The notes under the pieces were generated by a model. It saw only the letters and a program-made list of their open reading frames with translations. It was not told the origin of the DNA and did not search any database. A stretch of DNA of 64,000 bases from Actinomycetospora lemnae. Its GTDB lineage: Bacteria > Actinomycetota > Actinomycetes > Mycobacteriales > Pseudonocardiaceae. Positions 1 to 64,000 of the stretch are shown here, piece after piece; the stretch's first letter is position 1, and the number at the start of each line of letters is the position of its first letter. The stretch lies in NCBI RefSeq assembly GCF_028737315.1, contig NZ_JAQZAO010000002.1, positions 434,001-498,000 on the forward strand, in the 5' to 3' direction. A program made the translations under genes and the position numbers.

Positions 1-810
1 GATCATCACCGCCTGGCCGGTCATGTAGTCGGCGTCCCGGCTCGCCAGGTAGGAGACGAACGACGCCACGTCCTCCGGCGTCTGCACCCGGCCCAGCGCG
101 ATGAGCTGCGAGTACTGCTGCAGCGCCTCGCCCTTCCCGGTGCCGAGGTAGCCACCGAGGCCCTCGTCGATCTCGTCCCACATCGTGGTGCCGACGATCC
201 CGGGGCAGTAGGCGTTGACGGTGATCTGGTGGCTCGCGAGCTCCTTGGCCGCCGCCTGCGTCAGGGCGCGCACGGCGAACTTCGACGCCGAGTAGTGCCC
301 GAGGTGGTCGAAGCCCTGGTGCCCGGCGATCGACGCCGCGTTGATGATCTTCCCGCCGTGCCCCTGCTCGATCATCGCCTCGGCCGCCGCCTGCAGGCAC
401 CACAGCACGCCGCCGACGTTGACCCCGAGCATCGTCTGCAGGTCCTCGGGCGTCACCTCGCGCAGGGTCTTGACCTGCGCGATCCCGGCGTTCGCGACCA
501 TGACGTCGATCGACCCGAACCGCTCCCGCGTCGCGGCGACCAGGGCGAAGCAGGCGTCGCGGTCGGCGACGTCGGTGGCGGTCGACGCGGCCTGCCCGCC
601 GGCGTCGGTGATCTCCTGCGCCACCTCCTGCGCGGTGGACGGATCGATGTCGGACACCATCACGGCCAGCCCGTCGCTCGCGAGCCGGCGGGCGATCGCG
701 GCACCGATCCCCCGCCCGGCGCCGGTCACGACGGCGACGCGCGTCCCCGCGGCGTTGTCCCCGGCGTCGGTGGTCGAGCTCCGCTGCGTTTCGTCGCCCG
801 GGCCCGTCAC
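1..810 (-). CDS. SDR oxidoreductase, probable acetoin (diacetyl) reductase; 3' end cut by the window
   Basis: Classical short-chain dehydrogenase that probably interconverts diacetyl, acetoin and 2,3-butanediol with NAD(H). The cofactor motif TGAGRGIG lies at about residues 30-37 and the catalytic YSASK is complete. The frame is still open at base 1 (ending ...TGQAVMI), so only the last few residues, usually DGG-type, are missing. The GTG start at 810-808 overlaps the stop of the upstream butanediol dehydrogenase (GTGA), so the two are translationally coupled. The first ~25 residues are an unconserved extension carrying the QRSSTT mini-repeat described separately. Family assignment is strong; substrate rests on sequence style and operon partner. 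A 3-hydroxybutyrate dehydrogenase is the main alternative. Confidence 0.85.
   Translation of the reverse strand, partial: MTGPGDETQRSSTTDAGDNAAGTRVAVVTGAGRGIGAAIARRLASDGLAVMVSDIDPSTAQEVAQEITDAGGQAASTATDVADRDACFALVAATRERFGSIDVMVANAGIAQVKTLREVTPEDLQTMLGVNVGGVLWCLQAAAEAMIEQGHGGKIINAASIAGHQGFDHLGHYSASKFAVRALTQAAAKELASHQITVNAYCPGIVGTTMWDEIDEGLGGYLGTGKGEALQQYSQLIALGRVQTPEDVASFVSYLASRDADYMTGQAVMI
771..795 (-). repeat. Intragenic mini-repeat, copy 1 (GCAGCGGAGC core)
   Basis: Reads ACGCAGCGGAGCTCGACC on the minus strand inside the non-conserved N-terminus of the SDR gene, where it encodes QRSST. It is one of five related copies in this window (others near 31.08, 32.29, 54.71 and 58.51 kb). Confidence 0.55.
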
Positions 811-1862
811 GGGTGCACCAGGATCTTCACGTTGGTCTCCTTGTGGTCGATGAGCTCGCGGAAGCCCTGGTCGACGATGTCGTCGAGGGCGATGCGGCCG
901 GTGATGAACTGCCCGACGTCGACGACGCCGTCGCGGATGAGGTCGATGACCTCGCGGTGGCGGCCCGCGTAGGCCAGCGAGCCGATGAGCCGGATCTCGG
1001 AGAAGACGAGCGAGTTGACGTCGAAGGTGGCCGGGTGGCCCCAGATCGAGACGTTGACGCACGTGCCGCCGGGGCGGGTCGACGCGACGGCCTGCGCGAG
1101 GACCGGGTCGAGGCCGGCGCACTCGAACGTCACGTCCGCGCCGGCGCCGTCGGTGAGCTCGCGGATCGCCTCGGGGACGTCGACCTCGGTGGGGTCGAGG
1201 ACGTGGTCGGCGCCGGCGCCGGGCGCCTTGGCCTTGCGGGCGTCGGCCGGCTCGACGACCACGACCTGCCCGGCCCCGCACGCCTTGAGCGCCGCGGCCG
1301 TGACGAGCCCGATGGGCCCGGACCCGAACACCGCGGCCGACTGCCCCGGCTGCAGGCCCGAGAGCTTCGTCGCGTGGTAGCCGACGGCGAGGGGCTCGAC
1401 GAGCGCGCCCTGCTCGGTGGTGAGGCCGGCGATGGGGTGCACCCAGCGCTGGTCGACCACCATCTTCTCGGCGAACCCGCCCTGGTCGCCGTCGAGGCCG
1501 ATGAAGCCCAGCTGCCGGCAGATGTTGTAGCGCCCGGACCGGCACGCCACGCACGTCCCGCACACGTCGTAGGGCTCCACGACGACGCGGTCGCCCTCCG
1601 ACACGCCCGTCACGCCGTCGCCGACCTCGGCGACGACGCCGGAGAACTCGTGCCCGAGCGTGATCGGGATGGCCCCGCCGGTCAGCGGGTGCGGCGCCTG
1701 CGGCGTCGGCGTGAAGATCGGGCCGTCGAGGAACTCGTGGAGGTCGGTGCCGCAGATCCCGCACCACTCGACGGCGACCTGCACCTGGCCCGGACCGGGG
1801 TGTGGTTCGGGGACGTCCTCCACCCGGACGTCCTCACGACCGTGGAAGCGAGCAGCCTTCAT
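807..1862 (-). CDS. bdhA: Zinc-dependent 2,3-butanediol dehydrogenase
   Basis: Medium-chain alcohol dehydrogenase of 351 residues. The catalytic zinc motif CGICGTDLHEF is at about residues 37-47, followed by DGPIFTP and the TLGHEFSG motif typical of (R,R)-butanediol dehydrogenases. Structural-zinc cysteines sit in CGTCVACRSGRYNIC and the Rossmann motif is FGSGPIGL. The ATG at 1862 is preceded by GGGAGGA and starts MKAARFHG, the usual family beginning; the longer upstream frame is not conserved. It lies 49 bp downstream of the GAF regulator and overlaps the SDR by 4 bp, giving a regulator-BDH-acetoin reductase operon for acetoin/butanediol turnover. The family is confident; stereospecificity cannot be read. 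Confidence 0.87.
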   Translation of the reverse strand: MKAARFHGREDVRVEDVPEPHPGPGQVQVAVEWCGICGTDLHEFLDGPIFTPTPQAPHPLTGGAIPITLGHEFSGVVAEVGDGVTGVSEGDRVVVEPYDVCGTCVACRSGRYNICRQLGFIGLDGDQGGFAEKMVVDQRWVHPIAGLTTEQGALVEPLAVGYHATKLSGLQPGQSAAVFGSGPIGLVTAAALKACGAGQVVVVEPADARKAKAPGAGADHVLDPTEVDVPEAIRELTDGAGADVTFECAGLDPVLAQAVASTRPGGTCVNVSIWGHPATFDVNSLVFSEIRLIGSLAYAGRHREVIDLIRDGVVDVGQFITGRIALDDIVDQGFRELIDHKETNVKILVHP

Positions 1863-1901
1863 GGGTCCTCCCGGGGGTTGCCTCGAGGACATCCCACGAG
1901 G

Positions 1902-1915
1902 GTGACCCGGGTCAC
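1902..1915. promoter_or_regulatory. 14-bp perfect palindrome upstream of the butanediol dehydrogenase
   Basis: GTGACCCGGGTCAC lies 40 bp before the dehydrogenase ATG and overlaps the stop codon of the regulator gene. Two direct TGCAAC boxes lie just upstream on the minus strand (about 1922-1937). This is a plausible operator for the adjacent GAF-domain regulator, but binding is inference only. Confidence 0.35.
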
Positions 1916-3177
1916 GACCAGGGTTGCAGCGGTGTTGCACCTCTGCCGGGGCCGAACAGCCGCGCCGTGTCGGCGGGCGAGGGGGGCACGACCTCCACCC
2001 CGGGCGCGATCCGGTAGGGCCGGGCGGCGAGCAGGCCCCCGAGGACGCGGCGCAGGCGGGAGAGCTCGGCGCGCACCGTGACGAGGTGGTCGGCGTCGTC
2101 GTAGAGCGCCCGGCTGATCGCGGCCGCGTCGAGCCCGGCGCTCCCGGCCTGCATCAGCAGCGCGACGATCTGCAGGTGGCGGCGCCCGAGGGTGTGCCGC
2201 CAGACCTCGTGGCCCTCGACGAGCGCCGCCGGCGGGTCGGCGTCCAGGTCGAGGCGCAGGCGGGTCCGCCCGGGCCCGGCGCCGTCGGACGGGCGGAGCA
2301 ACCAGCCGCCCGGGATGCGGTCGGGCAGGCAGGCCCCGAGCCCGTGGACGAGCATCGCCTCGCCGGCCTGCGGGACGCCGACGCGGTCGCGGGGCGCGAG
2401 TCCGGTCGCGGCCGCCACCCAGCCGTGGTCGTCGACGACGAGCGCCGGGCCGGTCTGTCGCGCGAGCACCGGGGCCGCGACGGCGCGCAGGCTCTCCAGG
2501 CGGGTCTCGTGCGCCGCCCACAGGCCGGTCTCGGCGAGACGGACCGCGGTGTGCACGAGGGCGACGGTGGTCGGGTGGACCGTCGGCGCGGGCCCGGAGA
2601 GGTCGACGACGCCGAGCATCTCGCCGGTGCGCGGGTCGTGGATCGGGCTCGCGGTGCAGGTCCAGGGGTGCTGGGCACGGACGAAGTGCTCGGCGGAGAA
2701 GAGCTGCACCGACGCGTGCTCGGCGAGCGCGGTGCCGATGGCGTTGGTGCCGACGGACTCCTCGGTCCAGTCGGCGCCGGGGAGGAAGCCGAGGTCGTCC
2801 GCGAGCCGGCCGACCCGCACGGCGCCCTCGCGCCAGAGGACGAACCCGTCCGCGGCCGTGATCACCATGACGTGCTCGGCGTCCTCGGCCACCGCCGTGA
2901 GGCTCGCGCGCAGCTGCGGCAGCACCCCGCTGATCGGCGACTCGGCACGGCGGCGCTCGACGACCTCGAGCGGCGCGGGGTCGTCCAGCGACCGCCCGTC
3001 GGGGGCGACGCCGTACGACAGCACACGGTCCCAGGACCGGCTGACGACCCGGCGCAGCGGCGTCGTCGGGCGGCTGCCCGACAGCCGCGCGTCGTGGGCC
3101 TGGTGGAGCAGCCGGGCGTGCTGGCGCAGGTCGGTGCTGCGGGTGACCGCGCAGACGCCGTCGTCGGGGTGCGGCAC
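1912..3177 (-). CDS. GAF-domain transcriptional regulator, acetoin-catabolism type without an AAA+ domain
   Basis: Protein of 421 residues. The N-terminal half resembles AcoR-type sensors: SGSRPTTPLRRVVSRSWDR, then a GAF-like region with WTEESVGTNAIGTAL and the HPWTCTASPIHDP stretch that is characteristic of regulators beside acetoin or aldehyde dehydrogenases. No sigma54 GAFTGA or Walker motifs are present. The C-terminal ~90 residues (RHLQIVALLMQAG... ISRALYDD... VRAELSRLRRVLGG) look like a winged-helix segment. The GTG start at 3177 is chosen because GGGAGGT lies 5 bases upstream. It is first gene of the operon with bdhA and the SDR, which suggests it senses acetoin or a related metabolite. 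Confidence 0.75.
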   Translation of the reverse strand: MPHPDDGVCAVTRSTDLRQHARLLHQAHDARLSGSRPTTPLRRVVSRSWDRVLSYGVAPDGRSLDDPAPLEVVERRRAESPISGVLPQLRASLTAVAEDAEHVMVITAADGFVLWREGAVRVGRLADDLGFLPGADWTEESVGTNAIGTALAEHASVQLFSAEHFVRAQHPWTCTASPIHDPRTGEMLGVVDLSGPAPTVHPTTVALVHTAVRLAETGLWAAHETRLESLRAVAAPVLARQTGPALVVDDHGWVAAATGLAPRDRVGVPQAGEAMLVHGLGACLPDRIPGGWLLRPSDGAGPGRTRLRLDLDADPPAALVEGHEVWRHTLGRRHLQIVALLMQAGSAGLDAAAISRALYDDADHLVTVRAELSRLRRVLGGLLAARPYRIAPGVEVVPPSPADTARLFGPGRGATPLQPWS

Positions 3178-3263
3178 GGTGACCTCCCGACATCGACGAC
3201 GGACCTCGCCGCAGCCTAGGCAGCCGTCGTGACCGGCGCCATAGACCGCGCTGGAGGGTGCAC

Positions 3264-3586
3264 ATGAGCCAGACCCGGGCGCGGGACGCCGCCCACGCCG
3301 CGAACGGCGACCGACGCCGACGTCCCGGGGATCGCCGCGGGCTGGGCCGGGCGATCTCGAGGCGAGCGTCCGCGCCGCAGGCGAGGAGGGCTTCACGCGC
3401 CTGGTGCTCATGGCGACGCTGCCCGGCGTCCCGCTCGACACGGCGTTCGGGTTCACCCAGGTGCGCCGCGTCGACGTCCCGACGCCCGCCGGCGTGACCC
3501 TCGCGGGGGTCGAGATGCAGCGGCCGATCACGGCGGCCGACCTGGTCACTGCAGGCAGAACTCGTTGCCCTCCGGGTCCGCCATGA
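3264..3586 (+). pseudogene. Decayed GNAT N-acetyltransferase
   Basis: Two pieces of one acetyltransferase survive in different frames. An N-terminal piece ATDADVPGIAAGWA is readable at about 3307-3348. The C-terminal piece follows in another frame at about 3356-3529, with LEASVRAAGEEGFTRLVLM, then LDTAFGFTQVRRVDVP and a typical GNAT ending MQRPI. The central acetyl-CoA-binding core (motif A) is missing, so a deletion plus frameshift is inferred. The open frame then runs into the 3' end of the convergent VOC gene. No intact product is expected. Confidence 0.6.
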
Positions 3587-3968
3587 CCAGGCACCAGCCC
3601 GCCGGCTCGTCGACCTCGCGCAGGAACCGGGCCCCGGCGGCCTCGAGCTTCTCGCGGTGGGCCTGCACCACGGCCTTCCGGTCGTCCGCGCCGGCGCCGA
3701 CGTTGACGTCGAGGTGGACGCGGTTCTTCACCGTCTTGTCCTCGGGCACCTTCTGGAACAGCACGCGCGGGCCGGCGCCGGCCGGGTCGATCACCGCGTC
3801 CAGCCGGTCCCACTCGTCCTCCGGGATGCCGACCTTCGCGCCGAAGTCCTCCCACGAGTCGAAGCCCGGCGGCGGGGGCTGGCGGACGTAGTCGAGCGCG
3901 AGCGCCCAGAACTCGGCCTGCCGGCGCGGATCGTGGGCGTCGACGGTGATCTGCACTCCCAGGGCCAT
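3546..3968 (-). CDS. VOC (glyoxalase-like) family protein
   Basis: Small 140-residue protein of the glyoxalase/bleomycin-resistance superfamily, of the Glyoxalase_6-like actinobacterial type. Visible features are the N-terminal strand LGVQITVDAHDP followed by RRQAEFWALAL, the mid-domain RVLFQKVPEDKTVKNRVHLD, and the C-terminal strand LVMADPEGNEFCL. The ATG at 3968 gives the normal family length; the longer upstream frame is not conserved. It diverges from udgX, with repeat copy A between them, and converges on the GNAT remnant. Substrate unknown. Confidence 0.8.
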   Translation of the reverse strand: MALGVQITVDAHDPRRQAEFWALALDYVRQPPPPGFDSWEDFGAKVGIPEDEWDRLDAVIDPAGAGPRVLFQKVPEDKTVKNRVHLDVNVGAGADDRKAVVQAHREKLEAAGARFLREVDEPAGWCLVMADPEGNEFCLQ

Positions 3969-4027
3969 GGCGGACAGTGTGGCCGTGGTGGCGGACAGCC
4001 CGCGTCCGGCACCCGGGCGCCGCGCCG

Positions 4028-4097
4028 GTGATCGTGGGGGCTTTCCTGATGTCCAACGCCAGCGTGGACGCCAGGCTGACACACCCCGTGCGTCAGG
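4028..4097 (+). repeat. Hairpin-ended intergenic repeat, copy A
   Basis: Begins GTGATCGTGGGGGCTTTCC, continues with AGCGTGGACGCCAGGCTG and ends in a hairpin: CTGAC (4076-4080) pairs with GTCAG (4092-4096), with an inner CAC/GTG around a CCC loop. It lies in the divergent region between the VOC gene and udgX. Related copies are at 49071-49143 (inverted) and 50407-50474. Confidence 0.75.
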
Positions 4098-4140
4098 CGG
4101 GGTCGTGTTCCCGGTGGCGAGCAGTGGGCACCCCCGTCCG

Positions 4141-4800
4141 GTGACCGAGCCGCTCGACCTGTTCGGCGACGCCGCCCACCCCGGTGCCGCCGACACCACC
4201 ACGGACCTGCCGCCGGACCTCGACGCCCTGCGCGCGCAGGCGGCGGGATGTACGCGCTGCGAGCTCCACCACGACACGACGCAGACGGTGTTCGGCGCCG
4301 GGCCGGCGACGGCGCGCCTCGTGATGGTCGGCGAGCAGCCCGGCGACCAGGAGGACCGGCAGGGCGCGCCGTTCGTCGGACCGGCCGGGCGCCTGCTCGA
4401 CGAGGCCCTCGACGAGGCCGGGATCGCCCGCGACGACGCCTACGTCACCAACGCCGTCAAACACTTCAACTTCCGCTACCAGGGCAAGCGCCGCATCCAC
4501 GAGACGCCGAAGGCCGGGCACATCCGCGCCTGCCGGCCGTGGCTGGACGCCGAGCTCGCCCTCGTGAAGCCGCAGGTGCTGCTCACCCTGGGCGCGACCG
4601 CCGGGAAGGCGCTGCTCGGGTCGAAGTTCCGGATCACCGCCGAGCGCGGCGAACCCCGCCCCTGGAACGACATGACGCTCGTCCCGACGATCCACCCGTC
4701 GGCGATCCTGCGCGCGGACCCCGACCGCGGGCAGGACCGCGACGAGATGCTGGCCGGCTTCGTCGCGGACCTGAAGGTGGCGGGCGGGCTGCTGGGCTGA
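4141..4800 (+). CDS. udgX: Uracil-DNA glycosylase of the UdgX type
   Basis: Protein of 219 residues in the uracil-DNA glycosylase superfamily. It has motif A GEQPGDQED at about residues 62-70, PFVGPAGRLLDEAL, and the motif HPSAILR near the C-terminus. The insert KRRIH at about 119-123 is the diagnostic loop of UdgX, the actinobacterial enzyme known to become covalently linked to the excised-uracil site through the loop histidine. GCTRC and a later ACRPW supply Cys ligands for the iron-sulfur cluster seen in this family. The GTG at 4141 is the most likely start; a longer frame upstream would cross repeat copy A. It ends 6 bp from the convergent uvrB, another repair gene. Confidence 0.9.
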   Translation: MTEPLDLFGDAAHPGAADTTTDLPPDLDALRAQAAGCTRCELHHDTTQTVFGAGPATARLVMVGEQPGDQEDRQGAPFVGPAGRLLDEALDEAGIARDDAYVTNAVKHFNFRYQGKRRIHETPKAGHIRACRPWLDAELALVKPQVLLTLGATAGKALLGSKFRITAERGEPRPWNDMTLVPTIHPSAILRADPDRGQDRDEMLAGFVADLKVAGGLLG

Positions 4801-4806
4801 GGACCC

Positions 4807-7017
4807 TCAGCTCACCCCGGCCGCGTCCATCCCCCGCATCTCCTTCTTGAGGTCGGCGATCTCGTCGCGCAGGCGCCCGGCGAGCTCGAACTGCAGGTCG
4901 CGGGCCGCGGCCATCATCTGGTCGGTGAGCTGCTGGATGAGGTCCGCGAGCTCCGCGCGCGCCATGCCCGACGTGTCGCGGTGCTCGACGACGCCGGAGT
5001 GACCCCGGCCGCCGCCGGCCTCGCCCGCCGCGCGGCGCCCGCGCGAGCTGTTGCGCGCCGACCCGCCGATCTCCACCGACTCCTCGGTGTCCTCCGCCTC
5101 GCGGTAGACCCGGTCGAGGATGTCGGCGATGTTCTTGCGCAGCGGCTGCGGGTCGACGCCCCGCTCGCGGTTGTAGGCGATCTGCTTCTCGCGACGCCGG
5201 TTGGTCTCGTCGATGGCGTACTGCATCGACTCGGTGACGGTGTCCGCGTACATGTGCACCTGGCCGGACACGTTGCGGGCCGCGCGGCCGATCGTCTGGA
5301 TCAGCGAGCGCTCGCTGCGCAGGAACCCTTCCTTGTCGGCGTCGAGGATCGCCACCAGGGACACCTCGGGCAGGTCGAGACCCTCGCGGAGCAGGTTGAT
5401 GCCGACGAGCACGTCGTACTCCCCCGACCGCAGCTGGCGCAGCAGCTCGACCCGGCGCAGCGTGTCGACCTCGGAGTGCAGGTAGCGGACCTTGATGCCG
5501 AGCTCGAGCAGGTAGTCGGTGAGGTCCTCGGCCATCTTCTTGGTCAGCGTGGTGACGAGGACGCGCTCGTCCTTGTCGACCCGCGTGCGGATCTCGCCCA
5601 CGAGGTCGTCGATCTGGCCCTTCGTCGGCTTGACGACCACCTCGGGGTCGACGAGCCCGGTGGGGCGGATGACCTGCTCGACGAACTCGCCGCCCGCCAT
5701 CCGCATCTCGTAGTCGCCCGGCGTCGCCGACAGGTAGACCGTCTGCCCGATGCGGTCGGCGAACTCCTCCCACGTCAGCGGGCGGTTGTCGGTGGCGCTC
5801 GGCAGGCGGAACCCGTACTCGACGAGGTTGCGCTTGCGGGACATGTCGCCCTCGTACATGCCGCCGATCTGCGGCACCGTCACGTGCGACTCGTCGATGA
5901 CCAGCAGGAAGTCCTGCGGGAAGTAGTCGATCAGCGTGGCCGGTGCGGTGCCCGGACCGCGGCCGTCGATGTGGCGCGAGTAGTTCTCGATGCCCGAGCA
6001 GAACCCGACCTGGCGGATCATCTCGATGTCGTACGTGGTGCGCATGCGCAGCCGCTGGGCCTCGAGCAGCTTGCCCTGGCGCTCCAGCTCGGCCAGGCGC
6101 TCCTCGAGCTCGGCCTCGATGGCCTTGACCGCCTTCTCCATGCGCTCCGGGCCGGCCACGTAGTGGGTGGCCGGGAAGATGCGCACGTCGTCGACCTGCT
6201 TGACCACGTCGCCGGTCAGCGGGTTGAGGTAGTAGAGCGACTCGATCTCGTCGCCGAAGAACTCGATGCGGACCGCGAGCTCCTCGTACGCCGGGATGAT
6301 CTCCACGGTGTCGCCGCGGACCCGGAACGTGCCCCGGGCGAACGCCATGTCGTTGCGGGTGTACTGCACGTCGACCAGGGCGCGGAGCAGCTGGTCGCGG
6401 TCGAGCTCGTCGCCGACGGTCAGCTGCACCGACCGGTCGAGGTACGACTGCGGTGTGCCGAGGCCGTAGATGCAGGACACCGACGCGACCACGACGACGT
6501 CGCGGCGCGAGAGCAGGTTGGACGTCGCCGAGTGGCGCAGCCGCTCGACGTCCTCGTTGATCGAGGAGTCCTTCTCGATGTAGGTGTCGGTCTGCGCGAT
6601 GTACGCCTCGGGCTGGTAGTAGTCGTAGTACGAGACGAAGTACTCGACCGCGTTGTTGGGCAGCAGCTCGCGCAGCTCGTTGGCCAGCTGGGCCGCCAGC
6701 GTCTTGTTCGGCGCCATCACCAGCGTCGGGCGCTGCACCCGCTCGATGAGCCAGGCCGCGGTGGCCGACTTGCCGGTGCCCGTCGCGCCGAGCAGCACGA
6801 TGTCGTGCTCGCCCGCCTTGACCCGCTTCTCGAGCTCCTCGATGGCCGCCGGCTGGTCGCCCGCCGGCTCGTACGGGCTGACGACCTCGAAGTGCCCCCC
6901 GGTGCGCTCGATCTCGCCCACCGGACGGAACTCCGAGTGCGCGAGGGCCTCGTCGGGCAGCCCTTCGGGGTTCTCCCCCTCGCGGGCCGACCCCGGAACC
7001 TCTGTCGCGAACGCCAT
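4807..7017 (-). CDS. uvrB: Excinuclease ABC subunit B
   Basis: DNA-damage-verifying helicase subunit of nucleotide excision repair, 736 residues. Seen in order: Walker A GATGTGKS (77-84), the beta-hairpin motif [12 protein letters not shown], the helicase motif QTIGRAARN, and a C-terminal UVR segment ([20 protein letters not shown]) that contacts UvrC. The ATG at 7017 gives MAFATEVPG; the upstream in-frame extension is unlikely. It is a single-gene unit here, convergent with udgX. I see no clear CGAAC-N4-GTTCG LexA box in its short upstream region. Gene order relative to coaE and rpsA matches M. tuberculosis. Confidence 0.97.
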
Positions 7018-7064
7018 GGGATCGAGGTTAACCGCGCCCCCCGACAACGGGGCCGGGAGCGGTC

Positions 7065-7460
7065 TCAGCCGGCCCCGTTCGCCACCCGCTGCCACGAGCT
7101 GCGCAGGGGCGCGGTGTCGTAGCAGATGGTCAGCCGGGCGATCCGCTCCCGGTCGTCGGTGAGCGTCACCAGGTCGACGACGTCGAACGGGGCGGGCGTG
7201 CCGTCGCCCAGCACCCACGCGTAGTGGAAGGCCAGCGCGACCTCCCGGTCGTCGGCGGGGTCGACGTACACGCGGCGCAGCTCGGTGCTCGACGGCGCGG
7301 AGTCCGCGAACAGGTCCGGGTAGAACCGCGCGGCCGGCATCGTCCCGTAGAGCGGCGACGCCACCTCCCCGGCCGGGGCGAAGCAGGCCAGGACGTCGTC
7401 GACGGAGCCGGCGTCGAGCGCGGCGAGGTAGCGGTGCAGCACCGCCGGGGTCGCGCTCAC
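7065..7460 (-). CDS. NTF2-like / SnoaL-type protein
   Basis: Protein of 131 residues with the cone-shaped NTF2 pattern: N-terminal helix [21 protein letters not shown], then strands such as [14 protein letters not shown] and [21 protein letters not shown]. The GTG start at 7460 overlaps the TetR stop (GTGA), so the two form a coupled pair. Enzymes and ligand-binding proteins share this fold, so no reaction can be assigned; association with a TetR regulator hints at a small-molecule response. Confidence 0.75.
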
Positions 7461-8182
7461 CGCGAGGCCTCCCGGCGCTCCGCGGCGGCCGCGAACCCGT
7501 CGAGCAGGCAGCGCAGGCCGAAGTCCCACCGGGAGACGACCGGACGGCCGGGGTCGGCCATCACCGCGGTCAGCGCCGGGTAGCGGTCGGCGTGGGCGGC
7601 GACGAGGTCGCGCATCGTGCTGCCGCCCTCGGGGTCGGCGGTCCACGGCCGGGTGCCGGCGGAAGCGGTCGCGAGGGTGGTGCGCAGGTGCCCGAACAGC
7701 ATCGACACCGCGTCCATCCGCTCGTCGGGGGCCAGCCCGAGCGGCTCGAAGACCCGCACCGCCGCCTCGACCCAGCCGACCTCGCGCGGGCCCATCACCC
7801 GCTCGCCGACCGTCACCCACGGCAGCCACGGGTGCCGCGTCCAGACGTCGGAGACCATCCGTGCGAACTCCTCGGCCTGCTCGCGCCACGTCCCGGTCAG
7901 CGCGTCCGCGCCCGGCGGCTCCTCGACGGCCGCGTCGATCATGACGGCCTCGAGCTCCTCCTTGTTCGCGACGTAGCGGTAGAGCGCCATCTTCGTCAGC
8001 CCCACCTCGGCGGCCACCCGCTGCATCGACAGCCCGGCCAGCCCGTCCCGGTCCGCCACCCGGACCGCCGCCCACGCGACCTCGTCGAGGGTCAGCCCGC
8101 GGCGCGGACCGCGCGTCGGCTCCTCGGGAGTCCGCCACAGGAGGGGGCCCGCGGCCGGGTCCGTCCCGGTCGTGCTGCTCAT
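7457..8182 (-). CDS. TetR/AcrR family transcriptional repressor
   Basis: Protein of 241 residues. The N-terminal helix-turn-helix spans about residues 30-75 with [20 protein letters not shown] and the usual [14 protein letters not shown] continuation. The remainder is a ligand-binding helical domain with the TetR_C pattern ([20 protein letters not shown]). The ATG at 8182 is preferred over an in-frame GTG at 8227, which lies inside the operator. It is divergent from the membrane protein at 8269 and coupled to the NTF2-like gene; both directions probably share the operators at 8211-8243. Confidence 0.9.
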
Positions 8183-8210
8183 CCGATCCGTCCTTGCCTC
8201 GTCGCGACTT

Positions 8211-8243
8211 CTGTGTCTATCGTACACAGTGTCCTTAGGACAC
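8211..8243. promoter_or_regulatory. Two overlapping TetR-type operators in a divergent promoter
   Basis: CTGTGT-N7-ACACAG (8211-8229) is directly followed by the perfect palindrome GTGTCCT-T-AGGACAC (8229-8243). Both are symmetric sites of TetR size, placed between the tetR start (8182) and the divergent gene (8269). Autoregulation plus control of the membrane protein is the natural reading. Confidence 0.7.
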
Positions 8244-8268
8244 AGTTTCTCCGACGACGGAGGTCACC

Positions 8269-8712
8269 ATGTCGCTCACCGCCCCGGCCCCGACCGCCAC
8301 CACCGACGCCGGCGCCTCCCCCGTCCGCGCCCGGGCGACCGCCCGCCGCCGACGGCGGACGCTCGGCGTCGTCGCCACGCTCGTCGTGGCGCTCGCGGTC
8401 TGGCTCGTCGGCCGTCTCGCCGGCGCCGACTACTGGATCGCCGACAGCCAGGGCACGGTCCGCATCGACGCCCTGGTCACCACGCAGGTCACCGTGGTCC
8501 TCGGCCTGGCCGGCTGGGCCGTGCTCGCCCTGCTCGAGCGCCTCACCCGGTACGGCACGGCGATCTGGACCGTGCTCGCCACGGTGATCGTGGCCGCCTC
8601 GATGATCCCGGTCTTCCTGGTGGAGGCCACCACCGCGACCCGCGTCGCCCTCGTCGCGGTCCACCTCGCCGTCGGCGCCCTCATCCCCTTCTTCGTGCGC
8701 GCCCGCTCCTGA
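8269..8712 (+). CDS. Four-helix membrane protein (DUF6069-like)
   Basis: Protein of 147 residues with a basic N-terminus (RARATARRRRR) and four predicted membrane helices: LGVVATLVVALAVWLVG, VTVVLGLAGWAVLALL, IWTVLATVIVAASMIPVFL and VALVAVHLAVGALIPFFV. The pattern fits the actinobacterial DUF6069 family. The ATG at 8269 has the ribosome site CGGAGGT. It is divergent from tetR and followed after 27 bp by a VOC gene, so the two may form an operon under TetR control. Function unknown. Confidence 0.75.
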   Translation: MSLTAPAPTATTDAGASPVRARATARRRRRTLGVVATLVVALAVWLVGRLAGADYWIADSQGTVRIDALVTTQVTVVLGLAGWAVLALLERLTRYGTAIWTVLATVIVAASMIPVFLVEATTATRVALVAVHLAVGALIPFFVRARS

Positions 8713-8739
8713 CCAGCCCCGACACCCCTGGAGACCACC

Positions 8740-9156
8740 GTGCGATCGATCTTCGTCAACCTGCCCGTCGCCGACGTCGCCACCAGCCGCGCCTTCTTCG
8801 GCGCCCTCGGCTTCACGGTCAACGAGCAGTTCAGCGACGACAGCACCGCCTGCCTCGTCATCGAGCAGAACGTCTTCGCGATGCTCCAGACGACCGAGCG
8901 CTTCGGCGACTTCGTCGTCGGCGAGATCGCCGACGCCCAGAAGACCACCGAGGTCCTCCTCGCCCTCTCCGCCGACAGCCGCGAGGAGGTCGACCGGCTC
9001 AAGGCCGCCGCACTCGCCCACGGCGGGGGCGAGTGGAAGGAGGCCCAGGACCACGGATTCATGTACGGCTGCTCGTTCACCGACCCGGATGGTCACGTCT
9101 GGGAGGTCGTGTGGATGGACCCGGCCGTCGCCTCCGGGGAGAAGGACCCCTCCTGA
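8740..9156 (+). CDS. VOC family protein (glyoxalase/dioxygenase fold)
   Basis: Protein of 138 residues beginning at GTG 8740 (ribosome site TGGAGA). It has the VOC repeats: FVNLPVADVATSRAFFGALGF at the N-terminus, and GFMYGCSFTDPDGHVWEVVW near the end, where the final W-E-V-V-W strand is usual for this subgroup. Potential metal ligands are present but not diagnostic. It follows the DUF6069-like gene by 27 bp and is terminated by a strong hairpin. Confidence 0.85.
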   Translation: MRSIFVNLPVADVATSRAFFGALGFTVNEQFSDDSTACLVIEQNVFAMLQTTERFGDFVVGEIADAQKTTEVLLALSADSREEVDRLKAAALAHGGGEWKEAQDHGFMYGCSFTDPDGHVWEVVWMDPAVASGEKDPS

Positions 9157-9173
9157 CCCCCGATCGGCCGTCC

Positions 9174-9208
9174 GGTACCCGCTCCCGTGTCGCACGGGGG
9201 CGGGTGCC
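9174..9208 (+). terminator. Strong hairpin after the VOC gene
   Basis: GGTACCCGCTCCCGTG pairs almost perfectly with CACGGGGGCGGGTGCC around a short loop. It has no U-tract, as is common in high-GC actinobacteria, and stands 17 bp after the VOC stop. Confidence 0.55.
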
Positions 9209-9221
9209 GTCGTGCGCGCAC

Positions 9222-9227
9222 TAGGGT
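9222..9227 (+). promoter_or_regulatory. TAGGGT -10 element, predicted leaderless start at 9236
   Basis: TAGGGT is followed by exactly 8 bases and then the GTG start of the DUF402 gene, placing the expected transcription start at the start codon. Confidence 0.5.
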
Positions 9228-9235
9228 CACGGCCC

Positions 9236-9742
9236 GTGGGCATCCACGCGCCGAAGACCGAGACCTTCGACGTCGCGGCCCGCACCAACACCGACCCCAA
9301 AGGGTTCGTGCGGGCGGTCGACGTCTACCGCGAGGAGACGTTCGGCCTCTACGTGTCGCGCCCGATGCCCGACCACCCCACGCTGACGCACCTGCGCTCG
9401 TGGCTGCTGCCCGCACTCGGCATCCGCGTCACCGACTTCTCCTGGAAGCCCGGCGAGGAGCGGATGCAGGACCACTACATCGACATCGTCGACGTCACCC
9501 GCGACGGGACGACGTGGTGGACCGAGGACCACTACGTCGACCTCGTCGTGCACACCGGCGAGCGCACCGAGGTGCTCGACCTCGACGAGCTCGTCGAGGC
9601 CGTCGCCGCCGGGTTGCTCGACCCCGAGCGCGCCGAACGGGCGCTCACGACGAGTCACCGCACCCTCGCCGGACTCGCGGAGCACGGCCACGACCTGGAG
9701 CGATGGCTGGCCCCGCAGGACGTCACCCTGACGTGGACGTGA
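9236..9742 (+). CDS. DUF402 domain protein
   Basis: Protein of 168 residues starting at a GTG that directly follows a predicted -10 box, so it is probably translated from a leaderless mRNA. The DUF402 signature is clear: HYIDIVDVTRDGTTWWTEDH, then YVDLVVHTGERTEVLDLDEL and a C-terminal helical tail with AHRTL-type spacing (TSHRTLAGLAEHGHDLERWL). Members of this fold include nucleoside-diphosphate hydrolases and FomD-like proteins, but the exact activity here is unknown. A related second gene follows at 9830. Confidence 0.85.
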   Translation: MGIHAPKTETFDVAARTNTDPKGFVRAVDVYREETFGLYVSRPMPDHPTLTHLRSWLLPALGIRVTDFSWKPGEERMQDHYIDIVDVTRDGTTWWTEDHYVDLVVHTGERTEVLDLDELVEAVAAGLLDPERAERALTTSHRTLAGLAEHGHDLERWLAPQDVTLTWT

Positions 9743-9815
9743 TGCGCATCACAGCGTGAATGACAGGTTTGCTATTCGGGTAGGGGTCGCCGCCGATACC
9801 CCCTGACGGGTGTCC

Positions 9816-9821
9816 TAGGGT
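9816..9821 (+). promoter_or_regulatory. TAGGGT -10 element, predicted leaderless start at 9830
   Basis: TAGGGT, then 8 bases, then GTG: the same geometry as the promoter at 9222. Confidence 0.5.
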
Positions 9822-9829
9822 CCTCCGCC

Positions 9830-10357
9830 GTGAGCCCCGTCGTCTCCCGCCAGCTGGTCGAGGTCGTCGACACCCAGACGGCTACCCGCACCCACCTCCT
9901 CGCGCCCGACCAGGTCCTCGAGCAGGCGCTCGACCGATGGCGCGTCACCCCGTGGGGCCTGCGGACGACGGTGCTGAGCCCCGAGGACCCGTTCGTGCTG
10001 GCCGAGACCTGTTGGTACGTCGCCGACCACGGCCTGCGCCTGCGCCGGCGGCTGCCGCGCGACACCGACGCCGCCGAGGCCACCACCGAGATCGGCGCCG
10101 TGCGCATCGCCGTCGACGGCGCGCAGTGGCGCTGCACCGACCTCCTGCTCGGCCTCGAGGTCGTCCCCGGGCGGCCGGCCCGTGTCGTCCACGACGCCGA
10201 CTTCGCCGCCGCCGTCGCCGGGGGCGTCCTCGCGCCCGCGGACGCCGACGAGGCCATGAGCACGGTGCACCGCGTGCTCGGCGAGCTCGTCGACACCCGC
10301 CACGACCTCGGAACGTGGACCGACTCGCTCGGCCTCGGGTCGCTGGACCGGGCCTGA
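9830..10357 (+). CDS. DUF402-like protein, second paralogue
   Basis: Protein of 175 residues. It shares the overall plan of the preceding DUF402 protein: an N-terminal barrel-like part (RVTPWGLRTTVLSPEDPFVL), a middle strand pair (GAQWRCTDLLLGLEVVPG) and the same C-terminal helix ending (MSTVHRVLGELVDTRHDLGTW). The catalytic-looking acidic residues of the first copy are only partly kept. It converges on coaE with 65 bp between. A gene of unknown function also stands between coaE and uvrB in mycobacteria. Function unknown. Confidence 0.75.
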   Translation: MSPVVSRQLVEVVDTQTATRTHLLAPDQVLEQALDRWRVTPWGLRTTVLSPEDPFVLAETCWYVADHGLRLRRRLPRDTDAAEATTEIGAVRIAVDGAQWRCTDLLLGLEVVPGRPARVVHDADFAAAVAGGVLAPADADEAMSTVHRVLGELVDTRHDLGTWTDSLGLGSLDRA

Positions 10358-10422
10358 CCGCCGCGCCGGAGGACCTCGACGCCGAGCAGGTCAGCCGGGC
10401 GTTGCACAGCCGCCCGTCCTGA

Positions 10423-11460
10423 TCAGGGCAGGGCGACCTCGGCGCGCACGGCGGCGGGGTCGGCGGCCACGCGGTCGGGGTCCCGACGGGCGCGGTCGCG
10501 GGCCTCGACGATCGCCGTGGCCCGCTTCGCCTCGCGGCGGCTCTTCCCGTCGAGCACGAGGACCCGGGCGGGGCGGGCGGGGTCGGCGGAGCCGTGGCGG
10601 CCGGGGCCGGTGCGCGGGAAGCCCGCGGCCCGGAAGGCCTCGGCGAGCTCGTCGCCGGGACGGTCGGCCACGACGAGCAGGTCGACGACGTCCGGGGCGG
10701 GCAGGCCCGGGATCGCGCCCGGTCCGACGTGCTCGACGCGGCGCACCCGCTCCCCGCCGACGACGGCCAGCCGCGCGGCCAGGCGCTGCGCGACGACGTC
10801 ACGGTCGTCGGCCGGGGCCACGACGTCGGTCGGGACGGGTGCCGCTTCGCCGTGCTCGATGTTGCGCGCGAACGGCACGAGGCGCTCGTGCCAGAGCCGC
10901 TCGACCTGCTCGCGCAGCGCGCCGGCGGCCCCGGCGTTCTCCAGCCACACGTCGGCGGCCGCACGGCGGGCGTCGTCGTCGGCCTGGGCGGCGATCCGGG
11001 CCCGGGCGTCCTCGACGCTCATGCCGCGGGTCTCCTGCAGGCGCGCGACCCGCACGTCGACCGGGGCGTCCACCACGACGACCAGCGCGAACGCCGCGCC
11101 CATCCCGTTCTCCACCAGCAGCGGCACGTCGTGGACGACCACCGCGTCGTCGGGGGCCTCGGCCACCATCTCCGCCGTCCGGGCGCCGATGCGCGGGTGC
11201 AGGATGCCGTTGAGCTGCTGACGCTTCGCGTCGTCGCCGAAGACGATCCGCCCGAGCGCGGGCCGGTCCAGGGCGCCGTCCTCGTCGAGGACGTCCTCCC
11301 CGAACGCCGCGACGACCGCGGCCAGCCCGTCGGTGCCGGGTTCGACGACCTCGCGGGCGATCCGGTCGGCGTCGATCACCACCGCGCCCAGTTCGGTGAG
11401 CGTCTCCGCCACCGTCGACTTCCCCGCCCCGATCCCGCCGGTGAGCCCGAGCCTCAGCAC
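10423..11460 (-). CDS. coaE: Dephospho-CoA kinase fused to a GrpB-like domain
   Basis: Catalyses the last step of coenzyme A synthesis, phosphorylating dephospho-CoA with ATP. About 345 residues, longer than the ~200 of stand-alone CoaE. Walker [13 protein letters not shown] is at the N-terminus, followed by the acceptor-side motif [12 protein letters not shown] and the [12 protein letters not shown] segment. The C-terminal half is a worn UPF0157/GrpB-type nucleotidyltransferase-like domain ([20 protein letters not shown]), the same fusion as in mycobacteria. The GTG at 11460 (VLRLGLTGG) is chosen; an ATG at 11484 is possible. It lies downstream of rpsA in the conserved rpsA-coaE-uvrB order. 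Confidence 0.93.
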
Positions 11461-11595
11461 GCCCGCAGTCTGCCCACCGGCCATCGGATTCACTCGACCC
11501 GGGGTCGAGAGTCGCGCGGCGAGTCACTCGCGCCACACGAGTCACAACGCTACGGTGCTGCCTCACCCGCACCACACGACTCGAGGGAGAAGCGC

Positions 11596-11805
11596 GTGTT
11601 CCGTTCGCGCCGCACCGCCGGACGTCACCGCCTCGGCGCCCCCGGACTCGTCTGGTGCCGCACGCTGCCGCAGGTCGAGGCCGCGCTGGCGGTGCCGCAC
11701 ATCGCCCGCCGCGGGCTGGTCGAGCGCTTCCTCGCGGGCTCGCGGCACCTGCGCCCGGCGTTCGAGCCGGCGCCCGCGACGCCCGGGATGCCGGCCGCGG
11801 CCTGA
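11596..11805 (+). CDS. Small basic hypothetical protein
   Basis: Open frame of 69 residues with GTG start, preceded by GGGAGAAG at good spacing. It begins VFRSRRTAGRHRLG and continues with PGLVWCRTLPQVEAALAVPH. Codon use is like the neighbours, and it sits alone between coaE (divergent) and the repeat-rich spacer before rpsA. I do not recognise the family. The ribosome site and coding bias argue for a real gene, the short length argues caution. Confidence 0.45.
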   Translation: MFRSRRTAGRHRLGAPGLVWCRTLPQVEAALAVPHIARRGLVERFLAGSRHLRPAFEPAPATPGMPAAA

Positions 11806-11988
11806 GCCGCTCGCCGGTCCTCCGGCGAGCAGCGAGGGCGTCCTTCGCTGCCCTCTCACGCAGCGAACGGGCCCCTCGCTCCGCACCACCACGATCGCGC
11901 GCGGCGGCCGGGCGACCGGTACGTCCGGCAGCTGTGCCGGCCCAATGATCATGCGCGACGTGCCCCTCGCCGGACCGGCCCGGCGATC

Positions 11989-12035
11989 AACGGGGAGTTC
12001 GCGCGCGTAGAAGCAGCGAACACCACGTTCGCTGC
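11989..12035 (-). repeat. GCAGCGAACG repeat, copy 1
   Basis: On the minus strand it opens with GCAGCGAACGTGGTGTTCGC and runs into a 31-base block (11989-12019) that matches 29315-29345 at 29 of 31 positions. The copy contains its own 9-bp hairpin. Confidence 0.65.
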
Positions 12036-12052
12036 CACCACCCCGCACACGA

Positions 12053-12090
12053 CGACGGGCCCCCACCCCGCGAGGGGTGAGGGCCCGTCG
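12053..12090 (-). terminator. rpsA terminator hairpin
   Basis: A 16-17 bp stem with a four-base loop: CGACGGGCCC and the following CACCCC pair with GGGGTG and GGGCCCGTCG. It begins 23 bp after the rpsA stop on the minus strand. Confidence 0.75.
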
Positions 12091-12112
12091 GTCGAGCCTC
12101 GCTACCGGGTGA

Positions 12113-13630
12113 TCAGCCGCCCGACAGCTTCTCGCGCAGCGCCGCGAGCTGGGCGTCGCTGGCCAGCGCGCCGCCGCCGCTCTGGGACGGCGGGCCCTGG
12201 CCCGGGTCCGAGGCGTCGTCGTCGTCGCGGTCGCCCTCGGCGGACGGGCCGCCCGAGGAGTAGTTGGCCGGCGCGGCCTCGGCCGCCTCCGCCTCCTGCT
12301 CCTGGGTGCGCTGGAGCTGGGCGATGTGCTGCTCGTACCGGGCGTACGCCGCCTGGTACTGCCGCTCCCACTCCTCGCGCTGCGACTCGTACCCCTCGCG
12401 CCACTCGCCGGTGTCCGGGTCGAAGCCCTCGGGGTAGATGTAGTTGCCCGCGTCGTCGTACTCGGCCGCCATGCCGTAGAGCGCCGGGTCGAACTCGGTC
12501 TCCGGCGTCATGCCCTCGTTGGCCTGCTTGAGCGAGAGCGAGATGCGGCGACGGTCGAGGTCGATGTCGATGACCTTGACCATGACGTCGTTGCCGACCT
12601 GGACGACCTGCTCCGGCACCTCGACGTGGCGCTCGGCCAGCTCCGAGATGTGGACCAGGCCCTCGATGCCCTCGTCGACGCGCACGAACGCACCGAACGG
12701 CACCAGCTTCGTGACCTTGCCGGGCACGATCTGGCCGATCTGGTGAGTGCGGGCGAACTGACGCCAGGGGTCCTCCTGCGTCGCCTTGAGCGACAGCGAG
12801 ACCCGCTCGCGGTCGAGGTCGACGTCGAGGACCTCGACCTTGACCTCCTGGCCCACCTCGACGACCTCGGACGGGTGGTCGATGTGCTTCCAGGACAGCT
12901 CGGAGACGTGCACCAGACCGTCGACACCGCCGAGGTCGACGAACGCACCGAAGTTGACGATCGACGAGACCTGGCCGGACCGGATCTGGCCCTTGGCGAG
13001 CTGGTTGAGGAACTCGCTGCGCACCGCCGACTGGGTCTGCTCCAGCCACGCGCGGCGGGAGAGGACGACGTTGTTGCGGTTCTTGTCCAGCTCGATGATC
13101 TTGGCCTCGATCTCCTTGCCCACGTAGGGCTGGAGGTCGCGGACGCGACGCATCTCGACCAGCGAGGCCGGGAGGAAGCCGCGCAGGCCGATGTCGAGGA
13201 TGAGGCCGCCCTTGACGACCTCGATGACGGTGCCCTTGACGGGCTCGTCGTTGTCCTTGAGCTGCTCGATCGTGCCCCAGGCGCGCTCGTACTGGGCGCG
13301 CTTCTTGGACAGGATCAGTCGACCCTCCTTGTCCTCCTTCTGGAGGACGAGGGCTTCGACCTCGTCGCCGACGGCGACGACCTCGTTGGGATCGACATCG
13401 TGCTTGATCGAGAGCTCACGCGAGGGGATGACGCCCTCGGTCTTGTAGCCGATGTCGAGGAGGACCTCGTCCCGGTCGACCTTCACGATGGTGCCTTCGA
13501 CGATGTCGCCATCGTTGAAGTACTTGATCGTCTGGTCGATGGCGGCGAGGAAGTCCTCTTCCGACCCGATGTCGTTCACAGCCACCTGGGGGCTGGTCGT
13601 CGTCGGGGCGGTGTGGGTGTCGATGGACAT
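12113..13630 (-). CDS. rpsA: 30S ribosomal protein S1
   Basis: Binds mRNA and delivers it to the 30S subunit. 505 residues with four S1 RNA-binding domains; domain starts are visible at GDIVEGTIVKVDRDEVLLDI, PVKGTVIEVVKGGLILDIG, RSGQVSSIVNFGAFVDLGG and IVPGKVTKLVPFGAFVRVDE. A long acidic, low-complexity tail follows and ends DAQLAALREKLSGG, the conserved actinobacterial C-terminus. The ATG at 13630 gives MSIDTHTAP; a GGAG lies upstream. A promoter ~170 bp upstream implies a long leader, which would allow post-transcriptional control. The gene is followed by a strong terminator. Confidence 0.97.
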   Translation of the reverse strand: MSIDTHTAPTTTSPQVAVNDIGSEEDFLAAIDQTIKYFNDGDIVEGTIVKVDRDEVLLDIGYKTEGVIPSRELSIKHDVDPNEVVAVGDEVEALVLQKEDKEGRLILSKKRAQYERAWGTIEQLKDNDEPVKGTVIEVVKGGLILDIGLRGFLPASLVEMRRVRDLQPYVGKEIEAKIIELDKNRNNVVLSRRAWLEQTQSAVRSEFLNQLAKGQIRSGQVSSIVNFGAFVDLGGVDGLVHVSELSWKHIDHPSEVVEVGQEVKVEVLDVDLDRERVSLSLKATQEDPWRQFARTHQIGQIVPGKVTKLVPFGAFVRVDEGIEGLVHISELAERHVEVPEQVVQVGNDVMVKVIDIDLDRRRISLSLKQANEGMTPETEFDPALYGMAAEYDDAGNYIYPEGFDPDTGEWREGYESQREEWERQYQAAYARYEQHIAQLQRTQEQEAEAAEAAPANYSSGGPSAEGDRDDDDASDPGQGPPSQSGGGALASDAQLAALREKLSGG

Positions 13631-13952
13631 ACGGTGGACGGCTCCGGGAACATGGTCAGATCGAGCGTGCAGGGACACCACGGAAGTGAGCCGTCGTCCT
13701 GACGCGTGCACCGGCGAACCCGCGGACGAGACCGGAGACGAGGTGTCCGCCCACCCGCAGGCGAGGAGCACGCGGACAGGGCGAGACCACTGACGTGGAC
13801 CTTCATCGTAACCGCGTCCGACACGGCCCGGCAATCGGGGCACCCCCTGCTCCGCCTCGGCGTGTCGCAGGGTGCGGGCTCGGCGTGTCGTGATCGGGTG
13901 GCGCCCGGGCATCGGAGGTCGCCCCCGCGTCCGGGCGTGTCAGGATGCCCCG
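13631..13952. other. rpsA leader and divergent promoter region
   Basis: About 320 bp with no convincing gene. It carries the rpsA promoter (13805-13834) and its ~168-base leader on the minus strand, and a CAGGAT element 6 bases before the divergent methyltransferase GTG. Confidence 0.55.
13805..13834 (-). promoter_or_regulatory. Predicted rpsA promoter
   Basis: On the minus strand TTGCCG, an 18-base spacer, then TACGAT. This fits the housekeeping actinobacterial consensus and would start the transcript near 13798. Confidence 0.55.
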
Positions 13953-14828
13953 GTGCCGACGCCTCCCCCACCCTCGGTCGAGGGCGGGCGCGTGCCGGCC
14001 GAGCAGCTCCTCGGGTCGGCCGGGATCGCGCGCCGGCCGGTCGGGGCGGCGGAGTCGAGCGCGGCCAGCCGGGCGTGGTGGGACGCCGACGCCGACGACT
14101 ACCAGGCCGAGCACGGGGCCTTCCTCGGCGACGACGACTTCGTCTGGTGTCCCGAGCGCCTGCGGGAGGCGGACGCCCGCCTGCTCGGCGACCCGGCGGC
14201 CCTGCGGGGCGCCCGCGTCCTCGAGGTGGGCTGCGGGGCCGCGTCCTGCTCGCGGTGGCTCGCCGGGTTCGGCGCCCGCGTCGTCGGGATCGACCTCTCG
14301 GCGGGCATGCTCGCCCACGCCCGGGCCGCCGACGCCCGCACCGGGACGAGCGTCCCCCTCGTGCAGGCCGACGCCGGCGCGATCCCGCTGGGCGACGCCA
14401 CCGTCGACGCGGCGTTCTCGGCCTTCGGCGCGGTGCCGTTCGTGGCCGACGCGGGCGCGGTGATGCGGGAGGTGGCCCGCGTGCTGCGGCCCGGGGCGCC
14501 GTGGGTGTTCGCGGTGAACCACCCCATGCGCTGGATGTTCCCCGACGACCCGGGCCCGGACGGGCTGACCGTCTCGCAGTCCTATTTCGACCGCACGCCC
14601 TACGCCGAGGTCGACGACGACGGGCGCGTGGTCTACGTCGAGCACCACCGCACCCTCGGCGACCGGGTGGCCGACGTCGTCGGCGCCGGGCTGGTGCTCG
14701 AGCGGCTGGTGGAGCCGGAGTGGCCCGACGACCTCGACGAGGTGTGGGGCCAGTGGTCGCCGCTGCGGGGGCGCCTGTTCCCCGGCACGGCGATCTTCTG
14801 CTGCCGGCGACCGGGGACCGTGTCGTGA
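13953..14828 (+). CDS. Class I SAM-dependent methyltransferase
   Basis: Protein of 291 residues. Motif I is LEVGCGAASCSRWLAGFGA, followed by the acidic GIDLSAGMLAHAR, motif II VDAAFSAFGAVPFV and motif III MREVARVLRPGAPWVF. An N-terminal ~45-residue stretch (ending SRAWWDADADDYQ) precedes the fold, as usual in ubiE-like actinobacterial enzymes. GTG 13953 is chosen because CAGGAT lies 6 bases upstream; an ATG at 13872 is less likely. It overlaps the following GNAT gene by 4 bp. Substrate unknown. Confidence 0.87.
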   Translation: MPTPPPPSVEGGRVPAEQLLGSAGIARRPVGAAESSAASRAWWDADADDYQAEHGAFLGDDDFVWCPERLREADARLLGDPAALRGARVLEVGCGAASCSRWLAGFGARVVGIDLSAGMLAHARAADARTGTSVPLVQADAGAIPLGDATVDAAFSAFGAVPFVADAGAVMREVARVLRPGAPWVFAVNHPMRWMFPDDPGPDGLTVSQSYFDRTPYAEVDDDGRVVYVEHHRTLGDRVADVVGAGLVLERLVEPEWPDDLDEVWGQWSPLRGRLFPGTAIFCCRRPGTVS

Positions 14829-15802
14829 TCGGCCGGTCGCGGGCGACGCCGTCGGGACGCTCCCCCGAGGTCGTGCTCACCGAGCTGCTGCGCGACCAGC
14901 AGGCGCGCTTCGCCGAGCTCGACGCCGACCTGCCGCCGGCGGTCCTGCCCCCGCCCGGCGACGTCATCGTGGTGGGCGACGGACCGGGCGGCGAGGCCGC
15001 GGGCGTCGTCACCCAGCACAGCTGGCCGGCGGGCAGCGCGCCCCTGCTGTGGTCGGCGGCCGAGGTCACCGAGCTGCACCCCGTCCTCGGCCGCAGCGGG
15101 CGCCGCGGCGCGGACGGGCTGCTCGCGGAGTGGCCGGCCCGCGTGCCGGGGCGCGTGCGGGCGGCCGCCGACTCGGCCGCCGTCGTCACCTGGCCCAGCC
15201 GCGACGTCGCCGCGGCCCGCGCCTTCCTCGACCACGGCCTCGTGCCGCTCGCGGTCCTCGCGGTGCGCCGCCCCGGCCCGCTCGCCGGTGTGGTCGACCG
15301 CGACCCGGGCCTCGACGTGCGGCCCGCCGGCGAGGACGACCTCGAGGGCTGCGTCGAGCTGGCGATGCACGAGATCGCCTACTCGAGCATGGTCGGCGGC
15401 AGCGTGCTGCGCCCCGACGCCGAGGCGGTGAAGCGGGCCGCCCTGCGCGAGCGCTGGGCGCGCGGCGAGCCGATCTTCGTGGCCGAGCGGGACGGCCGGA
15501 TGGTCGGGCTGCTCGAGTGCGGGCTCACCGACGCGACGCCGGGCAGCTGGCTCGCCGGCCTGCTGCCCCCCGGGCGCTGGGGCTACGTCAACTGCGCCTC
15601 GGTGCTGCCCGGCCAGCGCGGCCGCGGCGTGGGGCACGCGCTCGTCGCCGCCGCCCTGCCGGTCCTCCAGCCGCCCGGGGCCCGCGGGACCTACCTCTAC
15701 TACAACCCGCCGAACCCGGTCTCGTCGGTGTTCTGGCCCCGCCACGGCTACCGGCCGCTGTGGACGCTGTGGGAGGTCCGGCCGGCGGCGGCGCTGCGGT
15801 GA
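14825..15802 (+). CDS. GNAT N-acetyltransferase
   Basis: Protein of 325 residues that overlaps the methyltransferase stop (GTGA), so the two are coupled. The C-terminal half is a normal GNAT domain: VRPAGEDDLEGCVELAMHE, PIFVAERDGRMVGLLE and the acetyl-CoA loop PGQRGRGVGHALV at about residues 258-270. The N-terminal half resembles a degenerate second GNAT (VTWPSRDVAAARAFLDHGLV), giving the tandem architecture frequent in actinobacteria. Acceptor substrate unknown. Confidence 0.8.
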   Translation: MIGRSRATPSGRSPEVVLTELLRDQQARFAELDADLPPAVLPPPGDVIVVGDGPGGEAAGVVTQHSWPAGSAPLLWSAAEVTELHPVLGRSGRRGADGLLAEWPARVPGRVRAAADSAAVVTWPSRDVAAARAFLDHGLVPLAVLAVRRPGPLAGVVDRDPGLDVRPAGEDDLEGCVELAMHEIAYSSMVGGSVLRPDAEAVKRAALRERWARGEPIFVAERDGRMVGLLECGLTDATPGSWLAGLLPPGRWGYVNCASVLPGQRGRGVGHALVAAALPVLQPPGARGTYLYYNPPNPVSSVFWPRHGYRPLWTLWEVRPAAALR

Positions 15803-16402
15803 CTACCCGCTGTGCGCCAGGGCGTGCTCGACGAGGGTGATCAGCGCCCGGGTGCACGACGCGTCGTCCCGGGCGTCGACGTGGACGAGCGGGCAGCCCT
15901 CGGGCACCGCGAGCGCGTCGCGGACGAGGTCGTCGTCGACCCCCTGGGTGCCCGGGAACTCGTTGAGGGCGACGACGAACGGCACGCCCCGGTTCTCGAA
16001 GTAGTCGATCGCGGCGAAGCAGTCGTCGATGCGGCGCAGGTCGACGAGCACGACCGCACCGACCGCCCCGCGCGCGAGCTCGTCCCACATGAACCAGAAG
16101 CGCGACTGCCCGGGCGTGCCGAACAGGTAGAGCACGAGCGCGTCGTCGATCGTCACGCGGCCGAAGTCCATGGCGACGGTCGTGGTCGTCTTGTCCGGCA
16201 CGATGCTCGTGTCGTCGACGCCGTCGGACAGGCTCGTCATCCGCTGCTCGGTCGACAGCGGCGGCACCTCCGAGAGCGCCCCGACCAGGGTCGTCTTGCC
16301 GACGCCGAAGCCGCCGGCCACGAGGATCTTCAGCGGGAGCAGGTTCCGGTGCTCGGCGGGCGGGGCACCGCCGACCGCCCGTTCACCGTGCGCGGAGACC
16401 AT
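15803..16402 (-). CDS. cvnD: Conservon GTPase, CvnD-like
   Basis: Small Ras/MglA-like GTPase of 199 residues. Walker A GGFGVGKTTLVG is at about residues 30-41; the G3-like region is YLFGTPGQSRFWFMW and the NKxD box is replaced by ALNEFPG, as usual in this family. It is last gene of the conservon and overlaps the DUF742 gene by 20 bp. In Streptomyces, CvnA-D proteins form a membrane-associated complex resembling eukaryotic GPCR/G-protein switches. Confidence 0.92.
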   Translation of the reverse strand: MVSAHGERAVGGAPPAEHRNLLPLKILVAGGFGVGKTTLVGALSEVPPLSTEQRMTSLSDGVDDTSIVPDKTTTTVAMDFGRVTIDDALVLYLFGTPGQSRFWFMWDELARGAVGAVVLVDLRRIDDCFAAIDYFENRGVPFVVALNEFPGTQGVDDDLVRDALAVPEGCPLVHVDARDDASCTRALITLVEHALAHSG

Positions 16403-16763
16403 CGAGCAGCCTCTCCAGGAGTTCGCGTCGGGGACGGCCGTCGGCCCCGACGAGGGGCAGGTGGACCGCGAGGTGGTCCTCGGCGGCGAGGTCGCTGACC
16501 AGCACCCGGGCGACGCCGACGGGGACGTCGAGCAGCGCGCCGATCTCGGCGAGCGACTGCGGCACGGTGCTCGCCTCGACGATCGCCCGTGCCTCGGGCG
16601 GCATGCCGGGCGCCTTCGCGAGTCCCAGCTCGGTGGCGGTGACCAGGGCCTCGATGGGCATGTCGGTGCCGGCGACCGACCGGGTCCGGCCGGCGGTGAA
16701 CGCGTAGTTCGGGACGACCCGTCCGCCCTCGGTCTGCGGTCGCTGGCGGCGGTCCACGCTCAC
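16383..16763 (-). CDS. cvnC: Conservon DUF742 protein, CvnC-like
   Basis: Protein of 126 residues with the DUF742 pattern: VPNYAFTAGRTRSVAGTDMP, then IEALVTATELG and a winged-helix-like stretch (EARAIVEASTVPQSLAEIGA, LLDVPVGVARVLVSDLA). The GTG start at 16763 overlaps the Roadblock gene stop (GTGA), and its end overlaps cvnD. Known partners act as adaptors between sensor and GTPase. Confidence 0.92.
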   Translation of the reverse strand: MSVDRRQRPQTEGGRVVPNYAFTAGRTRSVAGTDMPIEALVTATELGLAKAPGMPPEARAIVEASTVPQSLAEIGALLDVPVGVARVLVSDLAAEDHLAVHLPLVGADGRPRRELLERLLDGLRAR

Positions 16764-17179
16764 GGTGCGGACGCGGCGCCACCGCGTCCGTGGTGCACGC
16801 CCGGGGTGAGGGCGTGCCCGACGCGGGAGGCGAGCATGGTCATCTCGTAGCCGACGAGGCCCATGTCGGCGGTGCGGTCGGTGACCACCGCCAGCGTGGA
16901 GCCCAGGCTGATCGACGTCGCGAACAGGTAGCCGCCGTCCATCTCGACGATGGTCTGCGTGACGGGCTCGGCGTCGAGCAGCGTCGCCGTGCCCCGGGCC
17001 AGGCTGACGAGCCCGGACACCGCGGCGCACAGCTGGTCGGCGAGGTGCGGGTCGACGCCGTCGCTGACCGCGAGCCGGAGCCCGTCGGCGGACACCACGA
17101 GGACGTGGCGCACCCCGTGCGTGCCCTTCGCGAAGTCCGAGAGCAGCCAGTCCAGTCCGCTGTCGGTCGGTGCGCTCAC
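16760..17179 (-). CDS. cvnB: Conservon Roadblock/LC7 protein, CvnB-like
   Basis: Protein of 139 residues with the Roadblock/LC7 fold: LDWLLSDFAKGTHGVRHVLV, VSADGLRLAVSDGV and TIVEMDGGYLFATSISLGST. These proteins regulate small GTPases such as CvnD. Starts at GTG 17179, overlapping the cvnA stop by 4 bp and running into cvnC by another 4 bp overlap, so the whole operon is translationally coupled. Confidence 0.92.
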   Translation of the reverse strand: MSAPTDSGLDWLLSDFAKGTHGVRHVLVVSADGLRLAVSDGVDPHLADQLCAAVSGLVSLARGTATLLDAEPVTQTIVEMDGGYLFATSISLGSTLAVVTDRTADMGLVGYEMTMLASRVGHALTPGVHHGRGGAASAP

Positions 17180-19536
17180 GTCTGCCTCCCGGGGGTGCGC
17201 CCGCGCTGCGGGTGGTGGTCGGGGTCGGGACCCGACGGCCGGCCGCCGTCCGCGCCGCCCATCGCCGAGCGCGCCGCGGCCCGGCTCGCCTGGTACGCCG
17301 ACAGCGCGTCCATCGCGCCACGGTCGCCGCGGCCGTTGCCGCCGTGGGCGTTGCCGACCGGCCCGCCGTGGCCGTTGCCCCCGGGCCCGGCATGTCCGTT
17401 GCCGCCCACGGGCGGGACGGACCGGGCGGCGTGGGACACGGTGGCCGCCGGGATCGACGGCGTGCGGCGGATGAGCTCGGGCGCCAGGTGGGTCTGGGGC
17501 CGGCGGCGGGCGAGGACGAGCCCGTGGGGGCCGACGACGGCCGGGGCGTCCTCGTCCGACCGGCGCGGCGTCGGCGCCTCGGGCGCGGCGCCCCAGGTCG
17601 GGGCCGGGGCAGAGGCCGCAGCCGGCGCCGGAGTCGGGGTCGGGATCGAGGTCGGGGTCGGGGTCGGGGCCGGGCCGCCCTCGTCCGACGCCGCGGGCGG
17701 CGGGACGACGATCGGGTGGATCAGGCCGCGGCGGGCCGCGGGGATCGCACCGGAGACGTCGGGCGCCGGGACGTCCTCGACGGTGTCGTGCGCATCGCCC
17801 GCCCCGACGACCGCCGCCGCACCCGCGTCCGCGCCGTCCGTGCCGGTCCCGTCCATGCCGGTCCCGTCCGTGCCGGTGCCGTGCGGGCTCGTCCCGTGGG
17901 CCCCGGTTCCGTGGGGGCCGGTCCCGTCCGCGCCGAGCGGGCCGGGGATCGCCGCCGGCTCGGCGTCGTCCGCGTCGTCGGCCCCGGGCGCGGCGTGGGC
18001 GGGACGGCGGGGGCGCTCGCCGGTGTCGTCGGCGAAGGGGTCGCCGTCCGGGCGGGCGGGGTCGTCCCGGCCCGGCCAGGCGTGCCGGCCGTCGACCGGG
18101 ATCGGGCCCGAGACCGGCGGCGCAGGCAGGGCCCCGGTCCCGTTCCCCGTGCCGTTCCCGTACGCCGGGGTGTGCTCGCCGGTGTCCGCCGACCCGCGAC
18201 GCGGCACGGGCACCGCGGAGGCGGGCACGCGCTGGAAGGACCGGTCACCGCCGCCGGGGGCGGTCGGCGTGGTCTCGGCGAAGAGCGCCGCGGGCAGCAT
18301 GAGCACGGCGGTCAGGCCGCAGCCGGGCGTCGGGGTCAGCGACACCTCGATCCCGTGCCGCTCGGCGAGGCGCGACACCACGTGGAAGCCCAGCCGCCGG
18401 GCCGCGGCGGACACGTCGACCTCCTGCGGGTCGGCGAGCAGCTCGTTCGCCGCCGTGAGCTCCGCGGGCGGCATGCCGATGCCGGTGTCCTCGATGACGA
18501 GCAGGTGGGCGCCCGGCGCGCGGTGGTAGGCGCGGCTCTGGATCACCACCGGCGCGGACGGCGGCGAGTAGCGCGCCGCGTTCTCGACCAGCTCGGCGAT
18601 GATGTGCGTGAGGTCGGCGACCGTGCTCCCGACGATGCGCGGGCGCTCGTCGACGACGAGCGTGACGCGGTCGAGGTCCTCGGTCTCGGCGACGCCGGCG
18701 CGCACCACGTCGCGCAGGGCCACCGGCGCCGACCACACCCGCGCGGGCTGCTCGCCGGAGAGCACGAGCAGGCTCTCGGCGTTGCGGCGCACGCGCGTCG
18801 CGAGGTGGTCGAGGCGGAAGAGGTCCGCGAGGGCGTCAGGGTCGCGCTCGCGCTCCTCGAGGTCGTTGATGATGTCGAGCTGCCGGTGGAACATGCTCTG
18901 GTTGCGCCGGGCGAGGTTGAGCAGCAGTTCCGACGTGAACTCCTGCTGGCGCACCCGGGCGTCGTGCAGTTCCTTGGTCAGCGCGCCGCGGCGGCGCTGC
19001 TCGTCCTCGGTGATCTTGCAGAAGATCGCGACGCCGATGCACGCGAGCAGCACGGCGAACCCGTGGATCAGCGACCACACCCACGGCGAGTGCTGCGCGG
19101 CGTGGTGGTTGAACATCAGCGTCGGGACGAGCAGCGTGCCGAGTCCGTGCGACAGCGTCGTGAAGACGATGTTGAACACGAACGGGACCCAGTACTGGTA
19201 CAGGGTCAGGAAACCGATGATCACGAAGAACGAGAAGTGTGCCTCGATGTACCCGCCGGAGAGGATCACGAGGCCGGCGCACGAGGCGGTGAGCCCCGCG
19301 GTGACGACCAGCGAACCCGCGTGCCGGCCCGGGACGAACCAGCCGCCCGCCGCGGCGGCCAGGGGGATCAGCGCGATCAGCGCCGTGACCAGGCCGCTCG
19401 CCCCCACCGCCAGCCCGAAGACGGCGAGGCTGGGCGCGACGACGAGGAGCACGATCAGCAGGAAGCGGTGACGCCGCTGCCACGCCGCGTCGTCGACCAT
19501 GTCCCCGCGCGGGAGGTAGTCCATGACACGGGTCAT
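17176..19536 (-). CDS. cvnA: Conservon sensor histidine-kinase-like protein, CvnA-like
   Basis: Protein of 786 residues. About six membrane helices occupy residues 22-195 (for example FLLIVLLVVAPSLAVFGLAV, FVIIGFLTLYQYWVPFVFNI). Then come a coiled region, a dimerisation-like helix pair with FRLDHLATRVRRNAESLLVL, and an ATPase domain with N box LVENAARYSPP and G1 box EDTGIGMPP. The last ~330 residues are disordered and repetitive: HGTG/DGTG pentapeptides, TPTPTP runs and GNGHGG blocks. The ATG at 19536 (MTRVMDYLPRG) has GGAG upstream. It heads the cvnABCD operon; no cytochrome P450 (cvnE) follows. Confidence 0.9.
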   Translation of the reverse strand: MTRVMDYLPRGDMVDDAAWQRRHRFLLIVLLVVAPSLAVFGLAVGASGLVTALIALIPLAAAAGGWFVPGRHAGSLVVTAGLTASCAGLVILSGGYIEAHFSFFVIIGFLTLYQYWVPFVFNIVFTTLSHGLGTLLVPTLMFNHHAAQHSPWVWSLIHGFAVLLACIGVAIFCKITEDEQRRRGALTKELHDARVRQQEFTSELLLNLARRNQSMFHRQLDIINDLEERERDPDALADLFRLDHLATRVRRNAESLLVLSGEQPARVWSAPVALRDVVRAGVAETEDLDRVTLVVDERPRIVGSTVADLTHIIAELVENAARYSPPSAPVVIQSRAYHRAPGAHLLVIEDTGIGMPPAELTAANELLADPQEVDVSAAARRLGFHVVSRLAERHGIEVSLTPTPGCGLTAVLMLPAALFAETTPTAPGGGDRSFQRVPASAVPVPRRGSADTGEHTPAYGNGTGNGTGALPAPPVSGPIPVDGRHAWPGRDDPARPDGDPFADDTGERPRRPAHAAPGADDADDAEPAAIPGPLGADGTGPHGTGAHGTSPHGTGTDGTGMDGTGTDGADAGAAAVVGAGDAHDTVEDVPAPDVSGAIPAARRGLIHPIVVPPPAASDEGGPAPTPTPTSIPTPTPAPAAASAPAPTWGAAPEAPTPRRSDEDAPAVVGPHGLVLARRRPQTHLAPELIRRTPSIPAATVSHAARSVPPVGGNGHAGPGGNGHGGPVGNAHGGNGRGDRGAMDALSAYQASRAAARSAMGGADGGRPSGPDPDHHPQRGRTPGRQT
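17300..17900 (-). repeat. Tandem low-complexity repeats in the cvnA tail
   Basis: Three blocks of degenerate short repeats, all in frame: about 17300-17405 (GNGHGGP type), 17620-17670 (TPTPTP from GGGGTC repeats) and 17820-17900 (a 15-base unit encoding GTGTD/HG). They are candidates for length variation. Confidence 0.6.
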
Positions 19537-20037
19537 GCGGTCGCTCCACCGTCCTTCTCGGCCGTCGTCCGTTCCAGGGCCCCTCCGGGACGATCGCGCG
19601 GAACCGTACACGCACCGTTCACCCTTCCTGCACGAGTACGACGATCCGGCCTCCCCTGGCCCGATCGGCCGTGCACGACTTCACGGAGCGCAGCCGGAAC
19701 CGCCACAGTTCGCGTCCGGACGACGCACGACGCGACGGCCGGGAGGAGTCCGGGGCATGCGCTGAACGGACGGGAGCAACGACGGCGCGCGACGCGCCCG
19801 AAATTGCGTCCGAAAGAGTCTCGCGGTACGCCGTCCGAAGGGTGGTGTGCCGTACCGCTCGGGGCACCGGGCGGCGACCGGCCGCAGCCCGTGGGCCGGC
19901 CGGACCAGGGCAAGCGGACCGAACGCTTCGGACCCGGACGGCCACCGTCGGTGATCGGTCGAGCAGCGCCTCGGTCGTGGTCTACCCACGCGGACGCGGA
20001 GCCATACCGAGCGGTCGGTCGCCCTCGGCGGAGGGTG
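19537..20037. other. Upstream region of the conservon, no gene seen
   Basis: About 500 bp between the cvnA start and the end of the monooxygenase gene. Open frames here are arginine-rich shadows without a ribosome site. The notable structure is GCGGTACG (19823-19830) mirrored by CGTACCGC (19851-19858), a possible regulator site. Base composition is slightly less GC-rich than the genes around. Confidence 0.45.
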
Positions 20038-21525
20038 TCAGCCCGCCGCGCGCTCGTCGGCGGCCACCCGGGCGGCGCTCGCCGGCACGAACCGCATCGC
20101 CTCGTCGTCGACCCGGCTGCGCCGCAGCGACACCGCGTCGATCGCGTAGTTCATCGCCAGGCGCCACGGCGCCCGCGTGCCCTGCTTCGGCAGCTCGTCG
20201 ATCGAGCGCTGCACGTAGCCGGCGCCGAAATCGAGGAACGGGGCCTCCTCGACCGACGGGTCCCGCTCGGGGACCGCGACGCCCAGACCGCGGTCGCGCA
20301 GGTGGCGCAGGAGCCGCACGACGTACTCGGCCACGAGGTCGACCTTGAGGGTCCACGAGGCGTTCGTGTAGCCGATCATGTACACGAGGTTGGGCACGCC
20401 GGAGAGCATCATGCCCTTGTAGGCCATGGTGTCGGGCAGGTGCACCGGCTCGCCGTCGACGACGACCTCGGCGCCGCCGAACATCTGCAGCGTCAGCCCG
20501 GTCGCGGTGACGACGATGTCGGCCTCGAGCTCGCGCCCCGAGGTCAGGCGGATGCCGGTCTCGGTGAACGTGTCGATGGTGTCGGTGACGACCTCGGCGT
20601 CGCCGCGGCGGATCGCCCGGAACAGGTCCCCGTCGGGGACCATGCACATGCGCTGGTCCCACGGGTCGTACCGCGGGTTGAAGTGGGTGTCGACGTCGTA
20701 GCCCTCCGGCAGCGACGACTGCGTCGCCCTGCGCAGCAGGCCGCGCACGAACCGCGGGAAGCGCTGGCTGATCTGGTAGAGCGCGATGATCTGGGCGATG
20801 TTCTTCGCCCGCGTCAGCGGGTCGGCGACCGCGCGGGGCAGCCACCGGGACAGGGTCGCCGCGACGGGGTCGGTGCGCCCGATCGAGAGGACGTAGCTGG
20901 GCGAGCGCTGCAGCTGCGTGACGTGGGCGGCGGCGCCGTCCCCGTCGAGCATGGCGGGCACGAGCGTCACGGCCGTCGCGCCGCTGCCGATGACCACGAC
21001 GCGCTTGCCGGCGTAGTCGAGCTCGGGGTCCCACAGCTGCGGGTGCACCACGGTGCCGCCGAAGCGGTCGATGCCCGGCAGCTCCGGGGTGTAGCCGCGG
21101 TCGTAGCGGTAGTAGCCGGAGCACATGAGCAGGAACGAGCAGGTCAGCGGCGCCCGCCCGGGGATGTCGAGGGTCCAGCGCTGGGTGTCGGAGTCCCAGG
21201 ACGCGCGCGTCACGCGGTGCCCGTAGCGGATCTTGCGGTCGACGCCGAACTCCTGCGCCGTCTCCCGGACGTACTCCAGGATCGACGGGCCGTCCGCGAG
21301 CGCGGTCGCGCTGCTCCACGGACGGAACCGGTAGCCCAGGGTGTGCATGTCCGAGTCGGAGCGGATGCCCGGGTACCGGAAGAGGCTCCAGGTGCCGCCG
21401 AGGTCCTCGCGCGCCTCGAGCACCGCGTAGCGGTGGTCGGGCAGCTCGCGCTCGAGGTGGCAGGCCGTCCCGATCCCGGACAGCCCGGCGCCGACGATGA
21501 CCACGTCGAGGTGCTCGGTACTCAC
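20038..21525 (-). CDS. Flavin-containing Baeyer-Villiger-type monooxygenase (EthA-like)
   Basis: Protein of 495 residues that should use FAD and NADPH to oxygenate ketones or sulfur compounds. FAD motif GAGLSGIG is at about residues 11-18, the fingerprint FGGTVVHPQLW fits F-x-G-x3-H-x3-W of Baeyer-Villiger enzymes, and the NADPH motif is VIGSGATAV. FRYPGIRSDSDMHTLGYRF is typical of the EthA group. GTG 21525 (VSTEHLDVVIVG) is the start, 7 bases after TACGGT, so the mRNA may be leaderless. No TetR partner is adjacent, but an operator-like palindrome covers the promoter. Confidence 0.88.
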   Translation of the reverse strand: MSTEHLDVVIVGAGLSGIGTACHLERELPDHRYAVLEAREDLGGTWSLFRYPGIRSDSDMHTLGYRFRPWSSATALADGPSILEYVRETAQEFGVDRKIRYGHRVTRASWDSDTQRWTLDIPGRAPLTCSFLLMCSGYYRYDRGYTPELPGIDRFGGTVVHPQLWDPELDYAGKRVVVIGSGATAVTLVPAMLDGDGAAAHVTQLQRSPSYVLSIGRTDPVAATLSRWLPRAVADPLTRAKNIAQIIALYQISQRFPRFVRGLLRRATQSSLPEGYDVDTHFNPRYDPWDQRMCMVPDGDLFRAIRRGDAEVVTDTIDTFTETGIRLTSGRELEADIVVTATGLTLQMFGGAEVVVDGEPVHLPDTMAYKGMMLSGVPNLVYMIGYTNASWTLKVDLVAEYVVRLLRHLRDRGLGVAVPERDPSVEEAPFLDFGAGYVQRSIDELPKQGTRAPWRLAMNYAIDAVSLRRSRVDDEAMRFVPASAARVAADERAAG

Positions 21526-21527
21526 GC

Positions 21528-21549
21528 GTACCACCGTAGCGCGTGGTAC
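21528..21549. promoter_or_regulatory. Operator palindrome at the monooxygenase promoter
   Basis: GTACCAC-N8-GTGGTAC, with a third GTACCA at 21556-21561. It covers the predicted -10 (TACGGT, 21533-21538 on the minus strand) of the monooxygenase. Its size fits a TetR-family dimer. Confidence 0.6.
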
Positions 21550-21609
21550 CGCCGCGTACCAAGTGAGACGCCCGTCGCTCCTGGTGACGCTCGGCAGCAC
21601 GGCTCGGGC

Positions 21610-24381
21610 TCAGTGCGCCGCCTGGTCCCAGGAGCGCCCGAAGCCCACCGACACCTCGAGCGGTACGTCGAGCTCGAAGGCCGCGCCCATCTCGCGGCGC
21701 ACCAGCTCGGTGACCTGTTCCTTCTCCTCCGCCGCGACCTCGAGCACGAGCTCGTCGTGGACCTGCAGGAGCATCCGCGAGCGCAGGCCCTCGTCGCGCA
21801 GCGCCTGGTGCACCCCGAGCATCGCGACCTTGATGATGTCGGCCGCGCTGCCCTGGATCGGGGCGTTGAGCGCCATCCGCTCGGCCATCTCGCGACGCTG
21901 GCGGTTGTCGCTCGTGAGGTCGGGCAGGTAGCGGCGGCGACCGAGGATCGAGCTGGTGTAGCCGTCCTTGCGCGCCTGGGCGACGACCTGGTGCAGGTAG
22001 TCGCGCACCCCGCCGAACCGGGCGAAGTACTCCTCCATCAGCTCCTTGGCCTCGTCGGTGGAGATCCGGAGCTGGGCGGAGAGCCCGTAGGCCGACAGCC
22101 CGTAGGCCAGGCCGTAGTTCATCGCCTTGATCTTCGCGCGCTGGGCCGGCGACACCTCGTCCTCGCCGACGGAGAACACCCGCGCCGCCGTGGCGGAGTG
22201 GAAGTCGTACCCGGACTGGAACGCCTCGATCAGCGCCTCGTCGCGCGAGAGGTGCGCCATGATGCGCATCTCGATCTGCGAGTAGTCGACGGTCATGAGC
22301 TCGGAGAACGCGCCGTCGGCGGAGTCGGACCCGACGACGAAGGTGTCGCGGATGCGCCGGCCCTCCGCGGTGCGCACCGGGATGTTCTGGAGGTTCGGCT
22401 CGGTGGAGCTCAGCCGCCCGGTGCGCGCGATCGTCTGGTTGAACGTCGTGTGGATGCGCCCGTCGTCGCTGCACGACTCGAGCAGCCCCTTGACCGTCAC
22501 CCGCAGCCGCGTGGCGTCGCGGTGCTCGAGGAGGTGCTCGAGGAAGGGGTGCGGGTTCGACTCGTTGAGCGTCTGCAGCGCGTCGGCGTCGGTGGTGTAG
22601 CCGGTCTTGGTGCGCTTGGTCTTCGGCATCTGCAGCTCGTCGAACAGCACCACCTGCAGCTGCTTCGGCGACCCGAGGTTGATCTCCTTGCCGATGACGT
22701 CGTACGCCTGCTGCGCCGCCGACTGCACGCGCGCCCCGAACTGCGACTCGAGGTCGTGCAGCGCGCTGATGTCGACCGCGACGCCGGCGGCCTCGAGGTC
22801 GGCCAGCACCGCGAGCAGCGGCAGCTCCAGCTCGGTGAGCAGCGCCGTGCCGCCGAGCTCGGCCAGGTCGGCGTCGAGCTTGTCGGCCAGGTCGTACACC
22901 GCCCGCGCGCGCAGCATCTCGGCCTGGGCGAGCGCGGTGTCGGCCTCCTCCTCGCCCCCGTCGAGGGTCAGCTGGTCACCGCCCTCGGAGCTGTCCTCGA
23001 CGCGCAGCTCGCGACGGAGGTAGCGCAGCGCGAGGTCGGCGAGGTCGAAGCTGCGCTCGCCGGGACGGGCGAGGTAGGCCGCGAGCGCGGTGTCGCTGGT
23101 GACCCCGTCGAGGCGCCAGCCCCGCGCGCGGACCGCGTGGCTCGGCCCCTTGACCTCGTGCCCGGCCTTCGGCACGTCGACGTCGGCGAGCCACGCGGCG
23201 AGCGCCTTCTCGTCCGCCTCGTCGACCGCCCGGACGTCGACGTACGCCGACTCGCCGTCGGCCGCGGCGAGCGCGATGCCCTCGAGGTCGCCCGTGCCGT
23301 GCGCCCACGTCCCGCGGAACGCGAGGCCGACGCGGCTGCCGTCGCGGGCGTGGTCGGCCAGCCAGTCGGCCACCGCGCCGGTCTCGAGCGCGGCGCCGCG
23401 GACCTCGAAGCCCTCCTCGGCCTCCGGCTCCGCCGCGGTGAGCGTGGAGAACAGCCGCTCGCGCAGCACCCGGAACTCGAGGTTGTCGAACAGCTGGTGC
23501 ACCGCGTCGCGGTCCCACTGCCGGACCACCAGGTCTTCCGGGCCCATGCCGATGCCCTCGACGTCGCGGACGAGCTCGGTGAGCTGGCGGTTGAGCACCA
23601 CCGACGACAGGTGCTCGCGCAGGGCGTCGCCGGCCTTGCCCCGCACCTCGTCCACCCGGTCGACCAGCGCGTCGAGCGACCCGAACTCGCGGATCCACTT
23701 CTGGGCCGTCTTCTCCCCCACGCCCGGGATGCTCGGCAGGTTGTCGCTCGGGTCGCCCCGCAGGGCCGCGAAGTCCGGGTACTGCGCGGGGGTGAGCGTG
23801 TAGCGCTCCATGACCTGCTCGGGCGTGTAGCGCACGAGGTCCGACACGCCCTTGCGCGGGTAGAGCACCGTGACGTCGTCGGAGACCAGCTGGAACGCGT
23901 CCCGGTCGCCGGTGCAGATCGCCACCGTCATCCCCTGCGCGACCGCCTGCGTCGTCAGCGTCGCGATGAGGTCGTCGGCCTCGTAGCCCTCCACCGCGAG
24001 CACCGGGATCGCGAGCGCGGCCAGGATGTCCTTGATGAGGTCGATCTGGCCGCGGAACTCGTCGGGCGTCGAGCTGCGGTTGGCCTTGTAGGCCGCGTAG
24101 GTCTCGGCCCGGAAGGTCTGGCGCGAGACGTCGAACGCGACCGCGACGTGGGTGGGCTCCTCGTCGCGCAGCAGGTTGATGAGCATCGACGTGAAGCCGT
24201 AGACGGCGTTCGTCGTCTGCCCCGTGGTGGTGTTGAAGTTCTCGGTCGGCAGCGCGAAGAAGGCCCGGTAGGCCAGCGAGTGCCCGTCGAGCAGCAGCAG
24301 CCGCCCGCGTCCGCTCGGCGGCGCGTCCGGGGTCGTCTCGGGCTGGCCTGAGGTCGGCGCTGCCGTGCTGGTCGGAGCCAC
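21610..24381 (-). CDS. polA: DNA polymerase I
   Basis: Repair and Okazaki-fragment polymerase, 923 residues. The N-terminal 5'-3' exonuclease contains LLLLDGHSLAYRAFFALP, YEADDLIATL and GDPSDNLPSIPGVGEKTAQ. The middle 3'-5' exonuclease-like domain lacks the catalytic acidic motifs, as in mycobacteria. Polymerase motifs A (DYSQIEMRIMAHLS), B (RAKIKAMNYGLAYGLS) and C (VHDELVLEV) are intact. The GTG at 24381 lies 6 bases after TAGACT, a leaderless arrangement. It sits between pdtaR and rpsA in the order known from M. tuberculosis. Confidence 0.97.
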   Translation of the reverse strand: MAPTSTAAPTSGQPETTPDAPPSGRGRLLLLDGHSLAYRAFFALPTENFNTTTGQTTNAVYGFTSMLINLLRDEEPTHVAVAFDVSRQTFRAETYAAYKANRSSTPDEFRGQIDLIKDILAALAIPVLAVEGYEADDLIATLTTQAVAQGMTVAICTGDRDAFQLVSDDVTVLYPRKGVSDLVRYTPEQVMERYTLTPAQYPDFAALRGDPSDNLPSIPGVGEKTAQKWIREFGSLDALVDRVDEVRGKAGDALREHLSSVVLNRQLTELVRDVEGIGMGPEDLVVRQWDRDAVHQLFDNLEFRVLRERLFSTLTAAEPEAEEGFEVRGAALETGAVADWLADHARDGSRVGLAFRGTWAHGTGDLEGIALAAADGESAYVDVRAVDEADEKALAAWLADVDVPKAGHEVKGPSHAVRARGWRLDGVTSDTALAAYLARPGERSFDLADLALRYLRRELRVEDSSEGGDQLTLDGGEEEADTALAQAEMLRARAVYDLADKLDADLAELGGTALLTELELPLLAVLADLEAAGVAVDISALHDLESQFGARVQSAAQQAYDVIGKEINLGSPKQLQVVLFDELQMPKTKRTKTGYTTDADALQTLNESNPHPFLEHLLEHRDATRLRVTVKGLLESCSDDGRIHTTFNQTIARTGRLSSTEPNLQNIPVRTAEGRRIRDTFVVGSDSADGAFSELMTVDYSQIEMRIMAHLSRDEALIEAFQSGYDFHSATAARVFSVGEDEVSPAQRAKIKAMNYGLAYGLSAYGLSAQLRISTDEAKELMEEYFARFGGVRDYLHQVVAQARKDGYTSSILGRRRYLPDLTSDNRQRREMAERMALNAPIQGSAADIIKVAMLGVHQALRDEGLRSRMLLQVHDELVLEVAAEEKEQVTELVRREMGAAFELDVPLEVSVGFGRSWDQAAH

Positions 24382-24387
24382 ACACCG

Positions 24388-24393
24388 AGTCTA
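24388..24393 (-). promoter_or_regulatory. TAGACT -10 element for polA, leaderless
   Basis: On the minus strand TAGACT is followed by 6 bases and the polA GTG. A divergent TACCCT-N6-ATG at 24450-24455 serves the thioesterase in the same way. Confidence 0.5.
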
Positions 24394-24461
24394 GGGGCGA
24401 CCCCTGACACACCCCGGGCGCCCGGGCGGCCCCGCCCCGGGTCCCGCCCTACCCTGCGGGG

Positions 24462-24905
24462 ATGACCAGCTCCTCGGCCCCGGAGTCCGCCGCGGTCCCC
24501 GACATCGACGTCCAGTACCCCGACGAGCAGCTCGCGGCGCGGATGGGCATCGAGATCACGGCGTGGGACCCCGACCGGGTCGTCGGCACCATGCCCGTCA
24601 CCGGCAACCGGCAGCCCTTCGGCCTGCTGCACGGCGGCGCCAACGGCGTGCTCGCCGAGACCCTCGGGTCGACCGCCGCGGCGCTGCACGGCTGGCCCGA
24701 GCGGATGCCCGTGGGCCTCGAGCTGAACTGCACCCACCACCGCTCGGCCCTCGACGGGAAGGTCACCGGCGTCTGCACGCCGCTGTCGGTCGGCCGCACG
24801 ATCGGCACCTTCGAGATCGTCATCAGCGACGACGAGGGGCGTCGCGTCTGCACCGCGAAGCTGACCTGCGTCTACCGCTCGCGCCCGCCGGGGTCCGGCG
24901 GCTGA
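24462..24905 (+). CDS. PaaI-type hotdog thioesterase
   Basis: Protein of 147 residues with the hotdog fold that hydrolyses acyl-CoA thioesters. The family motif GLLHGGANGVLAETLGS is at about residues 54-70, with the conserved HGG and the glutamate (E67) of the catalytic helix. Then LELNCTHHRSALDGKVTGVC and SVGRTIGTFEIVISDDEGR follow. The ATG at 24462 is 6 bases after TACCCT, so leaderless expression is likely. Divergent from polA with an ~80-bp shared spacer. Confidence 0.88.
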   Translation: MTSSSAPESAAVPDIDVQYPDEQLAARMGIEITAWDPDRVVGTMPVTGNRQPFGLLHGGANGVLAETLGSTAAALHGWPERMPVGLELNCTHHRSALDGKVTGVCTPLSVGRTIGTFEIVISDDEGRRVCTAKLTCVYRSRPPGSGG

Positions 24906-24945
24906 GCCCCTGGTCAGACGCGCACCACCGCGCTGCAATGGGCGG

Positions 24946-27744
24946 ATGGTGGCGCCGCGACGCCCGCTGGTCGGCCGGGAGGCCGAGCGGGCCGTGGTGC
25001 GCGCCCGGGTCGACGGGCTGCGCGCGGGCACGGGCGGGACGCTGCTGGTCACGGGCGAGGCGGGCATCGGCAAGTCCCGGCTGCTCGCCGAGGTGGCCGA
25101 CGTGGCGGCAGGCGCCGGGCTCGGGGTCCTGACCGGCCGCGCGGTCGCGGGGGGCGGCGCGTACCGCGCGCTCGCCGAGGCGCTCGCGCCGTCCCTGCGG
25201 GGCGCGCCCCCGCTGGACTCCCCCCGGCTGCGGCCCTTCCGGGCGGCGCTCGCCCGGCTCGTGCCGGGCGCGGGCGTCGACGGGCCGGTCGGGTCACCGG
25301 CGGGACCGGCCCTCGACGCGGCCGTCGTCCTGGGCGAGGGCGTGCTCGCCCTGCTCGCCGCCCTCCACCCCGAGGGCGCCGTCCTCGTCCTCGACGACCT
25401 GCACTGGGCCGACGCCGACACCCACGACCTGCTGGGCTACCTCGCCGGGGCCGTGTGCCGGGTGCCGGTCGTGCTCGCGCTGGGAGCGCGCGACGACGAG
25501 GGTCCGGCGAGCCCGGTGACCACCGCGGACCCCGTGGTCGCGCTCGCGGCGCACCCCGACGTCACCGTCCTGCGCCCGGCCCGCCTCGACGCCGGCCAGG
25601 TGGCGGCGCTCGCGGCGTCCGACGGCGCCGGCCGCGCGTCGGTCGCCGACCTGGTGCGCCGGTCCGAGGGCCTGCCCTTCCTGGTCACCGAGCTCCTCGA
25701 CGCCGGCGACGGGACGGTGCCGCCGAGCTGGGCCGTGCTGGTCGCCCGCCGCCTGGCGACGCTGCCCGCGACCGCGCGGGTGGTGGTCGACGCCGCGGCC
25801 GTGGCGCCCGGCGACCCCGACCACCGCCTGCTCGCGGCCGCGACCGGCGTCGTCGAGGACGCCGTGCTCGACGGGCTGCGGGCCGCGGTCGCCGCGGGGC
25901 TGCTGGCACCCGCCGTCGACCACCTGACCTGGCGCCACGCCCTGACCCGCGACGCGGTGCTCGCCGCCCTGCTGCCGCCGGACCGCGCCGCCGTCGCCGG
26001 GCGGGTGGCCACGGCGCTCGAGGCCCGCGACGCGCCCGGCGACCGGGAGGCGGCCGCCGCCCGCCACGCCGAGTCCGGGGACCACCGGCGCGCCGTCGCG
26101 CTCCTGCTCGACCTCGCCCGCCGCGACGCCGACCGCGGCGCCCTCGGCCACGCCGACGAGCTCCTGCGCCGCGCCGAGACCCTGGGCGCGGCCCCCGGCC
26201 GCGTCGCCGCCGAGCGGGTGCGGGTCCTGACGCTGCGCGGAGCGGCGGCGGACGCGCTCGCCCTCGGGGAGGCCGCCCTCGGTGACGTCACCGGTGACGA
26301 GCACGCCGAGCTGTGCCTGCGCCTGGCCCGTGCCGCCGTGCTCGGTGGGCGCTACGGCGAGGCCGGCGAGTGGATCGGGCGCGCCGCTCGCCCCGACGAC
26401 CCGCGCTCGCTCGTGCTGGGTGCCGACGCCGCGTTCGGGGCCGGCGCGACCGCCGTCGCCACCCCGCGGGCCCGGGAGGCGGTGGCCGCCGCGGAGGCGG
26501 CGCTGGCCCGCGACGGGAGCAGCGAGACCGCCGCGACCCTCTGCGAAGCCCTGCTCGTGCTGGCCCGCTGTGCCGTCGCGTCGCCGGACACGGAGCCCGA
26601 CACCGACGCCCTCGTGCTCCGCGCGGCGGCGGTGGCCGCCGAGCACGGGCTGACGCCGTGGCGGGTGGAGGCGCTGTTCTCCCTCGGAGCGCGGCGCATG
26701 AGCCGGGGCGACTCCGGCGCCGCCGACCTGCACGTGGCGCGGGACCTGGCCGAGCGCCACGGCATGCTCGCCCGCGCCGCCCAGGCCGATCTGCTGCGCG
26801 CGGACGCCGCGCTGCACGTCCGCGGGCCGCGGGCGGCGCTGGCCATCCTGCACCCGGCGATCGAGCAGCTCGGCCGCCTGCGGCTCGCCACCCTGCAGGG
26901 CACCGCCGAGCTGTTCGCGGCCGCGTCGACGGCGCTCTCCGGCGACCGCGCCGGGGCCGACGCGCTGCTCGCGAGGGCGTACACCCGGGCCGACCTCCCC
27001 GCCGACATCGTCGTCCTCGGCCCGCTCGTGCCGGCGCTGACCGCACTGCTCGCCCACGACCTGCCGCGCGCCGCGGACCTCGTCGACCGCGCCGTGCCCG
27101 CCGTGCTCGACCACCGCAGCGCCGCACCGGTCCCCTTCTACGGCCTCTGGCCCCTGCTGCGTACCGCCCTCGGCGACCGCGACGCGCAGGCCCGCGACCG
27201 CCTGCGCGGGCACCCCGTGCTCGTCGCCGTCCCCAACCGCGCGGCGCTCGTCTACGCCGACGCGATGGCGGCGGGACGCGCCGGACGCGCCGCAGAGGCC
27301 GACGCCCTCGTCACCGCGGCCGCCGCAGAGCTCGCGGACTGGCCGTGGTGGCACCGGTTGCTGCGCACGATCGTCCTCGAGGCGGCGGTGCGCGACGGCT
27401 GGGGCGACCCGGTGCCCGCGCTGCGCGCCGACCTCGCGGTCCACGAACAGGGCGACGACGCCGGGTCGCGGGCCCTGGCCCGGACGTGCCGTGACCTGCT
27501 GCGGGCCGCCGGCGCGCCCACCCGCCGCTCCGGCGACGGGGTGGCCCCGGACCTGCGACGTCTCGGCGTGACCGCACGCGAGGCGGAGGTCCTCGCGCTC
27601 GTCGCCGACCACCGCACCAACGCCGACATCGCCGCCCGCCTGCACCTCTCGACCCGGACCGTCGAGACCCACGTGGCCCGGCTGCTGGCCAAGACCGGCA
27701 CCACGGACCGCGGGGGGCTGCGGAGCTGGGCGTTGGATCGGTAG
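24946..27744 (+). CDS. Large ATP-binding LuxR-family (LAL) transcriptional regulator
   Basis: Protein of 932 residues. Walker A VTGEAGIGKSRLLAEV is at about residues 38-53 and Walker B VLVLDDLHWADAD at about 146-158, giving an AAA/STAND-type ATPase. A long helical, TPR-like region follows. The last 65 residues are a LuxR helix-turn-helix: LGVTAREAEVLALVADHRTN, ADIAARLHLSTRTVETHVAR, LLAKTGTT. It lies 45 bp upstream of the flavin monooxygenase in the same direction and may regulate it. Confidence 0.9.
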   Translation: MVAPRRPLVGREAERAVVRARVDGLRAGTGGTLLVTGEAGIGKSRLLAEVADVAAGAGLGVLTGRAVAGGGAYRALAEALAPSLRGAPPLDSPRLRPFRAALARLVPGAGVDGPVGSPAGPALDAAVVLGEGVLALLAALHPEGAVLVLDDLHWADADTHDLLGYLAGAVCRVPVVLALGARDDEGPASPVTTADPVVALAAHPDVTVLRPARLDAGQVAALAASDGAGRASVADLVRRSEGLPFLVTELLDAGDGTVPPSWAVLVARRLATLPATARVVVDAAAVAPGDPDHRLLAAATGVVEDAVLDGLRAAVAAGLLAPAVDHLTWRHALTRDAVLAALLPPDRAAVAGRVATALEARDAPGDREAAAARHAESGDHRRAVALLLDLARRDADRGALGHADELLRRAETLGAAPGRVAAERVRVLTLRGAAADALALGEAALGDVTGDEHAELCLRLARAAVLGGRYGEAGEWIGRAARPDDPRSLVLGADAAFGAGATAVATPRAREAVAAAEAALARDGSSETAATLCEALLVLARCAVASPDTEPDTDALVLRAAAVAAEHGLTPWRVEALFSLGARRMSRGDSGAADLHVARDLAERHGMLARAAQADLLRADAALHVRGPRAALAILHPAIEQLGRLRLATLQGTAELFAAASTALSGDRAGADALLARAYTRADLPADIVVLGPLVPALTALLAHDLPRAADLVDRAVPAVLDHRSAAPVPFYGLWPLLRTALGDRDAQARDRLRGHPVLVAVPNRAALVYADAMAAGRAGRAAEADALVTAAAAELADWPWWHRLLRTIVLEAAVRDGWGDPVPALRADLAVHEQGDDAGSRALARTCRDLLRAAGAPTRRSGDGVAPDLRRLGVTAREAEVLALVADHRTNADIAARLHLSTRTVETHVARLLAKTGTTDRGGLRSWALDR

Positions 27745-27789
27745 TCACCACGGACGTGCGGGGCGGGCCGGGCCACCACCCTCGACGGC

Positions 27790-29382
27790 ATGGAGCACAC
27801 ACCCCACGTCCTCGTCGTCGGCGCCGGCCCCGCGGGCCTGGCGACCGCCATCTCGGCCGCGCGCCACGGCGCGCAGGTGCTCGTCGTGGAACGACACCGC
27901 AGCACCTCGATCCATCCGCGGGCCTCGGGGCTCAGTACGCGGACCATGGAGATCTTCCGCGCCTGGGGCGTCGCCGACGCCGTCCGCGCCGCGAGCTCGA
28001 CCGTGATCGCGCGCAGCGCCACCGGGGTGACCCTCGCCGACGGCGAGCTCACCGAGGGCACGCTCGGCTTCCCGTTCCCCCGCGAGGCGCTGGCCGTCAG
28101 CCCGACGTACCCGGCCTGCTGCGCCCAGGACCACCTCGAGCCGATCCTGCTCGAGGCGGCTCGCGCGGCGGGCGTCGAGGTGCGGTTCGACACGGAGCTC
28201 ACCGACCTCGCCGTCGACGACGGCGGCGCGTGGGCCCGGGTGCAGGACACGGTCACCGGCGCGCCGGACACCGTGCGCAGTCGTTTCGTCGTCGGCGCCG
28301 ACGGGCCGCGCAGCCGCGTGCGCACCGCCCTCGGGATCGCCACCGAGCCCCTCGGGGGCCTGGGCCCCGCGGCCCAGGTGCTCTTCCGCGCCGACCTCTC
28401 CGGTGTCCTCCGCGGCCCGCGCCACGCGCTGTACTGGCTGACGCACCCGGAGGGCACGGGTCTGCTCATCGCCTTCGGGACCGCGGCCGGGACCGACCGC
28501 TGGGGCTTCGCCCGCCTCGGCGTCAGCCCGGACGCCGTGCCCACCGACGCGGAGTGGGTCGCGATGCTGCGCGCCGCGACGGGGGTGCCGGACCTGGAGC
28601 CCGAGCTGCTCGGCACCGCCGCGTTCGACCTCGCCGCCGAGCTCGCGAGCGCCTCGCGGGCGGGCGCGGCGTTCCTCGTCGGGGACGCGGCGCACCGCAT
28701 GACGCCGATCGCCGCCGTCGGGCTGAACACCGCCGTGCACGACGGGCACGACCTGGGCTGGAAGCTGGCCTGGGCGGCGCGGGGCCGCGCCGGCGAGGGA
28801 CTGCTCGCGAGCTACGTCTCCGAGCGCCGGCCGGTCGGCGAGCGCAACGCGCGCCGCTCGGTGCGGGCCGGCGAGACCGACCCCGCCGACGGCATGGTCG
28901 GCGACCTGGGCACCCGGTACGCCGACCATGCGCTCGTCGATCCGTCGCGGCTCAGCGCGGCCCCCGGCGAGCGGGCCCCGCACGTGTGGGTCCACGTCGA
29001 CGGTCGGCGGCGCTCGACGCTCGACCTCTGGGACGGGCGGTTGACGCTCGTCACGGCCGAGGAGTCCTGGCGGCGGGCGGCCGCCGCGGTCGGCGTGGAC
29101 GCGCCGCACCTCGACGACCCCGACGGCCGGCTGGCCCGGCGCTACCGGCTCGAGGGCGGCGGCGCGGTGCTCGTCCGTCCCGACGGCCACGTCGCCTGGC
29201 GCCACGACGCCGTCGACCCCGACCCCGTCACCGCCCTCGACGCCGCGGTGGCCGGGACCCTGGGGCTCGGGTCCGGGCCTGCAGCGAACGCCCTATCGGC
29301 GTGCTCCCCTGGACTCGCTGCCTCTACGCGCACGAACTCCCCGTTCGTCCCGTCCGAGGGCGAGCCGGTGCCCGTGGCCTGA
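27790..29382 (+). CDS. FAD-dependent aromatic-type hydroxylase with a repeat-derived C-terminus
   Basis: Protein of 530 residues of the p-hydroxybenzoate/phenol hydroxylase class. GxGxxG is VVGAGPAGLATAI near residues 8-20, the DG motif is VGADGPRSRVRTALG and the GD motif is FLVGDAAHRMTPIAAVGLNT. The conserved protein seems to end near TLGLGSG; from base 29281 onward the frame reads through a genomic repeat, giving a tail (ANALSACSPGLAASTR...) unlike the family. It probably follows the LAL regulator gene as an operon. Substrate unknown; polyketide and aromatic hydroxylases share this fold. Confidence 0.85.
   Translation: MEHTPHVLVVGAGPAGLATAISAARHGAQVLVVERHRSTSIHPRASGLSTRTMEIFRAWGVADAVRAASSTVIARSATGVTLADGELTEGTLGFPFPREALAVSPTYPACCAQDHLEPILLEAARAAGVEVRFDTELTDLAVDDGGAWARVQDTVTGAPDTVRSRFVVGADGPRSRVRTALGIATEPLGGLGPAAQVLFRADLSGVLRGPRHALYWLTHPEGTGLLIAFGTAAGTDRWGFARLGVSPDAVPTDAEWVAMLRAATGVPDLEPELLGTAAFDLAAELASASRAGAAFLVGDAAHRMTPIAAVGLNTAVHDGHDLGWKLAWAARGRAGEGLLASYVSERRPVGERNARRSVRAGETDPADGMVGDLGTRYADHALVDPSRLSAAPGERAPHVWVHVDGRRRSTLDLWDGRLTLVTAEESWRRAAAAVGVDAPHLDDPDGRLARRYRLEGGGAVLVRPDGHVAWRHDAVDPDPVTALDAAVAGTLGLGSGPAANALSACSPGLAASTRTNSPFVPSEGEPVPVA
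29281..29345 (+). repeat. GCAGCGAACG repeat, copy 2, inside the 3' end of the hydroxylase gene
   Basis: Starts GCAGCGAACG and ends in the 31-base block (29315-29345) that matches the revcomp of 11989-12019 at 29 of 31 positions. The insertion lies in coding sequence and supplies the last ~34 codons and a new stop. Confidence 0.65.
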
Positions 29383-29396
29383 GCGCGCGTCGCTCC

Positions 29397-30116
29397 TCAG
29401 CTGACCCCGAGGTAGGCGTCCTGGATCGTCGGGTCGGCGAGGAGCTCCGCCCCGGTGCCCGAGCGCGTGACCTCGCCGGTCTCCATGACGTAGGCCTCGT
29501 GCGCGAGCCCGAGCGCCTGGGTGGCGTTCTGCTCCACGAGCAGCACCGTCGTGCCCTGCGCGTTGATCTCCTCGATGACCCGGAAGATCTGCGCGATGAA
29601 CTGGGGCGCGAGCCCCATCGACGGCTCGTCGAGCAGCAGCAGGCGCGGGCGGGCCATGAGCGCGCGGCCCATGGCGAGCATCTGCTGCTCGCCGCCCGAC
29701 AGCGTGCCGCCGGCCTGGGAGCGGCGCTCGGCCAGGCGCGGGAAGAGCTCGTAGACCCGCTCGAGGTCGGCGGCGAACTCCGGGCTGCGCCGGTCGCTGC
29801 GCAGGTAGGCGCCCATGTCGATGTTCTCGGCCACCGTCATGCCCGGGAAGATCCCGCGGCCCTCGGGCACCTGGCTGATGCCCTTGGCGACCCGCAGGTC
29901 CGCCCGGATCGCGGTGAGGTCCTCGCCCTCGAAGCGCATCGTGCCGGACTGCAGGCCGAGGATCCCCGAGATCGCCTTCATCGTCGTCGTCTTGCCCGCG
30001 CCGTTCGCGCCGATGAGCGCGACGATCTGGCCCTCCTCGACGCGCAGGGAGATCCCGCGCAGGGCCTGGATCCGCCCGTAGGCGACGTGCACGTCCTCCA
30101 GCTCGAGCATGCTCAT
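29397..30116 (-). CDS. livF: Branched-chain amino acid ABC transporter ATPase, LivF
   Basis: ATPase of 239 residues. Walker A GANGAGKTTT (about 36-45), signature TLSGGEQQML and Walker B LLLLDEPSMGLAP are intact, with the LivF-specific ISQVPEGRGIFPGMTV. The ATG at 30116 overlaps the livG stop (ATGA). It is the last gene of livKHMGF and pairs with LivG to energise uptake of branched-chain amino acids or similar compounds. Confidence 0.95.
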   Translation of the reverse strand: MSMLELEDVHVAYGRIQALRGISLRVEEGQIVALIGANGAGKTTTMKAISGILGLQSGTMRFEGEDLTAIRADLRVAKGISQVPEGRGIFPGMTVAENIDMGAYLRSDRRSPEFAADLERVYELFPRLAERRSQAGGTLSGGEQQMLAMGRALMARPRLLLLDEPSMGLAPQFIAQIFRVIEEINAQGTTVLLVEQNATQALGLAHEAYVMETGEVTRSGTGAELLADPTIQDAYLGVS

Positions 30117-31114
30117 GCGTCCTCCTCCCCCGCGCCCGCCGGGGCGTCCTCGACCGCGCCGCCCAGGTACGCCGAGATGACCGCGGGGTCGCGGCGGACC
30201 TCGTCGGGCAGGCCGTCGGCGATCTTGCGGCCGAAGTCGAGCACGACGAGGCGGTCGGTCACGCCGAGCACCACGCGCATGTCGTGCTCGACGATGACCA
30301 CCGTGTAGCCGTCGTCCCGGATCTTGAGGATGAGCTCGGAGAGCGCGTCCTTCTCCGACGCCGAGAAGCCGGCCGCCGGCTCGTCGAGGCAGAGCAGCTT
30401 CGGCTCCGTCGCGAGCGCGCGGGCGATCTCCAGACGCCGCTGGTAGCCGTACGGCAGCGCGGTGGCCTTGTCGGCGGCGCGGTCGGCGATGCCGACGAAC
30501 TCGAGCAGCGCCATGGCCTTCTCCACCGCGTCGCGCTCCTCGCGGCGGTGGCGCGGCAGCCGCAGCAGCGCCCCCGGCACCGACGTCCGGTGCCGCGCGT
30601 CGGTGCCGACGACGACGTTCTCCAGCGCGGTCATCGCGCCGAAGAGCCGGATGTTCTGGAACGTGCGCGCGACGCCGGCCTGGATGATCCGGTAGCGCTT
30701 CATCCGCGCCAGCGACCGGCCCTCGAGCAGGACGTCGCCCGAGGTCGGCCGGTAGACGCCGGTCATGATGTTGAAGCACGTGGTCTTGCCGGCACCGTTC
30801 GGGCCGATCAGCCCGAGGATCTCGCCACGCCTGACGTCGAAGCTGACGTCGTCGAGCGCCGTGAGGCCTCCGAAGCGCACCGTGAGGCCGTCCACCGCGA
30901 GCAGGGTCTCCCCCTGCGCGACGGCGAAGTCGCGGGCCGGGGCGACGCTCGCCGACACCGCCGCGTCGTGCTCGGCGCGCTCGGCGGCGCCCATGTGCTC
31001 GAGGGACTCGAGGATGCCCTCCTCGGAGGGCGGCACGTCCAGGCTGGTCGACGTGCTCTCGTGGGTCGCCCCCACCGGGGTCGCGCTCCGCTGCACGTCG
31101 TCTCCTGCGCTCAT
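30113..31114 (-). CDS. livG: Branched-chain amino acid ABC transporter ATPase, LivG, with N-terminal extension
   Basis: ATPase of 333 residues, ~75 longer than typical LivG. The core begins at [20 protein letters not shown]; Walker A is [12 protein letters not shown] and the Walker B region is [15 protein letters not shown], where many LivG have AAGMNP. The signature is [14 protein letters not shown]. The N-terminal extension ([16 protein letters not shown], then [15 protein letters not shown]) is unconserved and includes a mini-repeat copy. The start ATG at 31114 overlaps the livM stop (ATGA). Confidence 0.93.
31080..31100 (-). repeat. Intragenic mini-repeat, copy 2
   Basis: GTGCAGCGGAGCGCGACC on the minus strand at codons 6-11 of livG (VQRSAT). 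Confidence 0.5.
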
Positions 31115-32316
31115 TCCCCACCTCCGCGCGGCGAGGTGCCCGCGTGGTCGTCGGGTGTGGTCTCCGGGAGGTCGCCGCGCGCCCGCGACGACGCCGAGAG
31201 CCCGCTCGGCGCCACCGCCGCCCCGGCCCCGAACAGCTTCCGGTACGCCTGCCGGCCGTAGGTCAGCAGGTGCTGGCGCATGCCGAGCAGGCCCTGCGGG
31301 CGGAAGATCATCAGCACGATCAGGGCGATGCCGAAGACCAGGAACCGGTACTGCGGCTCGAACTGGAACCGGTCGGGGATGTAGGAGACGAGGAACGCGC
31401 CGACGATGACGCCGACCTTGTTGCCCTGGCCCCCGAGCACCACCGCGGCGAGGTAGAGGATCGAGGTCGTGACGTCGAAGCGCTGGTTGTTGACGTAGCC
31501 GACCTGCGCGGCGAACAGCGTGCCGGACAGGCCGCCCACGGCGGCGCCGATCGCGAACGCCCAGATCTTGAAGCGGTACGTCGGCACGCCCGAGAGCTCC
31601 GCGGCGTCCTCGTCCTCGCGCACGGCGATCCACGCGCGCCCGACCCGCGAGCGCTCGAGGTTGCCCATGAACAGCAGCACGATGACGATGATGATCACCG
31701 CGAGCCAGTAGAAGCCCAGCGCGTCGGTCTGGCTGAAGATCGGGGTGCCGTCCGGGAACTCGCCGCCGGGGCGGGCGATGTTCTGGAAGCCCCGGTTGCC
31801 GCGCAGCGGGTCGACGTTGTCGGCGAGCAGCCGCACGATCTCGCCGAAGCCCAGCGTGACGATCGCGAGGTAGTCGCCGCGCAGGCGCAGCGTCGGGGTC
31901 CCGAGGATGACGCCGGAGATCATCGTGACCACCATCGCGATCGGCACGATGACGAGCCACGGGTAGCGCACGCCCAGCTCGGAGTCGGGGCTCGAGAGCA
32001 GCGCCGCGGTGTAGGCGCCGATGGCGAAGAACCCGACGTAGCCGAGGTCGAGCAGGCCCGCCTGGCCGATGACGACGTTGAGCCCGATCGCGATGAGCGC
32101 GAACACCGCCGCGTTGAACAGCGAGATCGGGAAGTCGGTGTACGGCTCGGTGGTGATGATCGGCGGGTTGAGCACCGGCAGGGCGAGCAGGAACAGGACG
32201 ACCGGGACCATGTAGGCCCACTGGACGGGCCGGCTCTGCCCGTTCCACCAGTGCGACACGGCGGCGAAGCGGGCTCGCACCGATGGTCCAGCTTCGCTGC
32301 GCTTCGTGTCCGTCAT
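31111..32316 (-). CDS. livM: Branched-chain amino acid ABC transporter permease, LivM
   Basis: Inner-membrane permease of 401 residues with about ten helices. Family motifs include [40 protein letters not shown] and the EAA-like loop [21 protein letters not shown] short cytosolic N-terminus carries a mini-repeat copy (TKRSEAG) and a ~35-residue hydrophilic tail ends the protein. The ATG at 32316 overlaps the livH stop (ATGA). Confidence 0.95.
32285..32310 (-). repeat. Intragenic mini-repeat, copy 3
   Basis: ACGAAGCGCAGCGAAGCTGG on the minus strand, codons 3-10 of livM (DTKRSEAG), a variant of the GCAGCGGAGC core. Confidence 0.5.
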
Positions 32317-33368
32317 GCGCGCGACCTCGCCAGCGACTCCCCCAGGATGCCCGTCGGGCGGAACATGAGGACGAGCACGAGCAGGACGAACGCGACGACG
32401 TCGCGCCAGTCGCCGCCGAACAGGCTCTGCCCGTAGTTCTCGGCCACGCCCAGGATGAGGCCGCCGAGCAGCGCCCCGCGCAGGTTGCCGATGCCGCCGA
32501 GCACCGCGGCCGTGAACGCCTTGATGCCGAGCAGGAAGCCGCCGTTGTACACCGCGCCCTGCGGGATCGTCATGAGGTAGAAGAGCGCGGCCACGCCGGC
32601 GAGGACGCCGCCGACCAGGAACGTGATCATGATGACCCGCTCGCGGTTGACGCCCATGAGCGTCGCCGTCGCCGGGTCCTGCGCGACCGCCCGGATGCCG
32701 CGACCCAGCCGGCTGCGGTTCACGAACTGGTCGGCGACCACGAACATCGCGATCGAGGCCAGGATGATGACGATCTGCAGGTTCGTCACCGGCGCGCCGA
32801 AGATCGTGAACACGGGCGACGGCGGCAGCAGGCGGATCGTGCCCTCGGGGTTCGAGCCCCGCACGATGCGGATGACCTGCTGGATCGCGAACGACGCACC
32901 GATCGCGGTGATGAGGAACGCGAGGCGCGGCGCGTTGCGCCGTCGCAGTGGTCGGTAGGCCACCCGTTCCAGGCCGACCGCGGCGATCCCGGCGACCACC
33001 ATCGCCACGATCCCCGCGAGGATCAGGTCGAGGATGATCGCGGCCAGCGGCAGGTTGGGCAGCGCGCCCGGCTCGAACCCGAGCCCGAGGAACGTCAGGT
33101 AGACCCCGAACACGCCGATCACGAAGATCTCGGAGTGCGCGAAGTTGATCAGCTGCAGCACGCCGTAGACCAGCGTGTAGCCCAGGGCCACGAGCGCGTA
33201 GATGCTGCCGTAGGCGAGCCCGTTGATCGTGTTCGCCCAGAACCGGTCGATCAGCAGACCGACGTCGAAGTTGATCCAGGCCTCGGTGTGCACGACCAGC
33301 GGCGTGAGCACGGCCGGGTCGAGGACGGTGGAGATGACGCGCTCCCCGGGGGCGTCGGGCGCCCGCAC
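32313..33368 (-). CDS. livH: Branched-chain amino acid ABC transporter permease, LivH
   Basis: Permease of 351 residues with about eight helices. Visible family motifs: NGLAYGSIYALVALGYTLVY, GVLQLINFAHSEIF, the EAA-type loop RSRLGRGIRAVAQDPATATL and FTAAVLGGIGNLRGALLGG. An N-terminal ~30 residues precede the first helix; GTG 33368 is accepted as start but a shorter start is possible. It is separated from livK by 145 bp holding a strong hairpin. Confidence 0.94.
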   Translation of the reverse strand: MRAPDAPGERVISTVLDPAVLTPLVVHTEAWINFDVGLLIDRFWANTINGLAYGSIYALVALGYTLVYGVLQLINFAHSEIFVIGVFGVYLTFLGLGFEPGALPNLPLAAIILDLILAGIVAMVVAGIAAVGLERVAYRPLRRRNAPRLAFLITAIGASFAIQQVIRIVRGSNPEGTIRLLPPSPVFTIFGAPVTNLQIVIILASIAMFVVADQFVNRSRLGRGIRAVAQDPATATLMGVNRERVIMITFLVGGVLAGVAALFYLMTIPQGAVYNGGFLLGIKAFTAAVLGGIGNLRGALLGGLILGVAENYGQSLFGGDWRDVVAFVLLVLVLMFRPTGILGESLARSRA

Positions 33369-33454
33369 GGGGCGGGCACGGGGGGATGGACGGGAGTGTC
33401 CCTCGCGGGCGGCGCCGGTCGGGAGACGGGTGGATCACGGTGTCCGACACCCGA

Positions 33455-33494
33455 CGGCCGCGCCCCCGCGCGACGCTGCGCGGGGACGCGGCCG
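33455..33494 (-). terminator. Intercistronic hairpin between livK and livH
   Basis: CGGCCGCGCCCCCGCGC pairs with GCGCGGGGACGCGGCCG with one mismatch around a short loop. A second small palindrome GGTGTCCGACACC lies just downstream. Such a hairpin after a binding-protein gene would stabilise livK mRNA or attenuate read-through into the permease genes. Confidence 0.55.
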
Positions 33495-33513
33495 AGTGTG
33501 CCGGACGGGTCGG

Positions 33514-34713
33514 TCAGATCTGGCTGTCCGTGACGATCGCGTTGCCCTGGACGCGGTACATCCAGACCGGCGTGTTCGTCAGCTCGCCGGTGGGGCTCCA
33601 CTGGAAGAACTTCGTGAGGCCCTGGCCCTGGTAGTTGCGGACGTGGTTGAGCAGCCCGGCGCGGTCGGCGATGCCCTGGTCGAGACCCCGCAGCAGGATC
33701 GTCGTGGCGTCGTACGACTCGGCCGAGTAGGTCTGCGGCGGGACGCCGAAGGCCTGGCGGTAGGCGTTCGTGAAGTCGGTGAAGCCCTCCTGCGGCACGC
33801 ACGGGCAGGACAGCAGCGTGCCGTCGGCCGAACCGGCCGCGTTGACGACGTACTGCTCGTCCTTCACGCCGTCCGGGCCGATGAAGGTGGTCTGCACACC
33901 GGCGTCACGCAGCTGCTGGATCAGCGGCGCGGCCTCCTGGTAGTAGCCCGAGTAGAAGATCGCCTGCGGGTTGGTCTGCTGGACCTGGCCGATGATGGCC
34001 GAGAACTCGCGCTGGTTGGTCTTCACGTCGATCTGGCAGCCGGCTGCCGGGCCGAGCACCTGGCTGACCTGGGTGGCCAGACCGATGCCGTAGTCCGAGT
34101 CGTCCTTGATGACGCAGACGTTCTGGGCGTTGAGCCGCTGCTGGATGTAGCGGGCGACCGCCGGGCCCTGGACGGCGTCGTTGCCGAGGCCGCGGAAGAA
34201 GTTCGTCCAGCCGTTCTGCGTCAGGCTCGGGTTGGTGGCCGACGGGGTGATGTTGACCAGGCCGGCCGCGTTGAGGGCCGGGCCGACGGCCCGCGACTCG
34301 CCGGAGAACGGCAGGCCCACGATGCCGAGGACGGCCGGGTTGTTGATCAGCGCCGTGGTGGGGCCGACCGCGGTGTCCGGGGTGCCGCCGGTGTCGGCGC
34401 GCACCAGGGTCACCTGGCAGTTCGGGTTGGCCTGGTTGTGCTGGTCGACCGCGAGCTGCGCGGCGTTCACGATCGCGATGCCCAGGGCGGCGTTCTGCCC
34501 GGCGATGGTGCCCGCGTACCCGATCGACGTGCCCGGCGCGCAGCGCCCCTGACCGTTGCCGGCGGGCAGCTCCGCGTTGGTCGGCTGGCTCGGCGCACCG
34601 GCCGCCGGTCCTCCGCCCTGTTGCTCACCGCCCCCCTGGTTGGCGCAGCCGCTGAGGACCAGCGCCACCGCCGCCACGAGCGCACCCGCGGCTGCGAGCC
34701 GTCGTCGGATCAC
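33514..34713 (-). CDS. livK: Branched-chain amino acid ABC transporter substrate-binding lipoprotein, LivK
   Basis: Periplasmic-binding-type lipoprotein of 399 residues. The signal peptide ends in a lipobox (VLSGC at about residues 20-24) followed by a Gly/Gln/Pro-rich linker. The mature part shows the type 1 fold: NAAQLAVDQHNQANPN, AVLGIVGLPFSGESRA, NITPSATNPSLTQ and FYSGYYQEAAPLIQQLRDAG. The GTG at 34713 is chosen because GGAGGT lies upstream. First gene of the operon; ligand may be an amino acid or other small acid. Confidence 0.93.
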   Translation of the reverse strand: MIRRRLAAAGALVAAVALVLSGCANQGGGEQQGGGPAAGAPSQPTNAELPAGNGQGRCAPGTSIGYAGTIAGQNAALGIAIVNAAQLAVDQHNQANPNCQVTLVRADTGGTPDTAVGPTTALINNPAVLGIVGLPFSGESRAVGPALNAAGLVNITPSATNPSLTQNGWTNFFRGLGNDAVQGPAVARYIQQRLNAQNVCVIKDDSDYGIGLATQVSQVLGPAAGCQIDVKTNQREFSAIIGQVQQTNPQAIFYSGYYQEAAPLIQQLRDAGVQTTFIGPDGVKDEQYVVNAAGSADGTLLSCPCVPQEGFTDFTNAYRQAFGVPPQTYSAESYDATTILLRGLDQGIADRAGLLNHVRNYQGQGLTKFFQWSPTGELTNTPVWMYRVQGNAIVTDSQI

Positions 34714-34784
34714 GTCCACCTCCGTCACCTGCTGTCAGGATTCTCGTCGGGTCCGCGTGATCGCTCGCCCGGTCGGGTGTGGAA

Positions 34785-34813
34785 GGTATAGGCGTGCGGC
34801 GGCGCTCGCGCAA
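34785..34813 (-). promoter_or_regulatory. Predicted livK promoter
   Basis: On the minus strand TTGCGC, a 17-base spacer and TATACC. Transcription would begin near 34778, giving a ~65-base leader to the GTG at 34713. Confidence 0.6.
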
Positions 34814-34856
34814 GCGGCGGGGCCGTCGTGTTCGGACCGTGACGTCCGATCAGGAC

Positions 34857-34888
34857 GGAGATCCGCTCGTGACGGTTGGAGATCCGCT
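34857..34888. promoter_or_regulatory. Phased direct repeats upstream of livK
   Basis: GGAGATCCGCT occurs at 34857-34867 and again at 34878-34888, 21 bp apart (two helical turns), about 45 bp upstream of the -35. Placement and phasing suit an activator or repressor dimer; the second copy ends 9 bp before the stop of the orphan binding-protein gene. Confidence 0.45.
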
Positions 34889-34897
34889 GGTCGGGGC

Positions 34898-36118
34898 TCA
34901 GTCGGCGGGGCCGACGACCGACCAGCCACCGGCCTGCACGCGGTACACCGTCACCGCGTCGCGGCTGACGTCGCCGAAGCGGTCGAAGGACAGCGGCCCG
35001 GTCACGCCGTCGCCGTGGAAGCCCTGGACGGCGCGGACCATCTCCGGGCGCGCTGCGGGGCTCCACTCGCCGTCGTCGCCCAGGGTGCGGACGGCGGAGT
35101 CGACGAGGACGTTGGCCGCGTCGAACGTGAAGGCCCCGTACGAGCCGATGCTCTCGGGGTAGCCGGCGCGGCGGTAGGCGTCGACGAAGTCCCGCGCGGC
35201 CGGCAGCGTCTCCGGCGGCGGGCCCACCGACGTGCCGAGGTCGCCCTCCCGGCCCCCGGCGGTGACGAAGCCGGGGTTCACGATGCCGTCGCCGCCCATG
35301 ACGGGTGCGGTGACGCCGCCCGCGGCCAGCGCGGCCGACAGGGGCCCGCCCTCGGGGTACTCGCCGCCGTAGAAGACCGCGTCCGGCCGGGCGGCGGCGA
35401 CGCGCGAGACCACCGCGTCGCGGGGCGACCCGGGCGGGGCGGTGACGCGGACGGCCACCTGGCCGCCCTCGGTGGCGAGCTGCTTGGCGAACTCCTCGGC
35501 GATGCCCTCACCGTAGGTCTTGCCGTCGGAGACGACGGCGACGCGGCGCCGGTCCTCGACGCGCGTCAGGTAGGTCGCGGCGGCGGGGCCCTGCACGGCG
35601 TCGGTGGCGACGGTGCGGAAGAACGTCTGGTACTGCCGCAGCGGCGCGGTCACGGCGTTGGCGCCCCGGGTCAGCGACGTCGCGGTGCTGCCCGGTGAGA
35701 TCTGTACGACGCCCGCGTCGCTGAGCACCGGCTGGATGGCCTGCGCCACCGAGGAGTTGAAGGGCCCGAGCACGCCGATGAGCGACGGGTCCTGCGCGAG
35801 CGTCCGGGCGGCCGCGGCGCCGGTCGCCGGGTCGGCGCGGTCGTCCTGGCTCTGCACGGCGAGGTGGTAGCCGGGCACGGCGCAGCGCGCGTTGGCCTGG
35901 CTCACCGCGAGGTCGGCGGAGTTCTTCATGCCGAGCCCGACCGAGGCCAGCTCCCCGGACAGCGGCGCCACGAGCCCGACGACGAGCGTGCCGCGGCTGG
36001 TGTCGCAGTCGCCGCCGTCGCCCGACGACCCGCCCGCGCCCCCGCACCCGGCGAGGAGGACGACGGCGGCGGAGAGCGCCGCGACCATGCCGAACCGACG
36101 TCGCCGTCGCGCGCCCAC
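34898..36118 (-). CDS. Orphan ABC transporter substrate-binding lipoprotein (LivK-like)
   Basis: Protein of 406 residues with an arginine-rich signal peptide (GARRRRRFGMVAALSAAVV) and lipobox LLAGC. The mature part has the same type 1 binding fold as LivK (LVAPLSGELASVGLGMKNSA, GVLGPFNSSVAQAIQPVLSD, YGGEYPEGGPLSAAL). No permease or ATPase is attached, so it may supply a second ligand to LivHMGF or act as a sensor. GTG 36118 is chosen for signal-peptide length; an upstream GTG at 36160 is possible. It precedes the livK promoter in the same direction. Confidence 0.88.
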   Translation of the reverse strand: MGARRRRRFGMVAALSAAVVLLAGCGGAGGSSGDGGDCDTSRGTLVVGLVAPLSGELASVGLGMKNSADLAVSQANARCAVPGYHLAVQSQDDRADPATGAAAARTLAQDPSLIGVLGPFNSSVAQAIQPVLSDAGVVQISPGSTATSLTRGANAVTAPLRQYQTFFRTVATDAVQGPAAATYLTRVEDRRRVAVVSDGKTYGEGIAEEFAKQLATEGGQVAVRVTAPPGSPRDAVVSRVAAARPDAVFYGGEYPEGGPLSAALAAGGVTAPVMGGDGIVNPGFVTAGGREGDLGTSVGPPPETLPAARDFVDAYRRAGYPESIGSYGAFTFDAANVLVDSAVRTLGDDGEWSPAARPEMVRAVQGFHGDGVTGPLSFDRFGDVSRDAVTVYRVQAGGWSVVGPAD

Positions 36119-36284
36119 TCGCCTCAACCCCTCGCCGTCCGGTGCGTGGCGAGGGCCCACGGTAGGTCACGGCGGAGCGACCGCCGCGCAGGGGACGGTA
36201 GGGACGCGTCTGTCCTGGTCAGTGCGTCAGCAGGCTGCTGGGCGAGCGCCTGTCACCCGGTCGGGGCACTCACGCTGCGTACTG

Positions 36285-36914
36285 TCAGCCGAACGTCTCG
36301 ACCACCGCGTCGGCGACGGCCCTCATGGTGGTGCGCCGGTCCATGGCGGTGCGCTGGATCCAGCGGAAGGCGTCGGGCTCCGACATCTTCTTCTTGGCCA
36401 TGAGCAGGCCCTTGGCGCGCTCGACGGCCTTGCGGGTCTCGAGCCGCTCGGTGAGTCCCGCGACCTCGGCCTCCAGCGCGGTGACCTCGGCGAACCGCGA
36501 CGCGGCCAGCTCGATGGCCGGCACCACGTCGGTCTTGGAGAACGGCTTGACCAGGTAGGCCATCGCTCCCGCGTCACGCGCGGACTCGACGAGCTCGCGC
36601 TGGCTGAACGCGGTGAGCATGACGACCGGCGCCAGCCGCTCACCCGCGATGGTGCGCGCGGCCTCGAGCCCGTCGGTACCGGGCATCTTGATGTCCATCA
36701 TGATCAGGTTCGGACGGAGCTCGCGGGCGAGCCGCACGGCCTCCGCCCCGTCGCCGGCCTCGCCGACGACCTCGTAGCCCTCCTCGCGCAGCATCTCGAC
36801 GAGGTCGAGGCGGATGAGGGCCTCGTCCTCCGCGACCACGACGCGCAGTCCGGCGGGGACCTGGCCCTCCGGAGCGCTCGCGGTCTCGCTGATGGTGTCG
36901 GCCGACTGGCTCAT
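36285..36914 (-). CDS. pdtaR: Response regulator with RNA-binding ANTAR domain, PdtaR
   Basis: Protein of 209 residues. The receiver domain spans about 24-140 with the acidic pair AEDEAL, phospho-acceptor LIMMDIKMPG and the conserved lysine in LVKPFS. The C-terminal ANTAR domain has LETRKAVERAKGLLMAKKK and DAFRWIQRTAMDRRTTM. In mycobacteria PdtaR is phosphorylated by PdtaS and acts as an antiterminator; no pdtaS is in this window. The ATG at 36914 has GAGGAG upstream. Its position next to polA-rpsA matches Rv1626. Confidence 0.95.
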   Translation of the reverse strand: MSQSADTISETASAPEGQVPAGLRVVVAEDEALIRLDLVEMLREEGYEVVGEAGDGAEAVRLARELRPNLIMMDIKMPGTDGLEAARTIAGERLAPVVMLTAFSQRELVESARDAGAMAYLVKPFSKTDVVPAIELAASRFAEVTALEAEVAGLTERLETRKAVERAKGLLMAKKKMSEPDAFRWIQRTAMDRRTTMRAVADAVVETFG

Positions 36915-37119
36915 GAGCGGCTCCTCGGTGATCGCCTCGTCGCGCCGCCCTCGTCGGGCCGCCCCGGTGAGACCTGGGAGGAACGGCCGACCTGCCCGGG
37001 GCCGCGGCCGGAGGGCCGGCGACGACCGTCGGAGCAGGCCGTTTCGATTCAGGAGCGTACCTGCCGGGACGGGATCCCCCGACGGTGACGCTTGCCTCCT
37101 GAGCACGCCGTAACGCGCG

Positions 37120-37139
37120 CCGGCAGGGAGATCTGCCGG
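37120..37139 (-). terminator. Hairpin directly after the tRNA
   Basis: CCGGCAG and CTGCCGG pair around a 6-base loop and start one base after the tRNA 3' end, so it could be processing signal or terminator. Confidence 0.5.
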
Positions 37140-37213
37140 TGCCCCCGGTGGGATTCGAACCCACACTGTATGGATTTTGAGTCCATCGACTCTGCCGATT
37201 GGTCTACAGGGGC
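37140..37213 (-). tRNA. tRNA-Leu (anticodon CAA) with a short variable arm
   Basis: A 74-nt cloverleaf. The acceptor stem is GCCCCTG/CGGGGGC, the D arm has AATCGGCAGA, the anticodon loop is CTCAAAA (anticodon CAA), and the T arm is GTGGG-TTCGAAT-CCCAC. CCA is not encoded. Unusually for leucine, the variable region is only 5 bases (ACAGT), i.e. class I architecture. All stems are intact, so it is very likely a functional tRNA; the amino acid is inferred from the anticodon only. Confidence 0.85.
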
Positions 37214-37365
37214 GGACCGAATGGTCCAGTAGCTTTGCGTCGGACCGCGCTCCTCGGTCCGCGCCAGCATAGAGGGCGCCCACCGAGGCTCCCGGGGCCC
37301 GCTCAGCGCGTCGAGCGGGCGCCCGTCATGGTCGCCAGGACCTGTCGATCACGACGGGCGCACCC

Positions 37366-38565
37366 TCACGACGCCCAGGTCCGCAACCAGACCGTGTGGG
37401 ACGACTGCCGCAGGTCCGACAGCGCCTCGTCCGGGATGGCGCTGTCGGTGTCGGTGAGCACGTAGCCGCGCTCGCCGCGCGTCGCGAGCGCCTGGCTGAC
37501 GACGTTGACGCCGTGGTCGATGAGGACCTGGTTCATCCCCGCCAGGACACCCGGGGTGTTGGTGTGCAGGAAGCCGGTGCGGAAGGCCTTGGGGGCGGCG
37601 GGGAGCGCGACCTCCGGGAGGTTCACCGACAGCGCGGTGACGCCCGTGGTCACGAAGTTGAGCAGCTTGCCGCTGACGAAGTGCCCGATCTCCTCCTGCG
37701 CCTCCTGCGTGGAGCCCCCGACGTGCGGGGTGAGGATGACGTTGTCGAGCCCGCGCAGCGGCGACTCGAAGGCGTCGCCCTGGGCCTTCGGCTCGATCGG
37801 GAAGACGTCGATCGCGGCGCCGGCGAGGTGCCCGGACAGGATGTGCTCGCGCAGCGACTCGTCGTCGATCACCATGCCGCGCGAGGCGTTGATGAAGATC
37901 GAGCGCGGCTTCATCTGGGCGAACTGCTCGGCGCCGAAGAGGCCGGCGTTCCCGGGACGGCCGTCGACGTGCAGGCTCACGATGTCGGCCTCGGCCAGCA
38001 GCGCCTCGAGCGAGTCGACGCGGCGGGCGTTGCCGTGGGCGAGGCGGTCGGCGGTGTCGTAGAAGATGACGCGCAGGCCGACGGCCTCGGCCATGTTGCC
38101 GAGCTGGGTGCCGATGTTGCCGTACCCGACGATGCCGAGCGTGCGCCCGCGGAACTCGTGGCTGCCGCGCGCGGACTTGTCCCAGATGCCCTCGTGCATG
38201 CGCTGCGTCTTCTCCGGCAGCCGCCGCACCAGCGCGATGATCTCGCCGAGCACCAGCTCGACGACGCTGCGCGTGTTGGAGAACGGCGCGTTGAAGACCG
38301 CGACCCCGCGCTCGGCTGCGGCGGGGAGGTCGACCTGGTTGGTGCCGATGCAGAAGCAGCCGACGGCCAGCAGGTCCTTGCCGGCGTCGAGGACATCGGC
38401 GGTGATCGTGGTGTTGGACCGGATGCCGAGCAGGGACACCCCGGGCAGGGCGTCGACCAGCTCGGGGCCGCTCAGGGACGACGAGCGCACGTCGACCTCG
38501 AAGCCCCGGGCGCGCAGGGCGTCCGCGGCCACCGGATGGATGTTCTCGAGGAGCAGCACCTTCAC
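37366..38565 (-). CDS. serA: D-3-phosphoglycerate dehydrogenase with ACT domain
   Basis: First enzyme of serine synthesis, 399 residues, similar in length to the E. coli type. The NAD motif is GIVGYGNIGTQLG, the catalytic region has NASRGMVIDD and ILTPHVGGSTQEAQEEIG with the active histidine, and an ACT domain at the C-terminus (GVLAGMNQVLIDHGVNVVSQ) would bind serine for feedback inhibition. The GTG start lies 6 bases after TACGCT, predicting a leaderless mRNA. It follows the HxlR gene by 22 bp. Confidence 0.94.
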   Translation of the reverse strand: MKVLLLENIHPVAADALRARGFEVDVRSSSLSGPELVDALPGVSLLGIRSNTTITADVLDAGKDLLAVGCFCIGTNQVDLPAAAERGVAVFNAPFSNTRSVVELVLGEIIALVRRLPEKTQRMHEGIWDKSARGSHEFRGRTLGIVGYGNIGTQLGNMAEAVGLRVIFYDTADRLAHGNARRVDSLEALLAEADIVSLHVDGRPGNAGLFGAEQFAQMKPRSIFINASRGMVIDDESLREHILSGHLAGAAIDVFPIEPKAQGDAFESPLRGLDNVILTPHVGGSTQEAQEEIGHFVSGKLLNFVTTGVTALSVNLPEVALPAAPKAFRTGFLHTNTPGVLAGMNQVLIDHGVNVVSQALATRGERGYVLTDTDSAIPDEALSDLRQSSHTVWLRTWAS

Positions 38566-38571
38566 GCCGTG

Positions 38572-38577
38572 AGCGTA
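38572..38577 (-). promoter_or_regulatory. TACGCT -10 element for serA, leaderless
   Basis: TACGCT, 6 bases, then GTG on the minus strand, just upstream of serA. Confidence 0.45.
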
Positions 38578-38587
38578 GGACCCCCCG

Positions 38588-38905
38588 TCAACGGGGTCGC
38601 CGGTCGCGGCTGCACGTGGTCAGCGCCTCCAGGAGCGGGGCGAGGCGCCGGCCCTCGGCGGAGAGGGCGTACTCGGTGCGGGGCGGGCGGGTGTCGAGCA
38701 CCCGCCGCTCGATGAGCCCCGCCGCCTCGAGGTCGGCCAGGCGCGCCGCGAGCGTCGCGGGCGGCACCTGACCGAGGGCCTGCTCGAACTCCGAGAACCG
38801 GACCGCACCGAGGTGCGCGGCGTAGAGCACCGAGAGCGACCAGCGTCGCTCCAGCAGTGCCGTCAGCGCGCGCACCTCGGGCGGTACCGGCTCCCGTGAG
38901 CACAT
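38588..38905 (-). CDS. HxlR family winged-helix regulator
   Basis: Protein of 105 residues with the HxlR pattern: ALTALLERRWSLSVLYAAHL, then RFSEFEQALGQVPPATLAAR, LADLEAAGLIERRV and the wing PPRTEYALSAEGRRL. A cysteine at position 2 could be redox-active. It begins one base after the lon stop and ends 22 bp before serA, in the same direction. Target genes unknown. Confidence 0.88.
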   Translation of the reverse strand: MCSREPVPPEVRALTALLERRWSLSVLYAAHLGAVRFSEFEQALGQVPPATLAARLADLEAAGLIERRVLDTRPPRTEYALSAEGRRLAPLLEALTTCSRDRRPR

Positions 38906-38906
38906 G

Positions 38907-41210
<2,304 letters not shown>

Positions 41211-41324
41211 CTCGTCACCCCATCACTCGTGCTCGATAGTAGCTACAAGCGTTGAAGTGGCTACGGGTATTCCAGCGTCTCGCCGACGCGTGCGCCGACG
41301 CGGACTCCGGGTAGGCCCGGCCGC

Positions 41325-42101
41325 ATGGCACGCCCCCTCGCCCTCGTCACCGGCGCCTCGCGCGGCATCGGCCTCGAGCTCGCCCACCAGTTCGCCCGCC
41401 ACGGCCACGACCTCGTCGTCAACGCGGAGGACACCGCGATCGACGACGCGGCAAAGGCACTGCGCGAGCACGGCGTCGAGGTGCTCGCCGTGCAGGCCGA
41501 CCTCGGGACCGAGGCCGGGGTCGCGCAGCTGGCCGGGGCCGTCCCGCGCCCCCTCGACGCCGCCGCCCTCAACGCCGGCGTCGGGCTGGGCGGCACCTTC
41601 CTCGACTCCCCCGTCGCCGAGCAGCTGCGGCTGGTGGACGTCGACGTCCGCGGCGTGGTGCACCTGGCCCACCTGGTGCTCAGCGACATGAGGGCCCGGG
41701 GCCGGGGCAAGCTCCTGCTGACCTCCTCGATCGCGTCGACGATGCCCGGGCCCGGCCAGCCGGTGTACAACGCGGCGAAGTCGTTCGTGCAGTCGCTCGC
41801 CGAGGCGCTGGCCGACGAGCTGCGCGGTACCGGCGTCACCGTCACCTCGCTGATGCCCGGCCCGACGAACACCGACTTCTTCCGCCGCGCCGGCCTCGAG
41901 GGCACGCTGATCGCCCGCTCGGCCGTCGACGACCCCGCGAAGGTGGCCGCCCAGGGGTACGCGGCGCTGGAGAAGGGCCGCACGACGGTGGTCGGCGGGT
42001 CCCCGATGGTGAAGGCCCAGGCGCTGGTCAACGGGCTGCTGCCCGACCAGGTCAAGGCCGCGGCGCACCGCGTGTTCACGACCACGCTGCCCCGGTCGTG
42101 A
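41325..42101 (+). CDS. Short-chain dehydrogenase/reductase
   Basis: SDR of 258 residues. The cofactor motif is LVTGASRGIGLELA, NAG is present as ALNAGVGLGG, catalytic Ser lies in LLLTSSIASTMPG, and the YxxxK is YNAAK. The proline-rich MPGPTNTDFFRRAG loop suits a broad-specificity DltE/YqjQ-like reductase. Divergent from lon; followed after 18 bp by a frameshifted NTF2-like gene. Confidence 0.88.
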   Translation: MARPLALVTGASRGIGLELAHQFARHGHDLVVNAEDTAIDDAAKALREHGVEVLAVQADLGTEAGVAQLAGAVPRPLDAAALNAGVGLGGTFLDSPVAEQLRLVDVDVRGVVHLAHLVLSDMRARGRGKLLLTSSIASTMPGPGQPVYNAAKSFVQSLAEALADELRGTGVTVTSLMPGPTNTDFFRRAGLEGTLIARSAVDDPAKVAAQGYAALEKGRTTVVGGSPMVKAQALVNGLLPDQVKAAAHRVFTTTLPRS

Positions 42102-42119
42102 CGCGGGCATGATCGGCGC

Positions 42120-42481
42120 ATGGCCGCTGTCGAGGACATCCTGACCCGCAACCTGCTCGAAGTGTTCGGCGAGCGCGACGAGGAGCGGCGCCGCGCCGTG
42201 ATCGCCGAGCTCTACGCCGACGACGTGCTGTTCCAGGACCCCGACGGCGCGGTGCGGGGCCGCGACGCGATCGACGCCAAGGTGTCCGCGCTGCTCGCCG
42301 ACGCGCCGTCGACCTTCGTCTTCCGCCCCACCGCGCCCGCCCGGACCAGCGGCGCCTCGGCGTGCTGACCTGGGCTTTCGGTCCCGCGAACGGCGACCCC
42401 GTCGTCACCGGCACCGACATCGCCCTCACCGTGGACGGGCGCATCGTGCGGCTGCACACGCTGCTGGACGGCGGGGCCTGA
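42120..42481 (+). pseudogene. NTF2/SnoaL-like gene broken by a one-base frameshift
   Basis: The first frame (from ATG 42120) gives a normal NTF2-like N-terminal part: VEDILTRNLLEVFGERDEER, LYADDVLFQDPDGAVRGRDA and STFVFRPTAPARTSG, then stops early at 42366-42368. The protein continues perfectly in the +1 frame: GVLTWAFGPANGDPVV, TGTDIALTVDGRIVRLHTLL, stop 42481. The junction reads as a GAC codon with the A lost (about 42350). It may be a true mutation or a sequencing error; if repaired the product would be ~120 residues. Confidence 0.65.
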
Positions 42482-42493
42482 CCAGGGGCCGGG

Positions 42494-42901
42494 TCAGGGC
42501 GCCCGCACGTCCAGCTGCGTGACGATGACGAGCGCGTCGCGCAGCAGGATCGTCACCGGGGTGCTGTCGACGACGGCGGCGAGCTGGCGGCGGGCGTCCT
42601 CGTCGAGGTCGGCGGCGAGGCGGACGCGGCGGTGCATGACCGGCGGGGACCCGGACTCGAACGCCACGTCCACCTCGACCGGACTGCCGGCGCACTCCCA
42701 GCGCTGCAGGAACGTGCGCACCGACATCGCGGTGCAGGACGACAGGGACGCGGCGAGCAGGCCGTAGGACGTCGCCCCCTCCGGCACGCCGTCGTCCGCG
42801 GGGACGGTGCAGGGGACGGCCAGTCCGTTGACGTCGACGTGGACCACCCGCCCGTCCCCGTCCGCGAGGTGAGCACGGGCCCACACCGTCGGCGTGTCCA
42901 T
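42494..42901 (-). CDS. OsmC family protein
   Basis: Protein of 135 residues in the OsmC/Ohr peroxiredoxin-like fold. The conserved helix is YGLLAASLSSCTAMSVRTFL with the characteristic cysteine; a second cysteine occurs earlier in GLAVPCTVP, which is not the usual position for the first redox cysteine. MHRRVRLAADLDEDARRQLA and TVVDSTPVTILLRD-type segments complete the fold. ATG 42901 or GTG 42907 could start it. Role in peroxide detoxification is inferred. Confidence 0.8.
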   Translation of the reverse strand: MDTPTVWARAHLADGDGRVVHVDVNGLAVPCTVPADDGVPEGATSYGLLAASLSSCTAMSVRTFLQRWECAGSPVEVDVAFESGSPPVMHRRVRLAADLDEDARRQLAAVVDSTPVTILLRDALVIVTQLDVRAP

Positions 42902-42939
42902 GGTCACCAGCCTGCCACCGTCGCGAGAGTGCTCGGCGG

Positions 42940-43233
42940 TCAGGCGCTCCGGTCGGTGCGGACGCGGGAGAGGTGCTCGCGGCGCTCCTGCTCGCTCTCG
43001 CCGCCCCAGACCCCGTAGGGCTCGGCGACGCGGCGGGCCCAGTCACGGCACGGTTCACGGACGGCGCACCCCGCACAGATGCGTGCCGCTGCTTCGACAC
43101 GCTGGCTGCGCCGGGGGTCGCGCTCGCCGTCGGGATGGAAGAAGACGTCGGAGTTCATGCCGCGGCACGCGGCGTGTCGCTGCCAGTCCCAGTGATCGGT
43201 GATCGCCCACGGCAGCCGGGAGACATCAGCCAT
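42940..43233 (-). CDS. WhiB-family iron-sulfur transcription factor
   Basis: Protein of 97 residues. The four cluster-binding cysteines are in HAACRGM, ICAGCAV and EPCRDW, and the GVWGG turn follows in EPYGVWGGESEQERR. Start at ATG 43233 (MADVSRLPWAITDHWDW). WhiB proteins bind a [4Fe-4S] cluster and the housekeeping sigma factor. I cannot place it in one subgroup; it lacks the AT-hook of WhiB7. Confidence 0.92.
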   Translation of the reverse strand: MADVSRLPWAITDHWDWQRHAACRGMNSDVFFHPDGERDPRRSQRVEAAARICAGCAVREPCRDWARRVAEPYGVWGGESEQERREHLSRVRTDRSA

Positions 43234-43347
43234 TGATGCACACCTCCTACCGACCGTCGTACACCTCCGGCCGGAGGACGGCTGTGAGATCCGCATCTCG
43301 CCCGGCCGACCGTGTCGGTGCGGTCGGACGTGGGCAACCGACCCGGT

Positions 43348-44208
43348 TCAGGCGACCGCGGCGACCGGCACCGGAGGCGTGACGCCCTCCCGCTGCTCGG
43401 GCGTGCGGCCGTCCCCCGCGAAGCCGTGCGACACGGCCGACGTCCAGCGGAAGGGTCGCCAGCGGTCCAGCGGCACCTCGAGCCGGTCGACGACGGCGAC
43501 GAGCGCGGCCGGGTTGTGGGTCAACCCGCAGTGGCTGCCCGGCACGACGACGTTCTCGCAGAGGTCACCGTCGTCCTGCCGGCAGCCCTCGCCGTGGAGC
43601 AGGCCGTCGAACGGCGAGTACACGGCGATCGAGCGCACCGGCACCGGTCGGCGGATGAGGTCCACGACGTCGGCGGTGTCGGACGAGAAGCCCCAGTGGC
43701 GCTCGGCCGCCCGGAAGGCGCCGGACACCCGGTTCTCCGCGGCCTCGGCACGCCACGGCGAGCCCAGGCAGACGATGCGCTCGACGGCGTCGGGGCGCAG
43801 CTGCGCGAGCCAGCGCGCCATGAGCCCGCCCAGGCTCCAGCCCACGATCGCGATCTTCTGCCCGTGCCGGGCGTGGAGCTCGTCGAAGCGGTCGATGAGC
43901 CCGTCGAGGATCTCGTCGGTGAACCCGCGGTTGAGCCCGAGGGTCCAGCGGTGGGTGTGGAAGCCGCGGGTGCGCAGGTGGGCGCGCAGGGCACGGGTGG
44001 CGATGTCGCTGGTGCAGAACCCGGGGATGACGAGCACCGGGCGCCCGTCGCCGCGTCCGCCCTTCGGCAGGACGTGCCGCACGGTGTGCCACGCGGCGGT
44101 CTCGACCGAGGCCCGCGCGAGATCGGTGGCCGTGAGCCACCAGGACGGGAACGGCAGTATCTCGGCACCGGGGTCGGCCGATCGCCAGATCGGTGTGGGG
44201 GCGTCCAT
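43348..44208 (-). CDS. Alpha/beta hydrolase
   Basis: Protein of 286 residues. The oxyanion-side strand is GRPVLVIPGFCTSDIATRAL, the nucleophile elbow is VGWSLGGLMARW at about residues 127-138, and the acid/histidine region is VYSPFDGLLHGEGC and VVVPGSHCGLTHNP. It is lipase/esterase-like, with no signal peptide. ATG 44208 follows GGAGGT. It is convergent with nothing and diverges from the GNAT at 44470 across a 261-bp spacer that I could not interpret. Confidence 0.83.
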   Translation of the reverse strand: MDAPTPIWRSADPGAEILPFPSWWLTATDLARASVETAAWHTVRHVLPKGGRGDGRPVLVIPGFCTSDIATRALRAHLRTRGFHTHRWTLGLNRGFTDEILDGLIDRFDELHARHGQKIAIVGWSLGGLMARWLAQLRPDAVERIVCLGSPWRAEAAENRVSGAFRAAERHWGFSSDTADVVDLIRRPVPVRSIAVYSPFDGLLHGEGCRQDDGDLCENVVVPGSHCGLTHNPAALVAVVDRLEVPLDRWRPFRWTSAVSHGFAGDGRTPEQREGVTPPVPVAAVA

Positions 44209-44469
44209 ACGACCACCTCCTCGCGCCGGCGCCGCCATGACGCGGAGCCGATGTGAACGGAGGTTTACCCGGCGACGCTGCGCCACATGCCCCCACCCCG
44301 GCGACAGGCCTCGAAAGGACACGGCAGAGGGTCCGTTCGTCGCACCGGACGCCCCATCCGTCTCAGCAGACGTCGTCGGTCACTCGCCGAGGCGACGGCC
44401 GTCTTGCGCCCTCGGGCGGCACCGACCACGCTGAGTGGCAGGCGTCGTACGCAGGGTCGGGGGACCGCG

Positions 44470-44796
44470 GTGGAGCACTACGAGATCGCGTACGACCACG
44501 TGCGGTCCCGCGTCGAGGTGCGCCGCGACGGCGCCGCGCTCGGCTACGTGGAGTACGGGCTGCGCGCGGACGCGGCGGTCCTCGCCTTCACCCACGTCGG
44601 CCGCGCGGGCAGCGACGCGGAGGCCGCCCTGCTCGACGGGGCGATCACGCTGCTGCGCGACCGGGGCTACCGCATCGTGCCGCTCTGCCCGCGGGTGCGG
44701 GCGTTCCTCACCGCGCACCCCGACCGCCAGACCGGCGTCGACACGCGGTTCCTCGACGGGCGAGCAGGCCGGGCGGGGTGGCCCGTCGCGGGGTGA
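44470..44796 (+). CDS. Small GNAT acetyltransferase (YjdJ-like)
   Basis: Protein of 108 residues, short for a GNAT but normal for the YjdJ-like group. It has VRRDGAALGYVEYGLRADAA, VLAFTHVGRAGSDAEAALLD and RGYRIVPLCPRVRAFLTAHP, matching the usual V-x-G/A and C-x-Y-V ending of that group. GTG 44470 is the chosen start. It ends 7 bp from the convergent MaoC gene. Confidence 0.72.
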   Translation: MEHYEIAYDHVRSRVEVRRDGAALGYVEYGLRADAAVLAFTHVGRAGSDAEAALLDGAITLLRDRGYRIVPLCPRVRAFLTAHPDRQTGVDTRFLDGRAGRAGWPVAG

Positions 44797-44803
44797 GCGC
44801 GCG

Positions 44804-45259
44804 TCAGAAGTAGGCGCGGGTCACGAGGTCGGCGACGCACGCCGGCTTCGCCGAGCCCTCGACCTCGATGGTGACGCGCGTGACCAGCTGGAGCCCGCCC
44901 TCGCCGACGTCGGTGGCGTCGACGAGCGTGGAGCGCGCCCGCACCCGGGTGCCCGAGCGCACCGCGGACGGGAAGCGCACGCGCTCCAGGCCGTAGTTCA
45001 GCCCCATCCGCGTGCCCTCCACGCGGCGCAGGCCGTCGAGGAGCAGCGGCACCAGCGACAGGGTGAGGAACCCGTGCGCCACCGTCGCACCGAACGGCCC
45101 GCCGGCCGCGCGCTCGGGGTCGACGTGGATCCACTGGTGGTCGCCGGTGACGTCGGCGAACCCGTCGATCCGGTCCTGGCCGATCTCCAGCCACTCCCCC
45201 GGCCCGAGCTCGCGACCCAGCGACGCGACCAGCTCCTCGCGTCCGTGGAAGGTCTCCAT
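44804..45259 (-). CDS. MaoC-like (R)-enoyl-CoA hydratase
   Basis: Protein of 151 residues with the hotdog hydratase 2 fold. The catalytic motif DHQWIHVDPERA followed by GGPFGATVAHGFLTLSLVPL contains the Asp and His of the family. ATG 45259 starts METFHGREE, the usual beginning. It is 11 bp downstream of the NmrA-like gene in the same direction. Likely role is fatty-acid or polyester precursor hydration. Confidence 0.9.
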   Translation of the reverse strand: METFHGREELVASLGRELGPGEWLEIGQDRIDGFADVTGDHQWIHVDPERAAGGPFGATVAHGFLTLSLVPLLLDGLRRVEGTRMGLNYGLERVRFPSAVRSGTRVRARSTLVDATDVGEGGLQLVTRVTIEVEGSAKPACVADLVTRAYF

Positions 45260-45270
45260 GAGCGGCGAAG

Positions 45271-46164
45271 CTACAACCGCGCCGCGCGGATCGCGTCGCG
45301 CAGTGACGTCGGCGCGCGGCCCAGGAGGTTCTCCAGCGCCGGGCTGTCGGTCTCCAGCTCGCCGCGGGCGGTGGAGAGCTCGAGCCCGGTGACGAAGGCG
45401 GCGGTGTCCTCGTCCATCCCCGCGCTGCGCAGGACGTCGGTGAACTCCTCGGCGGGCAGGTCGCGGTAGGTGACCTCGGTGCCGGTGACCTCGGTGATCG
45501 CCGCGGCGAGCTCGGTCATCGAGAAGGCGGGGCCGCCGAGCTCCCAGTAGCCCTGCTGGTCGGCGATGTCGCCGGTGAGCAGCGAGACGGCGGCCTCGGC
45601 GTAGTCGGCGCGGGTCGCGGCGGAGACGCGGCCGTCGCCCGCGGCGCCCACGATCTCCCCGCGCGCGAGGTACTCGTCGAGGCGGCCGGTGTAGTTCTCG
45701 ACGTACCAGCCGTTGCGCGCCACCGCGAACGGCACGCCCGAGCCCTGCAGGACGTCCTCGGTCGCGGCGTGCTCCGGGGCGAGCGCCAGCTCGGTCTCGT
45801 CGGCGTGCAGGACGCTCGTGTAGACGACGAACCCGACGTCCGCGGCGTCGGCGGCGCGCAGGACGTTCGTGTGCTGCTCGAGGCGGTTGCCGACCGTCGG
45901 GCTCGAGACGAGCAGCAGGCGCTCGATGCCCTCGAGGGCGGGGCCGAGGGTGTCGGGGCGGTCGTAGTCGGCCTCGCGGACGCCGACCCCGAGGTCGGCG
46001 AGGTCCTTTGCCCGGTCCGGGTCCCGGACCAGGGCGAACACGTTCCGCGCCGGCACGTCGCGCCGCAGGAGGGCGTCGATCGCGAGGCGCCCGAGGTGGC
46101 CCGTGGCGCCGGTGACGGCGTAGCTCGCGGTGGGCAGGACGGGCGGGTCGGTCGGGGCGGTCAT
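45271..46164 (-). CDS. NmrA-family NAD(P)-binding oxidoreductase (QOR2-like)
   Basis: Protein of 297 residues. The atypical SDR motif is VTGATGHLGRLAIDALLRR, followed by NVFALVRDPDRAKDLADLGV and the YTSVLHADETELALAPEHA region typical of quinone oxidoreductase 2. The catalytic tyrosine/lysine pair of classical SDRs is not kept. It precedes the MaoC gene by 11 bp; a CACACT box lies 7 bases upstream of its ATG. Confidence 0.84.
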   Translation of the reverse strand: MTAPTDPPVLPTASYAVTGATGHLGRLAIDALLRRDVPARNVFALVRDPDRAKDLADLGVGVREADYDRPDTLGPALEGIERLLLVSSPTVGNRLEQHTNVLRAADAADVGFVVYTSVLHADETELALAPEHAATEDVLQGSGVPFAVARNGWYVENYTGRLDEYLARGEIVGAAGDGRVSAATRADYAEAAVSLLTGDIADQQGYWELGGPAFSMTELAAAITEVTGTEVTYRDLPAEEFTDVLRSAGMDEDTAAFVTGLELSTARGELETDSPALENLLGRAPTSLRDAIRAARL

Positions 46165-46256
46165 GGTCGGCAGTGTGCCCGCGCGCGGAGGCGGACAGAC
46201 GTGCCCGGGGTGATCGTCGCGGGAATCGCGGTGCACGCGCGGGTGATGATGGAGGG

Positions 46257-47456
46257 GTGGCGGACACGGCGGTCGGCGGCAGCCCCGGTGCGCTCGCCAC
46301 CTACCGCGCGGTGCTGCGCCTGCCCGGTCTCACGCCGCTGGTGGGGATCGGGTTCGCGGCGCGGCTGCCCGTCACCGCGGTCGGGGTCTTCCTCACGCTG
46401 CACGTCGCGGTGGGGATGGACCGCGGCTTCGCCGCCGCGGGGCTCGTCGGGGGCGCGGTCACCGCGGGCGTCGCGCTCGGGGCGCCGCTGCTCGGCCGGC
46501 TGATCGACCGCCACGGGCTGCGCCCGGTCCTGCTGCTGTGCGGCGTCGTGCAGGCGGTGTTCTGGGCCGTCGTGCCGCTGCTGGGCGCCACCGCACTCGT
46601 GCCCGCCGCCCTCGTCGCGGGGCTGCTCATGCCGCCGGCGTTCTCGATCGTGCGCCAGTCGCTGGCCGCGTCGGTGCCGGCCGGGCACCAGCGGCCCGCG
46701 TTCGCGCTCGACGCGATGTCGGTCGAGGTCACCTACGCCGTCGGGCCGGCGCTGGGGACGCTGGTGGCGCTGACCCTGCCCGGCAGCGGGCCCTGGGTCG
46801 TGGGCGCCGCGTTCGTGCTGGCGGTGGCGGCACTCGCCGTGCTCGACCCGCCCGTGCGCCCGCCGGGCGTCGCCCACGGGGAGCGTCCGCCGCGGCTGCG
46901 AGCGTGGCTGCGCAGCCCGATGCTCGTGGCCCTCGCGTCGACCGGCGCGGCCATCCTCATGCTCACCGCGACCGAGCTCGCCGTCGTCGCGATGCTCACC
47001 GCCCGGGACGAGACCGCGTGGTTCGCGCTCGCCAACACCGTCTGGTGCGCGGCGTCGCTGCTCGGCGGCTGGATCTACGGTGCCGCGCGCCGGACGCCGC
47101 CGACGGCCGGGCTGCTCGCGCTGCTCGCCGTCGGGTCGTTGCCGGTGGCCCTCGGCGGGCCGTGGTGGACGATCACGCTGCTGCTCGTGCCCGCCGGCGC
47201 CTTCTGCGCGCCCGCGCTGGCCGCGGCCGCCGAGACCGTCGGGCGCCTCGCGCCGGACGCCGCCCGGGGCGTCGCGACCGGGCTGCACAGCTCGGCGCTC
47301 ATGGTCGGCGCGACGATCGCCTCCCCGCTGGCGGGCGTGCTCATCGAGACGGTCGCGCCGTGGGCGGCGGTCGTCGTGGCCGCCCTGCTGGTGCTCGGGG
47401 TCGCGGGCGTCGCCGCCGCGGTGACCGGGACGCGCGCCGGCAGCCGGACCCGGTGA
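46257..47456 (+). CDS. MFS transporter
   Basis: Membrane protein of 399 residues with about twelve helices (for example ILMLTATELAVVAMLTARDE bounds a helix, and ALMVGATIASPLAGVLIETV). The loop 2-3 signature appears as LIDRHGLRPVLLLCGVVQ. It probably exports a drug or metabolite. GTG 46257 is very close to GGAGGG. Divergent from the NmrA-like gene; the shared palindrome at 47459 follows the stop. Confidence 0.85.
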   Translation: MADTAVGGSPGALATYRAVLRLPGLTPLVGIGFAARLPVTAVGVFLTLHVAVGMDRGFAAAGLVGGAVTAGVALGAPLLGRLIDRHGLRPVLLLCGVVQAVFWAVVPLLGATALVPAALVAGLLMPPAFSIVRQSLAASVPAGHQRPAFALDAMSVEVTYAVGPALGTLVALTLPGSGPWVVGAAFVLAVAALAVLDPPVRPPGVAHGERPPRLRAWLRSPMLVALASTGAAILMLTATELAVVAMLTARDETAWFALANTVWCAASLLGGWIYGAARRTPPTAGLLALLAVGSLPVALGGPWWTITLLLVPAGAFCAPALAAAAETVGRLAPDAARGVATGLHSSALMVGATIASPLAGVLIETVAPWAAVVVAALLVLGVAGVAAAVTGTRAGSRTR

Positions 47457-47458
47457 CA

Positions 47459-47475
47459 CGGTCAGTCCTGACTGG
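47459..47475. promoter_or_regulatory. CGGTCAG palindrome upstream of the SDR/ECH pair
   Basis: CGGTCAGTCCTGACTGG, centred on GTCAG-TC-CTGAC. A matching site, CGGTCAGGGTTGACCGT, precedes the second enoyl-CoA hydratase at 61501-61517. Confidence 0.5.
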
Positions 47476-47517
47476 TTACGGTGCGGTCCGCACCACGACC
47501 ACGGGAGGACTTCGATC

Positions 47518-48276
47518 ATGGATCTGCAGGGCGTCTCGGCCCTCGTCACCGGCGGCGCGTCGGGCCTCGGCCTGGCCACCGCGAAGGCGATCACCGCGGC
47601 CGGCGGGCGCGTGGTCGTCGCCGACCTGCCGTCATCCAACGGCAAGGAGGTCGCCGCGGACCTCGACGGCGAGTTCGTGGCCGCCGACGTCACCGACGCC
47701 GAGGCGCTGGGCCAGGCCGTCGCCGCGGCCGAGGCCGCCGGGCCGTTCCGCGCCCTGGTGCACTGCGCCGGCATCGGCAGCCTCACCCGCGTCGTCGAGA
47801 AGAACGGCGAGCCGGGCGACATGGAGGCCTTCGAGCGCGTCGTGCGCGTCAACCTCTTCGGGTCGTTCAACGCCCTGCGCCTCGGCGGCGCCGCGATCGC
47901 CCGCACCGAGCCCGTGGACGGCGAGCGCGGCGCGATGATCATGACGGCGTCGGTGGCCGCGTTCGAGGGCCAGATCGGGCAGATGGCCTACTCGGCGTCC
48001 AAGGGCGGCGTCGTGTCGATGACGCTGTGCGCCGCGCGCGACCTCGCCTCGAAGCTGATCCGCGTCAACACCATCGCGCCGGGGCTGTTCGACACCCCGC
48101 TGTTCGCGACGCTGTCCGAGGACGTCCGCAAGGCGCTCGGCGACTCGGTGCCCCACCCGCGCCGTCTCGGCGACCCCGCCGAGTACGGGCAGATGGCGGT
48201 CTCGATGCTGCAGAACCCGATGCTCAACGGCGAGACCATCCGTCTCGACGGCGCGATCCGGATGGCTCCCCGATGA
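47518..48276 (+). CDS. SDR, probable 3-hydroxyacyl-CoA dehydrogenase type II
   Basis: SDR of 252 residues. The cofactor motif is LVTGGASGLGLATAKAI, NAG appears as HCAGIG, and the catalytic YSASK follows IMTASVAAFEGQIGQMA. VNTIAPGLFDTPLFATL and the NGETIRLDGAIRMAPR ending strongly resemble the HSD17B10-type 3-hydroxyacyl-CoA dehydrogenase. ATG 47518 follows GGGAGGA. The stop overlaps the ECH start (ATGA), so the two beta-oxidation-type genes are coupled. Confidence 0.9.
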   Translation: MDLQGVSALVTGGASGLGLATAKAITAAGGRVVVADLPSSNGKEVAADLDGEFVAADVTDAEALGQAVAAAEAAGPFRALVHCAGIGSLTRVVEKNGEPGDMEAFERVVRVNLFGSFNALRLGGAAIARTEPVDGERGAMIMTASVAAFEGQIGQMAYSASKGGVVSMTLCAARDLASKLIRVNTIAPGLFDTPLFATLSEDVRKALGDSVPHPRRLGDPAEYGQMAVSMLQNPMLNGETIRLDGAIRMAPR

Positions 48277-49055
48277 GCTCGCCGTCGACGGACGAGCAGG
48301 TCCTGCGCACCGAGCGCGAGGGCACGACGCTGGTCATCACGATCGACCGGCCGCGCGCACGGAACTCGGTCAACACCGCGGTCGCGCAGGGCATCGCCGA
48401 CGCCCTCGACGAGCTCGACGGCGACGACGCGCTGGTCACCGGCATCCTCACCGGCGCGGGCGGCTTCTTCAGCGCCGGCATGGATCTCAAGGCGTTCCTG
48501 CGCGGCGAGCGCCCGCACGTCGGTGACCGGGGCTTCGCCGGCATCACCCAGCGCCCGCCGGCCAAGCCGCTGATCGCCGCCGTCGAGGGTCCCGCGCTCG
48601 CCGGGGGTTGCGAGCTGGCGCTCTCGTGCGACCTCGTCGTGGCCTCGGAGGAGGCGAGCTTCGGCATCCCGGAGGTCAAGCGGGGGCTCGCGGCCGCCGC
48701 GGGCGGGCTGCTGCGCCTGCCCACGCGCATCCCGCGCGCGGTGGCGATGGAGCTCGCGCTCACCGGCGACCCGATGTCGGCGGCGGACGCCCACCGCTGG
48801 GGCCTGGTCAACCACCTGACCGCCCCCGGCGCCGCGCTCGACGGCGCCCGCGAGCTGGCGGGGCGGATCGGCGCGAACGGCCCGCTCGCGGTGCGCGCGA
48901 GCAAGCAGGTCATCGTCGAGTCGCCGACCTGGCCGGCGGACGAGGTCTGGCGGCGCCAGGGCGAGATCCTGGGCCCGGTGCTGGACAGCGACGACGCCCG
49001 CGAGGGCGCCGCGGCCTTCGCCGAGAAGCGCGCCCCGGTCTGGCAGGGCCGCTGA
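48273..49055 (+). CDS. Enoyl-CoA hydratase/isomerase
   Basis: Crotonase-fold protein of 260 residues. The oxyanion-hole regions are GAGGFFSAGMDLKAFLRG and AVEGPALAGGCELALSCDL; the catalytic-side segment SEEASFGIPEVKRGLAAAAG keeps the second family glutamate (E in IPEVK). ATG at 48273 is coupled to the SDR. The pair probably acts on the same acyl-CoA chain. A structured repeat copy follows the stop. Confidence 0.92.
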   Translation: MSSPSTDEQVLRTEREGTTLVITIDRPRARNSVNTAVAQGIADALDELDGDDALVTGILTGAGGFFSAGMDLKAFLRGERPHVGDRGFAGITQRPPAKPLIAAVEGPALAGGCELALSCDLVVASEEASFGIPEVKRGLAAAAGGLLRLPTRIPRAVAMELALTGDPMSAADAHRWGLVNHLTAPGAALDGARELAGRIGANGPLAVRASKQVIVESPTWPADEVWRRQGEILGPVLDSDDAREGAAAFAEKRAPVWQGR

Positions 49056-49070
49056 GCCGAGCGCCCCTGC

Positions 49071-49143
49071 CCAGGCTCGCGAGGTGTTCCAGCCTGGCGT
49101 CCACGCTGGCGTCCAACGACAGGAAAGCTGCCACGATCATCAC
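49071..49143 (-). repeat. Hairpin-ended intergenic repeat, copy C
   Basis: On the minus strand GTGATGATCGTGGCAGCTTTCC then AGCGTGGACGCCAGGCTGG. The terminal hairpin is AGCCTGG paired with CCAGGCT (49071-49077 and 49091-49097). It lies after the enoyl-CoA hydratase gene and is inverted relative to copy B. Confidence 0.72.
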
Positions 49144-49294
49144 GACCGGGCCGCGCTGCCCCGTTCGTGCGGAAGGCCCAGTGGTGTCCTTCTCGCCCGC
49201 GCGGGGCACCTGGCCTCCTACGATGCGCGACGACGCTCGACTCCCCGGGCGTCGGCCGTCGCGCGATCGGGACCCGCCAGCCCCGGAGTCAGCC

Positions 49295-50401
49295 ATGGAC
49301 CTCCACCACACCGTCGTCGAGCTCGAGGTGCTGCTCGCGCGAATCGGCCGTGGGGAGCTCGACCCGGACTGGTCCGGCACGGGCACCTGGGACACACGCC
49401 GCCAGCAGCTCCTCGTCGACACCGTCGTGCGGAGCTGGCCGATCCCGCCGCTGGTCATCGCCAGCGGGGAGGAGCGCGAGGTGGTCCTCGACGGCCGCGA
49501 GCGCCTGCGCGCGCTGTGGCGGTTCGTCCGGGACGACCTGCCGTTCGCGGGCCGACCGGCGCCCGGCGGCGAGTACCTGGAGCAGCTCGACGGGATGCGC
49601 CACGCCGAGCTCCCCGAGCGGTTCCGCCTCCGCCTGCGCCGCTACGGCGTCCCCGTCGTGCGGGTGCCGGCCGTCGACGACGCCGAGGTACGGGAGCTCA
49701 TGTCGCGCTGGAGCCCCGCGCGGCCCTCCCCCGGCCCGTCGGCGGCGGCACCGGAGGCGCCGTCCGAGCCCGACGTGGGCCCGCGCCCGACGCCCAGGCC
49801 CGAGGTGGTCATTCCGCCCGCGTCCCGCGAGATCCCGGTCGTCCCGACGGTCCCGCCGCCTCCCCCGCCGCGGGAGGCACCGAACCTGCCGGCGGTCCCG
49901 GCCGGCTCGGAGCCGACGGGGGCCTTCGACCAGCCGACGATCCCGGAGCAGCCGGTCGCGCGGGCCCGTCAGGAGTCATCGCTGTTCGACGGCGGCCCCG
50001 AGGAGACGGCGTTCCGGAGCGAGCCGCCGAACCGCACCCGGGGCGCCCACCGTCGCCCGGCCGACGACGAGCCCATCTTCGACGAGCTCTCCGCCTGGTT
50101 CCTCGACGCCGGGACGGCCCCGGCGCAGGACGACCCGGCCTGGGCCTCGCCCGCGGACGGCGGGTACGACGCCGCGCGCAGCGCCCTGCACGCGCCGACG
50201 CCGGAGCTCACGGCCGCCGGGCTCCCGATCCGCGAGCCCGCCGCCCGCCTGGCGCCCGGCACGATCCGGCCGCCGGTGCGGGCGCGCCCGCCGCGGCCCG
50301 CCGACCCCCGGCTCGTCGGGGACCACCTCGCGCGCCTGCGCGACGGCACCGCCGCCGCCCGCCAGGACCTCTCGGGCGGCACGGCGGTGTCGGGCTGCTG
50401 A
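49295..50401 (+). CDS. Stand-alone DUF262-fold protein with a proline-rich tail
   Basis: Protein of 368 residues. Residues 1-130 match the N-terminal DUF262 (ParB/GmrS-like) domain: TWDTRRQQLLVDTVVRSWPI, then VLDGRERLRALWRFVRD, equivalent to the DGQQR motif of the family. GmrSD and related DUF262 proteins are DNA-modification-dependent nucleases or defence proteins, but usually carry a second nuclease domain; none is visible here. Residues 140-365 are disordered, rich in Pro, Ala and Arg, with PPPPPPREAPN and two acidic patches. ATG 49295 follows CCGGAG. Repeat copies C and B lie directly on either side. Function unknown. Confidence 0.68.
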   Translation: MDLHHTVVELEVLLARIGRGELDPDWSGTGTWDTRRQQLLVDTVVRSWPIPPLVIASGEEREVVLDGRERLRALWRFVRDDLPFAGRPAPGGEYLEQLDGMRHAELPERFRLRLRRYGVPVVRVPAVDDAEVRELMSRWSPARPSPGPSAAAPEAPSEPDVGPRPTPRPEVVIPPASREIPVVPTVPPPPPPREAPNLPAVPAGSEPTGAFDQPTIPEQPVARARQESSLFDGGPEETAFRSEPPNRTRGAHRRPADDEPIFDELSAWFLDAGTAPAQDDPAWASPADGGYDAARSALHAPTPELTAAGLPIREPAARLAPGTIRPPVRARPPRPADPRLVGDHLARLRDGTAAARQDLSGGTAVSGC

Positions 50402-50406
50402 GCTCC

Positions 50407-50474
50407 GTGATCGTGGGGGCTTTCCCGTCACCCAGTGAAAGCGTGGACGCCACGCTGACCAACCCGTGGGTCAG
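50407..50474 (+). repeat. Hairpin-ended intergenic repeat, copy B
   Basis: GTGATCGTGGGGGCTTTCCC, then AGCGTGGACGCCACGCTGACC, hairpin CTGACC (50455-50460) with GGTCAG (50469-50474). The hairpin touches the stop codon of the convergent VOC gene, so it could terminate both transcripts. Confidence 0.75.
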
Positions 50475-50995
50475 ACGGTGTCCTCGCCGTACATCTCGCC
50501 GAGCGGGTCCATGATGAACTCGACGCGGGCGCCGTCGGGGTCGCGCGTGTAGATCGAGACCTGCGACTCGACCATGTACTCGATCCCGCGCTCGTCGAGC
50601 CGGCTCTTGATCCCGTACCACTGGGTGCCCGGCACGCAGATGGCGATGTGGTGCAGCCCGCCGAGCACCTCGTCGTAGGGGCCGGGCTCGACGCCGGGCA
50701 GGTCGAAGAAGGCCAGGCAGTTGCCGTTGCCGACGTCGAAGAAGAAGTGCGTCGAGCCCGCGAGGTCGCGGTTCTCGAACAGCACCGTGACCGGGAAGCC
50801 GGCCACGTTCTGGTAGAACTCCACCGTCGTGCGCACGTCGCGGCAGATCAGGGCCGTGTGGTGGATGCCCTTGCCGGTCGACGGCGGCCGGTGCTCGCGG
50901 GAGAAGAGGAACTCCTCGCGGATGCGGTCGCGGGCGGCGGTCAGCCGCTGCCGCTCCTCCTCGCTGATCAACGACGACTTCTCGGCGGCGCTCAC
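50471..50995 (-). CDS. VOC family dioxygenase-like protein
   Basis: Protein of 174 residues. The VOC pattern is GIHHTALICRDVRTTVEFYQ, then GNCLAFFDLPG, GGLHHIAICVPG and YTRDPDGARVEFIMDP with His and Glu ligand positions of the vicinal-oxygen-chelate fold. GTG 50995 is chosen because TACGGT lies 7 bases upstream (leaderless); a GTG at 51004 overlapping the cyclase stop (GTGA) is equally possible and would give 177 residues. Downstream of the cyclase. Confidence 0.82.
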   Translation of the reverse strand: MSAAEKSSLISEEERQRLTAARDRIREEFLFSREHRPPSTGKGIHHTALICRDVRTTVEFYQNVAGFPVTVLFENRDLAGSTHFFFDVGNGNCLAFFDLPGVEPGPYDEVLGGLHHIAICVPGTQWYGIKSRLDERGIEYMVESQVSIYTRDPDGARVEFIMDPLGEMYGEDTV

Positions 50996-51000
50996 GCCGG

Positions 51001-52149
51001 TCACCGTAGCCCGCTCGGGCCCAGATCGTGGACCGCGAGCGACCCGGCGTCGCGCTCGGCCTTCCCGCCGGCCGCGCCGCCGTTGCGGGTGAGCTCCGCG
51101 AGCATCCGGTAGGTCAGGCTGCGCGGCCGCAGGCCCAGCGCACCGGCGGTGTCCTCGTCGAGGCGCTCGACGAGGTTCTTCGTCACCAGGCGCTGACCCC
51201 CGGTGGCCACCTGCTCGACGCGGGCGCACTCGTTGACCTCGTCGCCCAGCGCCGTGACCTCCAGGCGCCCGCCGGTGACGATCTGCCCGATGAACAGGTC
51301 GGCGCCCCAGTGCGCGCCGATGTTCATCAGGCAGTCCTGGCGGTGGATCTCCGCCCCGCTCTCGGCGAGGTCCGCGACGACGTCGGCCACGACGCCCGGG
51401 AGCTCCTGGACCGTCCGCAGCGCCGCGCTCGCCGCCGCCGCGTCGGACCCGTGGGAGTCGCTGAGGAAGTACGCGCTCGCCCCGTCGCCCGCGTGCTTGC
51501 CGACGATCCCGCCGTGGCGCCCGACGAGCTCGTCGAACGCCGTCGTCACGCCCCGGACCAGCTCGAAGTACACCGGCGTCGGCAGCCGCCGCGACAGCGG
51601 GCCGGAGCCGTCGATGTCGGCGAACACCACGGCGGCCGGGCGCTGGGCGGGCGCGGACAGGTCCGCCATCCGCGTGAACATCGCCTCGTCGCCCTCGCTG
51701 ACCAGCGCCAGCACCCGCGCCGGCAGCAGCGGCGCGTAGATCAGCACCGCGCCCAGCGGGCTCCCGTCGGGATGGCGCAGCGTCACCCCGAGCATGCCGA
51801 CGCCGCGCCGGCGCCCGCCGACCCGCAGGTCCAGCGCGAGCACCCACAGCGGCGCCGTCTCCGGGTCGGCGAGGCGCGGGTGCAGCTCGTGACGCAACGT
51901 CTCGGCGGCCTCGGCGGTCAGCAGGTCGTGCCAGACCTCGCGTTCGAGGACCTCGTCGAGGTGGTGCCCGATCCCGAGGTCGGTCTCCTCGTCGACGCCG
52001 GCCAGCAGCTGCATCTGCTCGGACACCCACGCCAGGCGGCCCTCGCCGTCGACGACCTGCGCGGCGGTGCGCCCCGCGGCCAGCGCGTCGACGACCTCGC
52101 CCAGCCGCCCGTCCGGTGCCGACGCCGCCTGCGGTGCTCCCTCCCCCAC
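51001..52149 (-). CDS. Class III adenylate/guanylate cyclase with sensory N-terminus
   Basis: Protein of 382 residues. The N-terminal ~150 residues resemble a PAS sensor (VVDALAAGRTAAQVVDGEG, LAWVSEQMQLLAG). The catalytic domain starts at AVVFADIDGSGPLSRRL with one metal aspartate; GGIVGKHAGDGASAYF carries the second, and ALGDEVNECARVEQVATGG the substrate-recognition side. It probably produces cAMP or cGMP. The GTG at 52149 is exactly 8 bases after TAGGGT (52158-52163), whose TAG is also the stop of the upstream ArsR gene. Downstream of arsR by 11 bp. Confidence 0.87.
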   Translation of the reverse strand: MGEGAPQAASAPDGRLGEVVDALAAGRTAAQVVDGEGRLAWVSEQMQLLAGVDEETDLGIGHHLDEVLEREVWHDLLTAEAAETLRHELHPRLADPETAPLWVLALDLRVGGRRRGVGMLGVTLRHPDGSPLGAVLIYAPLLPARVLALVSEGDEAMFTRMADLSAPAQRPAAVVFADIDGSGPLSRRLPTPVYFELVRGVTTAFDELVGRHGGIVGKHAGDGASAYFLSDSHGSDAAAASAALRTVQELPGVVADVVADLAESGAEIHRQDCLMNIGAHWGADLFIGQIVTGGRLEVTALGDEVNECARVEQVATGGQRLVTKNLVERLDEDTAGALGLRPRSLTYRMLAELTRNGGAAGGKAERDAGSLAVHDLGPSGLR

Positions 52150-52157
52150 GGCGCCGG

Positions 52158-52163
52158 ACCCTA
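52158..52163 (-). promoter_or_regulatory. TAGGGT -10 element for the cyclase, leaderless
   Basis: TAGGGT-N8-GTG on the minus strand. The element overlaps the TAG stop of the ArsR gene. Confidence 0.5.
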
Positions 52164-52529
52164 CGGCGCCTCCGGCGCGGGGTGCGCGGTCATCGCCCGA
52201 CGGTGTCCCGCGTCGTGCACGAGCACGTCGAGCAGCTCGCCGACGTGGTGGTCCCGCGCACGCGAGAGGACGTGACGTCCGGCACGCCGCTGGGTGACGA
52301 GGCCCGCCAGGCGGAGCTTCGCGAGGTGCTGCGAGATCGCCGGCCGCGTCGCCCCGAGCCGCTCGGCGAGCGTCGAGACGTCCAGCTCATCGCCGCAGAG
52401 CAGCCACAACATCCGCAACCGCGTCGGGTCGGCGAGCATCCGCAGGCCCTCGACCGCCACGTCGACGGACGCCGGATCGGGCAGACGGGCGAACGCGCGC
52501 GGGCCGGCGACGTTGTCAGTTGCGTACAC
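52161..52529 (-). CDS. ArsR/SmtB-family metal-sensor repressor
   Basis: Protein of 122 residues with the winged helix AEGLRMLADPTRLRMLWLL-type start and recognition region LDVSTLAERLGATRPAISQH. The last helix contains DHHVGELLDVLVHDAGH: an Asp, a His two residues later and a His sixteen residues later, close to the alpha5 zinc/cobalt/nickel site of SmtB, CzrA and NmtR (the i+13 ligand is Asp instead of His). The GTG start at 52529 (VYATDNVAG) lies inside an operator-like palindrome. It diverges from the nicotianamine synthase gene, its probable target. Confidence 0.85.
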   Translation of the reverse strand: MYATDNVAGPRAFARLPDPASVDVAVEGLRMLADPTRLRMLWLLCGDELDVSTLAERLGATRPAISQHLAKLRLAGLVTQRRAGRHVLSRARDHHVGELLDVLVHDAGHRRAMTAHPAPEAP

Positions 52530-52536
52530 GTTTACG
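52523..52536. promoter_or_regulatory. Putative ArsR operator
   Basis: CGTACACGTTTACG, a palindrome with one mismatched pair, overlapping the arsR start and 77 bp upstream of the nicotianamine synthase ATG. Position suits control of both directions. Confidence 0.5.
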
Positions 52537-52612
52537 TATCGTGCCAGGGCGACAGATCGTGTTCCATGGGTGACCGGCCGACGACGCCCCGCCCGGTGGA
52601 GGTCCACTCCCG

Positions 52613-53551
52613 ATGAGCACCCCGTTCGACCGTCCTGCCGCCCGACCCGCCCGCAGCCGTGCCGAACGCCCGCTCGACCTCCCCAGCCGGTTGCCGGTGC
52701 GGGCCTGCACCCCCGAGCGTCCCGCCGCGGACGCGGGTGCGCACGCACCCGCCGCGCTCCTCGCCGAGATCCTCGCCCTGCACGACGCGCTCGTCGCCGC
52801 CCCGACGCTCGAGCCCGGCCCGGGCACCGACGCGCTGTTCACCCGCCTCGTCGGCCTGGCCGTGGCCCCGCGCCCGGGGCACGTCGTCGACGCCGTCCTC
52901 GCCGACCCGGAGCTCACCGGCCGGCTCCCCGACCTGCGGGCGCGATGTTCGGCGGGCGAGTACGCCCTGGAGCGCGCCTGGGCCCGCCGCGTCCTGGCCG
53001 CCGACGACCCCGCCGCCGCGCTCGAGCGCTTCCCCTACCTGCAGAACTACCGCGACCTGACCCGCATCGAGTACCACGCCGTCGCCGGCCACGCCCCGCT
53101 CGCGCCGCGGCGGGCCCTGTTCGTCGGCGCCGGACCCCTGCCCCTCTCGGCGCTCCTGCTCGCCCGCCACGGCGTCACCGTGGACGCGGTCGACGTCGAC
53201 GCCGAGGCGGTCGCGCTCGGCGACGCGGTGGCCCGGGCCCTCGGCGACGACGTGACGGTCCGCGAGGGCGACGTGCTCGACCTCGACGACCTCGCCGACT
53301 ACGACCTCGTCTGCGTCGCCGCCCTCGTCGGCCTCGACCCCGACGCGAAGACCACGGCCCTCGCCCACGTCCGGGCGCAGATGCGCCCCGGGGCCACCGT
53401 GCTGGCGCGCAGCGCGCACTCCCTGCGCGGCCTGCTCTACCCCGTGCTCGACGTCGCCGACGACGGGCTCGGCGGGCTGGAGCCGCTGGCCGTCCTGCAC
53501 CCGCACACCGACGTCGTCAACTCCGTGGTGCTCGCCCGCGTGCCCGCCTGA
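52613..53551 (+). CDS. Nicotianamine synthase family protein
   Basis: Protein of 312 residues. The NAS signature is present in order: FPYLQNYRDLTRIEYHAVA at about residues 141-159, then RALFVGAGPLPLSALLLARH (about 168-187), the methyltransferase-like SAM-binding core, and VDAVDVDAEAVALGDAVARA. NAS enzymes condense aminobutyrate units from SAM to make nicotianamine-type metal chelators (plants, archaea) or the staphylopine intermediate (CntL). ATG 52613. It starts a run of three genes and is divergent from a metal sensor. Product and metal unknown; no opine dehydrogenase lies in the window. Confidence 0.85.
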   Translation: MSTPFDRPAARPARSRAERPLDLPSRLPVRACTPERPAADAGAHAPAALLAEILALHDALVAAPTLEPGPGTDALFTRLVGLAVAPRPGHVVDAVLADPELTGRLPDLRARCSAGEYALERAWARRVLAADDPAAALERFPYLQNYRDLTRIEYHAVAGHAPLAPRRALFVGAGPLPLSALLLARHGVTVDAVDVDAEAVALGDAVARALGDDVTVREGDVLDLDDLADYDLVCVAALVGLDPDAKTTALAHVRAQMRPGATVLARSAHSLRGLLYPVLDVADDGLGGLEPLAVLHPHTDVVNSVVLARVPA

Positions 53552-53576
53552 CGCGCGCGCAGGGCACCCTGGTGAC

Positions 53577-54143
53577 GTGCCCACCACCCGCACCGGCCCG
53601 CACCCCGTCGCGGTGGGCGCGGTCGTGCTGCTCGTGGCGGTGATCGCCGCCGCGCTCTGGAACTCCGACGAGTCGGGGACGGGCGCGCGCCAGGTCGGCG
53701 AGGCCGGCGGCGAGACCGTCGCGCCGGCCGCCGCGCTCCCCCCGCCCGTGCCCGGCGCGTCGTGCGCCCCGACGATCACCAACCCCGGCGGCGACAACAA
53801 CTACCGCGAGGACGCCCCGCTCGACGTGCCGCTGGGCCGCGGGCTGGTCATCACCGGGACCGTCCGCGACACCGCCTGCCGCCCGCTGCCGGGCGTGCCC
53901 GTGCAGGTGTGGCTGCAGACCGCGCTCGGCAGCGAGCGGGAGAACCGCACGACCGTGCTCACGGGTCCCGACGGCCGCTACCGCGTCGCCAGCGACCCGG
54001 CCGTCGCCCAGTTCGGCGAGCCCAACGTCCACGTCGCCCACGACCCCGACGAGAGCCCGTGGCGGTCGGTCTGGCAGCGCCACGTCCTGCACCCGGAGGA
54101 CACCCTCGCCGTCGTCGACCTGACCCTGGCACCGGTGTCGTGA
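53577..54143 (+). CDS. Secreted/anchored beta-sandwich protein (intradiol dioxygenase/transthyretin-like)
   Basis: Protein of 188 residues. The N-terminus has one signal anchor (VAVGAVVLLVAVIAAALWN) and then a linker. The outer domain is a beta sandwich: GLVITGTVRDTACRPLPGVP, VQVWLQTALGSERENRTTVL and DGRYRVASDPAVAQFGEPNV, with histidines in NVHVAHDP and WQRHVLHP. This is the pattern of intradiol dioxygenase or carboxypeptidase-regulatory-like folds; the usual pair of metal-binding Tyr is not certain. It lies 25 bp after the NAS gene and overlaps the next gene (GTGA). Extracellular metal or carrier role is inference. Confidence 0.65.
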   Translation: MPTTRTGPHPVAVGAVVLLVAVIAAALWNSDESGTGARQVGEAGGETVAPAAALPPPVPGASCAPTITNPGGDNNYREDAPLDVPLGRGLVITGTVRDTACRPLPGVPVQVWLQTALGSERENRTTVLTGPDGRYRVASDPAVAQFGEPNVHVAHDPDESPWRSVWQRHVLHPEDTLAVVDLTLAPVS

Positions 54144-54802
54144 GGGGCCTCGTCGCGGTCGCCGCGCTCGGCGGCGCGCTGCTCGTCACCCTCGCGCTGG
54201 CGGCTCCGCACCTCGCCCAGGCCTCGCCGGTGCTCGTGGTCTCGACGCTGGCGGCGTGCGTCGCGGTCGCCGCCCTCGCCGTCCAGCCGTGGCTGACGCG
54301 GCGCCGGGTGGGCGCGCACGTCCGGGTCGGCGGGATCGTCGCCGCGCTCGTGGCCGTGCACGTGGTCGCGCTGTTCGTCGAGAGTCCCGACGACGCGCTC
54401 TACTCCATGTCGCTCGACGGGCCGACGCGGGCCCGCATGGCGCTGTTCGCGACGGTGCTGCTCGTCGTCGTCACGCTGCTCGGGCTGCTGCGGCGGCGTC
54501 TGCCCTGGTCGGTGGCCACCTGGCGGTTCGTGCACGGGAGCCTCGCCGGGCTCGTCGTCGTGCTCGGCGTGGGCCACGCGGTGCTCATCCAGGGCGCGCT
54601 CGACGGGTGGGGCACGGCGGTGCTCGTCGCCCTCGGCGGGCTCGCGGCGGTGGGCGTCGTCGTGCGGCTGGTCCGGGTCCTGCGGACCCCGCCGCCGGGA
54701 GGCGGAGCGCAGCGGAGCCCGACCACGCAGCCCACGCAGGAGGGTGACGCCACCGCCCACGATCGTGGGCAGGTCCGGCCGAGGGACGAGGCCCACGGCT
54801 AG
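54140..54802 (+). CDS. Six-helix ferric-reductase-like membrane protein
   Basis: Protein of 220 residues. Six membrane helices are predicted, for example GALLVTLALAAPHLAQASP, VGGIVAALVAVHVVALFVE, RMALFATVLLVVVTLLGLL and VHGSLAGLVVVLGVGHAVLI. Histidines in the third and fifth helices (AVHVV, FVHGS, VGHAV) suit heme coordination as in ferric reductase transmembrane domains; no FAD/NADPH domain is fused. The last ~35 residues are a hydrophilic tail built from a mini-repeat (GGAQRSPTT) and a 16-bp palindrome. Start overlaps the preceding stop. Likely moves electrons to reduce a metal or its complex. Confidence 0.7.
   Translation: MRGLVAVAALGGALLVTLALAAPHLAQASPVLVVSTLAACVAVAALAVQPWLTRRRVGAHVRVGGIVAALVAVHVVALFVESPDDALYSMSLDGPTRARMALFATVLLVVVTLLGLLRRRLPWSVATWRFVHGSLAGLVVVLGVGHAVLIQGALDGWGTAVLVALGGLAAVGVVVRLVRVLRTPPPGGGAQRSPTTQPTQEGDATAHDRGQVRPRDEAHG
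54701..54724 (+). repeat. Intragenic mini-repeat, copy 4
   Basis: GGCGGAGCGCAGCGGAGCCC and GACC in the C-terminal tail of the ferric-reductase-like gene (GGAQRSPT). Confidence 0.55.
54755..54770. repeat. 16-bp perfect palindrome inside coding sequence
   Basis: GCCCACGATCGTGGGC in the same C-terminal tail (AHDRGQ). It shares CGATCGTGGG with the start of the hairpin-ended repeat family. Confidence 0.5.
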
Positions 54803-54805
54803 CGT
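54800..54805 (+). promoter_or_regulatory. TAGCGT -10 element, predicted leaderless start at 54814
   Basis: TAGCGT, 8 bases, then ATG. Same spacing as the TAGGGT promoters; supports the small gene that follows. Confidence 0.4.
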
Positions 54806-54813
54806 CGCCGGCG

Positions 54814-55035
54814 ATGGAGCCCACGCCGATCTTCACCGACCTCGCCGCGTCGGAGCCCGCCCGATCCGGTGCCCCGTCCGGTGCGCACGGCGAGGGCCGG
54901 TCGGTGACCGACCTCCTGCGGGCCCTGCGCGAGGAGGCCCCGCGTGACCGGGTCGCCGTCCCGCGCCGGGGCGGGCGGGGCGTCGGGCACGTCCCCGGTC
55001 TGCTCACGTTCCCCGGGCCTCCCACGCGCGACTGA
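54814..55035 (+). CDS. Small hypothetical protein
   Basis: Open frame of 73 residues beginning MEPTPIFTDLAASEPARSG, with a helix-forming centre SVTDLLRALREEAPRDRVAV and a Gly/Pro-rich end. No family recognised. The TAGCGT-N8-ATG arrangement supports a real leaderless gene. It lies 12 bp after the ferric-reductase-like gene and 103 bp before the carboxylase. Confidence 0.45.
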   Translation: MEPTPIFTDLAASEPARSGAPSGAHGEGRSVTDLLRALREEAPRDRVAVPRRGGRGVGHVPGLLTFPGPPTRD

Positions 55036-55123
55036 ACCGGTCCGGCGTCCACCCGCGACGCGGATCTTCCGCCTGCCGGCGTAGAGGGCCGCCGCGAGGA
55101 CTCGCGCGACCCCTCGTCGCCGT

Positions 55124-55129
55124 TAGGGT
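55124..55129 (+). promoter_or_regulatory. TAGGGT -10 element for the carboxylase, leaderless
   Basis: TAGGGT, 8 bases, then the GTG at 55138. Confidence 0.5.
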
Positions 55130-55137
55130 CGGCGACC

Positions 55138-60834
<5,697 letters not shown>

Positions 60835-61069
60835 CCCTGCTCGGCCTCGTCCTGCTGCGCGCGCGGCGCGGGCAGGGCTGCGGTCAGGGACAGGTCGAGC
60901 TGGTCGTCCCCGGCGTGCTGGGGACGCCGGTAGTGGCTCATCACCCAGCCCGACTCGCGCGGGTGCCCATGGACGAACGACATGGCTCCAGGAAAGCACG
61001 CCGGACCGACAGGTGTCGGCTCAGCGAGGGGCCGGCTCGGGGCGGGGGTCGGCTCGGGGCCGGCGTCGC

Positions 61070-61336
61070 TCAGCGGACGACGAACCCCAGCCCGCGGCTG
61101 ACGGCGCAGTCGCGGGCGCAGGCCAGGACGCGGGCGACGTCGGGGTCGGCGGCCCGGTCGCCGGCCTCGACCACGACGGTGAGCGCCGCGGCCGTGCCCG
61201 TCGCCGCCCCGCCGATGACGCCGTGGAGCCGGCAGCTCAGCGTGGCCGCCGACGAGCCCGCGGGGAGGTCGACGACGACCTCGAGCGGGTCCGAGCTCTC
61301 GGCGGGGATCGGCGGGTCGGGCGTCATGGTCGTCAC
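61070..61336 (-). CDS. Hypothetical 88-residue protein
   Basis: Begins MTTMTPDPPIPAESSDPLEV and continues VVDLPAGSSAATLSCRLHGV then DVARVLACARDCAVSRGLGF. The C-terminal third faintly resembles the end of STAS-type anti-sigma antagonist domains, but the motif is incomplete. ATG 61336 has GAGGAC upstream. Lies between the carboxylase and the divergent enoyl-CoA hydratase. Not recognised. Confidence 0.4.
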   Translation of the reverse strand: MTTMTPDPPIPAESSDPLEVVVDLPAGSSAATLSCRLHGVIGGAATGTAAALTVVVEAGDRAADPDVARVLACARDCAVSRGLGFVVR

Positions 61337-61500
61337 GGGTCCTCCTCGGGCGCCGGTGCGCCGGGTGGGAACGGGTGACCTCGCCGTCGACCCGGACTCA
61401 CGACCTTCCTACCCGGTCGGGACGGTGTCCACGCTCAGCGACACCCGAGACCGGCTCGTTGTGGACCGGTGGGCCGTCCGGCGCAACCGCCGTCAGGGAG

Positions 61501-61517
61501 CGGTCAGGGTTGACCGT
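61501..61517. promoter_or_regulatory. CGGTCAG palindrome upstream of the second enoyl-CoA hydratase
   Basis: CGGTCA-GGGT-TGACCG, the counterpart of the site at 47459-47475. Confidence 0.5.
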
Positions 61518-61576
61518 TTGCGCCCGGGACCGGGAGGGTGCGGACGACACCAGCTCCAGCGACGAGGAGGTCGGGC

Positions 61577-62476
61577 GTGCCGGACGACGGGGCCTACACG
61601 GAGATCGAGTACTCGGTCACCGACGGGATCGCCACGATCGTGCTCGACCGGCCGGACCGGATGAACGCGTTCACCGGCCGCATGTGCGACGAGCTGGTGG
61701 CCGCGTGCGACGCGATCGACGCCGACGACGCGGTGCGCGCGCTCGTCGTCACCGGGCGGGGCCGGGCGTTCTGCGCGGGCGCCGACCTCGGCGAGGGCGG
61801 CAGCACGTTCGACGACCGCGGCCGGGACCCGTCCGAGACGAAGGCGGCGCGCTACGGCGAGGTCGGCGGCGTCGGGCGCGACCGCGGCGGCGTGGTGGCG
61901 CTGCGCTTCGCGGCGCTGCAGGTCCCGGTGATCGGCGCGATCAACGGCGCGGCCGTGGGCGTCGGGGCCACGATGACCCTGCCGATGGACGTGCGCCTCG
62001 CGGGCGCGTCGGCCCGCTTCGGCTTCGTCTTCGCCCGCCGCGGGATCGTGCCGGAGGCGGCCTCGAGCTGGTTCCTGCCGCGGGTGGTGGGCATCTCGCG
62101 GGCCATGGAGTGGGCGATGACCGGCCGGGTGTTCGACGCCGCCGAGGCCCTCGAGGGCCGGCTGGTCGCGCGCGTCGTGCCCGACGAGGCGCTGCTCGAC
62201 ACCGCGTACGGCCTCGCGCGGGAGGTCGCCGAGAACACCTCGTCGGTGTCGGTCGCCGTCACCCGGCACATGATGTGGTCGATGCTCTCGGCCGCCTCGC
62301 CGTGGGAGGCGCACGCCCTGGACTCGCGGGCGATCGTCGAGCTCGGCCGCGACGCCGACGCCGCCGAGGGCGTCACGGCGTTCCTCGAGAAGCGGGCGCC
62401 CCGGTTCCCGCTGCGGCGCACGCGCGACCACACCGACCTCGTGCCGGAGTGGCCCGCCCGGCCCCACGAGGGGTAG
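61577..62476 (+). CDS. Enoyl-CoA hydratase/isomerase family protein
   Basis: Crotonase-fold protein of 299 residues. Seen in order: IATIVLDRPDRMNAFTGRM, the first oxyanion segment ALVVTGRGRAFCAGADLGEG, the second AINGAAVGVGATMTLPMDVR, then FGFVFARRGIVPEAASSWFL with the catalytic glutamate. GTG 61577 has GAGGAGG upstream. The long C-terminal helix with TRHMMWSMLSAASPWEAHAL suits hydratases for bulky or branched acyl-CoA. A palindrome at 61501 precedes it. Confidence 0.9.
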   Translation: MPDDGAYTEIEYSVTDGIATIVLDRPDRMNAFTGRMCDELVAACDAIDADDAVRALVVTGRGRAFCAGADLGEGGSTFDDRGRDPSETKAARYGEVGGVGRDRGGVVALRFAALQVPVIGAINGAAVGVGATMTLPMDVRLAGASARFGFVFARRGIVPEAASSWFLPRVVGISRAMEWAMTGRVFDAAEALEGRLVARVVPDEALLDTAYGLAREVAENTSSVSVAVTRHMMWSMLSAASPWEAHALDSRAIVELGRDADAAEGVTAFLEKRAPRFPLRRTRDHTDLVPEWPARPHEG

Positions 62477-62596
62477 CTCCCCCGCCACTGCGGTGCCGGT
62501 ACCTCGCCACGGCGGCGACCGTCTGCTACACCGGGCCGGACCACGGGCGCGGGCCGGACCGAGGCACGGGTGCCCGGCATCGAGATCGGGGGACCC

Positions 62597-63391
62597 ATGC
62601 CCCAGGAGACGGTCACGTCGAAGGACGGCACGCCGATCGCCTACGGGCGCAGCGGTGAGGGACCACCCCTCGTCCTGGTGCACGGGACGTCGGCCGACCG
62701 CAGCCGGTGGGCACCCGTGCTCCCGGCCCTCGAGGAGCGATGCACCGTCTACGCCGTCGATCGTCGCGGTCGCGGCGGCAGCGGCGACGCCGACGACTAC
62801 GCCCTCGAGCGGGAGGTCGAGGACGTGGCCGCCGTGGTGGACGCGATCGGTGAGCCGGTGACCCTGCTCGGCCACTCGCACGGTGGGTTGTGCGCCCTCG
62901 AGGCCGCCCTGCTCAGCCACGGCGTCCGTGCGTTGGTGCTCTACGAGCCCGCCGCTGACATGGTGGGCGCGGCGTCGCGCCCGTCCGACGTCGTCGAGCG
63001 GCTGGAAGCGCTGCTGCAGGCGGGCGACCGGGACGAGGTGGTCGCGACCATGGCGCGCGAGGTCGCGCACGTGCCGCCGGAGGCCGTGACGGCCATGCGG
63101 TCCCAGCCCGCCTTCCGCGCCCGGGTCGCGACCGCACACACCATCCCGCGGGAACTGCGCGCGGTCCGGTCCTACCGGTTCGATCCGGAGCGTTTCCGGG
63201 ACCTCGCGGTACCGACACTGCTGCTGAGCGGCGGCGAGAGCCCCGCCGAGTTCCGGGCGGCCGTCGACGCCGTGGACGCAGCGCTGCCGGACTCCCGCGT
63301 CGTGATCATGCCCGGGCAGGCGCACGTCGCCATGGACACCGGGACCGACCTCTTCACCTCCGAGGTCGTCCGCTTTCTCGAGCGCCTGTGA
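62597..63391 (+). CDS. Alpha/beta hydrolase
   Basis: Protein of 264 residues of the haloperoxidase/esterase type. The oxyanion strand is PPLVLVHGTSADRSRW, the nucleophile elbow LLGHSHGGLCALEAAL at about residues 89-104, the acid in LLLSGGESPAEFRAAV and the catalytic histidine in MPGQAHVAMDTGTD. ATG 62597 is chosen because GGGGGA lies upstream; a GTG at 62570 would add 9 residues. The gene ends 57 bp before the HxlR-type gene's stop, with a tandem repeat between. Confidence 0.85.
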   Translation: MPQETVTSKDGTPIAYGRSGEGPPLVLVHGTSADRSRWAPVLPALEERCTVYAVDRRGRGGSGDADDYALEREVEDVAAVVDAIGEPVTLLGHSHGGLCALEAALLSHGVRALVLYEPAADMVGAASRPSDVVERLEALLQAGDRDEVVATMAREVAHVPPEAVTAMRSQPAFRARVATAHTIPRELRAVRSYRFDPERFRDLAVPTLLLSGGESPAEFRAAVDAVDAALPDSRVVIMPGQAHVAMDTGTDLFTSEVVRFLERL

Positions 63392-63400
63392 CGGCCTCCC

Positions 63401-63480
63401 GGCTCCGTCAGGCGGGCAGGGGCTCCGTCAGGCGGGCAGGGGCTCCGTCAGGCGGGCAGGCGCTCCGGCAGGTGCACGGC
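63401..63480. repeat. 20-bp tandem repeat covering the HxlR-type gene's stop codon
   Basis: GGCTCCGTCAGGCGGGCAGG is repeated exactly at 63401-63420, 63421-63440 and 63441-63460, and a decayed fourth copy lies inside the gene at 63461-63480. The third unit includes the TGA stop (63448-63450) and the last codons of the gene. Confidence 0.85.
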
Positions 63481-64000
63481 GTCGACGAGCGCCTGGAGCG
63501 CCGCGGGGTCGCCGGCGAGCTCGAGCGCGCCGTCGGCCTGCATCGTCTCCACCGACAGGTCCTGGTAGACGACGCCGGCGAGGACGGTCGGCGAGCAGCG
63601 CACCGTCACGTCGGCGCCGGACACCTCGCCCCGCTCGATGTCGAGGACGCCGTGCGCGAGGCGGGTGCGGAAGGGCTGGTCGTCGAGCACGAGCTGCAGC
63701 GTGACGTCGGCGTCGGCCGCGCGGGCCGGGTCGAACATCGTGCGCAGCGAGAGGACGAACGAGTCGACCTTGATGCTGTCGGATTCCGGGAGCGAGCGCG
63801 CGGCCCAGCGGCCGAGGGCCTGGAGCACGGGCTCGAGCTCCTGGCCCCACTCGGTGAGCTCGTAGACGGCGGACGCGGCGGGCGGGGGCAGGCGGCGCCG
63901 GCGCAGCACGCCCGCGTCCTCGAGCTCGCGCAGGCGCTGGGAGAGGACGTTGGGGCTGGCGTGCGGCAGGCCCGCCCGCAGGTCGGTGAACCGCTTGGGC
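63448..64000 (-). CDS. HxlR-type regulator with C-terminal SCP2-like domain; N-terminus cut by the window
   Basis: Open to the right window edge. The visible part begins in the helix-turn-helix (RFTDLRAGLPHASPNVLSQR, LRELEDAGVLRRRR) and wing (AASAVYELTEWGQELEPVLQ). The C-terminal ~110 residues are an SCP2/sterol-carrier-like domain: VTLQLVLDDQPFRTRLAHGV, DVTVRCSPTVLAGVVYQDL and MQADGALELAGDPAALQALV. HxlR-SCP2 fusions are known in actinobacteria; the domain may bind a lipid ligand. The last three codons and stop are duplicated outside by the tandem repeat. Confidence 0.85.
   Translation of the reverse strand, partial: PKRFTDLRAGLPHASPNVLSQRLRELEDAGVLRRRRLPPPAASAVYELTEWGQELEPVLQALGRWAARSLPESDSIKVDSFVLSLRTMFDPARAADADVTLQLVLDDQPFRTRLAHGVLDIERGEVSGADVTVRCSPTVLAGVVYQDLSVETMQADGALELAGDPAALQALVDAVHLPERLPA

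Follow-up and report, generated by a model that had tools for sequence, protein, structure and literature searches.

The locus lies in a 64,000-nucleotide stretch of Actinomycetospora DNA (the window, in whose numbering all positions are given) and begins with two genes that face away from each other. The gene on the reverse strand (52161..52529, GTG start at 52529) encodes an ArsR/SmtB-family sensor of 122 residues, and the gene on the forward strand (52613..53551) a nicotianamine synthase (NAS) of 312 amino acids, preceded by the ribosome-binding-site-like sequence GTGGAGG (52596..52602, forward strand), which recurs unchanged in 13 of 15 genus sequences, with L022 and L024 as the exceptions. 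A putative promoter-operator-like block (52513..52542) reads TTGTCA, 18 bases, and TATCGT toward NAS, and holds an imperfect palindrome at 52521-52538. Two further forward-strand genes follow NAS, namely p3 (53577..54143), encoding a membrane-anchored TTR/intradiol-dioxygenase-like beta-sandwich protein, and p4 (54140..54802), encoding a membrane domain of the ferric-reductase type that stands alone and carries four invariant histidines in two pairs. On the other side, a cyclase-like gene lies 11 bases from the ArsR gene on the same strand of the window. A sequence-only reading of this DNA had placed the genes at the same positions, with ArsR divergent from a NAS-family gene and a GTGA overlap between p3 and p4; the positions hold, both families are confirmed by profile, and the overlap is present at 54140-54143. 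The core of the locus is a two-gene divergon of ArsR and NAS, and p3-p4 looks like a separate module.

The sensor and the enzyme

The sensor matches the metalloregulator ArsR/SmtB profile NF033788 at 85.7 bits (cut-off 55) as well as the Pfam profile HTH_5 (PF01022), and among its relatives of solved structure SmtB is the best and NmtR the fourth in the list. Residues D105, H106, H107, H117, D118, and H121 (P0001 numbering) are kept in all 15 genus orthologues, among which no conserved Cys pair was found. The Asp, His (+2), and His (+16) that had been noticed in the last helix are indeed there, as Asp105, His107, and His121 of helix 5, and the list has to be extended by Asp118 at +13. The ligands of NmtR are given as D91, H93, H104, and H107 together with the N-terminus (PMC7055735), and its helix-5 quartet D-H-H-H (+2, +13, +16) is not reproduced in the Actinomycetospora protein, which belongs to the same family as NmtR, SmtB, and CzrA and has the Asp, His (+2), and His (+16) in common with NmtR, but carries Asp for His at +13. 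It may nevertheless still work like an NmtR-type sensor, and since its third ligand position is Asp118 and not the His of NmtR, no particular metal follows from the comparison. The two also differ in what lies beside or under them, NmtR controlling an efflux pump (PMC7055735) and this ArsR having a chelator-making enzyme as its neighbor. Ni-bound NmtR lets go of DNA, and ArsR-type sensors such as NmtR turn genes on at metal surplus (PMC7055735).

The NAS protein matches PF03059 at 195 bits (cut-off 27.1) over profile positions 6-270 of 276, and the solved archaeal NAS 3fpe at an E value of 1.6e-14, with E120 and Y146 falling on E81 and Y107 of the archaeal thermonicotianamine synthase MtNAS in a gapless alignment. 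This catalytic Glu and Tyr, whose roles are described for E77 and Y106 of AtNAS1 (PMC10248798), are present in 42/42 NAS rows that cover them, and the plant-type Glu in 41 of those 42; within the genus the latter is E116 (AtNAS1 E73) in all 14 full rows. The plant VGMD motif reads VGLD in four, VGLA in four, and AGLD or AGLE in six of the 14 genus rows, the NAS of the window having VGLD. Like plant and fungal NAS (AtNAS1, PF03059), to whose family it belongs, the protein has both catalytic residues and the plant-type Glu; it differs from them in being bacterial, in its adjoining ArsR-type gene, in the partly kept VGMD motif, and in that its product is a putative one. By sequence, the closest solved structures are those of MtNAS (3fpe, 3fpf, 3o31), in which, by contrast, Gly replaces the plant-type Glu and the VGMD region shows a gap. 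Judged by its family and active-site residues, the enzyme very probably makes nicotianamine or a near analogue.

CntL of the staphylopine-type systems is a distant relative of NAS, and its profile NF033601 gives 19.8 bits against a cut-off of 350. Those systems combine CntL with CntM and transporters; here no transporters are conserved beside NAS, and an ArsR-type gene is found there instead. The staphylopine dehydrogenase CntM (PF10100) was matched in none of 21 genomes, with none in the source genome and 12 genus relatives, and equally in none of 14 control genomes. At the genus loci examined, NAS has no conserved dedicated exporter or importer as its neighbor, and this absence of a conserved exporter or metallophore importer is compatible with an internal chelator but no proof of one.

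Shared promoter-like region and conservation of the pair

NAS is found in 16 of the 18 genomes of the genus, and a divergent ArsR gene adjoins it at all 15 loci with a readable flank; in the 16th genome the contig begins inside NAS, so that the ArsR side is unreadable. Outside the genus, ArsR lies within 2 kb at 2 of 48 NAS loci (L123 in the same direction, L133 divergent), the flank being shorter than 2 kb on one side at seven of the 48. The annotated ArsR of an archaeal Halocatena plasmid was discarded as a further partner of NAS, with a distance of ~5 kb and four listed genes between the two. The genus NAS genes form one group in the tree (support 98/99) that comprises two clades, 52-54% identical, and the ArsR pairing runs through both. 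As the genus loci share one origin, the 15 of 15 do not represent 15 independent events. The pair occurs in different genomic settings, lying beside the cyclase-like gene and usually also a carboxylase gene in clade A, beside the block and tRNA-Leu that are found at 29.4-37.2 kb in the window in five clade B genomes, and in a third setting in G015. In G011, NAS is a wreck and no ArsR match is left in an 18-kb stretch. The claim that an alpha5-type ArsR is divergently paired with a real NAS-family enzyme is supported by these data, and ArsR very probably controls NAS.

The promoter-operator-like block overlies both the NAS promoter-like sequence and the ArsR start. Identity between the two deep clades is 0.68 in the intervals 52514-52533 and 52524-52543, and lower in the flanking ones, at 0.39-0.41 (52484-52513) and 0.22-0.36 (52544-52573). 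The value of 0.68 is not the maximum of the region, since ArsR coding DNA reaches up to 0.89, and the ribosome-binding-site intervals (0.59) and early NAS (0.66) come close to it. TANNNT is present in 14 of the 15 genus sequences, and the −35-like hexamer is kept, as TTGTC[AG], in 9/15 only. GTG 52529-52527 is the only start common to all 15 genus ArsR genes, and its equivalent is the only possible start in L023; the frame is open further upstream, to a GTG at 52748. The GCA codon that directly follows the ArsR start region is conserved in 15/15, although GCA is rare nearby, making up 2 of the 240 Ala codons of the neighboring carboxylase gene.

With this common start, the palindrome that had been described over the ArsR start is confirmed in its position. 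It pairs at 7 of 9 positions and is matched in quality in 34% of 400 random sequences of 120 bases with similar composition, for which reason it was rejected as proof on its own; likewise, the region's best inverted repeat was equalled or beaten in 46/60. The palindrome is not significant by itself, and it is its conservation that makes it noteworthy. The operator-like site occurs a single time in the source genome at up to 3 mismatches, and the idea of a wider ArsR regulon was dropped for want of a second such site.

The p3-p4 module

The predicted model of p3 (mean pLDDT 67.5) consists of one N-terminal helix (residues 10-32) and a beta-sandwich, in line with its earlier description as a membrane-anchored beta-sandwich protein, and the protein scores 18.8 bits against the intradiol dioxygenase profile PF00775, below the cut-off of 27.3. 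Outside the genus, weak domain-level matches to p3 were seen in at least 6 of 196 other genomes of the class sample, with at most 17 candidates scored per genome. The histidine-containing membrane protein p4 carries the pairs His60/His74 and His132/His146, invariant in 11 aligned rows. Two His pairs 14 residues apart are the spacing rule of ferric-reductase-type membrane domains. No Pfam profile, PF01794 included, matches p4 at E values up to 1; its distant relative L069 matches PF01794 at 40.4 bits, and p4 is a remote relative of the membrane portion of longer proteins of the ferric-reductase type.

The sequence-only reading had joined sensor, chelator enzyme, secreted sandwich protein, and heme-type reductase into one system that acts jointly on extracellular metal. 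The GTGA overlap and the order ArsR-NAS-p3-p4, seen in 8 of the 16 NAS-bearing genus genomes (split over contig ends in two of the eight), would speak for it. The relatives, however, separate p3-p4 from ArsR-NAS in both directions: p3-p4 survives in G011 together with a ruined NAS that has no adjoining ArsR, ArsR-NAS is retained without any match to p3-p4 in G012 and G015, and p3-p4 sits elsewhere in five genomes of the second clade (G001, G003, G007, G014, G016). The four-gene system is therefore largely refuted and very improbable, and because p3-p4 is kept or lost independently of NAS, nothing supports metal reduction outside the membrane as a function of the chelator locus.

A metal-surplus model and its alternatives

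In the model proposed here, metal-free ArsR would sit on the 52513-52542 block and keep NAS, and probably its own gene, shut off. A divalent metal in surplus, with Zn, Ni, or Co as the likeliest candidates, would fill the helix-5 site formed by D105, H107, D118, and H121, upon which the repressor, by analogy with NmtR and its relatives, should leave the DNA and allow NAS to be made. The enzyme would then join aminobutyrate units of S-adenosylmethionine into nicotianamine or a close analogue, as its family and active-site residues suggest, and this product would bind and buffer the surplus metal inside the cell, with the downstream p3-p4 being a different, independently inherited module. For this reading as a whole we estimate a probability of roughly 0.45. 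Of its parts, a divalent metal is the likely signal of ArsR, and induction by metal surplus, argued from analogy, is favored with somewhat less assurance. The wider notion of a plant-type NAS serving as a metal-surplus response, in which an unusual D-H-D-H ArsR induces nicotianamine as an internal buffer and not as a secreted scavenger, is put forward more tentatively than the model itself. Staphylopine-type systems are induced by starvation, and an ArsR-type repressor predicts the opposite, namely induction by metal surplus.

An uptake role, in which a nicotianamine-type compound is exported to retrieve metal, with transporters encoded elsewhere and ArsR fine-tuning the supply, would agree with CntL, the bacterial relative that makes uptake metallophores (PMC7438024), and with several gene neighborhoods: the nickel importer NicT lies 3' of NAS in G015 (gap 169 bases), zinc-uptake ABC genes lie near NAS in G704, in whose class NAS is found in 0 of 65 other genomes, and in 9 of the 12 NAS-bearing genomes of genus g5 NAS is preceded, a few genes upstream, by a DtxR-family gene. 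These neighbors are no less compatible with uptake or general homeostasis than with detoxification. On the other hand, no transporter is a constant neighbor of NAS at the genus loci examined, NmtR-like sensors turn genes on at surplus (PMC7055735), and CntM has no match, although the control genomes gave none either. NicO genes, detected among 13 genus genomes searched in the source genome, G001, G003, G005, G007, G009 (NAS-less), and G012, were not found in the NAS-bearing G002, G006, and G010. On balance, uptake appears unlikely. Nickel as the particular metal was also considered and set aside, the case for it consisting of the single NicT instance and the scattered NicO genes.

It is less probable still that ArsR responds to a non-metal cue (redox, sulfite, or a metabolite) and that NAS has a non-metal role such as supplying an azetidine or aminobutyrate building block. 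The ArsR family does include such sensors, BigR is among the below-cut-off matches of this ArsR, NAS chemistry is related to azetidine formation (PMC11794875), and in family f34 an ATP-grasp ligase gene adjoins NAS in 18/18 loci examined (by Pfam on one), which suggests that NAS products can be built on further. Yet the metal-type helix-5 residues are invariant in 15/15 orthologues, which lack a conserved Cys pair, and no further biosynthesis gene is conserved beside NAS through both genus clades. That ArsR and NAS are chance neighbors, with ArsR acting on its own gene or on the cyclase-like gene downstream and NAS having nothing to do with it, could appeal to the 11-base spacing noted above; it is scarcely credible given that clade B and G015 have NAS beside ArsR without the cyclase-like gene there, that the pair is kept through moves, and that the conserved block overlies the NAS promoter-like sequence.

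Should a plant-type NAS indeed stand under a surplus-type sensor, nicotianamine chemistry would also serve bacterial metal buffering, as a bacterial counterpart of the role of nicotianamine in plants, and the locus would offer a simple bacterial setting in which to study an enzyme reportedly acquired by plants from microbes (PMC12454661). That gene-transfer study (Nat Commun 2025) lists actinobacteria among the holders of NAS and uses them to root the NAS tree; the regulation and bacterial gene context of NAS are not described in the parts of it drawn on here. Gene-context mapping of bacterial NAS-type zincophores began from CntM and states that CntM-less systems would be missed (PMC7438024). 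In the open-licence PMC literature, neither an ArsR-paired NAS nor nicotianamine in Actinomycetospora was found as a subject. Across the Actinomycetota the settings of NAS differ widely, the gene lying by ArsR, by an ATP-grasp ligase gene, or near a DtxR-type gene.

The nicotianamine synthase

The gene at 52613-53551 (plus strand) encodes a protein of 312 residues, which scores 195 bits against the Pfam profile of nicotianamine synthase (NAS; cut-off 27.1) and matches the archaeal NAS structures by sequence at about 1e-14. In the alignment to the archaeal structure (MtNAS), E120 is aligned with E81 and Y146 with Y107, with no gap between them. The counterparts of these residues in the Arabidopsis enzyme, E77 and Y106, are reported as essential in the available part of a study of plant NAS (PMC10248798), in which E73 and the 206-VGMD-209 motif are also described as required, C69 as dispensable, and E73 and VGMD as conserved in plants and not kept in the microbial NAS-like proteins that the study compared. 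At the positions of C69, E73 and VGMD, the NAS of the window has C112, E116 and VGLD, whereas MtNAS shows Tyr, Gly and a gap.

Across 45 aligned NAS rows, E120 and Y146 are both present in 42/42 rows spanning them and E116 in 41 of these (the exception being L017), two of the 42, L104 and L105, being a single reading frame; this count excludes the fragments L019, L020 and L131, and L132 gave no match. The VGLD motif is not strict within the genus, where it reads VGLD in 4/14 rows, VGLA in 4/14, and AGLD or AGLE in 6/14. Judged by these sequence features, the gene is a genuine NAS, the product of which is probably nicotianamine or a near analogue.

Pairing with ArsR across the genus

The sequence-only reading had placed four genes here, and on checking, their coordinates proved correct: ArsR (52161-52529, minus strand), the divergent NAS, and the plus-strand genes p3 (53577-54143) and p4 (54140-54802). 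The genome containing them measures 6.06 Mb and belongs to Actinomycetospora, four named records of which carry a NAS gene with 75-83% identity to that of the window. NAS was found in 16 of 18 genomes of the genus (its own and 17 others), and ArsR is divergent from and adjoins it in all 15 loci with a readable flank, G013 being left out of this count as its contig begins within NAS. In the tree, the NAS genes of the genus form one group (support 98/99) that splits into two clades, between which identity is 52-54% for NAS and 65-70% for ArsR. The pair occupies three settings, namely that of the window in clade A, a position by the genes found at 29.4-37.2 kb of the window, including tRNA-Leu, in five clade B genomes, and a separate location in genome G015. 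Since the genus loci are not independent, the pairing is best taken as one origin maintained through several moves, not as fifteen events. In genome G011 NAS is only a ruin and no ArsR match was found across a stretch of 18 kb; the remnant (L078, about 9460-9777) lies between a truncated cyclase-like gene and an intact p3-p4 pair.

Both NAS enzymes and ArsR sensors are familiar on their own, and among the openly licensed papers searched none has a title concerned with an ArsR-paired NAS; what appears to be new is the pairing, which would imply that a plant-type NAS is controlled by metal surplus.

The sensor and its candidate operator

Profile search assigns the ArsR protein to the metalloregulator ArsR/SmtB subfamily; SmtB is its best solved relative, and NmtR aligns with it through helix 5. 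The Asp, His (+2) and His (+16) proposed from sequence for this helix are indeed there as D105, H107 and H121, which together with D118 and the adjoining H106 and H117 are present in 15/15 genus orthologues. The nickel ligands of NmtR are given, in the part of the source available, as D91, H93, H104, H107, H3 and the N-terminus (PMC7055735), so that Asp at the third position (D118) sets the window's ArsR apart from the D-H-H-H set of NmtR.

The GTG at 52529 is the sole ArsR start common to all 15 genus genes, and in locus L023 a stop three codons upstream leaves no alternative, which places the start within the conserved block at 52513-52542. Identity between the clades is 68% in the windows 52514-52533 and 52524-52543, against 39-41% (52484-52513) and 22-36% (52544-52573) in the flanking windows and 3-4% just beyond. 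The block is not the maximum of the region, ArsR coding windows reaching 89%, early NAS 66% and the ribosome-binding site 59%. Given the start at 52529, about half of it is noncoding, and the GCA codon just inside that start, a rare one (2/240 Ala codons in the adjoining carboxylase gene), is kept in 15/15 sequences, which argues for a DNA element.

As for its form, the palindrome proposed over the ArsR start (52521-52538, 18 bases) does overlie the GTG, but its 7/9 pairs are unremarkable by chance alone. A promoter-like sequence directed toward NAS, TTGTCA-18-TATCGT, spans the block, with TANNNT retained in 14/15 sequences (not in G004) and TTGTC[AG] in 9/15; the pattern TTGNCN-17 to 19-TANNNT occurs in 0.25% of 2000 random sequences, a frequency that is too favorable because the pattern was chosen after the site was known. 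A search of the whole A. lemnae genome, allowing up to 3 mismatches, revealed no further operator-like site.

Direction of control and other neighborhoods

NmtR is counted among the sensors in which metal binding switches genes on (PMC7055735, in the part available). Repressors of the NmtR type let go of DNA once metal is bound; by analogy, metal binding would take the ArsR repressor off the DNA, and NAS would be induced by metal surplus. This direction of control is the least certain step of the explanation, and several NAS neighborhoods elsewhere speak against it, as they include importers and a DtxR-type regulator. In G015, one member of the genus, the nickel transporter NicT (L030:10317-11453; 538.7 bits, cut-off 450) lies downstream of NAS. 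In genus g5, 9 of the 12 NAS-bearing genomes have a DtxR-family gene near NAS (Pfam run on one); at L168:6021-6797 and eight more loci this metalloregulator and a TetR-type gene lie upstream of NAS, the L168 protein also having a FeoA domain. In G704, of another class, ZnuA and ABC-3 zinc-uptake genes lie beyond a transposase-like gene, a label that is an interpretation of the translated sequence.

Among 48 NAS loci beyond the genus, seven of them with less than 2 kb of sequence on one side, a search by two ArsR queries (E 1e-4) placed an ArsR within 2 kb of NAS in two, and the G704 locus (L133, 3999-11266) is one of these. A metallopeptidase M24 gene is divergent from NAS there and is followed by ArsR, itself divergent relative to NAS, about 1 kb off, and bearing the full Asp, His, His, His at the helix-5 positions. 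It represents a second ArsR-NAS-metal neighborhood, seen in a single genome. In the other (L123), ArsR runs in the same direction as NAS, about 1.1 kb off.

In family f34, 18 of whose 20 NAS genomes were taken in, 18/18 loci (L106-L123) have a gene for an ATP-grasp ligase less than 2 kb from NAS (Pfam run on L110, where 8616-9890 gives PF13535 and LAL_C2), and the NAS rows have RSAR in place of the RSAH of Actinomycetospora. Both features suggest that the NAS family is put to different uses, in f34 likely in a pathway elaborating a nicotianamine-type product further.

Within the window, p3 encodes a membrane-anchored TTR/dioxygenase-like protein and overlaps p4, a stand-alone four-His ferric-reductase-type membrane domain; the two are possibly a heme protein and its extracytoplasmic partner, and the pair (53577-54802) is confined to Actinomycetospora among the genomes searched with p3. 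A nucleotide-cyclase-like gene (51001-52149, on the strand of ArsR; PF00211, weak) lies 11 bases past ArsR and in clade B does not adjoin it. At 55138-60834, a single protein of 1898 residues fuses biotin carboxylase, biotin carrier and carboxyltransferase, with 92-98% identity over about its first 600 residues among the genus loci compared.
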